Part shown: positions 1 to 64,000 of the stretch, piece by piece
Layout: the number at the start of each line of letters is the position of its first letter
How positions within the stretch are numbered: the stretch's first letter is position 1
Made by a program: the position numbers and the translations under genes
The notes under the pieces: model-generated
What the model was told of the DNA's origin: nothing
The model's input: the letters and a program-made list of their open reading frames with translations, nothing else
Databases searched by the model: none
NCBI GenBank assembly: GCA_037576195.1
Contig: CM075102.1
Coordinates: forward strand, 16,364,745-16,428,744
Direction: 5' to 3'
Length of the DNA: 64,000 bases
DNA from: Phytoseiulus persimilis
Taxonomy: Eukaryota; Arthropoda; Arachnida; Mesostigmata; Phytoseiidae

Positions 1-394
1 GCTCGTGGTCGTCGAGTCTAGGAATTCAGACGGAAAATATCTTTGAAAGTCGAAGAAGGAAGTCGTAGGAAAACTGACATGTGTATGAACCGCGAGCTCT
101 TTACGTGAGCATTGAGCCCAAGTCCCGATCTCTGAGCAATCAAAGTTAGAAACTGCTGGTAGGAGGTCGAGGAGGCGAAGGGAGAGACCTTTGATGACAG
201 ATTTCTCGAAAAGCTCATGAACGAAGTACCCGAATACATAGGTCGCAACCACACATACACTCGAAATCTATGAACACTCTGAATACAGAATCTGTTAGCT
301 CGTTCTCGATGAACTTCCACGCGATGGATCGGATCGTCGTCGAACCAACGGCAAGTTGTGGGGCGACTCACAAGGGAGGACATATTATAGTTCA

Positions 395-480
395 TGCCGA
401 GGTCTATCTGACCATACCATTTGAGGACCATGGAGGTGCTTCCGGGATTGATCTGACCAAATCTTTCCGGAGTTCATGAC
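395..480 (-). repeat. Diverged inverted copy of the 45-bp minisatellite unit
   Basis: Read on the minus strand, this stretch contains two degenerate copies of the unit that is tandemly repeated at 1975-2945 (GGTCAGAT..CCCGGAA.CACCTCCA type). The orientation is opposite to the main array. The palindromic foldback at 505-1559 therefore has related minisatellite DNA on both sides, in inverted orientation. The copies are visibly diverged and only the core GGTCAGAT and CCCGGAA words are well kept. Confidence 0.5.
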
Positions 481-504
481 GGATAATCCGTAACTGGATG
501 TACG

Positions 505-1559
505 GGTTGGTCATCGTAAGTCGGGAATTTTCTTACTCTCTCTTCTTTTGCTCATAAATCGGTGAAAAATTATCCGATTCTGGACTTTTTTTTTCATTCG
601 ATAGCTGGAAGGATGGCGCATCTTTTTCTCCTCGACTTTTGTGAATCGGTAGACAACTGAATTTCGCAAATTGGCTCAAATATTGCCTTTTTTTTCAAGT
701 TTTTCAAAAAAAACAGTCGGCAAACTTCTGAAGTCGACCGATCGAATTCGTAAGTGTCAAGGTCGACGCAGGATAGGATGCTGCTCAAACGCCCGGCAAC
801 TCCAGATTTCTAGCTCGGGACCTGTGAGGAGGACGAAAGATCGTTTCAACCTTGACCTCAAGATCGACCTCCTGACAAGATCGCGTCCTCTTTGCATTTT
901 GGCCCTTAACCCCTCAGGGAAGCCGAATTCGGGAAATTTCCCAATGGCAAAAAGCTCTTAGATTGGTCCAGACTACCCGACCAGGGTGTTGGCGGGTCGA
1001 TCCGAGAACTTTTTTTCCCCCCCCGCAAATCCCGCCTCCTCAATTTTTTGAAAAAGTTGTCGGATCGACCCGTTAACTTCTTCGTCAGGTAGTTTGGACC
1101 AATCTAAGAACTTTTTGCTATCGGAAAATTTCCCGAATTCGGATTCCCTGAGGAGTTAAGGGCCGAAATGCAAAGAGGACGCGATCTTGTCAGGAGGTCG
1201 ATCTTGAGGTCAAGGTTGGAACGATCGTTCGTCCTCCTCACAGGTCCTGAGCTAGAAATCTGGAGCTGCCGGGCGTTTGAGCAGCATCCAATCCTGCGTC
1301 GACCTTGACACTTACGAATTCGATCGGTCGACTTCAGAAGTTTGCCGACTGTTTTTTTTGAAAAACTTGAAAGAAAAAAGGCAATCTTTGAGCCGATTTG
1401 CGGAATTCAGTTTTCAGACTCACAAAAATCGAGAAGAAAAAGATGCACCATCCTTCCAGCTATCGAATGAATAAAGAAAGTCCAGCATCGGATAATTTTT
1501 CACCGATTTATGAGCAAAACAAGAGAGAGTAAGAAAATTCCCGACTTACGATGACCACC
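505..1559. repeat. Long inverted repeat (foldback) element, about 510-bp arms
   Basis: The left arm begins GGGTTGGTCATCGTAAGTCG near 505. It is the reverse complement, with scattered substitutions and small indels, of the right arm ending CGACTTACGATGACCACCC at 1559. The match continues inward to about 1015 and 1049, leaving only a loop of roughly 30-40 bases rich in T, C and A runs. Several open frames of 60-100 codons inside are mirror images of each other across the palindrome and carry no recognisable protein. No target-site duplication is evident. This fits a non-autonomous foldback or MITE-like element, or an inverted duplication. Confidence 0.8.
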
Positions 1560-1974
1560 CTTTTTGTTTTTCGGCTGAACCTCTCAGCCAGCCCTCAGGA
1601 GTGCACCGGAATCACCGGAGCATTGCTTCAGTAACACTCCCTATCGCCTCGCAAATCCCATTGCGGGCGGTGGGCTTGGGTCTTAAGATGGTTCAGATTC
1701 AATTCTGATATGAATTAAATCCTCTATTTACCACATAAGAAAGATTTTAGCGCAGAAATGCGCTTTTCTTCGGGCGTGTTTACTGGGGTGTAACTGGGAG
1801 TGGAACGAAGAAATGGGAACGAAAAAATCGCAGCGGGAGGCCTTTAAGATTCTTTCCGGAGCGAGGGAAATTTGAATTCGAGTTGAATTTCATGTGGTGA
1901 ATCTCCGTGTCTCGTCATAGGTCAATGACGATGGAGTGATGGTTGTTAAAGTATTGTCCGTTCCGGAATCACAC
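1560..1974. other. Intergenic stretch with no recognised feature
   Basis: This lies between the foldback and the minisatellite. It begins with a T-rich run right after the foldback terminus, followed by unique-looking sequence. I see no open frame worth reporting, no RNA gene and no repeat. Confidence 0.4.
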
Positions 1975-2945
1975 CTCCAGACTTGAAAAGTGAAGGTCGG
2001 AATGGTCCCGGAATCCCTCCTCCAGACTTGGAAAGTTATGCCAACGCAGTTCCGGCCATGGGTGGCGGACCTTCACCCGAAAAGTGAAGGTTGGGGAGAC
2101 ACTAGGTTTTTAGTGGGTATGCGACTCCCACAGTACCGAGCGGGGCTGTGGCTCGGTCTGCATCACGCATTTTTAATCCTGGTCCCCGCGAAAGAAAAAA
2201 AAAAGAAGACTTGGAAAGTAATGGTCAGATTGATCCCGGAATCAACTCTCCAGACTTGGAAAGCAATGGTCAGATCGGTCCCGAAATCACCCCTCCAGAC
2301 TTGGGAATTAATGGTCAGATTGGTGCCGGAATCGCCCCTTAGACCCGGGAAAGTAATGGCTGCAAGATCGGCTCCACGGCTGCCGATAATGGTGAGAGCG
2401 GTCCCGGAATCACCCCTCCAGACTTGAAATGTGAAGGTCAGATTGGTCCCGGAATCACCCCTTCAGACTTGGGAAGTAATGGCCAGATTGGTGCCGGAAT
2501 CACTCCTACAGACTCAGCAAGATATTGTCATACGCGTCCTGGAATAAACCCACCAGACTCAGAAAAGTATGCTCAAATTGGTTCCGGAATCACTCCTCCA
2601 GACTCAGAAAAGTATGCTCAGATTGTTGCCGGAATCACCCCCATGTATTCCAGGAGGAATTCGGACAAACTGACGGACGAAGCCGATCATAAGTAGTGAG
2701 GATCCTCGGATCCAGGGTACGAAGAATTAATTTCTGTACCGGGTGGTACGGAAATTTTATTGCCGTACTACGGAAAATGATGTCTAGTCCCGGAATCACC
2801 TCTCCAGACTTGGAAAGTAATGGTCAGATCGGTCCCGGAGTCACCCCTCAGACCTGGGAGAGTGATGGTCAGATCGGTCCCGGAATCACTCCTCCAGACT
2901 TGAAAAGTGAAGGTCGGATTGGTCCCGGAATCGCTCCAAGAAATC
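1975..2945. repeat. Minisatellite, 45-bp unit
   Basis: Many imperfect tandem copies of a unit reading roughly GGTCCCGGAATCACYCCTCC then AGACTTGGAAAGTAATGGTCAGATT follow one another, with interruptions near 2050-2200 and 2700-2790. Because 45 is a multiple of three, the plus frame stays open for long runs and reads a 15-residue period (for example GITPPDLESNGQIGP). That period explains the apparent open frames at 1990-2427, 2424-2696 and 2696-2986. Copies differ by about 10-30%. I see no start-codon context, splice sites or poly(A) signal that would make this a gene. Confidence 0.85.
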
Positions 2946-3021
2946 GATGGTCGGTGATCAACCCACTGGGGCACGGCAGTCCATAAACTTCAACGAAGTC
3001 GCTCAGGGGGTCCACGGTTGA

Positions 3022-3480
3022 CCCCGTGGTCGACAGGTGGAGCTGCTATTCACGAACGCAGAGGAGCACCTACGCAAGCAACTCCCACAATTGCACCAGA
3101 TCTCATTGATGAAGATCCTGGTGACATTCGTGCCTGTAAAATACTCCTACGTAACCAACTAATACATAAATCCGGGAACATCGTTCGAACTCATTGAAGA
3201 GTTCCTGCTGAAACATGACCATGTTCTGTCTCCTGGTATACAAAACCAGAGAACTTCACTGATTCTATGCGGTGATTTCAATTGGAACCTGAAAGAACCC
3301 CTCAAAAAGAAAAAAAATATCGAATTTATGCGAAATCAATTTGAAAATCTTGAAATAATAACCGATCCTGAGATATTGACTCCACGTGGCCGAACATGCA
3401 TCGATATCATTTCTCGAGAGGCATTCCGGAGCACTGAAGATAGAACTGTCGAAAACAAATTGAGGGGGGCTTTGGGCGGA
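3022..3480 (+). pseudogene. Degraded endonuclease domain of a LINE-type retroelement
   Basis: One reading frame runs through this stretch with a single TAA stop at 3160-3162. After the stop it carries LILCGDFNWN, the GDFN metal-binding motif of apurinic/apyrimidinic-type endonucleases. This is followed at the right distance by TPRGRTCIDIIS, matching the conserved (T)xxR/S..T.IDhI block. Upstream, in the same frame before the stop, LMKILVTFVPVKYS fits the preceding beta-strand segment. No reverse transcriptase is seen nearby, so this is a fragment. The frame runs into the C tract at 3509. A Helitron-carried endonuclease is the main alternative. Confidence 0.6.
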
Positions 3481-3508
3481 AGCCTCCCTCTCGAGGGGTT
3501 GGGTCAAA

Positions 3509-3531
3509 CCCCCCCCCCCCCCCCCCCCCCC
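3509..3531. repeat. Homopolymer run of 23 C
   Basis: This is an uninterrupted run of C, immediately downstream of the degraded endonuclease frame. Its true length is probably unreliable, as in most assemblies. Confidence 0.9.
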
Positions 3532-6500
3532 ATCCCCCGAAAAAAAATCGTCGTCTCGTTTTTATGTAGGTGTTTCAAAACCAATCCACCGTACTTTCCA
3601 ATTCATTTATCGACGAATTTTGTCTGTATCCCGGCTTGACGCTAGGTTGTTCGCATTTCTGCGCCCCGGTTCAGCCCGTGGATGAACCGTTCCTGTTTTT
3701 TTTTATCCCGCAATGGCTAGCTTAGCGTGGCACCCAGTATTGGTTTATGCCACCCGGCCAGCGAGCGGGGACGATGACCACCCTGTAGTTTTCGGAGTCT
3801 TCTTTTCTGTTTTTCATTCATTTCTTCTGGCAACTATGACGGAAAAAGCGTGATGCAGTCCGAGCCACAGTCCCGGTGCGGTGGGAGTCCTCCACATACC
3901 CACCAGAAACCAAGTGTCTCCCCAAAGTTCGCTATTCGGGTGTAGGTCCGCCCCCTATGGTCGGAACTCCGTTAGCATCATCTCGATACCAAGGGAGTCA
4001 AAGTTCTCTGCTCCTCATGACTACTCTACCACAGGCTATATCATATGTTTTTTGCCCGAAATGTGATGGGACCGCCTCCAGCGGAGGTGTCGTGAATTCA
4101 TGAATTCGCATGTTCCCGAGGGGTGCTCCCGACTCTGCATGTCTCACTCTCACAATTGATGAGCTTTTGCGGTGCACGGAGATGATTCGAGAGTCCCGAA
4201 TCGGTACTCGATCTGGTGTCGGCGAAGGCCTACGAGACCGTCCATCCGAGAGTACACAACACCCTCTACGAAAGCCTAGAGAAACTTCATAGGAGGATAC
4301 ACGACTGTTGACAGAATCGTCTCGTCAGGAGACCTTGTAGCGCTGCTGAGTTGACGAAAACTAGACGTTCCCCGCGTTCGAATCGCCGTTGCTCTGAGAA
4401 ACTCGAGGAGGCAACAGAATGCTTTCTTTGGGCTTACTGGCTAAGACGTGGCTCCGATACGGAGTCGACCGGGAGTTCCACTGCACAATGGCATACACGG
4501 CCGATTCCTTATGTTTGTTTGGTTCTTGCTTGCAGAAGTCCTGGACTCTCTGCCCTTCCATTAGGAGAATGCATGATGTCGGAGCTCGTCCTTCAAAAGA
4601 AAACCTCCCGAGAATAGAATTGTCATCAATGAATGGGATTCAAATTATTTCTCGGTGATCCAACTTGCGGGCTTCCCGAGCGTTGAATGTCAAAGATCAT
4701 GCAGAGGTTATCGTATTTGAGTCGAAGCAGCTGCAGATTTGCCAATATCTGGGATCTCCTGCTCAGTTGTAGACTTGTTCAGGTTCACCGTATCTGATTT
4801 TGAGACATCCTCGGAGCGATGTCTCCTCGGAGGGAGATTTTTTGACACCTCTTCAAACATGAACTTCAGCCTCCTTCTCGCCTCAACTTCAATGTGATCG
4901 GCATGCGCATCCACAGCTGATGGCCCGAAACGTGCGCAAAGATCGATGGGACAGCTAGGGTGACACTCATGCGTGGAAGATTCCCGAACACTCTCCCCAA
5001 ATAGGGTGAACTCAGCTTCGCAAACGCCGTTGTCACATCTGCTACACTCACACAGACGTACCCGGGTATCACAGACCGACTGAAATCAGAAGTTGATCGA
5101 ATCTGGAAAATGCATGGTTAGAGCAAGACCCGGGCATGAGAAATCCTAGGAATACTCGTGGACACCCAGACCGCTTTCATTCAGCCTCAGATTTTGCTTT
5201 TTCCGTGGGTTCTCTGGCAACGACACAATAATCATTGCACCCGGTATCGTTCAAGTGACACTCGGGCTGGATCAAGTTATTCATGATGAAAGCTAACCCT
5301 GAAAGCTCTGGAACCTCAGCCCAACGAAATGGCTATAGGGGTGATTCCGCGGCCATATAAGAGCGGCGACATCGCGTTGTAGTCTGCCTACGGCGAACCA
5401 CAACCGGGAACTCAGCCAAGTTCGATGTTCCGCAGGACTTTGACGGGAATGGCTTCGAATACAATGGTGGAACCAAACATGATTCCATCATGATGTGCCG
5501 CCGATCGAGAATTTCTGGCTGTCGAGTGGAACGTAGATTATGAGAATATGGGACATTTCTGGCCGCTCCTGCGGGGTTTGGGATGGACTCTGTGGATCCG
5601 CTCCGAGACGGACATGGACGAGCACATTTTCTTACACATTTCGTTGGGAGGTCATTCATCCTGAGTGCTGATCCGGATGGAGTGGAGGAAGCATTGTGAC
5701 ATATACCACGAGAAAAACTCAGATGATGAGGTATATTTTCAATTCTGACTCGAATGGAGCACTTTCCAAGGGCGCGCGCGACGTTGTCGGCTCCGGCCTC
5801 CGTCTGTTGCGTTGAGCAAACATCAACGAACGACTGAACTATTCTGGGAATCCCGAACCCGTAGCAAACTATCAGCTCCTATTCTATGGTATATGTCCAT
5901 TGTCCCCGGAGCTGTTATAGCTATCCCGTTGATTTCAAAGCGGTAACAAGAAAAACGGATCGATTCCCGCCGCGGAAGAATGGCGACTCGCCAGTTGCCA
6001 CCGACGACCGCCAACGCATCGCCGCAGCAGCCAGTCTCGTTGAACCTTTCCGCCAAACTCTAGAAGAAGTATTCGAATCCACGAAAATCGCGCGGAAAGT
6101 CATACACATGGGTGAGTTTGCCCGATCTACTCGGCTGCGTTGTTGACGTCAGATGGTGATTTACGTTCCAGAGCCGTCTCGGGATCCTTCCTCGTATCGT
6201 TCCGAGTCCAGTATTCTCGATCAATAGAATCCTTAATTCTCCTTGAATAGTTTTTCCGATCCACTTTTCCCAATTCAAAGCGTGAAACGTCAAAGTTGAC
6301 CCCATGTCATGGGGGAAGGCGTTCCAGGGAGATGGGGAGTTTGAACCTTCAAGGACCGGTCGTGTCTGTGTGGAATCATCACGCAGGAAACCTATGTAGA
6401 TGGGAACCGTGACAAGTGCGTGTCCCACGTCCGCAAGAGAATTTGGTCCGACCCGCTTACGGGTGCGAGGGAGCTTACGTCGAGGGTACCGTTTCCACGA

Positions 6501-7982
6501 CGCGACTGGTAGGCATGAGCGCCAGAGACAGGCCAACAGCGAAACCGACTTTCTCCCACCCCTCGACCGTGTTACAGACGGATAGCGCTCGCCGATTCAT
6601 CATTCACGCATAGCGAAGAACGCGACATTGACATCAGCGACGTCGCCGCCACGACCGCAGCAGCGGCAACCATTGTCGTGACTGCATTATATAGAAAGCA
6701 GCCAGCTCAGTACAACTCACGGTGCCGTCTCTGCACAAGCAGCATCAAGTATTGTGATCGACTCGGCTTGATCAGTAGAGATCGCGCCTTCATCCGAGAC
6801 ACATAGGTGTCGCCGACAGGTTAGTTCGGGAGTATTTTTTAAGCCCAGGTTGAACTCTGTGCTTTGCGTCGAGTCTAGAATCACTGGAGCGTCCCCCGAG
6901 CAGCGGAAGCTAAGAAACGTAGGTGGGGCCGATTCAGGGAGAAAATCCTTACTCGAAGCTCTGGGCGCGAAGGATAATGAAACGGGTGAATTTCTGGGGG
7001 TCATTTCTACCATTTCAGATCTCTGTCAAAAACTTCGAGAGCCTCCAGAGAGATTCCGACCTGATGTTATTTTTCGCATATCCGTTATCCAGAATAGATT
7101 TCCAAGGCTCGACCCTAGCGCGTTGTCCGTTCTCGTATCAACTTCCCTAAACTCGCATAACTCTGAGCGGCTACAGCACGCCAACGTGTCTGAGTCCAAT
7201 TCAAAAACCCTTCATTCAGGAATGTGGGTCTAAAGGATACGAATTCCCGGGTCGGTTTTAGTTGACCTTCCTCCATTGCTTCATCGAAAACGCATGCGTC
7301 GTCATAACCAACGCTTACGGGATTTGACGAGCAACTCATGAATACGTGCGGTGCGATCCCATTTTTTTGTTTTGTTGTTTTCGGATTGTTCCGTAATGCG
7401 GGACAGGTTCTCTGCCGTGCTTCGATGTGAATGTTCCGCCGTAAGCTCTCGTAGGCGATAACTCATCGCTAAGAGACCGCACGTAGCCGGAATAGCATGT
7501 TGATTCAGTTCGCGGCCTTCTAGTCTCCTACGACATCGGACAAATCTCGCAAACGCTCCCTAACTTCCGCTACGCGTTCGACTAATTACTTGCCGAGAAG
7601 CCAAGCGCCTCACCCTGAAGCCGGAGTTTGAATCAATAGAAAACGGTTCCAATCATTCGCTACTGCGGCAATGAGAGATTCCTCCGAATTACCTTGTCGC
7701 GAGCAACTAGGTCTTATCGTGAATGAGTTCGTATATCGCGGAAGTAGCGTCGCCTTCTGGGACCTTTTTTGATAGTCACAGAAACTTGCGCAGTCAACAT
7801 CTTATCAGTGTTCGTGACCGGTCGATCAAGCACGCGTGCAGTTCTCGCAGAGGGAAGATGTTCGTCATCGGGCATTTTGTTATTTTCGTTGAACCTAGCT
7901 GTTGGTTGTTGATTCAATCGACGATTGAATCATGGGTATCCGAAAGGAGTTATTGTTCCAGAACGTTCCTGAAAAAAAAAAC
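3532..7982. other. 4.4 kb without a recognisable gene
   Basis: The 14-mer ACGATGACCACCCT at 3771-3784 also forms the outer edge of the foldback at 1548-1561. Several open frames of 75-160 codons exist: 4708-4914 (-), 4866-5072 (-), 5333-5659 (-), 5886-6146 (+), 6060-6536 (-), 6717-7013 (-) and 6850-7233 (+). None shows a known motif, and most are matched by an equally open frame on the other strand. The 127-codon plus frame at 6850-7233 looks the most protein-like, but I cannot attach splice sites or a family to it. Confidence 0.4.
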
Positions 7983-8415
7983 ATGAACCAGCCGGCCGTG
8001 TACCAACAACCTGCTCCGCTCCCGCCGTTGGGCGACGGAGCTGTCCGTGTCGGCTGTCCGCAGTGCGGGAAGTTGGTAGTATCTCGGACTTTCCGTGAGA
8101 GAGGTGAGCCCTCCGGAAGAATGCCCTTTTTCGGAGGATGCCGAGAGTAAAGGAGCAAAGTAGCCACGGAACCGATGAGATAATTGATTGTTTTTCACAG
8201 GGACCAAGGATGCGCGTCGATATAAGCCATGACATCTAAGCCATTGTCTTCTTGTTTCCACAGGAGTTCTGACCTATCTGTCATCACTGGCCATCGGCTC
8301 TCTCGGAGGTGCATTATGCTGCCTCTGTTTGATTCCGTGTTGCAGCGATAGTTACCAGGATGTCGTGCACCGCTGCCCGTCATGCGACGCCTATCTGGGA
8401 ACTTATAAGCGCTGA
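7983..8415 (+). CDS. LITAF-domain membrane protein, two exons
   Basis: The model is join(7983..8103, 8264..8415), 90 residues. Exon 1 ends at a GTGAGC donor in phase 1 and exon 2 follows a TTGTTTCCACAG acceptor. The protein has a short Pro/Gln-rich N-terminus (residues 1-22), then CPQCGK, then the LITAF-type hydrophobic stretch ([16 protein letters not shown] and a Cys-rich CCLCLIPCC), then HRCPSC and the terminal LGTYKR. The two CxxC halves together form the zinc site of the SIMPLE/LITAF domain. The hydrophobic part is a membrane-inserted hairpin in known members. LITAF proteins sit on late endosome/lysosome membranes on the cytosolic face and act in endosomal sorting. The usual PPxY or PSAP motifs are not visible in this short N-terminus. 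A poly(A) signal lies 30 bases after the stop. Confidence 0.9.
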
Positions 8416-8446
8416 TAACTCCTTCTCGAGTACACTCGTTCAAGCT

Positions 8447-8452
8447 AATAAA
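8447..8452 (+). promoter_or_regulatory. Poly(A) signal AATAAA of the LITAF-domain gene
   Basis: A canonical hexamer lies about 30 bases downstream of the TGA at 8413-8415, supporting the 3' end of this transcript. Confidence 0.6.
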
Positions 8453-10020
8453 TCATCGGATCATCTTTTGTTTATGTGACGGACATCTTCTCCATTCGTG
8501 GTCGACTGCAGCCCGGGCCCCAGTTTGCACATAGTCGAGATCGAGAAGAGCATTTTGAAGAGGGCCTCGGACTGGTTTGCTTGAGAATTGCGGTGGTGTC
8601 CCATTGGGTGCTGTCTGTGACTTCAATGGTTTCGAATCGTCGAAAAACCTTGCGATTCGCTGAATTCGACAGATTCTCTGCGTGAATCATCTCTGGCGCC
8701 CTTGAGGATCGACGGAAGTGATCAGTCGTGCTCGAAATTCGGAATTGAAGTCTCGGGCTCTACGAACCAGAGTCATTGTTTGGGACAGCTCAACCGCGAA
8801 GGCGTTTACTCTCTGTATGTAAAATATATCCGCTGGGAATCACTGAGCACTGACTATTTCTCAAGAAACTACACGCCCGTGTTGTTTTCCTGTGAGTTTG
8901 GCCGGATGGATTTAGGTTGTTTTGACTCCAGATGATTCAACTGTGTACACTGAGCCCGCTTTGGATAACGATCCTCTGTCAACGAGCCAGAACCCCTTGC
9001 AATCGATGGCCTCGAACAGGTCCAAGAAGCTCCTGAAAAGTGTCCTGGAGCTCAGGCTCTTGGCAACAGATCCCATCCTTATTTTGATCCTCCGGGTGAG
9101 GGAATGGTGTGGTGTAGGAAGGCTCATAGGGCACTTCGAGGAATCGGTAACGCGGCAGAATTTCTCCACATCAGTTATCCAGGAGGATGGAGCATTGCCC
9201 GTGACGACTTACCACAAGAGAACTCATCCTCGCGTATTCGGCGAAATGCCGTGAAATTATTTCGGTCGGCGAGCGATGAGAGCATAGATTCGTTTAAGAC
9301 TGAGTTAGGCGTAGAACTCCAGTCGATTCCACGGACTTCGAATGTAGGGAAGAGTCATTTCAATGAATTCGAAGATTTGTGTCAGTGGTCGTGGAGCACG
9401 AGAACCTCGAGTTCCTCTCTCGGTTTGCGCTGCTCAATCTGGGACCACCGAGTTATCCGCCGACGGTCTCAATTTTTTAGCCAAAATCCATCCGATGGTT
9501 ACTTCGCTGACGACCGCCAGACGAACCCCGTCGCAGCCAACGACGAGGTCGCTCATCATCTCCATGATGACTCAGTGACTGCAGCTCCACCAACTCAACA
9601 GCCTCTCAGAAACTCAATGATCGAACCAAGATTGGAAGCTGCAATTCCCCCACGCCCTCTCGGGGTATCCTCCGCAGGGCGCTGAAGTTCCTCTCATAGG
9701 AGGCACTTGACACACGGAATACAATGGCTATTTCGGAATACATCACGAGCTCCCTAAACCCCTCATCGATTGGCAGCAGGTATCCGAAACACTTGTTCGC
9801 GTACTGGATTTGGTTGGAATTCGGTCGCGCTCGAATCCGGAGGTTCCTCTTCTCTCCCGCCAAACAGCATGACTTCTCTCCATGTCCAATAAGCTGTGAA
9901 GCCCGGTCTTACCGTCGACTCCAAGAGTTCGGATACCGAAACAGGGTGGGACACAACATTCAAAAAGGGTGAAACTATGGGGGCCACGCTTCCACAAATG
10001 TTACGACCCTCCTCCTCATA
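8453..10020 (+). other. Region with an unrecognised open frame, 8967-9685
   Basis: A plus-strand frame stays open for about 240 codons from just after a TAA at 8964 to 9685. It reads as plausible protein (for example GNAAEFLHISYPGGWSIARDD) but has no in-frame ATG near its start, and I do not know the family. An alternative is an exon in another frame beginning after the acceptor TTTTGACTCCAG at 8933 and ending at a GTGAGG donor near 9093, with the hydrophobic end LLATDPILILIL. The two overlap, so at most one is right. A third frame ends with QPTTRSLIISMMTQ at 9537-9578, resembling the repeat motif of the minus-strand gene at 13210. Confidence 0.25.
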
Positions 10021-11590
10021 CACTCGAGGAAACGCTTTTAGAATCACTCGACTTTTCTGTATTTTTCCAACAATCGTTGTCAACTCTCGTCTAATATTTC
10101 TCATGGCAAAGACTATGAAATAGAGGAGAAAAATCCATTGTGGTAGACGGGATTCTGAGAGCCTATAAGGGAGAAGAAGTGCGATTCCCGGTTTCTGCCT
10201 GGAAATGCTTTCAGAATCACTGATAGAATCATCAGTTTTATGGCTATGGAGACAACGAAGTTAGGCCGATCGTTAGGCGTTAGCGATGCCGAGGGCGAGC
10301 AGTTTGACCGGTGAAGAAAAAGCAGAGATCGATGCATTTTTCGACTGTGGCCTGACACATAGAGCTATCGGAGCTAAAATCAAGCGTTCGCGAAAAGTTG
10401 TGTCAAGTTACCTCGAGAACCCAGATCTCTACAACCGTAAGAAGAAGCGTGGAGTGGAGTCCAAGCTTTCGCCGGCCGAAAAGAGGCGCATTTGCCGCGC
10501 TGCGTCAAACTCAACACGTTCGAGTACGCAAATCAGACGAGATCTTGAACTTTGTGTGACTCCGAGGCACATTCGTCAGGTGATCAATGAGCAAGAACAC
10601 CTCCAACCGGCGAGAATGAGGTACGCGCCGACCTTGAAACCTTCTCACATTGATCCTCGGCTGATTTTCGCGAAAGAAAATTTGACACGAATGTGGAAAA
10701 CGGTAGGATCGTTGTGAGAGAATCCTGTGGAATCATATGGAGCTTCTTTGCTTGCATTTGAGACACTCTACTTCCACAGGTTCTCTTCAGCGATGGAAAA
10801 AAGTTATCCCTCGACGGGCCGGACGGCTTCAATCACTACTGGAGAGATTTAAGGAAGGAACCAATGATCCTTTCACGACGCAATTTCGGGGGAGGATCGG
10901 TTATGTGTTGGGTCCGTGGGGAAAGTGGAACTAGCGTTCCCCTGATCGAGAATGGATTCCATAGAATATCAAGGGGTGCTAGATTCTTGTCTTTTACCTT
11001 TTTTGAGGAGGTTCCACTTCCTCAAACTGGAATTTCAACATGATAATGCATCTGCGCATGCCAGCTCGAGTACGAATCGATGGTTGGAGTCCAAAGAGAT
11101 CAAGGTTCTCAAGTGGCCAGCGTGCAGCCCCGACTTGAATCGCATGGGGAACCTCTGGGGCATCGTCGCTCGGCGGTTATACACGGAAAACAGGCGATTC
11201 GAAAATGTGGATGAATTGAGAATAGGCATAGTGAATGCTTGGAGCAGTATTGGGCAAGAGACAATTGATAATCTCATCTCTTCCATGCCAGATCGCGTGT
11301 TCCAGGTCATATCGAGAAAGGGGAAACAGATAAACTATTGAGAAGCCTTTGATGTGTCTTCCGATCAGATAGAATATTCGAAAATCGATTTGATTCTAAA
11401 AGCATTTCCGGCCGATTTTCGCTGTTCATGCGTCTTCCTCGATGAGAAGGATTTGGGGGTCACTCCAGAGCCTTGAGACATCTTTCTCCTCTCTACTTGA
11501 CTCCCACACAAGGTTTAATCGGAGGGTTCCCCATGTGGTTTATAGATACGCGGAAACTTCCAACTGATTCTAAAAGCATTTCCTTCAGTG
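10021..11590 (+). mobile_element. Tc3-like DNA transposon with double end repeats, 1570 bp
   Basis: The element is flanked by TA on both sides (10019-10020 and 11591-11592), the target of Tc1/mariner elements. The left end reads CACTCGAGGAAACGCTTTTA. The reverse complement of the right end reads CACTGAAGGAAATGCTTTTA. A second copy of the GGAAATGCTTT(C/T)AGAATCA core lies inside each end, at 10201-10220 on the left and 11391-11409 on the right. Each is about 173 bp inward from the outer copy and in mirrored orientation. This is the IR/DR arrangement of two transposase-binding sites per end known from Tc3-type elements. The transposase frame lies between the inner copies. Confidence 0.88.
10286..11341 (+). 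pseudogene. Tc3-type transposase, inactivated
   Basis: The first part (10286-10702) encodes a bipartite helix-turn-helix DNA-binding region beginning MPRASSLTGEEKAEID. A GTAGGA donor and CCACAG acceptor remove 77 bp (10703-10779) and keep the frame into VLFSDGKKLSLDGPDG, where the D of FSD is the first catalytic aspartate. The frame then breaks near 10905 and meets a TGA just before the ATG at 10952. From there it reads to the end through QHDNASAH (second aspartate) and SPDLNRMGNLWG, closing with KQINY as Tc3 proteins do. The residue 34 positions after the second aspartate should be glutamate and is glycine here. One frameshift, one nonsense codon and loss of the DD34E glutamate make it a dead copy. 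The 77-bp GT-AG segment could be a real intron. Confidence 0.88.
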
Positions 11591-11592
11591 TA

Positions 11593-13160
11593 GAATGACT
11601 CAGCTCTCCATCGCAAATATGGCCGCACACATCGAAATTAAGAAGACCGTCTCAAAATTCGCTGCACAAGTGCAAGGCATTTCTTACATTCTCAGCGCAG
11701 ACACGCGGCAGTTCAATCCCGTTCACCCTCGTGGTGGAACACCTCAAGAAAACGAAACTTGGACAAAACTAGGATATGAATCGCGGACACTCAGGTTGCG
11801 CAAGAGCTTGGTCGAGTCACACTGGCTGGTTGGATTTTCCGGAGTGTGGCGCAGACACGGCTGCTCTGCGCGAGAAACCAGGCATTCGAATGAGCAATGA
11901 ACCGTTGTCTCGCACGGCGCTGACGTCCCCAGGATTACACATGCTTTCTCTCAAAATATTGGCTGTGAACTCGGGGATCTGAATGCTCCTGGAAACAATA
12001 GACGAATTCACAGAGAAATAAACAACCCGTCGAATTTCACGATTACATGAGGCTAGCCTCATGGAATTTCAGAATCTGGAGGCATTAGCTTGCAAAGCCT
12101 CATGCTGGCTTCGCTACTGATGATGAGCCCTCACGGTCGCTTCGACGGTTGGAGCCAACGAAAATAGCGGCAACCCTAGATACATCTCACAAAGATCAGC
12201 GTCGGTGCAATTCCACGATTCTCGCAGTCTTCGCAACCATCGATGCTGATGGGGTTGCCGCGCGTGTGGGAGTGTCGCCGGACAAGCTGAGACAATTCTG
12301 TCGATACTTGGTCGGTTCTCGACCGTGCATGCTGACAGAAATCGTCAGCTATCACACATGGAAACTGTACTGGAGCGACGTTTCTCATTGTTCCTCCGCG
12401 CTGCCGAATATGGCTCAGTACCGTCGAGGATTGAAAATAAAAACGAGGTGATTGCAGAGTCTGTCTGAGTGTAACAACATAATCAAATCAATCATATGAG
12501 AAGGTAGTTCCAGAAATGATGCTGACCCCGGAGTCTAACCGCGCGGAGCGCCGGAAGGCCGGCTGGTTGTGGGTTTGTGCGACAAAAGAGAGCGGTTGAA
12601 GATCCAGAGGTCTTCCTCCTCCGAACTCGCCGGAGTTATCGTTGTAATTCTCTGCACTCATTCCATACCATGTTCCGCTGTCTCAAGATGAGTTTGCGCG
12701 TCATCTCTCGCGCACGAGGAGCTTGAGTTGGAGATCATTGATGAATCATCCCCCACTCTCGCCTGCTTAACCTTTGTTTCCCGCTGCGACAGAACAGCAG
12801 TTCCTATTAGTTGTTCAGTCTTAGGGTTCAGGGTTGTCTTCGAGCAGAGAGTTTCCAGTGTTTGTCCACCCAGGGGGATGCACGGGAAGAGTTTTTCTGA
12901 CCACGATGTTTCCGTGCTCGTGAATCCGAGGCTATGGGATTGCGAAGACTTTAGCTGACAATCTCTTTGATAAACGTGAGAAACATCAGCTCTCGGATCC
13001 ATCGGGAAATCCTTCACAGATATTCTTTGCTGCCTGTTGAACTCGGCTGAGAACTCGAGCTCGGGCTTCGCCAACGAAAACATTAGAATCCACGGTCCAC
13101 GTTCACCGCAATACCGACTATGGTAACAATATTCAAACCCATAGAAAAGGATAATCCTTC
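11593..13160. other. 1.6 kb without a recognisable gene
   Basis: Open frames of 80-168 codons occur at 11595-11900 (+), 12149-12451 (+) and 12658-13164 (-). None shows a motif, signal peptide or convincing splice pattern. The longest, on the minus strand at 12658-13164, lies immediately past the 3' end of the repeat-protein gene and overlaps its poly(A) signal at 13168 only marginally. I treat it as chance. Confidence 0.35.
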
Positions 13161-13167
13161 CCAATCA

Positions 13168-13173
13168 TTTATT
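13168..13173 (-). promoter_or_regulatory. Poly(A) signal AATAAA of the I-S-M-M repeat gene
   Basis: On the minus strand AATGAATAAATGATT lies about 40 bases after the TGA stop (13210-13212) of the upstream repeat protein. Confidence 0.65.
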
Positions 13174-13209
13174 CATTCAAGATTAGTTCACAGACCTCTC
13201 GTCAAAGGA

Positions 13210-14010
13210 TCAGCGCTGAGGAAGCCGACCACCAGCTCCCGTTGAACCTTGGGTAGGTGCTTGCGTTGTTCTCGGTTTCATAGGCCCCCCGGTCATTTGA
13301 CTCGTACCGGGTTGCGTCATTGGCCCCCTCGACATTTGACTCGTACCAGGTTGCCTCATTGCCCCCCTCGACATTTGACTCGTACCAGGTTGCCTCATTG
13401 GCCCCCTCGACATTTGGCTCAGATCAGATTGCCTCATCGGCCCCCTCGACATTTGACTCAGACCAGGCTGTCCCATTTGGCCTCTTGACATCTGGCTCAT
13501 GCTCCTCGAGATTTGACTCATCCCTCTCGACATTTGACTCAGACCGGGTGGTCTGTTCATCATCGAGAGATTCTGATAGGAGCTCAGCATGGGCGCGTGC
13601 CTCCCGAGTTGAGACATATTGGGCCCACTGAGAACCGAAACCTGTGGGCGGCCGTACTGGCCTGACATCATGGAGATCATCATCGGTTGCATTGTTGACT
13701 GCTGCTGTTGTTGTCCATAATCTCCCAACATCGAGATTATCACTGGCTGTTGTTGCTGACCCATCATCGACAAAATTATCGGCCGCGATTGTGCAGGGGG
13801 TGGATCCTGTCGCCCCATCATGGAAATGATGATTGAGCGCTGTTCGACGGGAGGTTGTGGCCGTGGACCTATCATCGAAATGAATATGGGCTGCGGAGGC
13901 GGTGGAGGAGCCGGGCGCTGACTCAGCATGGAGATGATGATCGGCTGCGAAGGAGCGGGTTGAGGGGCCTCTGGCCCCATCATGGAAAGATATATTGGCG
14001 GTTCACTCAT
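13210..14010 (-). CDS. Met/Pro/Gln-rich protein of two tandem repeat types, function unknown
   Basis: This is an uninterrupted 266-residue frame from ATG at 14008-14010 to TGA, with a poly(A) signal downstream. The N-terminal half contains seven copies of a hydrophobic motif of the form (I/V/Y)-x-(I/L)-S-M-(M/L/I), such as PIIISMMG. They are separated by Pro/Gln-rich spacers of 12-20 residues. The C-terminal half is built from a 13-residue unit, LSQMSRGPMRQPG, repeated about seven times at 39-bp spacing, ending in a short Gly/Thr-rich tail. No signal peptide or membrane span is obvious and there are no cysteines in the repeats. The start could instead be an acceptor-side exon boundary, since TTTTATGACCAG directly precedes the ATG. 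I do not recognise a family. A structural, cuticle-like or condensate-forming role would be guesswork. Confidence 0.65.
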   Translation of the reverse strand: MSEPPIYLSMMGPEAPQPAPSQPIIISMLSQRPAPPPPPQPIFISMIGPRPQPPVEQRSIIISMMGRQDPPPAQSRPIILSMMGQQQQPVIISMLGDYGQQQQQSTMQPMMISMMSGQYGRPQVSVLSGPNMSQLGRHAPMLSSYQNLSMMNRPPGLSQMSRGMSQISRSMSQMSRGQMGQPGLSQMSRGPMRQSDLSQMSRGPMRQPGTSQMSRGAMRQPGTSQMSRGPMTQPGTSQMTGGPMKPRTTQAPTQGSTGAGGRLPQR

Positions 14011-15132
14011 CTGGTCATAAAATTCCCGGGAAATAACTTCGTTTTAAGTTCTAAGTAGCTCTCATTTTCTCCTGTCCATCGAGCACGAGAGAAATCGTCT
14101 CGAAGCCCCGAAGCGCGTTTGTACAGGGTACCATGTTCAAGTCGGCAATTTTGGAGCCCGACTTTGCTTCAACACCGATTTTGTCAACCCTGGGAATCTG
14201 GGAATTCCAAAAATCAAAATGTGATCGATAGAGGATATCAAGGCGGAAATTTCTTTGATGGAGTGTATATGGAAATGACGGCCAGGAGATGGTTTCGAGA
14301 AGATATCGGCCTGAAAGTGATGAGGAAAACGTCAGAATGAGCTTCCTGTTCGGCGCAAAGGAGAGAAGTGGTCACTAGCCTGAAAACTGATTTCCCGATT
14401 CCTCGGAGAATGGCGAGCGATCGTATCAAGAATTCCCTCGGTATTAGGGGCATGAGGGCGCTATCAGGAACCTAAGGCAGAAAACTGGATGAGGGTGATT
14501 CTCGGTGAATCGTAGAATCGACCCGCCAACTCGGGCGATCTCGCCATTCCCGAGTAATTCAGCAGGAGATACCTTCGGTTGAAAACTTACGAGAGAGCAT
14601 GCGAGGAAACCGAGATCAGTCAAGCGAGGAGGCTCCAAAAAAGGGGTGTACGGGGTCGCTTGCCGAGGAGTCGAGATAACTTTAATCGGTTTCCTGACCA
14701 TTGACTGGCTTCGCTTAGCGCGTCGAATCTGACCGCGGCGAGTTCGATCCGATGCAGAAAGGAGAAATCGGTCGATTTCGATGCCAACACCTGGTCGCAA
14801 TTCTCGTCACAGCCGTTCCAACGTGAGCCTGACCGCCTCGAAACCCTTTGTCGACCATTCTTCGATTTTCGAGAGAATTCCAAGAATTGACAAAGTAATG
14901 GTCGAAGCCACGCCGCGCGACTCAGACGTAACCCTCGGACCCTGAGGCAGAAGCGTAGCGACCCTCGGTTGTGCCCGGGGCGGAACCTCAATCTGATGCC
15001 CCCGTGGCGAAAATTTTCTCAATCTGATGCCCCTCATTGGGAAGGAACCGATACCCCGTCCGCTAATGGGATGAAACAAGAAAGGCGTGAAACCTTTAGG
15101 GCCTATGCAAGTTCCGGGACGTGAGGCGGGAT
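14011..15132. other. 1.1 kb with no supported gene
   Basis: Overlapping minus-strand frames at 14444-14800, 14620-14991 and 14807-15079 are all open at once in this GC-rich stretch and none has a motif. The word GGCATCAGATTGAG occurs twice on the minus strand near 15000, a small direct repeat. Confidence 0.35.
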
Positions 15133-15292
15133 TCAGCGGATGCTGTCGCCGGATTCCAGAAGGACGTCGCGATGCCCGGGCTGGACGATACGCTGCCCCT
15201 GACCCCGGGCCGAAGACCTTGATGCCCGGAGCGGACCACCTCCTCCACGCCCCCTTCCCCTCGTGAGGTCAACGTTTGCATTGGGGAGGACC
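15133..15292 (-). CDS. Possible terminal exon of an RGG-rich protein (partial)
   Basis: After the acceptor CTTCCGCAG (minus strand) an open frame of 52 codons plus TGA reads VLPNANVDLTRGRGRGGGG, then an Arg/Ser/Gln-rich tail (ASRSSARGQGQR) and ends QPGHRDVLLESGDSIR. The RG-rich core is typical of RNA-binding tails. I could not find an upstream exon in phase or a nearby AATAAA, so this may be chance in GC-rich DNA. Confidence 0.25.
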
Positions 15293-15439
15293 CTGCGGAA
15301 GTTTGAGGAAGACAGGCGCAAGGAAAGCATGGAGTGACGTTCTTATATGTGCGAGGCTGCCCGATCCGTTCGAATCAGGCCGCCATCACTCTCCAGCCAA
15401 AAAGTATCTGACTAAACGCAGGCAAATCAATGGAGATTT

Positions 15440-15445
15440 TTTATT
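15440..15445 (-). promoter_or_regulatory. Poly(A) signal AATAAA of the Gly/Tyr-rich secreted protein gene
   Basis: On the minus strand GGAATAAAAAATC lies about 80 bases after the TAA stop at 15525-15527. Confidence 0.65.
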
Positions 15446-15524
15446 CCGTCAGACAATGCGGCGTCTGCCCTGAGTTTTGGGTAGCCCGTTATAACTTCTG
15501 TGTCGTATGCTGAGTGAGGTGTGC

Positions 15525-16194
15525 TTAGTATGAATAACCTCCTCCTCCGTACGCTTTCCCTCCATAACCCGCCGGATAGTAATTCGCAGCATTTCCCCCG
15601 TAGGCCGCGGGGTTCGCGGCGTATGCTACAGGCACTGTAACAATAGATGGTGGTGTGAGAGTCGAATAGACACTGTCTCCGCTTGGGGAAGTTGTGGATC
15701 ACTCTGAACTTCCTCTCTTGAGGTAACCTCTGACATTGTGACTTTTTCAATTCTCAAGATGGTGAGTGTCAATATCCTTGCTCATGTCCCTCTGAGGATG
15801 GTCGGCCTCGCATTGGCGAGCTTCCGAGGCGTGCCGGATCTTTTCACGCATCCAGAGACATAGAGAACCAATCTGTCCATGGTTCGAGGTTTGAGCCTCT
15901 GCCCTGCTACGTCCTCATAAATCGATCATTCATCGAAGAGATCTGCGTTAAAAATGGCGGGAGTACTGCGAGAACTATTGGCAAGCCCCGTGTCGAGTGA
16001 CCATAGTTCCGATAAACCATGCGATCATACGATCATCACTCACTCGGTAAGTAGTAAGAGTAATACTTCGGGTTCGGATCTTCTGCATAGTCGTCGTACT
16101 CAACATCGTATGTGTCTGGTTCCTTTACGGTAGCGCCGACCTTGGATACAAACAACAATACGGTCAAGGTAAGAAGCACAACGGAGGCCTTCAT
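15525..16194 (-). CDS. Secreted Gly/Tyr-rich small protein, two exons
   Basis: The model is complement(join(15525..15634, 16044..16194)), 86 residues. Exon 1 starts at ATG 16192-16194 and encodes a clear signal peptide (MKASVVLLTLTVLLFVSKVGA). An acidic Tyr/Asp-rich segment follows (residues about 22-45) and ends at a GTGAGT donor in phase 1. The acceptor TATTGTTACAG restores the frame into PVAYAANPAAYGGN and a Gly-Tyr-rich end (AYGGGGYSY). Gly/Tyr-rich secreted proteins of this size are common among arthropod cuticle and silk/adhesive proteins, so an extracellular structural role is likely but not shown. An alternative acceptor at CACAATGTCAG (about 15733) also joins in phase but leads to a short, unremarkable tail. 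Both may be used. Confidence 0.7.
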
Positions 16195-16199
16195 TCTGG

Positions 16200-19100
16200 A
16201 CACAGATCAGACACCGCTGAGGTTCACTTTAAGTAGCGGACTTCCGAACCCAAGAATAAACAGCCGAAGTATCACAAAGTCGACCAAAATTTTTCCTCAA
16301 AACGCTCACCACTGTTATTCCACACTCAAATCTTCTCGGGGCTTTCGCTGAATGTCAACTGTGTTTGACAGATGGATGAAGTGTTGAGACGTCTAGAACC
16401 ATCAAAGTTTGATGACTTATTTATTTGACGCTCTGAATCTCTCGCAGTGCTCTCTCATGTAAAATGCGTAGTCTCTGACGGAGTGGCCCTAACTCCAGGC
16501 ACATGTTCCAAGCCCTGAGGTGCCATCGGATCTGTCACGAAATATTTGCCGCCACCTGTAGCGAGAAATTCCCACCTTTCGCGCGGTTGCTGACACAACG
16601 AGGCCAAGCGGAGCACACTCTTGGGACATCACCTGAGCAATACTAGAATATTTCACGTTGATTAGGGGGCTGTGCAGGGAGCACCAGATGGAAACTCGAC
16701 GAGAAATTCTTAGCCAAATAGATCAGCAGTCCGTGGGAGGATCGTGGAGAAACTAATCGGCTTTTGAACCCAAGTTCCACTCCGCCCAACGAGATTCCTC
16801 GAGGCTCTGACGCAGGGGAGCGACCAAGGAAATATTTAGCACCCTTCGCGGGTCTCTCGGAGATCGGGCGTATTCTCGAAGTCGCTACGTTATGAGTCAG
16901 GTTCTGAACGTGATACGTGGAAAGAGTGACACTCACAATAGGAGTCTAAGGTGAAGACCGTTGCCTGTGAAAACTGGCGATCTCCCTCACTTGTTGTGCG
17001 TCACCGTGGTCGTTGGCGGCGGTGGGTATCTTGTTGGCGTTCTGGAGCGAAGATCGGCAAACTTTTCGAGTTCGCGAGATTTAGTTTCCGATGGAGGCTG
17101 GAAAAAGGTGCGGTCGTCGATCCCTGCTGATCCGAGGAAGCGGGGGGAAAACTGCAGATACGAAACCGAACACTCCGGATATTTGCGATTAGAAGTGGAT
17201 AGGGGGGCGCTAGGGCAATCAAAGTCGAATACAGCCCTTCGATTCATGGATGGAATGAGTTGTGGTCATCATCCAAGGCAAGGGAGATCGCAAGGAACGT
17301 CACATAGTTAGCGTCCCTCCGCAACTTCGGATGATGCAATGTCTTGTTTTAGATACGCGCAGACGGGGCGATACCGGTCAGATTTTCGTGTCTTTCCCAA
17401 GACGTTGATAGAAACGGCAGTCCAGAGCCAAGCTAGGCCTGAATGTAGATACTTCAAAGCCTCCAGCATCCACCCTGATATTTTGAACGAAAGAGCAGAA
17501 GAGGGACTACCCGATAATTATCGGTGTAGAAGACCGACCGCATGGAATGGGGTGATACCAGTCAGTGCGAGTATTCCGCCTCTGTTGCAGCGGATTGCTC
17601 GAGAATTCAGAACTTCTTCGCACCAGATGCTCAGGGAAGAAGCACCGAGGGAGATGTCCGTCTCGAGGAATACCAAACCATTTCAGTCCGCAGCCCGATT
17701 TCGCAAGTTTTCACACAGCATTAGCACAAAACGTCACGATCTCTTGGATTCATATTGCGGAAAATGGAGCGCTGCCTGCGATTTCACATCTTTAAGCGCT
17801 CTCGCAAGCTGCTCGACGCTGTATTTCCGTCGGCGGTCTGATCCCTGGGGTTCCTTGTAGTGTCTCACCACGACCGGCATCACTCCCTCGGAATGAGTTC
17901 TTTAATTGAAGCAGGATTGACCAAAATAGAGAGGGGATATTTTCGATCTGTGAACGTGAGCCGGCAGGCATGGCTTGATATACATTCAGACACAAGTTTC
18001 AAAGGTTCCGGATCATCCATGAAGAAGATGCGACCAAGAATTCTTGCAGTTTTTTGAAATCACGGCAAACTAAAAAAATTCCAATCAGTCGGAAATGTTC
18101 CTTGCAGTGGCTGCACGGCTCTCGATGGTAACGCCGTTCTCGTGGAGGTTCGGAGATTTGAAACCATTTTGACAATCGCCAACTTCGTTGATGTTAAAGC
18201 CCTAGAGCTTGCTGAAGGACAGCAGGCGGCAGTGGAAATGCGATTTAATTACATCGTTATGGCTATTCATCGTCATGAGCTGTGGAGACTTCTCGGTTGT
18301 TTCATGGAAGCCTCCGCGTTCGCTGTGGATAAATTATATCTCCGTTCATGTCGTCGAGGGGTCCAGATAGCTGAGCGCGAGCTACAGCTCCCGATGTCGT
18401 GTTGCTGTATGGACAAGATCGCTCAAAAGCCTGCGCACGGAATGGTGTTTCCAATGTTGTTCTTGCGGCGCTCCAGTGGCGAGTCCAGGACTCGTTCTTG
18501 TTGGTGGAAACTTGTGTCCCCACAATTTTCTCAAGACAGCTCATGCATAGTGATGAGTTGAAGTTACGCTCGGGAAATCTCAAACGAAACGCGCGCCTGT
18601 TCACAATTTTCGCGCTTTTATCGAAGCGATGAAATCGATCGTTGAGATAGTCTTCGCAAAGAACTCTTGGGACTCATGCGCCCAACCGGACATAGTTCGC
18701 AGAGAATTCGTCAGAAAGCAGGAAAATGAATTTTTCATACGTAACGTGTGCTGAATCGACCAATAATGCATCTGATCGTCGCAAGCCTGCGGGGAGCACC
18801 TCCCCGTTCACTTCTGTAACCTGCTTTATTCAGCTTTTTCACGGTGGTGTCGGATCGCGAGTCTGAAAGACCAAGGATATATGATTAACACATTTGGAAG
18901 CGACGCGTATCCTTTTTCCACATCGACCAAGTTTCGACCCCATGGAAGATCGGCCGCTCCTGAATAGAAAACATTCCATTCATTAGAATTTCGCGCTAGT
19001 GCAAGGTTGGTCAGAACTTGGCCGATGTGAACAGAGAAATAAGCGTCGTTCTCTCTACTGTTCATTCCCAGAACAACTCGGGAGATGGTTGGAAATAGAG

Positions 19101-19550
19101 AGAATAGAGGTCTCTGAAAGTTGGAACGAATTCTCCCCTTCCCAACGAAGTTTGGTCTCAGAAAATATACAGAGGGAGTCCGCAAAACATTTCTGTTTTC
19201 CCAGCATGTACATAGTCTACATAGTAGGGAATGAAACGGCTTTCCAATAAAAAGGAATGTCTGATAGTGGTTGCTCATACCTGAGGATTAACATACAAAG
19301 CGCTGTGTCGTTCTCCTTCAACTCGAGAAAATCCCAGAAAGAAATCCGGAGCCTATCTCAGCCGGAACATCTGATTGCCACCCATCGAGTAACTGTTTCT
19401 CCCCAATAACATACGAAAGGAAGTTTTCCTTCTCTAAGATGACGGTATTTATGTGCTTGAATAGCTTTCATACTGACAAGGCAGGGATCGGCGATTCGGA
19501 GACATTCTTCCCACAGAGCGCTGCTTCCATCATGGATAAAAGGAGAGAAT
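16200..19550. other. 3.3 kb with only ambiguous open frames
   Basis: The longest frames are 17339-17860 (+, 173 codons from an ATG), 18142-18561 (+), 18375-18632 (+, entering without ATG and ending NARLFTIFALLSKR) and 18826-19278 (-). A frame of 170 codons is about what chance allows in 64 kb at this base composition. None has a motif, poly(A) signal or matched splice sites that I could establish. Confidence 0.35.
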
Positions 19551-20145
19551 CTAGCACTCTGGATCAGATGGGGATAATTCTTGGTCAACGTCGTTGTCGG
19601 AGCCCCCGAGCAACGTGCGGAAATCCTGTAGCGTCTCTTCGATGAGCTAGGATGTATGAAAACGTTTGAATCGTCAGGTTGGAGGATTATCTGTGATTGG
19701 GCACATTCGGAAAAAGTTCCTCGAGATTCAGGCTTGTATCGGGCGCGACCATTCGGCAGCCAGTCGGCTGCTTCCTTTGGACCAAGACTCGATGTTGTTT
19801 CGGAGCATCGTAAGGTTGTGCTCGGAGCAAAAATATCAGAGAGCACTGCGTTGGGCAGTTCTCAATTCATCCGAAGAAATCGCCATTTCTCCAAGCGGCG
19901 TGAAAAAAAAACCAGAATCCAATCGAGGGGAGAAACCGAGCGCGATTTTTTTCGGAAATTCCAAACGTCGCAAGAGTTCGTTTTAAGGAACTGGTGGTGC
20001 TGCAAAGTCCTACCTTCAGTTCGTCCTGCACCTGCGCCACGGCGCCGCTGAGTAGATCTAGATGTTCACAGTAAATGGCACTTGTGCCAATAAGGCCCAG
20101 CAGCTTGGCGTTGACGTGCGACGCGTGGTTCGACGGCGGTGCCAT
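19551..20145 (-). CDS. Small helical protein, 75 residues, two exons, family unknown
   Basis: The model is complement(join(19551..19646, 20014..20145)). Exon 1 starts at ATG 20143-20145 and ends DEL-K at a GTAGGA donor in phase 0. Exon 2 follows the acceptor CATACATCCTAG and reads LIEETLQDFRTLLGG, then an acidic tail ending in PEC and TAG. The joined protein is almost entirely helix-forming, with a probable short coiled coil spanning the junction (AVAQVQDELK-LIEETLQDF). Length and style resemble small scaffold subunits of larger complexes, but I cannot name one. A third exon in the 370-bp intron cannot be excluded. The frame EHNLTMLRNNIESWSK near 19790 is protein-like but has no usable GT donor. 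Confidence 0.5.
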
Positions 20146-20159
20146 TTTCTCGAGGGAGT

Positions 20160-20948
20160 CTCCTGCATCACGATCTAAAGCTCGGCGGCTTCAAAGGATG
20201 CTCCTTGTTTTCGTTCGTTGCACGTCATGCAACAAGACTTCCATGGCGGCGCGCCATTCTACAATGTCGTCAAGAACGCTGACCGGCATGGGGAAGTTCA
20301 ACTCCGAACCGGTGTTTCTCCGGAGATTCGGATCTCCGGGAAGAAACACCCAGGAACGTCCTACTCAACCTGGAATGGCGAATCATGGGATCCTCCAACA
20401 AGCTTGACGGCTGAAAGTTCGATGAGTTCATGAAGAAAGCCCACATGGATAGAGAATGAATCGGATTCGCGGATAGATGGGGAACGAGGTTCGAGTTGAT
20501 GAAACTTCACCTTTCTGAGATGCATCGAAAGAATAATGCCAGCTGTATCCTCGGGGATCCAGTGTTCGAGATCAGTGGAAACGGCCTCGAACGGGATCCT
20601 CCGACTCCTCCACCAATCGCTGTGGAGATTAATCCTCCATTCGGAACGCTGCTGCGTGGAGGCTTTCATTTGGAATTATCCGATTCAGCAACGTGTTATT
20701 GCGCCGAACAACGGCACATAGCTCTCTTCTCTGACAATAAGTCAGAGAAGCCTTCCAGTGGTGCCCGTCTCATTGTCTGCGGGAAAGATTATCAGAAGAT
20801 GAAATTTCGCGTGCTACTATCATGTAGACAAGCTGAGCCCGTCGCGCTTCGCCGCGACTACATCTGGGAGCGCTGCATCTACGCTGCCGCAAGCAGAACC
20901 AGAGCCTCTATGCCCCGCGGAGGTCACAGCTCGAGAATGAACAGCTAG
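20160..20948 (+). other. Two protein-like open frames, no complete model
   Basis: A frame ending at the TGA near 20431-20433 reads DFHGGAPFYNVVKNADRHGE and continues into GTSYSTWNGESWDPPTS. A second frame, 20496-20948 (about 150 codons), reads NPPFGTLLRGGFHLELSDSA and ends at TAG. Both look more like protein than the shadow frames, and they sit just upstream of and divergent from the minus-strand gene at 20145. I could not find phase-matched splice sites joining them and recognise no domain. Confidence 0.3.
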
Positions 20949-21399
20949 CTCCCCTTCGGAGAGCACTGCGAAGATGGCGTGAATCCTGACTTATATCATT
21001 GTCCGCCGTGCCTCTCATGGGAATTCTCTATCCATGGTATTAAACGTCCTTGTTGAAGCTTCCTGCGGCGTTCAGTGGAATTATTCCCCGTGGCTTCCGT
21101 CGGAATGTCTTCTTCTTGACCTGCTACACTTCTGAATAACGAGGAAATCGGCATCGAGGAGCGTCTTGACCTCTCCCACGTCGACTGCATAGCTCTCCCG
21201 CAAGGACTTCACGAACGTAATGAGCAATCCGGGGATTCAATCGCGGCCCTGATTCTCGTCTGGACACGGTGAACGACCGGGACTGCTTGCGGGTTGGTCC
21301 TGGGAACACCCTCGTTCAAATATACTTCCGAACATTCGAGAGAATCGACTACCGTCTTGTACAACTCTCAAGGTTCACTAGGTAACAGCACTGGGTAGG

Positions 21400-22435
21400 A
21401 GCGACAGAGCCTCCCTCTCGGTGACCCGCCTCCTCTGACATACCGCAATGCAATGGATGACTGATCTATACGTGAGATATCTGGACTTGAGTCAACCACC
21501 TGGGACAAATACTTGGCGGCCAAGCCGACAATTCGCCGCCTTCCGAGAATTCGCCGCTGCAGGCTATAGTCCGAGCAAGCCTCAATGGAAATCCGACCTT
21601 GCGCAACAGCCGCTCAACTCACTCATTCCGTTTCCTCATACTGAATCATTCGCACATTACACTTGAAAATAGATAGCTTTGCTGATCATAGGCGTGCCTA
21701 TTCTCCCGTTCGGGATTGAATTCGTTCTGAGTTCCCTCGAAACTCGTGTGGGCTCTCAAGAACGAGATGATGTATCTCAAACGAATTCAGAGTTTCGATC
21801 AACAGTATTGGAATTCTACTTGCGAGGCACTCCGACAACCTCCGACAAGTCTTCATGGATCCGTTCCGAACCGTCATCGAAAAACCATTCCGTCGACTTC
21901 GAAATTTCGTCGAAACGACCGGGAAGGTGCTTACTCGCCACACACGCTAACCTGCTGGACGCCCTGAGGTTCTCCCAACTATCTTCCCAAGCAAAAGAAC
22001 CATTCCATGCTCCAATCACGTTCATCGCCTTCCTCCGAAATGATTCGATTTCTAGCCTCACTCAACATCGATTCAATCAGGAACCCGATATGTATTCAGA
22101 GAATGCGGGATTCAGATATTTGAGAGCATCCGTAGCGAGTCAGATAGATATCGAGGACGATCGAGTCCTGCGAGCTCAAGAGCCGAAGTAATGTAATCGT
22201 TCATCTCGATTATGATCATTTGTGGCAACGCACGTGTTGAATTTCAGGAATAAAACGATGTCGACAATGAGAGCCTACAAAAGCTGCTACGCTGAGCCTC
22301 GGGATCTGATCTCAACTCTGGACCACTAGTCGTGCTGAGGTGCTTCGAGAAACTGCTCAGCCAACACCCAAGGAAATCATCTCTCAGCGCTTTCGGGACT
22401 CCGCGAAGTTTGATTGAGTTGGTGCGAAGCTGGAA
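21400..22435 (+). other. Open frames upstream of the coiled-coil gene, unassigned
   Basis: The frames 21448-21666 (72 codons) and 21679-22191 (170 codons, no ATG at its start) are open, but a competing plus frame at 21746-21967 reads just as well. Directly before 22436, in the same frame as the next gene, about 36 codons (EVLRETAQPTPKEIISQRF and on) end at a TGA ten codons before the ATG. This could be a 5' leader or a coding part cut by a nonsense codon. Confidence 0.25.
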
Positions 22436-24449
22436 ATGGAAGGAGAAAACACGGCTCACAGCTCAGTCGACGTCGGCGAGCAAGTCTTTTCGGAGGAGCT
22501 TGAGCAATCACACGCCAGACATGAACCGGAAGAGGCTTCTACTCCTAGGAGGTAAGTTTCTCCCGATGATCTTCCCTCTGCCGTTTCTTCAGCAAGCTGG
22601 TTGCGGGGAGTTTCTGACAGCAAACATTCAATGAGAGCAGGGAAAGCATTGGAGAGCCGTTAATAGTTTCTGCCATACCGAATTTATACTCGAGCGTATA
22701 CTACCAACCGGACAACTCGGTGAGAACGGAGATTTATCAGCAAGATGAGCTGCAAGATGGTACCGTAATTACCCGAGTTACTGGAATCAAAAGTAAGTTC
22801 TCTCATGGCATATCGCTCGAAGAAACGGCTAGTAGTTGAGGGCCTTTAGCGACTGGAATATACATATATGTCGGGGCAGAAACCAGACGCTGAGCTTCGT
22901 CACTGCGAGCATTCGGTGTGGACTCCACAGGTTGGTTAAATTGCAAACTCATTCCTCACTCCAACTGCAATCTAATCCCTCTAGGGCCATTAGAGATGGC
23001 CACGTCTTGGTACGTAGATATTCACGGAGGAGGAGTTCGGACTCCTACTCGGAGTCGCGAGGAATCTCATGTAACATATGGCCATCATGAATTTTGATGG
23101 TAGTCCGGAAGTCCTCACAAACATCAGCATGGAATTGTTCGTGCCTCTGTGGGGAATCCGTGACGGGGTTCAGGAAGCCACGACTTCTCTCCACAGCGTT
23201 CCGGACTCATGGGCCAAAGAGGTTGTGAGACACTGCTAGAGTTGCTTTGTCGAGTCTAAGAATGATGCCGCATGGTTGCCTCAGCGGTTCGTCCAGATCA
23301 TTCCGAACCGAAATGGGCCCCCGCGATCGACAAGCGCTCTCTCGGTCTCGAGATAGTTTCCACCGAGCTGAATATCTTATCTTTCCCCAGGAGACTGTCT
23401 CCATCCTGGAGTTGATCTCTTCACGGTCGAGCCCTGCCGAGACAGAGACGAGGAAAACGAGCAAGAACTGCTGTCTCTGAAAGAAGTCATCATCAGTCAG
23501 ACGAATCTGATGCTTGATAGATTCCAGATTTATCTCGAGAACTTGGAATCACAGATAGAATGCAAGAGAGAATTTCTCGACAGTGAGAGACAAGACTCGA
23601 CACTTGGAATTGAGAAACTGGAAGAGAAATATGTCGAGGAGTGTACGAGAATTAAATACAAAGAAATGAAGAGCGAGATGAAGCTCATTGCGAAAGAGTT
23701 GACAAGGCAGCGAACATTTCTGCGGGACCTCCGTGAAATTGAGAGAGAGGCCTGGATGAAGGAACTCCATGCGTTGCAAAAACTCCGGCAGAAGGAACAC
23801 AGATTGTTCGGAGAAGCCTGCCGAAAAGGGGAGTATAGAGAGAGCAACCGGTGGAGCATCCGAAAACTTGCGGAAGAGGGGAAGACCCTAGGCGCTTCGG
23901 GTAGTGGAACTTCGCCTCTACTTGAAGGTTCGGATTGTGTTGAAAGCTACGAGATACCAGTCGAAGTTTCAAGGATCTCCAGCGGATCTCGAACCTCGAT
24001 GAGCACTGAGCGCAAATCATCCAATAATGAACCGGAGAGTAGAGCCGCACGCTCGAGCTCCAGCGCTCGAACGCAAGGGCCCCTTTCAAGAATTCGTCTC
24101 GATACTGATTCTTTTCCAAGAAAGCCGTTGACAAGGAGAGGGGAACCACGATGCGAAATCTGAGGCCCAGAGCAACGGCCAAGCGCTCAAGGAGATAGAG
24201 CAAATGCTCTCGGAAAGTAGGACCGAATTCAGGCTCGGGGGTCGAAAACCGATACTGCTGACTCCTTCAAGTTCGCTTTGCATGGAATCTCATCATACGG
24301 ACTCGCAATGCGCTAGGATAAATCCCTCCAAGTTCGAGCCCTCAAGAGAGGAAACCGTTGATCGTTGTGGAACGAGCCCCCGTCCGAGCCAGCCTCCAGC
24401 CAGCAACGAGGACATTCACCGGGCATTCTCTCAGCTTCTGACCCATTAG
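22436..24449 (+). CDS. Coiled-coil protein gene with two homopolymer frame breaks
   Basis: Exon 1 runs from 22436 to 22551 (starts MEGENTAHSS, very acidic, GTAAGT donor, phase 2). Exon 2 runs from 22641 to 22792 (RESIGEPLIVSAIPNLYSS, GTAAGT donor, phase 1). Exon 3 starts at 22985 after ATCCCTCTAG in matching phase (RPLEMATSWYVDIHGGG). Exon 3 meets a TGA after GHHEF, but one T fewer in the TTTT at about 23091 lets it continue DGSPEVLTNISMELF to about 23226. The last exon starts at 23391 after ATCTTTCCCCAG and holds a coiled coil of about 110 residues (TNLMLDRFQIYLENLESQI onward, heptads of Leu/Ile with Glu/Lys/Arg), then a Ser/Arg-rich region. It ends at 24163 unless one G is dropped from the GGGG at about 24147. 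In that case it runs on through QALKEIEQMLSESRTEF to a TAG at 24447-24449, just before an AATAAA. The exon 3 to 4 junction is not settled in phase. I do not recognise the family. Confidence 0.6.
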
Positions 24450-24519
24450 AGCGATCTTGACACTTGGAGGCAGGTCTCAGATATTGGCACCTTTCACTCT
24501 CATCTTCTTGTGTCGCCTC

Positions 24520-24525
24520 AATAAA
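24520..24525 (+). promoter_or_regulatory. Poly(A) signal AATAAA of the coiled-coil gene
   Basis: CTCAATAAAATAG lies about 70 bases after the TAG at 24447-24449. It fits the longer reading of the last exon better than the early stop at 24163. Confidence 0.55.
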
Positions 24526-24529
24526 ATAG

Positions 24530-25763
24530 AATCATTTCTCCGGATTTGACGAATATCGATGCTTTTAGCCGGTTAGTGCCGGAGATCATCGGCTATTTTG
24601 ATCCTCACTGTCGGGAACTTGTGCGGCTCAATGCGCGAGAAACCCTGCAAAAGCCGGGACTTGAGGCAAAACGGGGCCAGCTCTCATTCGTCCACGCTCA
24701 ACGAATACCACGGAAATCATGGGCTGAGCACTGGATTCCTCCGCCCTAAGCAGCGTAGGCTTTCCAACGAGCCACGGGAGCAGCTGTCACCATTCAGTCG
24801 TAGAGATCAATGCAACACGCATCAGGAGAAAGGCTCGAAAGATACTACCTCCTTTATCAATATTCAACATTCATCCGGAATTTCTGCGCCCCTATCCGAA
24901 CTCAGGTTGCAAATGGTTGTCTGATGTAGGGGTAGACGAGCTTCAGCGAGGAATCGGCTTCAGGGAAACGCGCAATCTAACAGTTAGTCAAGTCAATCGT
25001 TGTTTGACGATGGACGAAGCTCGAGAGCACTCCCTCCAGTTCGAATCCACATCGTGAAATCCTGAGCTGTGTTGTCGAATGTCGGTGAAATATGAGGTCC
25101 AATTATCGCCTTCATCATAGTGAGTGCACGAGTCATAGCCGAGAACCTGTTCATCGCTTTCCTCCGGTCTCTCCGAGAGGATAATTTTGGTCGTCTGCTA
25201 CGGTTCATCAACAAACAAATATATTGGAATCCTCCTCTGAGTGCGCTGCGTATGGCCACTCTGATGTTGGTTAGAGGAACGCAGCAGTCATGTCAACCCC
25301 GTAAAGCTAATTGATCACACTACCGCTTCACACAGGTGGGTCCAGATTTCGAATCAAGATCTAGGTAGACAGGCTCTCGGAACCAATGTGTTAGCGTGAT
25401 AGAACCACTACGGATCGAATCCAGCATCTTTCGCGCAGAACAGTCTCGGTGAGTCGTGCAGGAGGCAGCACCCTGGATCCCGATCTTCTCACAACATTAG
25501 GCTCCGGCTGTTTCCCCGAGTTGAGTTCTGTTGGGCAGATCTCGAAGTGTTATGCCGTCGAGTTGGCAATGTGATAACTTCCTGTTCATGAGAGGAGAGC
25601 TCTGCCTCTCGTTCTGCCTTCCTTGTGCGCGGATCAGATCGAGGCTGTAGGAGGCGGCTAGAGATTACCAGGATGTCCTATACTGCCGTTGAGGCGGCCG
25701 AGAACACTTCGTTCTCCGGAAAGGGATCACTCACCCGAGCGAACATCTATTCCAGCTGCCAAG
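24530..25763. other. 1.2-kb gap between the coiled-coil gene and MBOAT7
   Basis: I see only short frames (67-108 codons at 24546-24749, 24598-24924 and 24993-25259) without motifs. The MBOAT7 promoter should lie in the right-hand part. No TATA box stands out within 100 bases of the ATG. Confidence 0.4.
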
Positions 25764-27763
25764 ATGATCGAGGAAGTGTTCTATTTGGTGTTCCTGCTTG
25801 GGCACATAGCCTTCGGAGCGCTGTACCTTGATAAGGTGCATGTTTCTCAGAGGCGCTTAGTATGCACTGTCATCGGTCTCAATACGAGCCTGATTCTCTC
25901 ACGATGGGATCTGCTTCATCAGTTGGCGTTGACGTGTCTCGTAATCGCCGCAGTTTACATTCACCGCATAACGAGAGCCTTCAACCTGTGTTATGCCCTG
26001 AACTTTATCGCTTTTGGCTACTTGCTCTTCTTTCGGTGAGTTCACGACTTGGAGGATTTCTCTCGATTCCGAGATTCTCATACCTCGAATTCGTTCATGA
26101 TACGTCCAAGTCATCGGTTGCATCTTTTTAAGCGAGGATAGCGCATATTCTGAAAGCTATAACAGGATTCATATTTCGAAAGCTTCGTCTGCACCAACAA
26201 CTTCAGCAACATGATCATGATGATGTTGGTGCTCCGAATGGGTGGTTTAGGATCTGAATTCGAAGAATCCGAGAGGCAGAGATCTGACAAAGTGCGGGAC
26301 GCTCCTCTCATCGACATATTCCACTACGCGTTCTCCTACATGGGTCTGCTGGCTGGTCCCTACATTCGGTGAGCTTCTGTCGGGTAGCCTCGCACACTTT
26401 TCCCTGTTCGCAAACAGTTCGGTCGAGGACGGAACTATCCTACGACAGAATATGCAACGATCTCTTGGATAAAAACAGAGCTGATCTCTTTCGGTACAGG
26501 TTCCGCACCTTCCTTGACTTCGTGGATGGAGTATGTATCACGGCATTCTCCCAGCGTCGACGTTTCCTTGAAGAAAAACTCACGCTCATACCGCTCTCCT
26601 TGGTTATGCTGCTCGTTTCCAACTACTTGTCACCGGTTCAACTTGCAAAAACGCAAAAATTTCATGACGAGTCAGGATTTCTCTATACTTCCTGGTGAAT
26701 GCCCCGTCTCAGTCATTTCAGCGCCGCTCACTTGGACGCGAGCGAACGAGTATTCCGCAGAATCAACGATTTCGGGTGATTCGAGAAAACCAGCAAAGTA
26801 TTATATTGAGAGCTCATTTGAATTCGTTTCAACAGGTATATGATCATGATGTTCATAGGCTTCCGTGGCCGTTTGTATGCCGGCTTCATACTCGCGGAAA
26901 GCGGCTGCATCGCGGCAGGCATTGGTGCTTATCCTCGGGAATGGGACAACAGGAGCGGGCAAGGCCCTTCGAAGGTAGACAAGCCGAAGTGTGCCGCTCT
27001 CATCGATTTTCATACTGTAAGTGAAGCAACGCCACTCCCTACCTTCAATGACTCAATCGAAGGGGGGCAGCCTGCGATCGAAATGAGAACTCAGATGACG
27101 AGACCATCCCCAGGTACAAAATCTCAATTTCTGGGACTGTGAAGCTGCTCCAACAGTCAAAGAAACTATGCGCGCTTGGAATCAGACGGTTCAATATTGG
27201 TTGGCCGTCAACTGTTACAAAAAAATACCCGCTTCGCGAACTGTGCGGATGGCAATCACCATGGCAGTCAGCGCCTTCTGGCACGGTGAGCTCTCCTCCC
27301 GTCGAACAAAGTATCCGAGTCGCCTGTTCCGAGATATCCACCCGTGGATCCCATCTTCTTCGCTCCGCTTCCGCCACTTGTATCAAGTTCGCTCCAATTT
27401 TGTGATTGCTCGTTTTCAGGTATTCGTCCTGGTTATTACTTGAGCCTCATCACGACCGTTTTTTTCGTGTCCGCGGAGGATTATCTCGGGAAGCACTTTT
27501 CTGGAAAACCCCCGTTCCGGATGCCAAATACGCCCTTGGGCCAAATCGCGTTCGCCCAACTGAAACTTCTGGTGTTCTCGTACCTAGGTGTAGCCTTTGT
27601 CATGATGACATTGCCCGAAATCATTAGGTTCTACTCGAACGTGTACTTTATTGGACATATGGTTGTGGCAGCTATTCTGATCTATTTCAAATTCATGGCA
27701 AAACGTCCCAAACCTCTCAACTCTGACGGGCGTGACTCGTCTGTCGAGGCCAAGTTTGACTAA
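25764..27763 (+). CDS. MBOAT7: Lysophosphatidylinositol acyltransferase (MBOAT7/LPIAT1 family)
   Basis: The exons are 25764-26035, 26166-26368, 26500-26694, 26836-27016, 27114-27285 and 27420-27763, all with GT-AG borders, and all but the first junction match in phase. The protein has about 455 residues, close to the usual length, and is strongly hydrophobic. It opens with an N-terminal span (MIEEVFYLVFLLGHIAFGAL), carries the loop with SYMGLLAGPYIRFRTFLDF, and then ESGCIAAGIGAYP. The exon with RAWNQTVQYWLAVNCYKKIP includes the conserved Asn. SAFWHG-IRPGYYLS follows, with the catalytic His of MBOAT enzymes. The family transfers polyunsaturated acyl chains (mainly arachidonoyl) from acyl-CoA to lyso-PI in the ER. 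The junction between exons 1 and 2 is out of phase by one base pattern (phase 2 into phase 0), so a micro-exon or an indel lies within 26036-26165. Confidence 0.92.
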
Positions 27764-27892
27764 ATTATGGCTGAGAGAGTCGAAATGTGCTCTCCGAAGA
27801 TCAGGTGATGGAGCGAGGTCCAACTTGCAGGCCACATTGGCTGGTTCGGAAGTGTGGTTTTCGGCTGGAGTCGAACAAATGTATATGTATGT

Positions 27893-27920
27893 CTCGAACG
27901 GACAATTCAGTCCGTTCGAG
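27893..27920. repeat. Perfect 11-bp inverted repeat in the MBOAT7 3' region
   Basis: CTCGAACGGAC, a 6-base loop and GTCCGTTCGAG form a perfect stem 130 bases downstream of the MBOAT7 stop. If transcribed it would fold as a stable hairpin in the 3' UTR. No T-run follows, and no poly(A) hexamer is evident close by. Confidence 0.7.
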
Positions 27921-27929
27921 CATGGCTTT

Positions 27930-29495
27930 TAATATGTAAGATAAGTAAGATGTAGCCGAATTGGAAGGAACCGGTCGGGCGTTCAGAAAGTAACGGCATC
28001 TGAGCTGCGTTCCCCTGTTGAGGTCATTGTGTACTACTTTTGAACTCCTGAGGGGGTGTGAGACATTCTTGTCAGTTCATCTAGAACTCTAGCGGACTCA
28101 ATGTTTACTGAAAAGCGGCCTACGTACTCAGTGTATCGGGATTGACTTTTTTCGTGAGCTTCATACGGGAGCTTCCCTCCGCAGACCGAGGCGATCTCAG
28201 ACTGATCAATTCGATGGCGTTCTCAGCTGATCTATCCAACGGTTCTCGGAAATTTCGTCCTCTCAGACGAGACCTGGCACAGCATGTGTGGTTTCGTGCT
28301 GCTACAAATCGGAACGTGTGTTCAAGCGATTTTTCCTCAGTATGAATCTGAGCTTCTGCAGAATGAGTTGTGATCCCAATGATAATCTAGTCTTCCGATC
28401 GTTTCGACTGAACCGTGCCATACTCCCGATCGAATTTTTTTCTTGGGTGTGATCTTATTGTGATTGAAGTTCGCTGGCAAGCTGGAGCGACATTTTGTTG
28501 GTGTCGTATCTCGGGGCGACGCATGATGCGGGATCTCAGAAGAAAACTTGATGAATAAAACTTCAGTTTTCTCCCAGACTGGCGTCCTGAAAATGAGCAC
28601 CGATTCCGATGTAGAATGGTGTCGGGACTTATGGCACTCGAGGATAGCTATCTTCGCAACACCCCACCCAGTTGTATGATGACTTCCGTCGGCTCATCTC
28701 TTTCAGCCCGAAAGCTGAGGAGCAGCGGATCTGGAACGATTGTCCACCTAACCATTTTAACTGCCTCTGAACTCCCAGCTTGATTGTCATGGCTCGGGTC
28801 TGAATTGATTATCGAGTCCTCCTATGTTCCGGTCGTCCACCTTTCCAGACAGAGTTCTAGTTTCAAAAACGCTGAAACGCACACAATTCAAGTTGACCGC
28901 CCTCAACGTTGAACGAATCGAGTTGAACCTTTTTTTCGAAGTGAGAGACAGAGGCTGCCCTTTCCCCCTGATGTTTACCAACAAACGACCGCTTTCAGAT
29001 CGAACGCAGTCTCGTACGTTCCGCTGGACTTTCTCTCCAGATATGTGTCGCTTCCAGGCCGAACAATTTTCCGAGGGTAAGCGCTCGCATGATTCCAGCG
29101 GTGGCATAAAGGATCTGATACGGGATCGTATGGCGTGGCAAGAGGCCTCTTGGTCAACGCCGCCGAAATCGAGTGTTCTGTCAACAGAGGTGGTTGCGTA
29201 ACTGATACTCGTCAGGTACACAATAAACCAACTGCAGTACTTCTGGGCAGTCATGAATATTCATTCGCCCTCATCGTTGATCAAGTGTCTCCTCGTTCAT
29301 TCACTTGAGACAGCTCTTCTTCAGTGAAAAATACATGGGTATGTGTGTGCGCCGTGGAGATTTCGAACGTCCGCGTGACATTTCAGTACCTTGAACACAT
29401 TTCCGCTCGAAGTCGGACAGTGAATAACGATATCTTCTAAGAGAATCATCGAGAGGTTCGACTCCCCGACACAAGAAGATCAGATCGGCTCGATA
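27930..29495. other. 1.6 kb between MBOAT7 and GPATCH11
   Basis: The only frame of note is 28824-29201 (+, 125 codons, opening MFRSSTFPDRVLVSKTLKRT). It may instead be two exons: a GTGAGA donor follows LNLFFE near 28943, and an acceptor CGCTTTCAG near 29000 would rejoin the same frame at RTQSRTFRWTFSPDM. No family is recognised, and an equally open minus frame overlaps it. Confidence 0.3.
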
Positions 29496-30573
29496 ATGGC
29501 CAGTGAGGACGATGAGGATGACTACATGAGCGATAAGCTCTTGCAGCAGATCGAGGACGTTAGACCTGGCGTACCCATGAAAAAATCTCAGGAGCGTGAG
29601 TTTCAGGTGAGCTTTTCGGCAATTTCAATGATTTTCTAACTTTTCGGCGAGAACGTGAAGCGATTGATTGTTCATGCTTGCATCCGAATCACAGGTGTCC
29701 AAACGCAAATCGCAACAGAATCGTTTGAGCCAGTTCAAGAAACGGCACGTCCTTGAGGAAGAGCAGCGCCAGGAGGGTTTGAAGAAGCCCATCGATGAAT
29801 CAAACAAAGGCATGTATGAAAACTTCATGAATTCCGCCACATGCAGTTGCTGACGAAACGTCCGAGAAGATCGGCGAACAATCTTTAAAATATGCAATAT
29901 TCCTCCCCACGCGGATAGGTTTCGCGCTACTTTCGAAAATGGGGTTCAAACCAGGCATGTCGCTTGGTAGTCAGGGCGCAAGCTCTTCGGAGACAGCAAT
30001 CGTCGAGCCTATCGAGGTGAAATTGAAGACCGATGGCCGTGGAGGCCTCGGCATGGCTGCCAAGAAAGAAGCAGATTCGAGAGAAAGGCTCCGGAAGCAT
30101 CTCGAAGAAGCTGCGAAGAGGGATTGCTCCAAGATGGCTGTAGATTTCCGCAGAGACAAACAAAGCCAGTATGATGAGAAAGCTCTTCGAGGAGACCTTT
30201 TCAAGAGCCAACGTGTCTGTCGACAGCTCGAACTCGCGTTAGGTTGGTTAACACTCCTTCAATATTCTCCTTCGTCAAGATAATCTGTTCGTCCAGATGG
30301 TCCGCTCTTGTTTTAGGGTTCGCAAAACCGAAGAAGAAATACTTCTGGCCGCCAGAGAGGGACGGGGACGAGGAACCCGAGAGCGGCAACGAGAACGATG
30401 ATGAGAAGTCCAGCGAAGAAGAGCCCGTCGAGGATTGTGAAATGCTCCGAGAACTGACCAATCATTTGAGACATGAATATTTCTATTGTATCTGGTGTGG
30501 GTGCAAATACGATAACGATGACGATCTGCATAGTTCGTGTCCTGGAGGCAGCCGGGACGTTCACGATGAATAG
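29496..30573 (+). CDS. GPATCH11: G-patch domain-containing protein 11
   Basis: The exons are 29496-29606, 29695-29809, 29919-30242 and 30317-30573, every junction is in phase, and the product is 268 residues. It starts with an acidic head (MASEDDEDDYMSDKLL) and continues through KKSQEREFQVSKRKSQQN. The G-patch, GFALLSKMGFKPGMSLG to GRGGLG, is in exon 3. A basic helical stretch with RGDLFKSQRVCRQLELALG follows, then an acidic run. It closes with a C-terminal domain containing the paired-cysteine motif YCIWCGCKYDN and CPG, as in DUF4187 of this family. G-patch proteins activate DEAH helicases in splicing, and GPATCH11 is nuclear/kinetochore-linked in vertebrates. The second intron begins GC rather than GT (AAAG followed by GCATGT at 29810). 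That junction is forced, because only it joins SNK-G to FALL, the spacing conserved in the family. Confidence 0.93.
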
Positions 30574-30599
30574 GGAATACGACTGAGCGGCATCAGTCA

Positions 30600-31150
30600 A
30601 TATTCTTCGGCTGCTATTCTCTGTGAAAATGTATATTTTCGCCAGTTCCCTGTGCAAATGTGATAAGACATGATTTCAACAGTTCCGATCATTAGTCGTG
30701 AATAAATCGCAACTCTCTCCTTGCGATAGACCAGTCGTTGCCGTCAAGTGAGCTCTCTAGTGAGGAGAAGCCTATCAACCTGTTCAGTTAATCCGCCTGA
30801 AAATGGAATCGATCGAAGGCGACGGGTCGTATTACACCTGCCATCATTCGACTGGAGTTTCTGATCAAGTCGTGCGAATCGAGCACGGCTGGGGCTCCCG
30901 AGCTTCTTTGGTTGAGATCGTCTGCTACCAGAAGTCCTGTCTGGTCGCGTATCCAAGGAATTAATTTATCCGGGGTACGCTACTGTGTCGTTCTTAGACT
31001 CGAGTCCTTTAGATCGACAGGTCGGAAGATCGGCACCCATAGCGCTGAATTTCAGTCTGAGAGGCCAAGGAACAATTGCAACAGCGCTACAGCTTTCCGC
31101 CCTGAATGAGATTGACAGAATCACTTCGATGTGTCTCAGATTCGGCGAAA
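30600..31150. other. Gap between GPATCH11 and the first tRNA
   Basis: Only short frames without motifs are present (30744-30956 and 30912-31109). No AATAAA is obvious for GPATCH11; GTGAATAAATCGC at about 30699-30705 is the nearest candidate. Confidence 0.4.
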
Positions 31151-31156
31151 AAGTTT

Positions 31157-31229
31157 CGCCCAGACAGGGGCTCGAACCCTGGACCGTTAGGTTAAAAGCC
31201 TAACGCTCTACCGACTGAGCTATCTGGGC
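31157..31229 (-). tRNA. tRNA-Lys (anticodon UUU)
   Basis: This is a 73-nt cloverleaf on the minus strand. The acceptor stem GCCCAGA pairs with TCTGGGC and the discriminator is G. The D arm is TAGCTCAGTCGG (A box), the anticodon stem GTTAG/CTAAC carries loop CTTTTAA with anticodon TTT, and the T arm is GGTTCGAGCCC (B box). There is no intron. The minus-strand downstream sequence has TTTTT within ten bases as a pol III terminator. It is identical over all 73 bases to the copy at 31787-31859 on the other strand. Confidence 0.97.
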
Positions 31230-31786
31230 GCGGTAAAATAGAGAACTCGCATAAAATTGATTTTTGGGAACGATAATCCTGAATGATTTTCTCGTCAGGG
31301 TATCAACGGCTTGGTTCCACAGAGTTTTACGGAGGAATATCGACTGGCGAAGGATCTCCGCAGCACGGTGTTTCTCTAAAAGCACATTCGAGATCTCCGG
31401 CACGGTCCGCGAAAGCGAGGAATGCTCCTGTTTCATCATGGATCCAAAACAGAACCATTCGACGCGGTTCTCAAGTTCACGTTCATAATCTGTTGGAGTT
31501 TCTTGTCCGCTGCCAGTCACGACCTGGTTCGATGGCTGTCGTCGAAGAAGAGCTCTGAACTAGACAAAACACAGGCACAGCTGCGCCCTCGTTGAAAACC
31601 TCCTCGCCGAAACCTATTCATATTGTTTCTGGGGAGCTTTGAGCACGCAGGGAGTGAACCGAGCGGCACTTCTCGCAGCCACTATCGGACGGGACAATTT
31701 TCGGAATGGAAATCGGTGTTCTGTTGCAGCAGTCGCAGGAGATCCTCTTCCTCCATCCCTGAATAAGATCACATCCTCACGTCTGA
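31230..31786. other. Spacer between two divergent tRNA-Lys genes
   Basis: This 557-bp spacer has short open frames (31283-31558 and 31264-31488) that lack motifs and probably mean nothing. Both tRNA 5' ends face into this spacer. Confidence 0.5.
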
Positions 31787-31859
31787 GCCCAGATAGCTCA
31801 GTCGGTAGAGCGTTAGGCTTTTAACCTAACGGTCCAGGGTTCGAGCCCCTGTCTGGGCG
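31787..31859 (+). tRNA. tRNA-Lys (anticodon UUU), second copy
   Basis: This is the same 73-nt gene as at 31157-31229, on the plus strand, with anticodon TTT in loop CTTTTAA. A T run (CCTTTTT) follows four bases after the discriminator as the pol III terminator. The flanks of the two copies differ, so the duplication is either old with conserved gene bodies or the copies are kept alike by gene conversion. Confidence 0.97.
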
Positions 31860-31869
31860 ATCCTTTTTG

Positions 31870-34800
31870 AATGCGGGAAGATCCCGGGCGACGGAGGAGT
31901 GCACGAAGCACGTGCCACGCGTTTAGCGTCTCCGTTTCAAATCAGGAGAGCATCCCCCACCGCAAGGAACCCACAACATCGTCATCTCCTCGAAGTTATT
32001 CTCGTTGTCGCACAACGACGCCTCCAGAGACCATCTCATGAATGAATCCGTCTCTCGGAACAAAAGCAAAGACATCTGTCGTCATCAACTATGAATCCTC
32101 CTCCACGGCCGGATTGTCTACACGTGGATCGACTTGACGCGTCCTCCTTGACGCTCATATGACCTCCAGGACGCATCATGCGAAAATTTCGTTTCGAGTC
32201 TCGTGGTTTTCCATACGTGACAGGCTCGAATGCGTCAGAATCCGTCCGGTCCAGGAGGACAATTTACAACTCGAATCTCCATGTCAAGTTGCCTCGAGTA
32301 GACAACTCGAGTTTGCTCGGACAAAATTGTATAAACTTTGTAATCGGAACACTGAGTTGAGGGCCGAGCTCAACTCGGAACGAGAAGAAAGAGCGGCTTC
32401 TTCTTGAGGTGTACCTCATCGTCATCCGAGTTCTGTGGCGTCAGCTGGCCGTGAGTCTAGAGATCGAGTCGTTCTGGAAACAGCGTGCACTGATTAAAAA
32501 AAAAATAGAATATCACCGCCTCTTTCTACAAAAGCCATCCTCGGGGAAGACGATATGTGCTGCCCCGGGATGATATGGTCTGACCAGAAACGCACATTCT
32601 GAATGCCTTCGAACTGTTCGACCTGTTTGGACCGATCGCGATTCGCTCTCCAGCCTGCATTTTCTGAGCCTTTTTGGTGAGATCCTGAGCGAACTATGAT
32701 CAGAGGATGCGATGTTCAATCGCTATCCGGAGACGTCGGAATCCCGCACAAATCCCTCATTTAGCGTTTTGATGATCTACTCATTCACATTTCCCTGTCG
32801 GCCCTATGCGTAATCAGATCCACTAGCCGAACGAACAGAGCATCCGCATCTCAACGACATTCATCTTGATGCGCGGAAATCTATAGCAGTCAGCTTCTTT
32901 TCTGACCACGCGATGGTCAGGATCTCCTGAACTCTCAATGTCAATCAGGTGTGGCGTGGTCGCTCATCGAACAGCGGTCGGCTGAAGCTTCTATCTCTCG
33001 ATTCCCTTTGCTCATGGGAGCGATGCAAGAGGCAGCAATAAACAAAAGGAGACAGAAATCAGTCCGAAATTCAGAAAGTTGCTCTCCTTCCATTCTGTCG
33101 CCCCTCATATTCATTGTCCAGCTGACGCGTATATTCAAAATATCTGGACTGCCATTTTTTTCTGAAAATTCTATTCGTAAACGCAAAGGTCATCCCTCCA
33201 ATTACTCTACCTCTACCTAGGAGAAGCATTAGGACTGTGACACCACTCTACGTAACGAGCCGTGTGAAGGCTGCGATGATTGTGGCCAACGAAAGCACGA
33301 TTGTTATGAAATCTCTGATTGTTAGCGGCTGCCAAGCGGTCCTAACGGAGGATCGAATTTTGCTTACGGTCGCGAAACGGGACCGTTTAAAATACGAATC
33401 TAAGATCTCCGATGTCCCAAGTTTGACAAGGTCCCATCCGTCTACGTGAATCACCTCAGCTATCTCGGTATCCTGCTGCACGAATGTCTAGCGTCATGGA
33501 TACGTCTCTGCTTATGAGATTGCAGCCGACATTCTCTTTCTTTATTCTTATTTTCTTCTCCAGAACGCTAATGAGGAGTCGGCCTTTGTCCGAGTTTCCT
33601 CATGAAAGTCTGACGTCAATGGCTGCTGCGAGCGCACGCGAGTATCTTAACTTTGAGCTGAATCCGGGAGTAGCGTACATTCACGAAGAAAACACAGCTC
33701 CCAAGCGTTATATTGCGTATAGAGACGGGGTTTTTCACATGAGTGCCCCTGCATAGGAAGAGAAGATCCGTGCCGTCACTTGAGAAGCGGGTTAAGGACC
33801 GCGACCGGGAAAAAGAAAATATCATATTACTGTCCAAGCATGTGTGCGGGACGGGACGCCGAGCTACCTCTGCGAACAGAAAAGTACATCAGATGGAATC
33901 ACGGCGTTTCACTGCCACGATTCTGCTGCCACAAATCAACTCTGTTAGGGTTTCCGTTCTGTAAATCTATGGTGATCGAGGAGAGCCGCGCACAAAAGAT
34001 CGATTCGGAAAGAGGAGAGGCGTCGCTTGTGTACTTCTCCGTTCGTGAACCTCCAAACTCCGCAGCATCTAAGGTCGAAGTGAAAGCAGCATCCGCTATG
34101 TTTCGCTCGAAGCATGTGATTTCAAGATCGTTCGCACGGCACTAGGTTCTTCCAATGTCGACGGAATCTGGAGTCAAGAAAAACGGACGGCTGAACCGAA
34201 TGTATTGTTGTCTTTCCGAAGCTCCTTCCGCATTGTGGATTCGCATCCCAGGTTTACTACCAGGACAGCGCTCTGGTTCGGAATCGGCATTCCCCCGTCG
34301 GTTGGCTCCTTCACTTTAATGAATTGATTTTATTTCTGTCTAACCCGTTCGTGGCATCCGGTGTTGCTGCGGCTGCTGCCGCCGCCGGGGAGCACAACAA
34401 GAGGTCAGGCCAGGAGCTATCTTGGAACGGCGGCGACGCTCGCTTCGAGCTGATAACTTGAATCACTCATCCAAGTCGAGGGAATTTTCATCTGTATTTC
34501 AGGAAATGTCAGACTGTCGTTGACGTTGAACATCTGCCCACATCGTCTGTACCGATCAGATCATTGGAAGTGAAAGTTTCGTGGAGCTCGCAGTCGACCG
34601 GAAATCTGCCAAGATCCTTTGTTCTACGGTGTTCTTCACAGAAAACACTTCGATAATCGGGAGAACAGCTGAATGAATCGTTGACAGCTCTGTATCGTGG
34701 GCAACGCTACTCTCTGGGCTCTCAGTCAACATTCATCCAAGCGGGACACTCAGGCGGACCGACTGCCGGACGGCTTCATTTCTTCGTGCCTGACTCGTTT

Positions 34801-37200
34801 GATGTCGGGTGGAACATCCCTTTGCAACATGATCAATGACGCTGTTGGAGGTGACTGAAATGGCGACTCCGAAGATACTCCCGAGCTGAGGGTATTGGTT
34901 GCTTAAAACGGCTCTATTGTTGCTCTCAGTCGTGTGGCACAGCTCTCGTGCAGCCTAAATACGATACAGAGACTCTTGAGACGGTACGGGGAGGCAAAGA
35001 AGGAAACGATTATAGAGGTCTGACTAGGACATCGAGATAGATGCCGCTACGCCCGGACAAGGAATCTTAGTATATCATAGCTCGATCGCGAGACATGCCG
35101 GCAGCGAATACAGACTTCTGGGTATGAATTCGAAATGCCTCTTCGGAAAGACAAGCCGGCGGCGCAGTCGACGCCACCGACAACGTCGCTTGGAGAATTC
35201 CTTCGATTCGAGAAAGTTGTCACTGTGAGAGAACTCATGATATGTATATTAATGATGAAGGATAGCAAACAATGGATGTAACTGTGCGAGCGGTGAGAAA
35301 AAGCGATAAATCTGTTTTCATTAGAAAGTCAAGAGTTCGTCTCGGCGAACGAGAAACGCCACCTCACTTCGATCCAACTGGCTTGCTTGCTTTCTCTCTC
35401 CATCTAATACGGGCTGCACGCTGCAGTGTGCCCACTGAAGTGTAAAATGGAGTTTCATCCCGGAAGCTTATCCCTGGAGTACGACTATCAAGAGAGTTCA
35501 GCGGGCAGCTTTTATGATATTCCATGTGGAGAGATAAGTTTCAAGATTTATCGCGCCTTCGGGTTCCCCCTTTGCGGGGACTGCTTCCCTCTCGGGATTT
35601 GACATGGTCACTGCCCGCTGGTTTCGCGTTGTGCGATTCGCGACGTCCCAATCCGGTAGTTGCGTTACTGACATTCTCCGTTCGATCTTGGCTTAGGAAT
35701 CGGCAGAAGTTCTCCTGTGATGACGATTGATGTTTGTGTATGCGTCCATGCGGTGCGTATCGGGACAGGACATACATCGCTATTGGGCTCAGACTCGAAT
35801 CGCGCGGTAAACAAATTTTGAATGCATTTTCGGGCAAGGGCTGTCTATCCGATCAATATCCTGAGATGTGTCGGGTTCAAAAGCGTCCGCGGCCCCACCC
35901 CGAACTTGTCGATGTCCGAGGAACAGATTCCCTCAATTCGACTTCCGAGATCACGTCTCATGATGTAAGATCGAATGTGGAATCCAAGTCGATGGAATAG
36001 ATATCGACCGGATCCCATCTCTTTGGAGAAGACATGAGACGCCGCCCAACACAATTCCGCGAAAAATTGGTGAAAGCCGCGGATCCGGATGCTACCGGTG
36101 TAGCCTCGAGGTCAACTGTGGAAGAGAGGGATAGCTTCTAATGCTTCAGTGGAATCCTGTTCGAGTTCGTTATCTGTCCTGTCGAAGAGATCGCACCTCA
36201 ATAGTTCAGCCGCGCTTCGGTGTCAGCTGCCCGGTTTCATTGACAGATACGCTTGAAATCGGATCATCTGAGCTCTCTACCGTGACCTGCCGTATCGAAC
36301 CCTCGAGGAAATAGTTCCGATCCGTGCACTCAAGGTGGAGTCCCAACGACCTCGACCCAGAGAGTTCAAACGTCAATAGCGTCTGTTCGTGCGGCTCCAA
36401 ATTACTCGGAGAGGAACTGGAATCCGCTTTCCCCTTCGGACTCCTCTCGGGAACCATCGGGCTGTGTGATCGAGATCTCGAATTAGTTGCCTCGATGGGA
36501 TCGCGAATTTCATAAAGGGCCGGCGTTGATTTGCAGTCGTCATCTGCGACAGCCGAGGACTTCCCTGGCTGAAAGATGGAAGCGGATGCGGCTCTCTACA
36601 TGTACAGGGGATTTCCAGCCCATCTGCCTCAGATGTGGATCGTCTTTCTATGTACACTTCACTTCAAGATTGCATTATTCAGAGGCGTTGCGAAGCTTCA
36701 TCGCGACGCCGATGTCCATCACAAACTTGTGTGTTTAGCGTTTGTGGGAAATGTCGCGGCTGGAAGCATGAAAGTTTTCGAAGCGAAAAAGTTCTGGGAC
36801 TTCTTGCTACCGATGAAAGTGATACTGTGAACGATGAAACTCGTAAACCGTTCGGATCGCATAGTTCCAAACGCAAAACGTCTCCCGTCGCATTGGAAAT
36901 TCTGACCCACTTGTTTTCCGCTTGCAAACGTGATCGCGTCACTGAATAGCTGAGGAACTCATTCGAATTCGAAGTCGATACTCCCTGTGCCTGTAGCGCG
37001 ATCAGCGGCCTGTAACCCTTTGTTAGAGTGTGGATATCAACTTTCGTCCCAAGAGACGAAGCGGGCGGGAAATATCGAGGATGGGACCGAAGAGATTTCC
37101 AAAGAGAATGCCATTCCACAGAATGGCGTCATGGATCATTTGGGCGCGCGGCGAGAGTTCCTGGGTCGGGGAAACTGCATGGGTTGACTGTTGATGGATG
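31870..37200. other. 5.3 kb without a recognised gene
   Basis: Candidate fragments are as follows. The frame ending at 32407 (+) has a helical end (RQLEFARTKLYKLCNRNTEL). The frame 33248-33481 (-, 77 codons) starts MQQDTEIAEVIHVDGWDLVK and ends in a hydrophobic segment. Frames 33484-33756 and 33780-34145 (+) read NFELNPGVAYIHEENTAPKR and a longer unrelated stretch. The frame 36576-36830 (+) is also open. A (GCT/GCC)n trinucleotide patch lies at about 34363-34390. The stretch 34146-35046 has no open frame of note. None of these has a domain I know. Confidence 0.3.
33233..33325 (+). CDS. Possible cysteine-rich terminal exon (partial)
   Basis: After the acceptor GAGAAGCATTAG a 30-codon frame ends in TAG and contains six cysteines (spacing C-9-C-2-C-2-C-6-C-5-C) among Asp, Glu and Arg. 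Six regularly spaced cysteines in 30 residues suggest a small disulfide-rich or zinc-binding end. I found no in-phase upstream exon with a signal peptide on this strand, and a minus-strand frame overlaps it, so it may be chance. Confidence 0.2.
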   Translation, partial: DCDTTLRNEPCEGCDDCGQRKHDCYEISDC

Positions 37201-37202
37201 GA

Positions 37203-37208
37203 TTTATT
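37203..37208 (-). promoter_or_regulatory. Poly(A) signal AATAAA of the elongase gene
   Basis: ATGAATAAATCC on the minus strand lies about 300 bases after the TAA... stop region of the elongase (stop at 37512-37514). It would give a 3' UTR of ordinary length. Confidence 0.5.
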
Positions 37209-37511
37209 CATTTCTAGTTTAAATATGCAAAGCTTATTTACAGTGAGGGAGATGAGGCAACAGCCTTCCGGGGATCCCGATAACGAACACGACACGTGCA
37301 GTGATGCCAGCCTGTCTCCCGTGAAGGGGTTTGTCTTTTAACAAAGCTCCACGTCCGAGCCGTCCTCCCAACCCGTAACACGTGACAACCTCACTCCAAG
37401 AACAGCCCCAATCCTCCAACCCTTCTCGTCCGCTCTCGGAACCTTGAATCTGTTCGAGTGAACCGCGCGCGTACAAATCCAAGCAGCCCCTCACACGCTT
37501 CCCCGAAGAGC

Positions 37512-38375
37512 TTACTGCGATTTGAGTTCGACCGTCTTGTCCAAAGAACCATTAGTCAGGTGTACCGGGCGACGGTTCTTCTTGATGTAGCTCTGAATGT
37601 AGAAGTTCACGAAAAGACCAAGGATCAGAGCGACCTGGGGTATCACGAGCATCATCAGAACTCGGGGATAACCACACTCAACGAAGAGCGGTATCGAGGT
37701 GTGCGCGATCATGATGAAGAATTGGATGATTTGGAATCGCGTCAAGTACTTCTTCCACCACAAGTACTTCTGTACCTCGGGGCCGAGGGAAGAGAGGAAG
37801 TAATAGCTATACATGACGATGTGCACCATAGAATTGAGACACACGCCCACGACGGTTTGGCCGTCGCCGCCGAACCTCATGAACTGCCACCCGGAGAACA
37901 CCACGATGGTGTGGTGGATGACGTGCAGCTGAGTGATGTGCGTGAATTTCTTCTTCAGCACGAAGAACATCGTGTCCATGAAATCTATAATCCTGACCAG
38001 GAGGTAGTAGTAGAGATTATCGAGCAGCTGCATCGAGTGGTAATCCTTGGAGTAGGTGAGGCCTTGGCAGTAGCACGAATAGCCGGACTTGACGAAAGCG
38101 TGGTAGAAGATTTTTGAGCAGAAATATACGTTGGCGACCACTTGGAAAATGTTGTAGGCTTGGATTGTCCGCCGCAGGTCGTATGGTTTCTTGTCGGCCA
38201 TATAGCGGGGCCCGGCGATCTTTGAGATGTACAGGTAGAGGCCGATGGTGACGACGATGTAGCTAGGGTCCGACAGCGTCACCCAGTCCACGGTTCGGGG
38301 ATCGCGCAGACTCATCAACTTATTCCACATCTCCCACGGATTCAGGGGGATCGTGTTTTCCTGTGGCGGTAACAT
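37512..38375 (-). CDS. Very-long-chain fatty acid elongase (ELOVL family), intronless
   Basis: This is a full-length 287-residue frame in one exon, starting at ATG 38373-38375 in the context GCCGCCATG. The frame stays open 15 codons further upstream only from a GTG, which I do not take as the start. Seven hydrophobic spans are present. The diagnostic histidine box is HVIHH (151-155), followed by MYSYYFLSS (188-196) and TRFQIIQF (212-219). The family block KxxExxDT reads R128-IID-FM-D134-T135, with Lys to Arg and Glu to Asp. ELOVL enzymes condense malonyl-CoA with long acyl-CoA in the ER membrane, the rate-limiting step of elongation. It is most like the ELOVL1/4/7 group by motif style, but I cannot assign the subtype. 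Confidence 0.95.
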   Translation of the reverse strand: MLPPQENTIPLNPWEMWNKLMSLRDPRTVDWVTLSDPSYIVVTIGLYLYISKIAGPRYMADKKPYDLRRTIQAYNIFQVVANVYFCSKIFYHAFVKSGYSCYCQGLTYSKDYHSMQLLDNLYYYLLVRIIDFMDTMFFVLKKKFTHITQLHVIHHTIVVFSGWQFMRFGGDGQTVVGVCLNSMVHIVMYSYYFLSSLGPEVQKYLWWKKYLTRFQIIQFFIMIAHTSIPLFVECGYPRVLMMLVIPQVALILGLFVNFYIQSYIKKNRRPVHLTNGSLDKTVELKSQ

Positions 38376-41300
38376 GGCGGCTGGCTGGCTGGCTGGAACG
38401 AGAGCGTCCTCGGTGTACACAACTCACAGAAACACCAATCGACGAAGTCACAAAACGTAAACTGCCTCTTGGCCAGCGGAAGGGGACCCCACTAGCTTCA
38501 CTAAAAGGTGGCTGCTACCTCAGTCTTCAGCGATGGACACTTCTGGGATTCTTTTATGAGAAGCGCGCCACAGAGAGAAAGGGTGTAGTGTAGGAAAGGA
38601 GACGCCGAAGAAGTCGCCGGGACAACGACGATGGCCACTGCGGCCGAAATCGAGATCGAGCATCACTTCGAACAGATTAGTATCTTGCAACAGCCCCCAC
38701 GAACTCGATGCGAGATCCAGAGCTCAATCGCAGAGATCTCGAAGGCGATGATTGTTTGGGTGTCGCTTACCCCGAGCTTCAAACAATCCGGCCTGCCGCG
38801 GCCGGCGGAGGTCGGCGACAGAGGCGCCTTTGGTGGGAACAGATGACTCCTTCCGATCGAAAGTTCTCAGACTAATCGATACAACAAGTCCTGAATGCAT
38901 TCCTCGGTTTGTATCGACCGATTGATCGGCCGAAAGCAGTCATGTTTTCGGTGACCGCTCGTACGACGCCCAGGAGAACTGTCGAGAGCTCTAGTAGTTT
39001 TGTCATCTAGATCGATCACGAAATTGTTTGTGTTGTCATATCGTCCAAGATCACGTAGTCTCCTCGGGCATCAAAGTATACCATCAAGGAAGTTCTGCTC
39101 TACACACGGGAAGCATGCGGGCTTTCTTTCGTCCGGACTCACCGACTGACGGCGAGTTTTGCTTTGGACAGGAATGAGCTCAGGGCTCCTCTAATTCTAC
39201 GCTGCGCTGGAAGGTCCCCCTTCCGCCCTCATCAGGCCGATCGCATCAGGCCACGTCGTCAGTCAAGAATCCATGTTGCAGAATCTGGGTGCCCAGAGCT
39301 GAAACTCGAGTCGGAGAGCCTTCGATATGATCACTTGTTGACTCGAATCTGAACGATCAAGCCGTGCCGACTCCCCGGGGCTTCGTTCGGTGGAGTCCCG
39401 AGCTCTATGAGCCGACGTTCAGTCTTCGAAGGCTCCGTGAATCACATCGCTTCGGAGTTTCCTATCGTCAGCATTTAAGCAGAACAGCCTGCCACCGTTG
39501 TCCGAGGCAAATGGAGGGACACGATTCCAAAGAGCTGGGCTCGAATTCGGTGAATCCAATGCGCAGCCAATCTCTAAAGGGTTGATCTGGTTTCGATTCA
39601 CTGTGAGTGACTGATCGAGAGTGAGCAGAGCCCCAGTGGCGCGGAATCCTTTTTGGTTCGGGCGCGTGTGAGCGGTTATCAGCCGCGGCAACTCTTCAGG
39701 GCATCGGTTAGCGATGACCTCTGATCGTAAGCTCATCGATCGGAGTATGCTGAGGAGACGTTCTGCTGAAAGCGATGGAAGAGTGGCACCTGCAGAGAGA
39801 ATGTTTCCACAGTGGACTTTTAGCCACAGCGACGAACTTCCCATCGACTGGCGCTCTTGCGGCCACTGGCTCAGGAATGCCGACTAGTTTACTGTTGTCC
39901 AGTGTCAACATTTCCGTGACCGTGGAATGGCGAAGCCGGACTCTTCAGTCTTCGGGACAGCGTTTCTTATTTCCGACTGACAACCTCCAATTACAGGCAG
40001 TTCTCTACAATGCTCAAACCGCTGCAGAACCGCGTCCCGGGCTTGGATTTCTGGACGAGCTTCCTGGTTCCTACAACAACGATTTACTGATAGCTTAGAT
40101 GCAAATCCGTATTTTACGTAACAACGGTCCTTGCTCGGCGGCATCGATCCTACGATTTTGCCTGATACATTGATTGCGTGTTATCTTTCTCCGGAATCGC
40201 AGCATTGTACCGCCGTTTTCCCTCATTCGAGAGTGTCCGTCCATCCATCCCGGATCGTTTTGCAAACAACGCCAGCGGCTGATGAACCGTCCCGCTAGTT
40301 TGTCGCGCTTCTTCTCTGAAGTTTGCCTCGTGTCCTCGTGCGATCGTTCCGCGAGTTTCACGAGTGGACTTCGTCCCCTTCTTCATCTGACTGGTCTGTT
40401 GAAGCCGGGTGCGATCCCTGAATCAGATCGGAACTTTGAATCGAATAGTGCCGGCGTCGGCCCCGAGAGGCGGCGTGGAGCTCATTCGGAATTTCATCTG
40501 CGAACGGTTTCAGAGATCGCACGGGAAATCGCTTTTAGATTGTTGACGATCAAGCGCTCCGGAGTGCTTTTCAATATGCAAACTATTGCGGTCGCTGTGA
40601 CATCACGCGCGGCGGGGAGGATGTCATCAATTCGTTTGAAAGCTCCGGCTGCACGGTCGTTCCATCCTTGTGTATCAAAAACAAAGCTCCCTCTCATCGA
40701 CGTCTGTTCCACGTCAATCAATTCATGAGACTACCTCACGCACTCGGCTCGAGCGAACGGCAGGAAAAACAGTTTTTCCACCGCAATGTTGGCGAAGTCT
40801 GACCGAGCCAGCGATACGAGCCGCGAGATTCTCATCGAACCGCGAACCTATTGTGTTGTCGCCGATAAGTTCTTAACGACCATCGTGTTAGTTAGCGTCT
40901 AGGAGCGCTGGGGTTCCGTTCCGATTCTGGGTCTAGTTTCTCCTCCCACGGTTTCAAAGAGAACAGCGGAAGACCGACACGAATAAATGTGTCGTCTCAG
41001 AAGCATGCTTGACCGCAGAGCGAGGTTCGTTTGAGGAAGTCTAGCGTTTCTCTTTGTTGCGGATGCCGTCTTTCTCCAGTGACCACGAGCTTTTTGTACT
41101 CGGCCAGTGTGTTCTTTGATTTCCCGTTGAGCGGAATCGGTGATGCGCCTCATTTCTTGACATTGAACCGCGGTGACAACAACGGTGTCTTTGAAGTGGC
41201 TAGGAGGAACCACTAACGCGATCCCTGATAACTGAAGCGTATCGGAGCACCGGGACAGGTCGCTGCTGATCACGAAAGCTACCTCAGATGAACTCCTGCG

Positions 41301-41980
41301 ATCTAAGGCGCAACCGTTGCATTCCGATGAACCCGCGCCGGAAACTTTCCCGCAGCAAGCTCCGAGTCCAGCTATGCGAACTCATTCACAGACAGCTAGA
41401 TCCGTTGCTCGGAGCGTCCGGTCGCAGTCAAGCTCCATTCGATGTTGTTCCGGCAGAATATTCGATTCTTGGAAGATGGAGCCGAAGCTTGTCTCAGAAG
41501 GATTTGTGATTGGTCAGAGGCAGATACCGGCTCCGGAGACCTTGCCCTTCCACTCCGGTCGGTTCCGCCCGCTCATCACAATAAGGATGCGCGTGTCCGC
41601 GTTCGATCAGAGACGAAAAGCCACCCGGAAATCATGAACTTTCCCGAATCGAACTCGGATCACACAGATTCGAGTGCCGAAAGCAAAAAGAATTTCATAA
41701 TTGTTCTGGGAGAATACTTGTTTTGGATTTCCAAGTATACACTCAGAGGACTGTCTCGCTGTCTGCAGTGAGGAAGTCTTCGGGATGAATGTAGTCGGTA
41801 CCTGATCTGTCACGAGAATCGACTTTGAGAAAGAGCTGCGGCAATCGCTTCGTCGTCGAAACAAACAGATGAGAAGAGATGGTCCGATCATCCGCCGGAA
41901 AGGGGGCAGCACGTATGTTCTGACAATGCGCACGCGGACGAAACCTCCTTTTGCGCCGCGATATTGAACCGGGGTTCAAT
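38376..41980. other. 3.6 kb upstream of the elongase, no supported gene
   Basis: The first 250 bases contain the elongase promoter and 5' UTR, and a CAGCCAGCCAGCCAGC tetranucleotide run lies just 5' of the start codon. Open frames beyond, at 38631-38846 (+), 39419-39844 (-, 141 codons), 39775-40098 (+), 40174-40728 (+, 184 codons, no ATG at its start) and 40494-40721 (-), contradict each other strand for strand and show no motif. Confidence 0.35.
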
Positions 41981-44330
41981 AACGCGATGCCCCTTCAATT
42001 CAAACCGAGCAGAACCGTTTCGAAGGGCTAGGAGCGGGCGGATGAGATTTTCTGTGTTCTTGACTGTCGAAGATCATGCAGGAAGGGTTCGGACGCTTTT
42101 CTCCGGCGATCAAGTGCTCCACCGGATCATGAAGGGAGTATCGATCTTGAACTTGTTGAACAAGAAACTCTCCTTCATATTCCGATCCACAACCGGAGAA
42201 GAACTATTATCCAGGGGCCATCGCACCTTTGAACTCCAGAGCCGACCTCACAGTTGTGAAATCGATCCAGAAATATGGTTTGGGAACCAGGTTTGTCGTT
42301 CTGCAGCAGAATCGCATTTCCCGGATCTGCGCACCTTCACGGAAATAACGAAAGTATAACGTTTCGAGGTCTGTGCAAATCCAACAGCGAGAAAGTTAGG
42401 ATCTGGAGTCAAAGTGCAGCTCCAGAATGACCGCAGCTGGAGACGATCAGCGTTGAAGGGTTAGCACCCTTCGAATGGTACAAGGAGATTTCACGAAATC
42501 AAAGGTCGCTCGCATGGACACGGAATATTCAATTGCTGTCTCTGTCGAGAATCGCAGCACAACCCTCAGGCGTGGAAGGAAAGTTACGGTAACATAGGAG
42601 GAAGTTTCTCGAGAGGCTTATCAGTAATCGAGCGGGACCTCGCTCCGAATTTCAGGGATGTGTCAACCGAATAGAGATGTTCGTGTGAATTCAAAATTGT
42701 GGGATACAACCGCGAAAAACTCGAAGTCCGTGGCTGTGGCTACGTTTATACTGAAATACTCGAATGCGCACTTGCTTTCGAACTCTCCCGGGCAGACGAT
42801 GGTGCTCTGTGATCCAAGCGATCCGCTGAGATGTTCTCGCGATGGAGCCGCAAATCATGTGATCTTGGAATAAAACACGTTTTTCCATAAAATCGAGAAA
42901 CGACGATGTAACGGCCGTCATTTCCGTGTCGTCGAAGAGGGTGGGGAGTGAAAGGGACAACGGCAGAAGATTCCTGTCAGAAAGATCTGAACCGGTTGAA
43001 TATCAAGCAAGTAGGGCTCTAATAAGCGGGAAAATAAGCTGCAAAGGTCGCCCAGTCTCAGTGCTTGAGTTCCCCAGTATTGAGTAGGATTAGCATATTC
43101 ACGTTACTTTCGATGTCTGTCTTTATCCACCTATCTGTTTTTCTTTCTAGCCAGATATCAATCCATGAATTATTCATCAAGTCGCATTGATTCGAACAGT
43201 TTTCCAAGCATCATTCAAAACTCCGCTCCAAAGATGCTTTGCTGACTTTTGAAACTCCGAGCCCTGCTTGTTTATTAACCTCGGTCTCCGGCGCGAACGA
43301 TGCGCGAAAATGACACTTTCGCAGAATCCCACTCTTGCATAAGCTCTTGTGCGTCTGGGATTCCGTTCTGCGGCGACAATGGAAACGTTGACATTGTCCA
43401 AATCTAAACTCCGATCCCGCGACGAATGTTCTTGCCCTCTCGGCAGTAACGAGAAAAAATTCTGGCGAGTGTCGTGATCCAGATGCACGCAGGTATCGCT
43501 GCCGACCGAGAACCTTGACTCGACTAGGTCGACATAAATTCCTACTCAGTAGTTAGCTTCTCATCACGCAGATGTCAAGTGAGAGTCAACTTTGTTACCT
43601 CATGATCTGTCATTACGCTCCATGGGGACGTGCAGCGCGTTGACTGTACAAGCATCCCTGACCGATGGGAAGCCGGAAGATCAGGGTCAGATGTTCTGAG
43701 GGAGGGAAGCCGGGCAGGGACTCTACCGTCAAGCTATTGTCGTCGTGAATGTTTTCAGCCCTGGAATCTCTGTTGAATCCAAGACCGAGTCGGGACCCGT
43801 CTCGAGAACCCCGCTGCGCCCATTTAGCTCCATCATTTTGTTTCTTCTTCATTAACAACCCGGTGTTGGTGATCATCGCCGTGGTATTTTTCGCAACGAG
43901 ACACGCCATTCTCGTAACCGACGAGCCCGGTACCTGAGTTCAGATAGAAAGACCGTCTGTTGACCCATTTGCGGAAGGCCGTCTCATCTGCCGACTACCT
44001 CATAATTGTTTATTTCAATGGAGCGCCCCTGGTCCGAAGAAGGGGTCATAATTCTAAGCCTTCTCTTGAGCTGTTGAGGCTCGTTAAATGGAACGAAACA
44101 GACGGGTATTGATCCAAGATGTTACGAATATCGTTGGACGCAGTCAGATGACCGACTCTGGAGGAATGACTCGATGGTCTCCTTCGATTCCCTGATGCAA
44201 AAGAACTCAGGTCGGCGCATCGGAACATCTATGCGCTACGAGTACATACTCGCAGCGAATCGAATGCGACGACTCTGGAGTACAGTAACCACCGTGTAAG
44301 TCCGGCAAGCATCGCTCGACTTGGGGTTGA
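41981..44330. other. Region with unassigned frames 42042-42359, 42658-42873 and 43613-43937
   Basis: From the ATG at about 42042 a plus frame runs to 42359 (MRFSVFLTVEDHAGRVRTLF onward, 105 codons) and reads as plausible globular protein of unknown family. The frame 42658-42873 (+) is also open. At 43613-43937 both strands are open: minus begins MACLVAKNTTAMITNTGLLM, plus ends with a hydrophobic NNPVLVIIAVVFFATRHAI. I could not choose between the strands. Confidence 0.3.
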
Positions 44331-46122
44331 GCAATGCTCGCCTGCGACAAGATGGCGGCTCGTTCTGATCCGTCCGGAGAGGACTGGGAACGTGAAGCTA
44401 TACGTCTATTGTGGGTCCTGATCATTGCAGTTTCCGTGGCTTCCAGGGGCCTCGAGGCTTCCTTGAAGACGCGAGAGAAGGAACCTAACGACGCAGTGGG
44501 TACCAAATGCCAAACTAGACGGAGACCGCTCTGAGACGTGGCTTGGAAAGTAAGAGTTCAGCGCGTCCAGCAAAAACATGAAGCGCATTCACGCGGCAAT
44601 TGATTCCCAACGACGCCGCCGCGGCGGCTCAGGTGTAACGAAACGAAACGGGAGCGTTCGCGGCATTCGATTTGAGCGAAACAAACAGAACAACGGAGGC
44701 GTGTCATCTTCCCGACCAGGCGTGACCCGCCCCAGGTTTCAGAAATGTTTCCCACCGGTCGGATTCCGTCTTGAGAAGATTTGTCTCCCATCTGAAGCTG
44801 TTGAACGAATCGTAGCTGACTTCTGACATTTCGAGGCCCTCAAACTTCTTGTAACCGATTGCCCGGAGTGGTTTCAGCGACGCTGTCGGAAAAACGTTGA
44901 TGACACCCTAACGAATTCCGTTTCCTTGCAAAGACTAACATTGATGTAACGGTCTTCATTCGGTAGGATGAATAGTATTGAACAAAATGGCGGAAACTGG
45001 AATAATACCCCTCACTCATTGTCGGCTCTGTCGCAGATAACCGCTGTCCGGTATGCGTGCTCTAGCTATTGAGTCGGCGTGCTCGGTTCTAAACATCGGA
45101 ATCTTCGTGGGAAAACGCTCATGAGGGATGCTGTTCGGCAGCATGAATCGCCGCAACCCACTGAGCGCCGGAGTTTTGAGGTCATCGGGGAATTTGAATT
45201 CATATCGGTTGGTATCTGGAAGTCCGAGACAGGAAGCGAAAGTCGGGGAAGAATTCGTCTCCATTCGGCTGATCGAGACGCTGATGAAATGATTGAGCAG
45301 AGATTTCCTTCCGACCGTTAGCCCAGTCGTCGTCACGCATTGATTCCGTTCACTTCGCAAAGCGTCATGAATCAGATGAAATATTGAATTGTGTCCTCCA
45401 CAGAGGAACTGCGCGGCAAAACTTGCGCGCGATTTGCTCTCGGCGGAGCTTCCCGATATCTGGTGGCGGCACGTTGCTCGTTGTCTTCCGCAGGAAGCGG
45501 CCCCGATCGCAGATAAGAGTTCAGACCTTATCAAACAAGTTCATTTCCGATCACGCGTCAAGCTAATTGATTCGCCGGTGTCGAGGGTCGAGCTAAAGAT
45601 GCTCTGTATAACTGGAACCAAATTTCCAAATTTAGATTCTTCGGAGAAATTCATCGGACGCATCGCCGGGGCTTAATCGAGACATTCTGGCGGGGGACCT
45701 CTCCCAGTTCGAAGCCCGAGGTTTCCCGATCAATGCCGATGCTGCGAATCTACATACGTACGTTCGTAGAACACAGAACGGAAACGGATAACGCAGCAGC
45801 CCCAGAGCCGCATTCTAATACAACAACTCGGCTCAAAGTCATTCATCGGTCAGAAGTTCGGGACCTTGACCGAGGTTTCGGTGGCAGTCAGCAGGAAGCG
45901 TCGCAGCGTCATCGACCGACGAAGGCTAAACACCGTTCCGGGCTGAGCCGTGCTACACAAACCGAAGCTATCGATCGGAAACGATCACACCTAATGTTTC
46001 ACATTCGTAAGTTTGTTCACACCGAATGCTTTCTGCTTATTTTCTGCGCGCTCATGCCTCTCTTAGCGAGCTGGGAGCATTTGCATGTCTCATCGCTATT
46101 GCCTCACCACACCCCGAGATAA
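44331..46122 (+). other. Cluster of protein-like plus-strand frames, no complete gene model
   Basis: In order: 44349-44534 (MAARSDPSGEDWEREAIRLL then a hydrophobic LLWVLIIAVSVASRGL); 44578-44826 (basic, ending EAVERIVADF); 45079-45321 (RRSFEVIGEFEFISVGIWKS); and, after the acceptor GTGTCCTCCACAG, a frame 45404-45676 (RDLLSAELPDIWWRHVARCL to IGRIAGA). Without a gap another frame then reads GDLSQFEARGFPINADAANL (about 45670-45790). A third reads to a GTAAGT donor near 46006. The change of frame without splice sites suggests either missed short introns or a decayed coding sequence. No domain is recognised. Confidence 0.3.
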
Positions 46123-48944
46123 GAACAACAGAATAAGAACTTCCGAGCTCGAGCTTCTTCCAGCTCGTTGTCAAGCGTTTACCGCGAGGTTCGGCTTGTC
46201 CGGAGGCAGAGAAGAGAAACGAAAGTGAACTTCGGAGGTCATGGAGTTCATCGATCGTGGTCGATTCGATGAGCCGAACGAGAAGGTTTTGCTTGCCAGG
46301 AGACTCGAAGTTTGTGACGTCGCGTTACCGGGGGCGAGCCGAAGCCTCGAAATAGTTGGCGGGGAGCTTGGCCACCGTCGCCACGTTCCTCAAAATACGT
46401 CTGGTTCTCAGAATGTCCGGATATTTCGGGTCCGGACCTTTCCGCCGTACGTGTGCCTGCCAGCGAGTTTCTGACTGCGCGAAAGGATTGTTGACGCTCC
46501 ACGGTGGAGCAGGTATCGCGGGCGAGGGAAAGTGAAAAACAGAAGAAGCGCACCCTTGAACTTGGCGTGTCCCACTGCACCGGTTCGAGCGGTTCGTGTA
46601 GCCATGAACTTTGACGGCTCCGACTGGGCGAAAAGAGAAAGTGTTCCATAGAAGCTGACACCGGCGAGAAACACAATGATTCAGACCGGTGTTCCCCAGC
46701 TTGGTCCGCGCCACGGGTCAGCAGCCACCAATACCGTCCGTTCACTTCGAATGTCGATGTCACTCGCGTTCTTCGAAGCTCGATGACATTCCACCCGGAC
46801 GGCGGTTGCCACAAGGGCTGAGATTCTGGAATCGTCACGTTCGAGTTCCGAGGTAGCGGGGAGCGCTGCATTTCACATCGAAAGCTGTGTGCGCGACGAT
46901 CCATCGATCTCATACGATTGGGCAGCAGCTATGCACGTCGGTTCGAATGTGCAGTAAAGGTGCGTGTGCATTGAATCGGGGATCGATAATCTTAGTCTGG
47001 TATAACGGACAAAGATTTCAATTACGTCCAAAGCCAGATCATTGGCAGGGGATGGGGCTTCCGAGAGCTTTGTGGAGGGATGTAGCGCCGAACTTCCATA
47101 CGAGAGCTTCCGGAGGCCTGGTGGTCAAACCTCCCACAGAAAACTCCGTGGGATCGAGACATTCACCGCAGACCATCACGGAGAGGGCCACCAAAGCCAC
47201 ACCTGACGAGCCAACACTGGGCGGCGACGAAGTCATTGTGTCAACGAGGGCTCAGAGGATCGCGTTCGGCTGACTACTTTAGGGAATTTCTATCGAGAAA
47301 GTTCATCTAAATGCCGAAATGATTCGAACCAGCAGCGAGTCACAGATTTCAGAAAAGGTGTCCCCACTGACATTTTCCGCTCCGGGGAAACAGCGGAAAC
47401 GATGTCATGATCATTACGCAGAAAGAGAACAAAGGTTAGGTGAAGACAAAGTTGTACTACGAGGCGATGACGGATGTTTTCGCCCTGAAACGTGTTGAAG
47501 AAGACGAAACACGGAAGCTCCGTATCAGCCCGGTAAATAAATACGCGGTTAATGGTTCCGCATGCGTAAAGCGCCATCATCAGATCGTGACTTGGTAGAA
47601 AAACGGTGCATCTAACAAGTTATCGGCTCCCAGTGAGGCTCAATTGCATCGTTCAGAAAAAAAAACCCGCGGCTTTTCTGCTAAGTGCGAGCTCTGCCGA
47701 ACCAGTGCCCTTTGAACGGGAAGCTCCCGGACCGTTGCGTAATTTGAGCTCAACATGAACCCGGAAACGATTTGTGCAACACGGCGAGGTACAATCTTCT
47801 AACCGAACTTCTACTGCACTGTTGAAAGGGAAAAGAAGCTCGAAGTGTGGAAGACGGAAAACTATCCGACTGTTTTGTTCTCGGCCAGGGCGGCGATCGG
47901 GTACAAATGGGTTCCGATCTGCGAATTCCGCGAGATCGCTGGAGCGCGGCAACCGTCACTCAATACGCAGAGAAAGTGCAAAAGAAACTGCGAATTCCAA
48001 GATCCTTCTCTCCAGGCCTCGTGTAGACTCTAAGATTACGTTTGAACAGTACGTCATCCGGGGGAGCCGCCCACCGTACTGCGGACAGATCTAAGCGAGG
48101 GACGTCGCGACGTTCCATCGGTCGATTCAGCGAGCATTCAAGTGTCTCGATGGAACACTATCAGGGAATCACGGCATGGCGGTGCGAACTCCAGGTGACT
48201 GAGAGTGGAGCGGATGTCGAAAGTTCGGGAGGTGTTTGAGCTCACGAGAGGAACCACCTCGCTGATTTCAATGCCTGGGACACTGTACTGTCACACCTTT
48301 TCCTTCGAAGGCAACGCTTCGACCGAGGAGATAATAAGGTTCTGAAATGAATGACTCTATTGAAGCTCCGCTGTTCGCTTATCCTAGGGTTCATTAAGGC
48401 GGCGAAGCTCAACTTTGTGCCGAAGCCGGTCTAAAGCCCCTGCACTCCATCCGTTCCTCCCATTCGCACCTCTGATAATGCCCAACAAATTCGCCCTATC
48501 GTGTCACTCGCTGCGATCGATGACGTGCCCCGCGTGGGTTCACACAAGTTTTCTGATTCATCAGCTTCGAGTTTACTCGGTGGTGGGTCTAATTGATGGC
48601 TTCGCTCTGTTAGGAGGATCTCGGCTGCTCCTTAGCGTAGTGACACTCCCGCTTCTGACCTCTTCTTTTGATGCCCTTCTCGACGTGACGGGAACGATGA
48701 TGCCTGACGACCCGCACAGCAATCCGACGCTGAAAAGTCTTGTTTCGAGATGCAGCACCATGAGAGCCACAATAGCATCCTCTGCCAGTACTATCCCGGG
48801 ATTTAATAAATTCTGTGTCTGTAATTTTTTTTGGTTCTTGTTCGTCGACGTCCATCCCCTGGAAACCCAGATAACTGCTCCCAACGATTTCGACGATGAG
48901 GAACCGAGACTACGTAACGAAGTCGCATTGTGCCCCCTGAGTAA
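46123..48944. other. 2.8 kb with overlapping open frames on both strands
   Basis: At 46248-46913 all three minus frames are open for 88-221 codons, which is more a property of base composition than evidence for a gene. Other frames are 46887-47273 (+), 47290-47580 (-), 47653-47952 (-), 47774-48094 (+) and 48415-48951 (+, 178 codons). No motif, signal or splice pattern is convincing in any of them. Confidence 0.3.
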
Positions 48945-49907
48945 TCGATGATCGGTTTGGGTCCGGAATGCCGAAAACCCGGAATACCGAAAACCCGAAA
49001 TACCGAAAACCCGAAATACCAAACGCCCTGAATCCCGAAAACCCGGAATGCCGAAAGGTGTTCCCCTCCCGTCGGAGAGCAGCTGAGACTTCTATGTCGA
49101 GCGCCGAGCCCGGCCGTGGAGGCTTACTTGAAAGCATTGACATTCACGGAGGACTGCCGGAATCATTCGCCGGAGCCTACCCGGATCATTCGGGAGCCGT
49201 TGTATGCTGGGTTGAGCCAAGCAAGGTTGTCAGGAATCTTGGGAATGTTATGACAGTCCTCGAAAGTTCGAGATTCTTTGATGAATGCCAGTCCTGATAA
49301 GCCTGCTCTGCCCGGTTAACTTGGCGAAACTTGAAGTCGAATTTTCGGAGGAGCTCGCCTTGTTCCGTACAAGAGTGGCTGATTGACCACGGAAAGCCCA
49401 TACACGAGGCCATCTGAATCTGAAATCCTCATCTGTTCCCTTCAATCGTATCTGGTTGTATACGGAACCCGTGCCGGCGCTCGTTTGACGATCAACGTCA
49501 GCGCTGAATTGAGAACAGCATTGCAGATCTGGGAGCTATGCGCGGTTTCAAATAGGTTTTGGGTTGGTGGTGAAACGGGACCTCTTCGACCTCCGGGACC
49601 CACCAGCGAAGCGGGTCCCCGACTGTTCTCGTATATGTGAGCGGCTGCTGTATGTTGGATACGATTTATGAGGAGACTTGCTCACAGATTCGGATTTGAA
49701 CCGTTCTGGAATCCATGGATGTTAGTGAGCGCCGTCGAATCCACTTTCATAGCTGGAATCCGCACTCGGCATAGAAGCCTCGGTTGATGTAACACGAGAC
49801 CAAAATGATTTTCGGTATTTCGGGTTTTCGGTATTTCGGGTTTTCGGTAATTCGGGTTTTCGTTATTTTGGGTTTTCGGGATTCCGGGTGCACACCTCGA
49901 TGATCGG
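48945..49907. mobile_element. Foldback-like element with minisatellite termini and 11-bp target-site duplication
   Basis: An exact 11-base direct repeat, TCGATGATCGG, lies at 48945-48955 and at 49897-49907. Directly inside each copy are inverted termini. On the left, CCGGAATGCCGAAAACCC is followed by tandem 15-16 base units of the form GAAATACCGAAAACCC to about 49050. On the right, the reverse complement of the same array runs about 49808-49890. The two termini align base for base from the duplication inward for about 60-80 bases. The 750-bp interior has no transposase and looks unique. Tandemly repeated inverted termini with a 9-11 bp duplication are features of Foldback/MULE-type DNA elements, so this is best read as a non-autonomous member. 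Confidence 0.82.
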
Positions 49908-51429
49908 CACAAGAGAGTTGGACATGGACAGCAACTGCTCTGAGATTACACGAATGCTGCTACTGCGAGCCCACTCGCTGCAGACGTCTTCCCTCCTCGA
50001 GTCTTTGGGATAGTCATTGTCCCTTTCCAGTCTCACGGATACGGGGATAGCCCCGACGATGCCAAAAGTACTCATTGCGAGCCAGCAAACGAAATGATCG
50101 GAGCAAGCCGTTCTCGTTGGTCAGAAACTTTTGCCAGAAACTCCGCCTGCTCACCGACCGGATTTTACACGATACAATATCCAGTAGTGAACCACCTCTT
50201 TCCGATGGCAAGAGCTTGCCTGAAAAGCTCAGTCAACTCTGTGCCTCAGGACAGATGTTTCCTTTCGAGAGCCGAATCGAGTGCTCTGCATTCTCTCGTT
50301 GGCTTCGGAACTCTGCGTGGGCCGGTGGTATTGGCCGAGCTGACCAGCCCCACCAGACGGCGGCAGTGGGTTTAGTTCATGAGCTGACGCCGAACAGCGA
50401 GAAAAATATCCACCGGAAGGAAGCCGAAAGCTTTTAGATGGGATCGCTTGATTAGGCATTCAAATAACGTCCTGTGTGATCGACGGAGGAAAAATCTGGT
50501 AATCGAAGTCCGACGCTAGGTGAGTAGCGCAACGTCTCTCAAATCACCGAGTTTCCCTCAGCCCCACTTACATCCACTGTCTCCTTCCCCTGTCCCTTCC
50601 GATCAGTTGCGGAATCTCTGACCAGGTGGCTCTTGCAGCAAACGGTGGTTATCATCCTGGCCTACATTAGCTCAAGACTCGAATGCGGAGAAAGGAATAA
50701 CTGAACCGAAGAGCGGCCAGCTGTCCGCGACGCTCTCCTGAGAGAACGACGCGGAGACACGTACGTCCGACCTTCTCCCGGCAACCGATGCAGCTCCATT
50801 TTCTCGGTTCCCGCCCATGGCACAGGAAAACTCCTAGTTTCCTTAAGGATGTACGGTCCTCATCAACCCTCACCATTAGCTGATTTCGAGAGTGTTGCAT
50901 CGAATGAGAACACACACAGCTTTTTTATTTTCTCGTTCCTTCTTTATTGTTTGTACGGGAGTGAATTTCGTCGTGAGCTAACGAACAGTATGTACAGACA
51001 ATCCATTCCAGACTCCTTCCGCGTCACAATTCGTCCGCGAGAATATTCATCGACTCAAACTAAACTGTTCCAGAGAAAAGAAATGAGAGGTTACACTTGA
51101 TCCCGGGAGATGATTCTTCCTCGAAACGTTCCCAATCGATCGCGCTAAGCTTGCAGTAAAAAACCAAGAAGCTTACATTCGAATCATGATGGTCATGAGG
51201 AGGATGATGATGGTGAAAATGCTTCTCATTCAGCCCGTAGTCGCGGACGACTTGATCTAGGGGTAAAATATCTCTCAGCTCCAGAGGATCAGACTTCCAC
51301 CGCAGGGAATCCTCTGCTTGAACGAACTGAGACTAAGCTCGATGTCGGAATCGGCGACCCATTCCAAAAAGAGAGAACGTGAGCCTGATTCGATGCGTGG
51401 TTCAACGGAACTTCTCCCGGGAGTCGAGA
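49908..51429. other. 1.5 kb with one plausible open frame, 50075-50437 (+)
   Basis: The 120-codon frame at 50075-50437 reads RNFCQKLRLLTDRILHDTIS and LSDGKSLPEKLSQLCASGQM, which look like helical protein, and ends in TAG. A second plus frame overlaps it. No family, splice site or poly(A) signal could be tied to it. The rest has nothing I can support. Confidence 0.3.
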
Positions 51430-51959
51430 TCATCTAAGAGTGAAATCGAAGTCCCGCGAGTGACCTGGGACGCACGGCATGCGTTGTTCGTTCTCGCCGG
51501 ACTCCCTGCGCGGCTCCTCTCTTCGGGATCCTCCATATTTACAAAACCCATCTGAAGCCCTCGCGATCGGGCAAACAATGTCAAACCTGACGCAGTCCAG
51601 GCAGTGTGAGTGGGGTGGTGATTGATACTCATCATGTCCGTGTATTGCACACATTGAATGATCGGAACTATGTACAAGCAGTAGGTCAGTTATTCAATCA
51701 GGCAGTCAATCAGTCGGAATCAGACGTTTGATTCGACTTCGGTCCTTTGATTCCGTCTGTTTCCCTGTCGTGCGGACTGTTACACCCCTCGTTTCTGAGT
51801 ATGACTTTACCTATATTGGCCAGTTGAGCTGAGAGCACCGCTTGCCGGTCTCTCGTAAATGAAAGTATAGAAATGGTCTTCCAGATCTGCCGTGTCAATG
51901 ATCCGCTCTCCCAGCCTCGCTCGGTCGGAAGAGCGAGGCAGTTGTGCAGAGTTTATCCT
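51430..51959 (-). CDS. Unrecognised gene, last two exons (5' end missing)
   Basis: The model is complement(join(51430..51667, 51811..51959)). The upstream exon follows an acceptor GAATGAACGCAG and reads through RARLGERIIDTADLEDHFYT and FIYERPASGALSSTGQY, ending at a GTAAAG donor in phase 2. The 143-bp intron ends CTTGTACATAG. The last exon rejoins exactly in frame as SSDHSMCAIHGHDEYQSPPH, passes a Cys-containing stretch (HCLDCVRFDIVCPIARASDG, FCKYGG), becomes Arg/Glu-rich and ends FDFTLR with TGA. Exact phase match over two open exons is good evidence for a gene. The function is unknown. Five of the cysteines in the last exon lie within 50 residues, so metal binding or secretion is possible but unsupported. 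Confidence 0.55.
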
Positions 51960-52048
51960 CTGCGTTCATTCGTCCGAGAACGCCTTCCCCTCCTTCTTCT
52001 TCACAGATGGCTCCCGACGTTATTCGCATCTACTAGTACGCTAGTTGA

Positions 52049-52480
52049 TTAGAGTCCTCTCCCGCTGTCGAATCCAGCTTTGCCTTGCAGAGCGTCATGC
52101 ACCGCCTTGAGCAACGGGAAGGGGCCGAAGCCGCAGAGACCCTCTTTGTCGTCTGCGAATGCGTTGTACATCATCAGGCCTCGGGATTGACCCAGACTCC
52201 GAATAAATTGACCGGACATGGGGCCCATCCCGGTCCATAGGATCACCTGTCCATCATCCTGACGGGTTTGAGCGCTGAAACGAAGCAGATCCCACTGAGT
52301 TTGAGCATCCGAGCCTTCGGCCTAGTCGCCTAAATGGCAGAAACGCTGCGCGTCTTCCCGAGCATGGGAAACCCAATCCCACCCGATCGCCAACGGTGGA
52401 GCAATCGTTCAATGCAGCAATTCGCTCAGCGCGGTTTTCCGAACGCAGCCGAGCTTTCGATAGTCCGATCTTGATCTGCG
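52049..52480 (-). pseudogene. Coding-like minus-strand stretch broken by TGA and TAG, or the 3' exon of a gene
   Basis: From about 52323 to TAA at 52049-52051 an open frame reads AEGSDAQTQWDLLRFSAQTR and GQVILWTGMGPMSGQFIRSL, then GLMMYNAFADDKEGLCGFGP and a helical end with GKAGFDSGRGL. Upstream the same frame continues as protein-like sequence (PPLAIGWDWVSHAREDAQRF) but is interrupted by TAG at about 52324 and TGA at about 52402. The TAG is part of GGCGACTAG, which could be a splice acceptor, so a real terminal exon of 90 codons is the alternative. No family is recognised. Confidence 0.4.
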
Positions 52481-52483
52481 TCT

Positions 52484-53980
52484 CGCTTGCGAAGCGACCG
52501 GATGTTACCTAACATCTAGTATCACAATCTTAAAGAGCTCTCGCCGTCGCGAACTACGCCAATTCCGAGAGTTATTTCGATCCAAGGAGATTAGGGTGAG
52601 ATTACCGAGAGATTCGACGGCGATCGTGACCATGAAAGCGAGTAAAGAGAAACGGATGACATCGAGTGCCTGAGACACTCAATCCAGAAGAAGAGCAAGA
52701 AAGAGTATTCGGAGACAGTGATGGCTACAGCGAACGGAGGCAACCGCGCATAAACTAACAAAACACTTCGCAAGCATGAGTGATCTGGATCCTCCGTGCG
52801 TCCGAAGCCATTTCCATTCGTCAGACGGCAGATATTCTGTCATGGTAGACCCTCATGATTCATGATCCTCATTTCAATTTGACACTGTTCCCGCACGCGA
52901 CGACGCTGAAGCCTCTCGGTCTGAATATCATTTTGTGGGGCAATTCAGAGATGCCGAATCCTCAGCTCCGGGAAATGCGAGGCATGCGACGATTACGACA
53001 TCGGCGAGGATCTCTCTCGCTCGCTCGCCTGCGTCGGTCATCAACGTACGCTTCATCTCTCGTTCCCTGTTATTCAGTGGTGATACAGCCCTCCGACAAT
53101 CTCCTCCACCGCGCAGTTTCTGAAGTGCGGTGGCAGATGACGAGCGATGGGGAAGTGATAGACATTTGTGTTTGGCTTCGGGAGAGATTCGGGGGAGAAA
53201 GACACTCGTCCCGGTTCGAGCACTCAAAAACCTTACCTGAAGCAATCACTTTCGGCGCCATATCTCATCGTGCCCTCGATAAGCATCCCTCGAGAGGCGT
53301 GCTTGCAGAACTCGCTGTAATAGCTTCGAGTGCAGTTGTACACAGCTGTTTTGTTGTATACACGACAGTTGGTGACGAACGGCGCCACAGCGAAGACGAG
53401 ATTGCGTTTCCACGTTTTACCGAAGTAGTCCTTCGCCTCCTTCAGCACCTGCAACGTTCGATGGGAGGTGAAACTTCTGTGCTTCAAAATCCCGTCTTCG
53501 TTCATTCGCTCTCTTGTCCTTGAATTCCGCAGTCGTTGCATTTGTTGCGCCTGCTCCGAACAGGAGAGGTTCACGACCAGGGCCGAGGGGAGCGAGCGAG
53601 GACGGGAGAGTGAGAAAATAGCGCAACACAAGAGTCCCCGTGCTCGGCTGAGCGCTTTCATATTAGCTCATACACCGCGAAGGGAGGCAGCACCTCAGCT
53701 GCCTCGCGTTAACGCGGCACTGGCTCGAGTCCCCGCATTCAGAAAGCGCCCCTAGCGATTTGAGCGCGGGCGAGGAAGAATCACTCTCTCCTTCCATTCT
53801 CCCCGAGCAATAATTATTGTGGTTTCTTGTTCTTCGAGTTATTCTGTCGCTTGCGCCTCGACATCATGAATTAGTTTCCGATGCTCGTCGAGAAGAGCTG
53901 TGAGCGGGTGGTGTGACCGCTGCTACGACTCTGCGCGAAAACATTGCTGTCCACTCAGTCGAGAGATGGCGGAGCGGAAT
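52484..53980. other. 1.5 kb where both strands are open
   Basis: The plus strand has a 222-codon ATG frame at 52855-53523. The minus strand has 53233-53661, starting MKALSRARGLLCCAIFSLSR (weak signal-peptide look), with a good GTAAGG donor at 53236 after AESDCF. A second minus frame in the same place reads ATNATTAEFKDKRANERRRD. I cannot decide which, if any, is coding. Confidence 0.3.
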
Positions 53981-56033
53981 TCATTGTTTTTTGTGAGCTC
54001 TCGCCGTTGTTGCGTTCCTCGGTGGAACGCTGTTTGCAGTTGCGGCTGTTTTCGACTTGTAACAAAGCTAAGGTTCACGTATCCGCCCACCTACCTTGGT
54101 CTGGGTGATGACTCTTTTATCGCGAACCCATTTGAAGGGGGAGACGCAAAGAGTGCTGGTCGCGGCTCGCAGAGCCCCACTTGTCAAGAGGACCGGGCCC
54201 AGCCCCTCGTTAACGATGTTCCGGAGTGAATATTCCCGATAGCGCTCGAGAGACGGTTTCACCAAAAACGCGTGTTCGAAACCTTTTTCGGCGAGATACT
54301 CGGCCATCTGCATGTAGAGCACGGCCCAACGGGCCCGAAGCTGGGCTCTCTCGCCCTTGTCGCCCTGGTTGTAGTGCTTGGCGCTGTCCAACTCCCGGAG
54401 CGCCAGCCCTTGAACTTGGTAGCGTTTCAGCAACCCGATGACAGCGTCGAATGCTTGCTTCCGCTTGGGGGAAATCGCAGGTGTTCCAGAAGTGGATCGA
54501 ACGCGCTGTTCATCGTCGCTCGCCACGGGTTCGTTGTCATCGATCTCGAGCAGCCTGTCAAAGCCCGAGTCGAAGTCTTTCGTGGCGAGCAAGATCTTCA
54601 CCGATGAAGGCATTGCTCCTCGGAGACGATTTAGCATTTGCGCGTCCGACATCACCTTTGGCATAAGACCTGAGCCCTGGAGATGGACTTCTCCGTCGAC
54701 AAGGAGGTAAGTGCATTGGTCTGCCAGCGTTCGAAGCTGATCGTCCCGCAAACCCGCGTTCGCGTACACATGACACCAAAGTTCGCGTGCAGGTGACATT
54801 GTGAGTAGCGGCCGTCTCGTTGGTATCGACGCCTCTGTCGTATGCGAATGTTCAGCTTCTCTGTTCCACGTCGTCGTCGTCGTCGTTGTCCGGTTGGCCT
54901 CGGCCAGGATGCCTTTAAGTATACCGATCGGGCTTAATGTCGAAGGTCTCATCGGGTACTCAACGATGGGGGGTCCTGGGAACATAGTAAGGTATAAAAC
55001 GGAGTCACACGATGTCCAACGCCATGCACCGCCGGGCACGAGAACGCCACGCAATCACTGGCAGACGAAGCTCGCAGCCCCATTATCTGCAGCGAAACCC
55101 GCATCATCAACCGCTACAAGACCGACACGGCTGTCTGTTGAACACCCGCAGAGCAGGCTCGAACATGCACTCGTGGCTTCTCATTTGTTGGAAAGCCGCT
55201 CCTCCAGACTGGAACTCGAGTTTCCCGGGAAACTCACCTGTCATTTCAGCCTCGTCGGTTTCGCCCGACTCTTCCGCGCTGTTCGCATCCTCCTCCGTCG
55301 TCGGGTCATCAGTGGCCTCGGAAGCTGGTGGCTCCGGATACGTCATCGATGGATTCGTGAGAACTGCGTACGAAAACACAACATTCGGTTTCGTTAGCCA
55401 CGTGGAACCTAACTTACTGTAACCAAAGCGAAACGCCAGAGCAGACCGATCGTCTGTACGACAGGGAAAACCCGTTTCCCGAGATTCTCGATTTGAAAGC
55501 TGCGAGCGTTACAAAGGATTGGTCTGGCTCTCGGCTGCCTCTTTGTGGAGTTTCTAGGAATTAGCTTTTCGCTTCCCATCCACGGGGAGCTACAGTTCCT
55601 AAATTTGCTTTGGTTATAGTAATACTAACGTCTACGATCCTGTAGGTATCTTCGACTGTCTTCATCAGACTCATCAGGTAAGTTATTACCCTCCTCCTTG
55701 GTTGGCGGGATGGAAACGGTCGAGTTCCTCCTGATCCACACTAGAATCTTATTCAGAATCGCTTCGACACTAAGTTGCGGAAACGGGATCAAGCCTCCGT
55801 TGTTGATGTAGTTGTTGTGGGGGTGTCCAGAGGCCATGATTAGCTGGAGGAGACTGGCGACGAGGAGAACCACGAGGGCCAGCAGGGCTGTCGTGGTCAC
55901 GAGTAGGAGCCAGTTCCCGCACCCGTTCGAGGGGCAGCCACCGCCCCCTACCGATGCCGAATTCAAGGACTCCTCGGAATCATCCAGTCTCCCCCTGGGC
56001 CCTCCTCGTCTCCCTAGACCCCCTCCGACCGGG
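53981..56033 (-). CDS. Type II membrane protein with a GH18 chitinase-like ectodomain lacking the catalytic motif
   Basis: The model is complement(join(53981..54055, 54095..54975, 55238..55363, 55690..56033)), with all phases matching and the 5' end incomplete. The first exon shown has an Arg/Gly-rich, then acidic, cytosolic part and one strong membrane span (NWLLLVTTTALLALVVLLVA). An acidic linker exon follows (ATDDPTTEEDANSAEESGET). The large exon has a T7 run and then the globular part. ELWCHVYANAGLRDDQ fits GH18 strand 1, CTYLLVDGEVHLQG fits strand 2, and KILLAT fits strand 3. FDAVIGLLKRYQVQGLALRE fits helix 3 and strand 4, where active chitinases have DGxDxDxE. Here the aspartates and the acid/base Glu position read VQGLALREL, so catalysis is unlikely. 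It ends in a short basic exon (TATANSVPPRNATTARAHKK type). Chitinase-like non-enzymes usually act as lectins or growth/cuticle factors. The GH18 assignment is by pattern only. Confidence 0.62.
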
Positions 56034-59000
56034 CTGCAAGTGACATGAACTCAGTCTCACTCGACAATCTCCCCCTCAATCGCCGGCTGGCTGGTCAGAG
56101 CTTTGATCGACAGGCTTTGAGGGAAAAGCAAGAGAGGAGGAAATGACACCGCACAGCGGGCACCGTTTTGAACTATCACTCAACTGGCAAGGAGGGTCAG
56201 CGGCCTGACAGCACTACTCTCTCGAAACTCACCTAGATGGTGTGGAAGATTCCAGGCCCGAGACCCAGTTGCCAACCTGGGGGGATCCTGGAGGAGGCAT
56301 GCTCGATGTTGTTTAGCTATCTCCTCCAGTCCGACATCACACTCTGCAAATCGAACACGGGAATAATTCGCAAGCGAGCAGCGGACCGACGATCCCGTAT
56401 TCTGCCTCGTTCGCTGATTCGAGCCATTCGGAACGAAATGGGAGTGAATCGTCTGAGCGATTGAAAATTCTTGACCACCGAGAGCATCATGGCTGGCCGG
56501 AGGTTCGTTGCTTCGCCGGTCGCCAGCTCGCTCGGTTGCCTGGCTGACTGGCGTGCGTGCAATGACCCTACGCTCAACGTCGAGCCGGCGACAGAAAAAC
56601 TTTTGCGCAAGCTTTGTCGCCCTCACCGCGAGGATATTCTCCGTTGGGGAGTTAGGACCGGTTCCCGCTCCGACTTCGCATGGGAACGACAAGGGAAACC
56701 GTCACCCACCTTTCCGAAAGCGCGCGACTTCACGAAAATGAATTCGAGAAGGACGGGCAAAGGTTCCCGTCGCACGGTATCTCTCCCGCACTGACCGACT
56801 TCGCACCACTGATTGTCCACGGAAGCCTCGCTCCTCAGGCTAATTCCTCTCTCGTGTTTGGAGAACGATTCCCTTGATCACCTCCTGCGTTTCAACTCAA
56901 CGAACTGCTCGGCTATTCCTCGGGAATTCGCAACACGCTCGCGAAGAACACCGCCTCGAGGAGCTGACAATGTAACTCAGCCCAGAAAACAAGATGGCGG
57001 AGGGAGGGCATCGAGAGCCTTGGGAGTCCGCGGGTGGGAAGAGCGGGAGCAGCGGGTCGTTAGGGGAGTAGCAGCAGCAGCATCGCCGCCGCTCCTGCCG
57101 GTGGTGGTCGTGGCACTGGGGACATAGGGAAAGGGATCCGGGAGCCGAAAGGAAGGGAACAACGTCCCAACCAAAACGACAGATGGAGAAAGGCAGCCAG
57201 ACCAGCTTGCTTGCTCGCCTTTATGACTTGCACAGTGCTGCTGCAGCTTCTCATGATGATGATTCCGCGATGATTTAGTAGCTTTTGTTAGCGAAGCGCC
57301 CGCATCGCTGCATTCTAACTCCGTTTCTGGCTCCTCTGACCGGAGGATCAGCGACCTCCGATGCAGCTTCTGTAACAAGCATTCAAACAAGTTGCCTCTA
57401 TCGCTGGCTGTGGCAACACGGGGTCAGACGTTGTCAACAAGGAGAACTCGAGCGCAGCCTTGCCGGCGAGTCGCTGCTCCGAGGCGCGCACGGGGAATTT
57501 CGGTGAGGCTCGGCTGTTGCGCGATGCGCAAAGAACTCGGCCGAAGCGGAACAATAGGCGGCACTGGGAGGAACGGGGGCAAACGGTCACAACTTTATTA
57601 AGACAGATGTGTCCGTCATGACGGCCGGTGGCGGAGGTTTCCAAGCAGCTAGTCAGTCAGTTCGCCCTTCAGACGTCCTGTGTGATGAGCGTCTGCATCC
57701 AAACAGGGGTCGGGGTTGAAACGAAGGGAGCAGGGCAGCCTTGTCCTTATCTTTCTTTTCTTGCTCTCGCCACCGCCGTTGAGGCTGGTATCATCTCCCG
57801 GCCGATTGTGGCGAAGCCTAAATGTGGCAATTTCCTTCTCTTCTCTCCGCCCCAGCTGACTCGCGAATCGGCTCTTTACTGTACTGCACTCATCTCTCAT
57901 CGTTGCCACATCTCTTCCCAATGGTTTTGTTGGTCGTTTACTTTCCACTCTCCGGAGACATTCTTCCAGATGGCGGCGAAGGTGGACGAGAGAAGTAGAG
58001 TTCGTACCGAGGTCTTATTCCGAATTCTCACACAGCGAAACTGCGGGCTTGTTCCTGTTTTTCGGTGAAATAACTCGCACAGCTTGCGAACGTATTCTCT
58101 GTCGCAAGGAGGCTGGGGGCTCGGATTTCCTACAGAGTGGAAGAGATAAAGCTGCGAGGAAAGAAACCGACGGTGTAATATATTTGCCGTGTGTGACTTG
58201 AACTCTGTACGACCTCGGAAACGACGACGACGACAGGACGGATTCAATTTGCAAGCTCTTCGCTCGAGCCTCGCACCTCCTGTCGGGGCCTCCGGACATT
58301 TCCACTCCTCAACTGGCCAAACGCGACTCTCGATATTTTTCGGTATGGATTCTCGGTGATCCTTGGACTGATTCCTGGAACGAGCCGGCGTTCGAGTCTG
58401 ACTGTTTTGCTCGCTGCAACAGCGCTCGGTGGGCTTCAGGCATTTGGTGCGGAGTGTTCTCCGCGAGCCACTTCCGCACCATTCAGAGAAGCCTTCTCTG
58501 TGAAACATAGATCTTGGAGAAGGTTATGTAGCGGTGCGGCTTCCTTGCCGGCTTTGCGAGGAGGCCGGCCGGGCCAGAGGTACGACACAGCGGTGCCAAG
58601 AACACCTTGCCGCCTCCCGCGTCCGACTATCACCGCCAGCCCCCTGTTGGTCGCGCTTTTGCTTTCGTTCCGCGATGCCCGCGATAGGGATTGATGCGAG
58701 AAGTCGGGGAAACAGTGCCGCATCGCCCCGAGCAGCAGCTACTACCGGTTCTGCCACAAGCTTCTATAGATGCTGTCACCGAGGGGGTGACAGCGTGTGG
58801 AACAGCTCCCCGGATTTGTTCCGTCAAACTAGTCGTCATCACGCTTTCGCGCAGCCGACTGACGGTGAGCGCACAGCAGCGTACCCTCTCCTGAAACCTC
58901 CCTCGAGCCGACGTGGTTAATGAATTTTAATCGAGCATTCTACGAATCGTGGCCGTGTTCGCCTACGCCACCGCCTACGCGTTTGATGCGAGGACTCACC

Positions 59001-61689
59001 AGCTACGCTCGCGTTGAAAAAAGAGGAGGATCTCTACAAAGCGAGGACCGGATCCGGGAAAACCGCAGTCGGTCGGAGGAGCTCCCCGGCGACAAACGCG
59101 TCCGAGGAGATTTCATTCTCGAGATTCCCATGAATTGATTCCGGGGTTGGTGTGAAGGAGCTGTGAGAGACTCAACCGAAATTTCCGCGGTGCTCCCTCC
59201 AGCCCTCATCTTCACGGAAATCGGGCTTCTGATCCAGATGCGAACGGGGTCTAACTATCAGCTGCAGGGCAACTCAGGAGAACAAACGAACGAACGTACA
59301 AACAAACCAACAGAGACGCCCATCCCCACAAGCGGACTCAGGCAATCAATGCGACGGAACAGCCAGGGCAGCCGAATGAAGCAAGAGAGGAACATGCAGC
59401 CTTTTTCCTCTTCTCTTCAATCTCCAGCTGCTCGTCCGCTTCCTGTTCCTCCCGCTCGTTCCGCTGAATCGCGTTTTCGTGTTTCTCGGCGTCGTTGGTT
59501 GTTATTGATCGAGAGCGAAGACAAAACTAAGAGGCAAAAGGAGACGAGGATGACGACGGCGACAACCGTGTATTGCACGAAGCTGTTTCACTTCATTTGC
59601 TTCCTCAATCGCTCGCCTCGTGCGTAACTTTGCTGGAACGGAAGGGAGGGGAGGAATAGGAACAGGGGGAGAAGGGACGAGCTCGACGAAGCGGCGGCCG
59701 AGGATAGAGGCGGAGAGGAGCCCCGACACGGAAAGCCCGAGTCGTCGTCACCTTGTCACCGGAGGCACGTTCGCGACAGGACCGACCGGGACAATACGGC
59801 GGGGAGAAATAGAGCTGCGCGGCCGCTTGCCTGCTGGTGTCGTAGCGGGGGCGACAATGAAGGAAATCCTTCATACCAAGACTAATGGACTAAGGCAAGC
59901 GACTAATGGGCCATCGGCAGGAGTCGGAGCGAGCCGTGGCGAACCGACTGGAGTCGGGCTGAGACGAATCAGGCCGCCACATAAACGGATGCTCTCCGCA
60001 ACAGGTGACTCGTACTCGTCTGGATGTGATAACAAGTGAACAGTTCTCCTCACATCACCGCTCTCCACCGTTTGAATCTCTTCGACCAGCCCAAAGCACA
60101 CGTCGTCTCGGCGAAATTCCGTCTGAATGGAGCAAAACTCCGACAGCTGATGGCCTGCGGAACGGGCTAATGAATCTGTTGAGCACTTATCGTCTGGCGT
60201 TGTTGAGTGCCCTCCTCTCCGCGGCCTTTTTCCTGATGTCACGGCTCCTTCCCGAAGATTGCCCGACCCTCTTCCCGATTCCCTCTTCCCGGGGAGGCAT
60301 CGTGTCTCGCAATCATAGATGTGTATACATTATGAAGCTGCATCACTAAAGTCTGCATCACGGCGGTCTCCGCCACCGCTGACTGACTATTGATTGAGAA
60401 TGGCGAGGAGGGGATGTAGTGGAGCACCAGGGTGCGTTATGCAAGCGGTGTTATCCGCTCGAATGCGCAGAGACCCATCCGAAACGAACGGCGCGCTAGG
60501 TGAGCGGGTGATTCGGAGGTGGAGGGACGGGATGGTTGGTTGGCTGGATGGGCGGGCGGGCGCCGTTTGGTTTGGTTAGGCGGATGAATGCACGAGCGTG
60601 CTTTTTGCATCCGCCGAACGCCTGCATGAATGGATGATCGACGCAAGCAGCCCTCTTGAAACGATAACCTTGTTAGTGCCGCCTAGAGAGCCTTCAGTAG
60701 ACTTGATGCAATACGCGATGTTAGAGGGGGTTAACACGCGTCTCGCAGTCCGAACGGTTCGATGGCCTGCGAAGCACGCTCACCGAGAGGGACATTTGCC
60801 CATGCAAATGTCCCGAACGGGCTCGGTTTCGAGTGTACATAGCTTTTCTGAAGCGCCGTAGGTGTTCGGGATGATTGGAAGCCTCGCTAAACGCCTCCGG
60901 ATTCGTGTCCGAGGGATTCAGTGCAAGGTCCGAGGGTAGAGGCTCCGATATGGAACCCGGAGCGTTCCTCGGGAAAGTAACTATTTCCGGGACCAGCGAG
61001 GACATTGGGAATCCCACTCAGAGTTCGGAGACAAACGCTGAACGCAAACCGTGAACACCGTGATCGAGCTGAGAGAAATATTGTTCCGTTGGGCCGTTTC
61101 CTGCTCAAAACTCACCAGTGTTTCGCCGGTTAGAACGCCGACGGGTCCGAACAAAAGAACACGTCTTGCAATAAATCATAGCCGACCGAGGAGAGAGTCG
61201 AGGATTCCGGGAGAGAACCAATGAGGGACCAGCGCTGATTCCGGAGCCGAGGTTGGGGAGCGGTGAGTTCACTCGATTGGAATAATTGACTATAGAAGCG
61301 CAAGAAAATGTCGTCACCTCTGTCACAACCCACAGTTTGGAGAGCGTCGAGAGGAAGTCCTCCTCGCCGCCAGGCGAGCTGGCCGTCGAGTTCAAGAGCC
61401 TCGAGCTATCCCGAGCCAAGCCTCGCCTCTTCTCCGAGAGATAAGTTTGCGCGCAAAAGTTCTACCATGAAATCTCCCGGGTCACATCGGAGCTCGTCTG
61501 GAAAAGCCTCCCGACACTTTCATTGTGTGATAGACAACCTTTTAGACTGCGAGCACTCTGCACTTGTTTTTGATTTTGTCGGCATAAGTTGGCCTTCATG
61601 AGAGGCTGAAAACTCTCAACACTCGACTGAGGGCCGCGACATCGAAAACCGATTCCCTCCGAGAACGCCGATGAAAACGAAGATCTTTT
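56034..61689. other. 5.7 kb, GC- and CpG-rich, no supported coding gene
   Basis: Many GC-rich frames of 60-200 codons are open on both strands, for example 56180-56692 (-), 56471-56794 (+), 56977-57390 (-), 57897-58508 (-, 203 codons) and 59620-60039 (+). None carries a motif. Short simple repeats are frequent: CAGCAGCAGCAT near 57070, AACGAACG/AAACAAACC near 59285-59310, and GGTTGGTTGGCTGGATGGGC near 60532. Composition and clustering of such words suggest promoter, untranslated or enhancer DNA of a gene outside or across the right edge, which I could not confirm. Confidence 0.4.
60789..60814. promoter_or_regulatory. Inverted repeat containing a POU-type octamer
   Basis: GGGACATTTG, a 6-base loop (CCCATG) and CAAATGTCCC make a perfect 10-bp stem. 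The right side includes ATGCAAAT, the octamer bound by POU/Oct factors. It lies in non-coding, GC-rich DNA. Binding is an inference from the word alone. Confidence 0.4.
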
Positions 61690-64000
61690 TTGTTTGAAGC
61701 CGGCGGGAGTCGCGGGAAACTCTCTCTGTTGGTCGTGTTATTCATCGGTCGGCTCCCGCGCCGAGCCAGGCGGCGAGCTCGGCTGAGCCCCCACGAGATG
61801 TTTATCGCGGACTCGATCCAGCATCAGTGCGCGAGTCCGCGAGCTGGTGGCCGAAATGACACAGAGAAATTATTCCCGTTCGTAGCACAATTGTCAACGC
61901 TCGCGGATATCTCAGTGAGGCAGAGCGGAATAGAAGACACAGAGGGACTGGACAGCGGCGGACACCGACAGATGAGGCTCAGTGGCAAACGAACCCAGTC
62001 GGACGAGGCACGCGGGAGCGGTCGAGGGAAAACAGGAGGGAAATGGCGTTTTTGGGGCGTCCTGCTGAAGACCATTGACCTCAATAGGAGTTCCCCTCGT
62101 AGCTCACAGTGTAGACCGCTCCGTCGGTTTCCGGCCATTTGTAACTTCATCCTGGCCGGCTGCTATTGGTCACCACCCTCTCTATACGATTCATCCCTAG
62201 CAGGAAGCGCTCACTCAGTCGATGATCTCGATTGGATTGCTGGCTTTCAATTTCTCGGCATTGTTTTCGACCCGTCCCACCTCGGAGCCGAACTCGGTCT
62301 CAGGAGCTCGAGGCGGCGGGATGAACTCGCGCTTCTCTGCCGCGGAAAATATCCGGCGGCTATTGATTATAACCAGAGCTGCGAAGATTGGGCACCAATC
62401 GTTTTTCTCCGTCGATCCATCCACAGGGGCGGAGGGAGAAATTGGCGTAGGATGCATGAATTTCTCAGCATTCATGGTGGTCAAGCACTGTAAATAAATT
62501 CATCACCTAAATATACGATGGATGAAAAATCCAGGATGTATCCCAGATGAGAGATCCAGTGAGAGCTCGAGGCTTATGACCTAGCTTTCGCAGCTCTCAT
62601 CATCGAACAGATTCCGATTGCAATATTTCAAGACGCGCAAACGCTGGATATCGACGATCAATTTTTCAGATCGCCGCCTCCCACAAGCGAAGCTCGAGTT
62701 CGGGGTAGAGAGAGAGAGGATCAAAGCAACGGCTGTCGTTCGGGTCGACACCTGTATCAGGGAGACTTGACCCTACCTCCAAGAATACCACACCCTAGCC
62801 TCCTCATGGACCCCCAATCAGTCAGCTGACGGTTGGTCGTCGTCTCGTTGAAAAAAACTGCGCTAGAACCTCCATGATTGGTACAAAATGGTTTCAAATG
62901 TAGCCGACATGATGCTGAGCTGCGACGCTGAGTCGACATGGAGGATCCAGGCGAAGCAAGTGTGTACTGGGGGGATGGTAGTGTAAGAACATATAAACAT
63001 GAGCCCTGAAGCCTCGCTTCTCGGAAACCCCATTATTCAAGCAAGTGGGAGCAGACTGATTTTCCGAATCTGATGACTTCTGACATTTTCCCTCCCAATA
63101 TCTGCGGATTCAGATAATTGATCTGAATTGTTCCCGAAAATGCCCAGTTCCACGAGCTTCAATTTTCTGATGGGGAGCCTTCAGGTGCGACGCTTCGAGA
63201 TACTCGCTATTGAGAGGATTCCCGACCGCGCTGGTATACCTGACAGAGCTCTGCATCGTCATTTGTTGCGGAAGCGAATCAACGCTGGTTATCTTCCATC
63301 AGATCATTAAAAAACCGTTGGCTTACCCCCATCCATCTCGTTTGAAGTGGTCTCTGGTCTCAAACAGCAATTTCATGGAGCCATACAACCAATGTAGGAT
63401 CGCTCAGACGAAGCTGACGGGGAAAAATGAACACGGAGCTCACCCCGACAGCATCTGCTCCTTGTTATCGGTGAAACGCCCCGCCACAGATCACCCGCAC
63501 TGCTGCGGCTTCTTCCTATGATGGTGCAAATTAAACGGGCATACCTCATTGGAGAGACCCTGAATCAGGAGTCTTCGGGGAAAAACGGCACGGAGGATGA
63601 ACAGAATCGGAAGCATTGACGGCTCCCTATTGCGCCCTGTGGGACCGCGACGCGCCTCCAACTCAGTGTGACCTTCGAGAGGAAGAAAGCTGAGAGGAAC
63701 TTCGTCATCTTTGTTTCGACCTTCATCGGCCGGAACTCCCGAAACGAGTGGCAGGGTCCGTTCAGAAGAGCTGAGCATCTGAACAGAGGTCGCCCCCTGA
63801 AGAATACAGCCTGCTGGAGGAGGAACCATAATCATTTATTAACAATGTCCAAGGTTGTATTTTTCTGCGACTGACGTGACCATCGCAGCCCGCACGTCGA
63901 CCGTTCTCCATCTAGTTCTTTCTCCTTCGCCCGACTCCCAGTGTCATCATTGCGGAAAAAATACTCCTCCAAACTCCTCGCTGCAGTGCCCGCGACAAAC
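61690..64000. other. Right edge, unassigned frames
   Basis: A 267-codon plus frame at 61690-62493 (first ATG at about 61799) is the longest unassigned frame in the window. Its sequence is compositionally mixed and two other frames are also open there. A minus frame at 63491-63835 (MIMVPPPAGCILQGATSVQM to LIQGLSNE) ends at a plausible GTATGC donor near 63544 and could be an exon of a gene reading toward lower coordinates. ACATATAAACATGAG at about 62990 resembles a core promoter on the plus strand. No homology is recognised. Confidence 0.3.

Follow-up and report, generated by a model that had tools for sequence, protein, structure and literature searches.

A foldback-like, non-autonomous MULE with 16-bp tandem-array ends in the genome of the mite Phytoseiulus persimilis

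The window, the whole stretch of 64,000 nucleotides analysed here, covers positions 16,364,745-16,428,744 of contig C2 in a 181-Mb assembly of 127 contigs, four of which are long (28-55 Mb). The 943-bp segment at 48954-49896 is a complete non-autonomous MULE whose foldback-like ends are built from a 16-bp unit. Its components and flanks are as follows (window coordinates):

48945..48953, no strand: left target-site duplication TCGATGATC, 9 bp, identified by comparison of copies and by the recurrence of 9-mers and 11-mers in the window
48954..49896, plus strand: non-autonomous MULE of 943 bp with GG...CC ends; boundaries from the comparison of 28 two-ended copies
48954..49056, plus strand: left terminal inverted repeat of 103 bp, a tip of ~11 bp followed by 16-bp units (CCGAAAACCCGRAATA)
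49057..49809, plus strand: internal region, in which two sub-terminal regions of a long element are fused
49546..49547, no strand: internal-deletion junction with a 2-bp TT overlap; 3.28 kb present in the long copy L009 is absent here (alignment with L009)
49810..49896, minus strand: right terminal inverted repeat of 87 bp, with the 16-bp unit inverted
49897..49905, no strand: right target-site duplication TCGATGATC, 9 bp; the GG at 49906-49907 is flank

Elsewhere the window carries an ORF that we take to be elongase-like, a minus-strand ORF (13210-14010) rich in SQMSRG-type repeats that overlaps a 39-bp tandem array (13278-13482), and a 45-bp minisatellite at 2207-2641 and 2787-2932.

The 11-mer TCGATGATCGG occurs at two sites, 48945 and 49897, and at no further site on either strand of the window, and its first nine bases have one additional site at 62219. 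At a spacing of 952 bases, an 11-mer recurs at one of 63,000 window positions and a 9-mer at three, the number that a single 11-base match yields by itself. Apart from this match and the 9-mer registers it contains, neither 11-mers nor 9-mers recur at this spacing in the 63,000 positions. A preliminary description had proposed an exact 11-bp target-site duplication around a segment of 941 bp, and the 11-mer does border that segment exactly on both sides. However, all 28 two-ended copies begin with GGTTTG (in a search whose pattern began with GG and allowed three mismatches), which assigns the GG at 48954-48955 to the element. This leaves a duplication of 9 bp around an element of 943 bp, and the GG following the right duplication is a chance match to the element's first two bases. 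The same coincidence is found at another copy (L029), which has GG after its 9-bp duplication and whose empty paralogue has GG at that place too, and duplications measured outside GG...CC never exceed 9 bp. A duplication of exactly 11 bp at the window copy is very improbable, being ruled out by the comparison of copies.

Arrays of a 16-bp (8+8) unit were detected at 48963-49056 and, inverted, at 49809-49889 (Tandem Repeats Finder). The unit had been given as 15-16 bp, of which 16 bp is borne out and 15 bp is not. It had also been stated that the two arrays align from the first base inside the duplication. The arrays do align, but the outermost ~11 bp, which form the asymmetric tips GGTTTGGGTCC and GGTGTGCACCC, pair just partly. 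Both ends vary in length, mostly by multiples of 16 bp and in a few cases by half a unit (8 bp), and the lengths cluster at 71, 87 and 103 bp. Among the 28 two-ended copies, the left end measures ~103 bp in 15, 87 bp in five, 71 bp in three and 119, 95 and 31 bp in one each (two were not delimited), and the right end 103 bp in 13, 87 bp in nine, 71 bp in two and 135, 119, 63 and 23 bp in one each. By eye, left and right lengths do not vary together. The terminal inverted repeats are long where delimited (63-135 bp), as is characteristic of the MULE superfamily, except in L039, with ends of 31 and 23 bp and yet a perfect 9-bp duplication. Either short ends suffice or these ends shrank after insertion. 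Because its inverted terminal repeats consist of tandem arrays that vary in length, the element belongs to the Foldback type, which is a structural and not a phylogenetic class. Genome-wide, a 32-base two-unit pattern had 118 matches with up to three mismatches (none for the reversed control) and the left tip pattern 49 (none for its control). One young copy, L016 (C3:14,554,114 onward), ends in the right tip GGTGGTCACCC instead of GGTGTGCACCC and is without target duplication.

Searches of the genome with the segment and its array, suggested earlier as a check, revealed many copies. The segment gave at least 110 matched pieces; 40 of 124 candidates were scored and copy counts are lower bounds. 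Copies are spread over contigs C1-C4. Thirty-five loci were retrieved, and the tips were scanned in 34 copies (33 loci and the window copy; the partial matches L041 and L043 were left out). Both tips are present in 28 of these (26 short and two long) and were not both found in six (L010, L033, L035, L038, L040 and L042). Exact duplications lie directly outside GG...CC in 24 of the 28 two-ended copies (9 bp long in 15, 8 bp long in nine), lengths within the 8-11 bp characteristic of MULEs. All 24 differ in sequence, in agreement with the earlier expectation that other copies would carry duplications of their own. By eye, the 24 sites show no clear target consensus, and no link between 8- or 9-bp duplications and array length was seen (by eye, without statistics).

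The remaining four two-ended copies (L016, L021, L026 and L027) have no exact duplication; reciprocal recombination among them was rejected, their flanks not matching each other by eye. Some array matches fall outside the described copies, and at two such loci (L052 and L059) neither tip was found. Array copies without duplications, which the preliminary description had taken as a sign against its proposal, thus exist in part, as these four copies and some tipless related arrays. We read both as decayed or rearranged relatives. Paired ends were found at six of 12 divergent loci scanned (L053, L054, L057, L058, L060 and L061) and one end or none at the other six (L052, L055, L056, L059, L062 and L063). 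All but L061 of the former constitute a second related short group (0.7-0.84 kb) with similar tips, whose main pieces are 86-93 percent alike mutually and ~77-85 percent alike to the window copy over shared inner parts. Two of these six paired-end elements have an 8-bp duplication and four have none. A further copy, L033 (C1:16,763,544 onward), lacks ~130 bp of its right end. At the break there is an exact second copy of the bases beside its left end, (A)TCAGAGTC, with the A shared with the element and a target site of 8-9 bp. This pattern would be the expected remnant of incomplete gap repair after excision, suggesting cut-and-paste movement. No repeat of this type was seen by eye at the truncated copies L035, L038, L042 and L041.

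Empty sites, also suggested for examination, were found for at least eight of 24 insertion sites. The flanks of 24 copies were joined with a single target copy and searched in the genome; 40 of 224 candidates were scored, many of the 40 being taken by one dispersed repeat (the L012 target), and the count is a lower bound. Eight joins (L011, L012, L014, L017, L020, L022, L024 and L029) have uninterrupted full-length matches at 93-98 percent. In the one match retrieved per join the target is present once in all eight cases; five of these targets are identical, and three (L012, L014 and L029) carry one substitution, as expected at that divergence. For the other 16 joins, the window's own included, no empty paralogue was among the 40 matches scored. 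The insertion L011 is flanked by BED-like (E=0.0018) and DUF659-like (E=0.0053) frames, both below Pfam cut-offs, and seems to split a hAT-like gene.

A partner carrying a MULE transposase had been sought as well, and elements with the same ends and a MULE domain do occur. With the inner part of L009 as query, at least three long copies were identified, the other matches being fragments (40 of 62 candidates scored):

C3:27.82 Mb: long copy L009, 4257 bp, both tips, duplication GAGTAGACT
C1:54.16 Mb: long copy L011, 5424 bp, both tips, duplication ATGTTCAAT; 95 percent identity
C4:22.50 Mb: long copy L010, left end missing; 99 percent identical to the C3 copy

They share with the short form the tips and ~0.6 kb plus 0.3 kb of sub-terminal sequence, and the short form is therefore the descendant of such an element. 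The distance between the two parts of the window element, bases 1-594 and the part from base 593 on, is larger by 3.28 kb in L009 and by 4.47 kb in L011, and a smaller indel of ~19 bases is located near base 640. The same internal-deletion junction is present in all 26 two-ended short copies, with at most one difference around it, and the alignment with L009 reveals a 2-bp TT overlap (microhomology) between both parent sides. Since all 26 share this junction with its overlap, the short copies go back to one founder. Divergence was computed for the 25 short copies with a delimitable inner part (L036 was dropped, its left inner anchor not being found). The median of all 300 pairs is 2.6 percent. 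Three pairs, formed by L016, L019 and L020, are identical over 732 bp, and the window copy differs from these copies at 4 of the 732 sites. Older short copies are also present (L039, ~8 percent). The identity of three copies over 732 internal bases implies that movement is recent, so that the short element appears, from its sequence, as a recently mobile deletion derivative of a Mutator-type transposon.

Read from the right towards the left end, the long copies encode a FLYWCH block, followed by a MULE block and C-terminal blocks. MULE-domain matches are present in all three, the one in L009 (PF10551, E=2.5e-10) over the Pfam cut-off. The FLYWCH match (PF04500, E=2.7e-7) is in L011, and a homologous block sits upstream of the MULE block in L009 and L010, in two frames there. 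The FLYWCH zinc finger is thus N-terminal to the MULE domain, as in the Phantom clade. Two further L009 blocks and one L011 block have no Pfam family over cut-off. The transposase reads in several blocks. Across the compared copies, the breaks that separate the MULE and C-terminal blocks agree in position, which would fit short introns, a possible but unproven interpretation. In another reading block, behind these possible introns, the motif NHLEGWHN presumably contains the third DDE residue, the catalytic E. Within the MULE block, two Asp are 65 residues apart, with CxxH after the second; this distance is 60-76 in all but one of the twelve arthropod MULE clades described in the available part of a recent survey (PMC13359780).

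None of the three long copies found looks fully intact: the MULE block of L009 shifts frame near residue 254, L010 is truncated at the left, and L011 has a stop within the MULE domain as well as a nested insertion of 1.15 kb. They are candidate but unproven sources of the transposase of the short form. The nested insertion is surrounded by a repeated 12-base stretch of the host element, and much of it (L011:4781-5438) consists of the 45-bp unit family present as a minisatellite in the window, which is probably part of another dispersed, minisatellite-bearing element. Fragments of the transposase region, mostly 86-90 percent identical, are found at L064 and L065 (C3:24.21-24.55 Mb) and also on contigs C112 and C125. 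They stand in repeats ~2 kb and ~9 kb apart, possibly reflecting a satellite-like amplification or a small-RNA cluster. No relatives of the MULE block were confirmed in viral contigs. The genome is MULE-rich, with at least 150 MULE-domain matches (150 of 220 candidates scored), of which 147 are over the Pfam cut-off and many lie in open frames of 400-650 codons.

This abundance bears on the question of which protein moved the short form. It might be a MULE derivative whose movement depends on another MULE transposase, encoded intact elsewhere in this genome (cross-mobilisation), with the three long relatives as dead passengers. The at least 147 matches over cut-off, with their long open frames, and the damaged appearance of the three same-ended copies would fit such a scenario, but the long relatives have the tips and the sub-terminal sequence in common with the short form, and we consider it possible though rather unlikely. 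Explanations that dispense with a MULE altogether fare far worse. Array lengths shifting in 16-bp steps might be expected of a tandem-repeat or recombination product, that is a dispersed minisatellite or a segmental duplication and no transposon. However, the precise common boundaries and the 8-9 bp duplications speak against this origin, the single-target empty sites rule it out, and its probability is negligible. Nor is there any appreciable chance that a Foldback-like member of the P superfamily, of the Galileo type, converged on the same structure. Galileo ends are similarly repetitive internally (PMC3688188), but the same-ended long copies encode MULE and FLYWCH domains, and neither THAP nor P-element transposase is among the Pfam matches of seven reading frames.

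It is very likely, in our view, that the short element is a non-autonomous MULE derived by deletion, that its ends are foldback-like tandem arrays, and that a FLYWCH-MULE transposase of the kind found in its same-ended long relatives mobilised it in trans. A complete non-autonomous element of Foldback/MULE character had been suggested from the window alone, and copies, duplications, empty sites and MULE-bearing partners agree with it. The genome sequence itself shows the shared termini, the 8-9 bp duplications, the empty sites, the one internal deletion, the near-identical copies and the MULE-bearing long relatives. The transposase would recognise the tips and the repeated units with their CCGAAA motif, the latter probably by means of its FLYWCH zinc finger, then cut the element and insert it at a site cleaved with a stagger of 8-9 bp. 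An internal deletion, closed across the 2-bp overlap in the manner of interrupted gap repair, may have produced the founder of the short form, and slippage or unequal exchange may then have added 16-bp units to the arrays and removed them.

More tentatively, the 16-bp (8+8) arrays might act as a tunable landing strip for the FLYWCH finger, the number of units setting the strength of an end. The copies would then constitute a natural allelic series (left 31-119 bp, right 23-135 bp) of one recently active founder. If this were true, the role of tandem ends in Phantom and Foldback elements would become directly measurable. The family supplies one founder, many near-identical copies of differing unit number, same-ended relatives with transposase domains, and empty sites. 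Beyond the question of tandem ends, it is an ordinary transposon family, to be named and masked in annotation.

Phantom MULEs were reportedly studied by Marquez and Pritham in 2010, a work known to us through the papers that cite it. According to the available parts of the sources, some members of the group carry FLYWCH, duplications where given are 8-10 bp and hosts include arthropods (group 20, PMC6446971), while the ends of some contain tandem repeats (PMC3688188). On the basis of FLYWCH plus MULE and duplications of 8-10 bp (PMC6446971), Phantom is the likely clade of the mite element. A close counterpart is Tm1, a Mutator/Foldback family of Meloidogyne (Gross and Williamson 2011, PMC3169594). 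As far as the accessible text goes, it likewise has FLYWCH and a MULE transposase in a rare long form and MITE-like short forms, composite ends with variable counts of a tandem unit (~14 bp), asymmetric terminal tips (7 bp), duplications of 8-10 bp, mostly 9, and paralogous sites with and without the element. The two differ in unit sequence, unit length (16 bp here against 14 bp), tip sequence and host. Moreover, some short copies are identical here and stem from one internal deletion, whereas no two Tm1 elements are described as identical and the family was judged inactive and senescent (PMC3169594).

Tetris of Drosophila virilis combines a Foldback structure with tandem repeats and 8-10 bp duplications; unlike the present family with its same-ended long copies, it is reported, in the part of the paper available, without a transposase-bearing copy having been found (PMC4079207). 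By its description, Foldback FB4 of Drosophila is similar in being non-autonomous with 9-10 bp duplications and in having been suggested to be a MULE, but its ends are ~700 bp, against ~100 bp here (PMC8277862). Galileo of Drosophila, also likened by description, has internally repetitive inverted ends. However, it belongs to the P-element superfamily, with a THAP domain and ends >1 kb (PMC3688188). The THAP domain of its transposase was shown to bind at sites within the tandem units, and the tandem repeats of Foldback and Phantom as binding sites were called untested in the same source (PMC3688188). By analogy, the CCGAAA units may be bound by the FLYWCH finger, in parallel to the Galileo units and THAP. 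A 2026 survey of arthropod MULEs puts the length of inverted repeats at 13-1193 bp and that of most elements at 2.5-5 kb, within which our 4.3-kb long copy falls, and the word "tandem" does not occur in the main text of that survey (PMC13359780). Among the papers listed in literature searches by description, none is on a foldback-type MULE in a mite. The earlier statement that no description of this unit was known may hold for its sequence, but the architecture has been described already in Tm1, Foldback and Phantom. The element closely matches in architecture Tm1 of root-knot nematodes and the Phantom-type MULEs, and is a new family of an already known kind of element.
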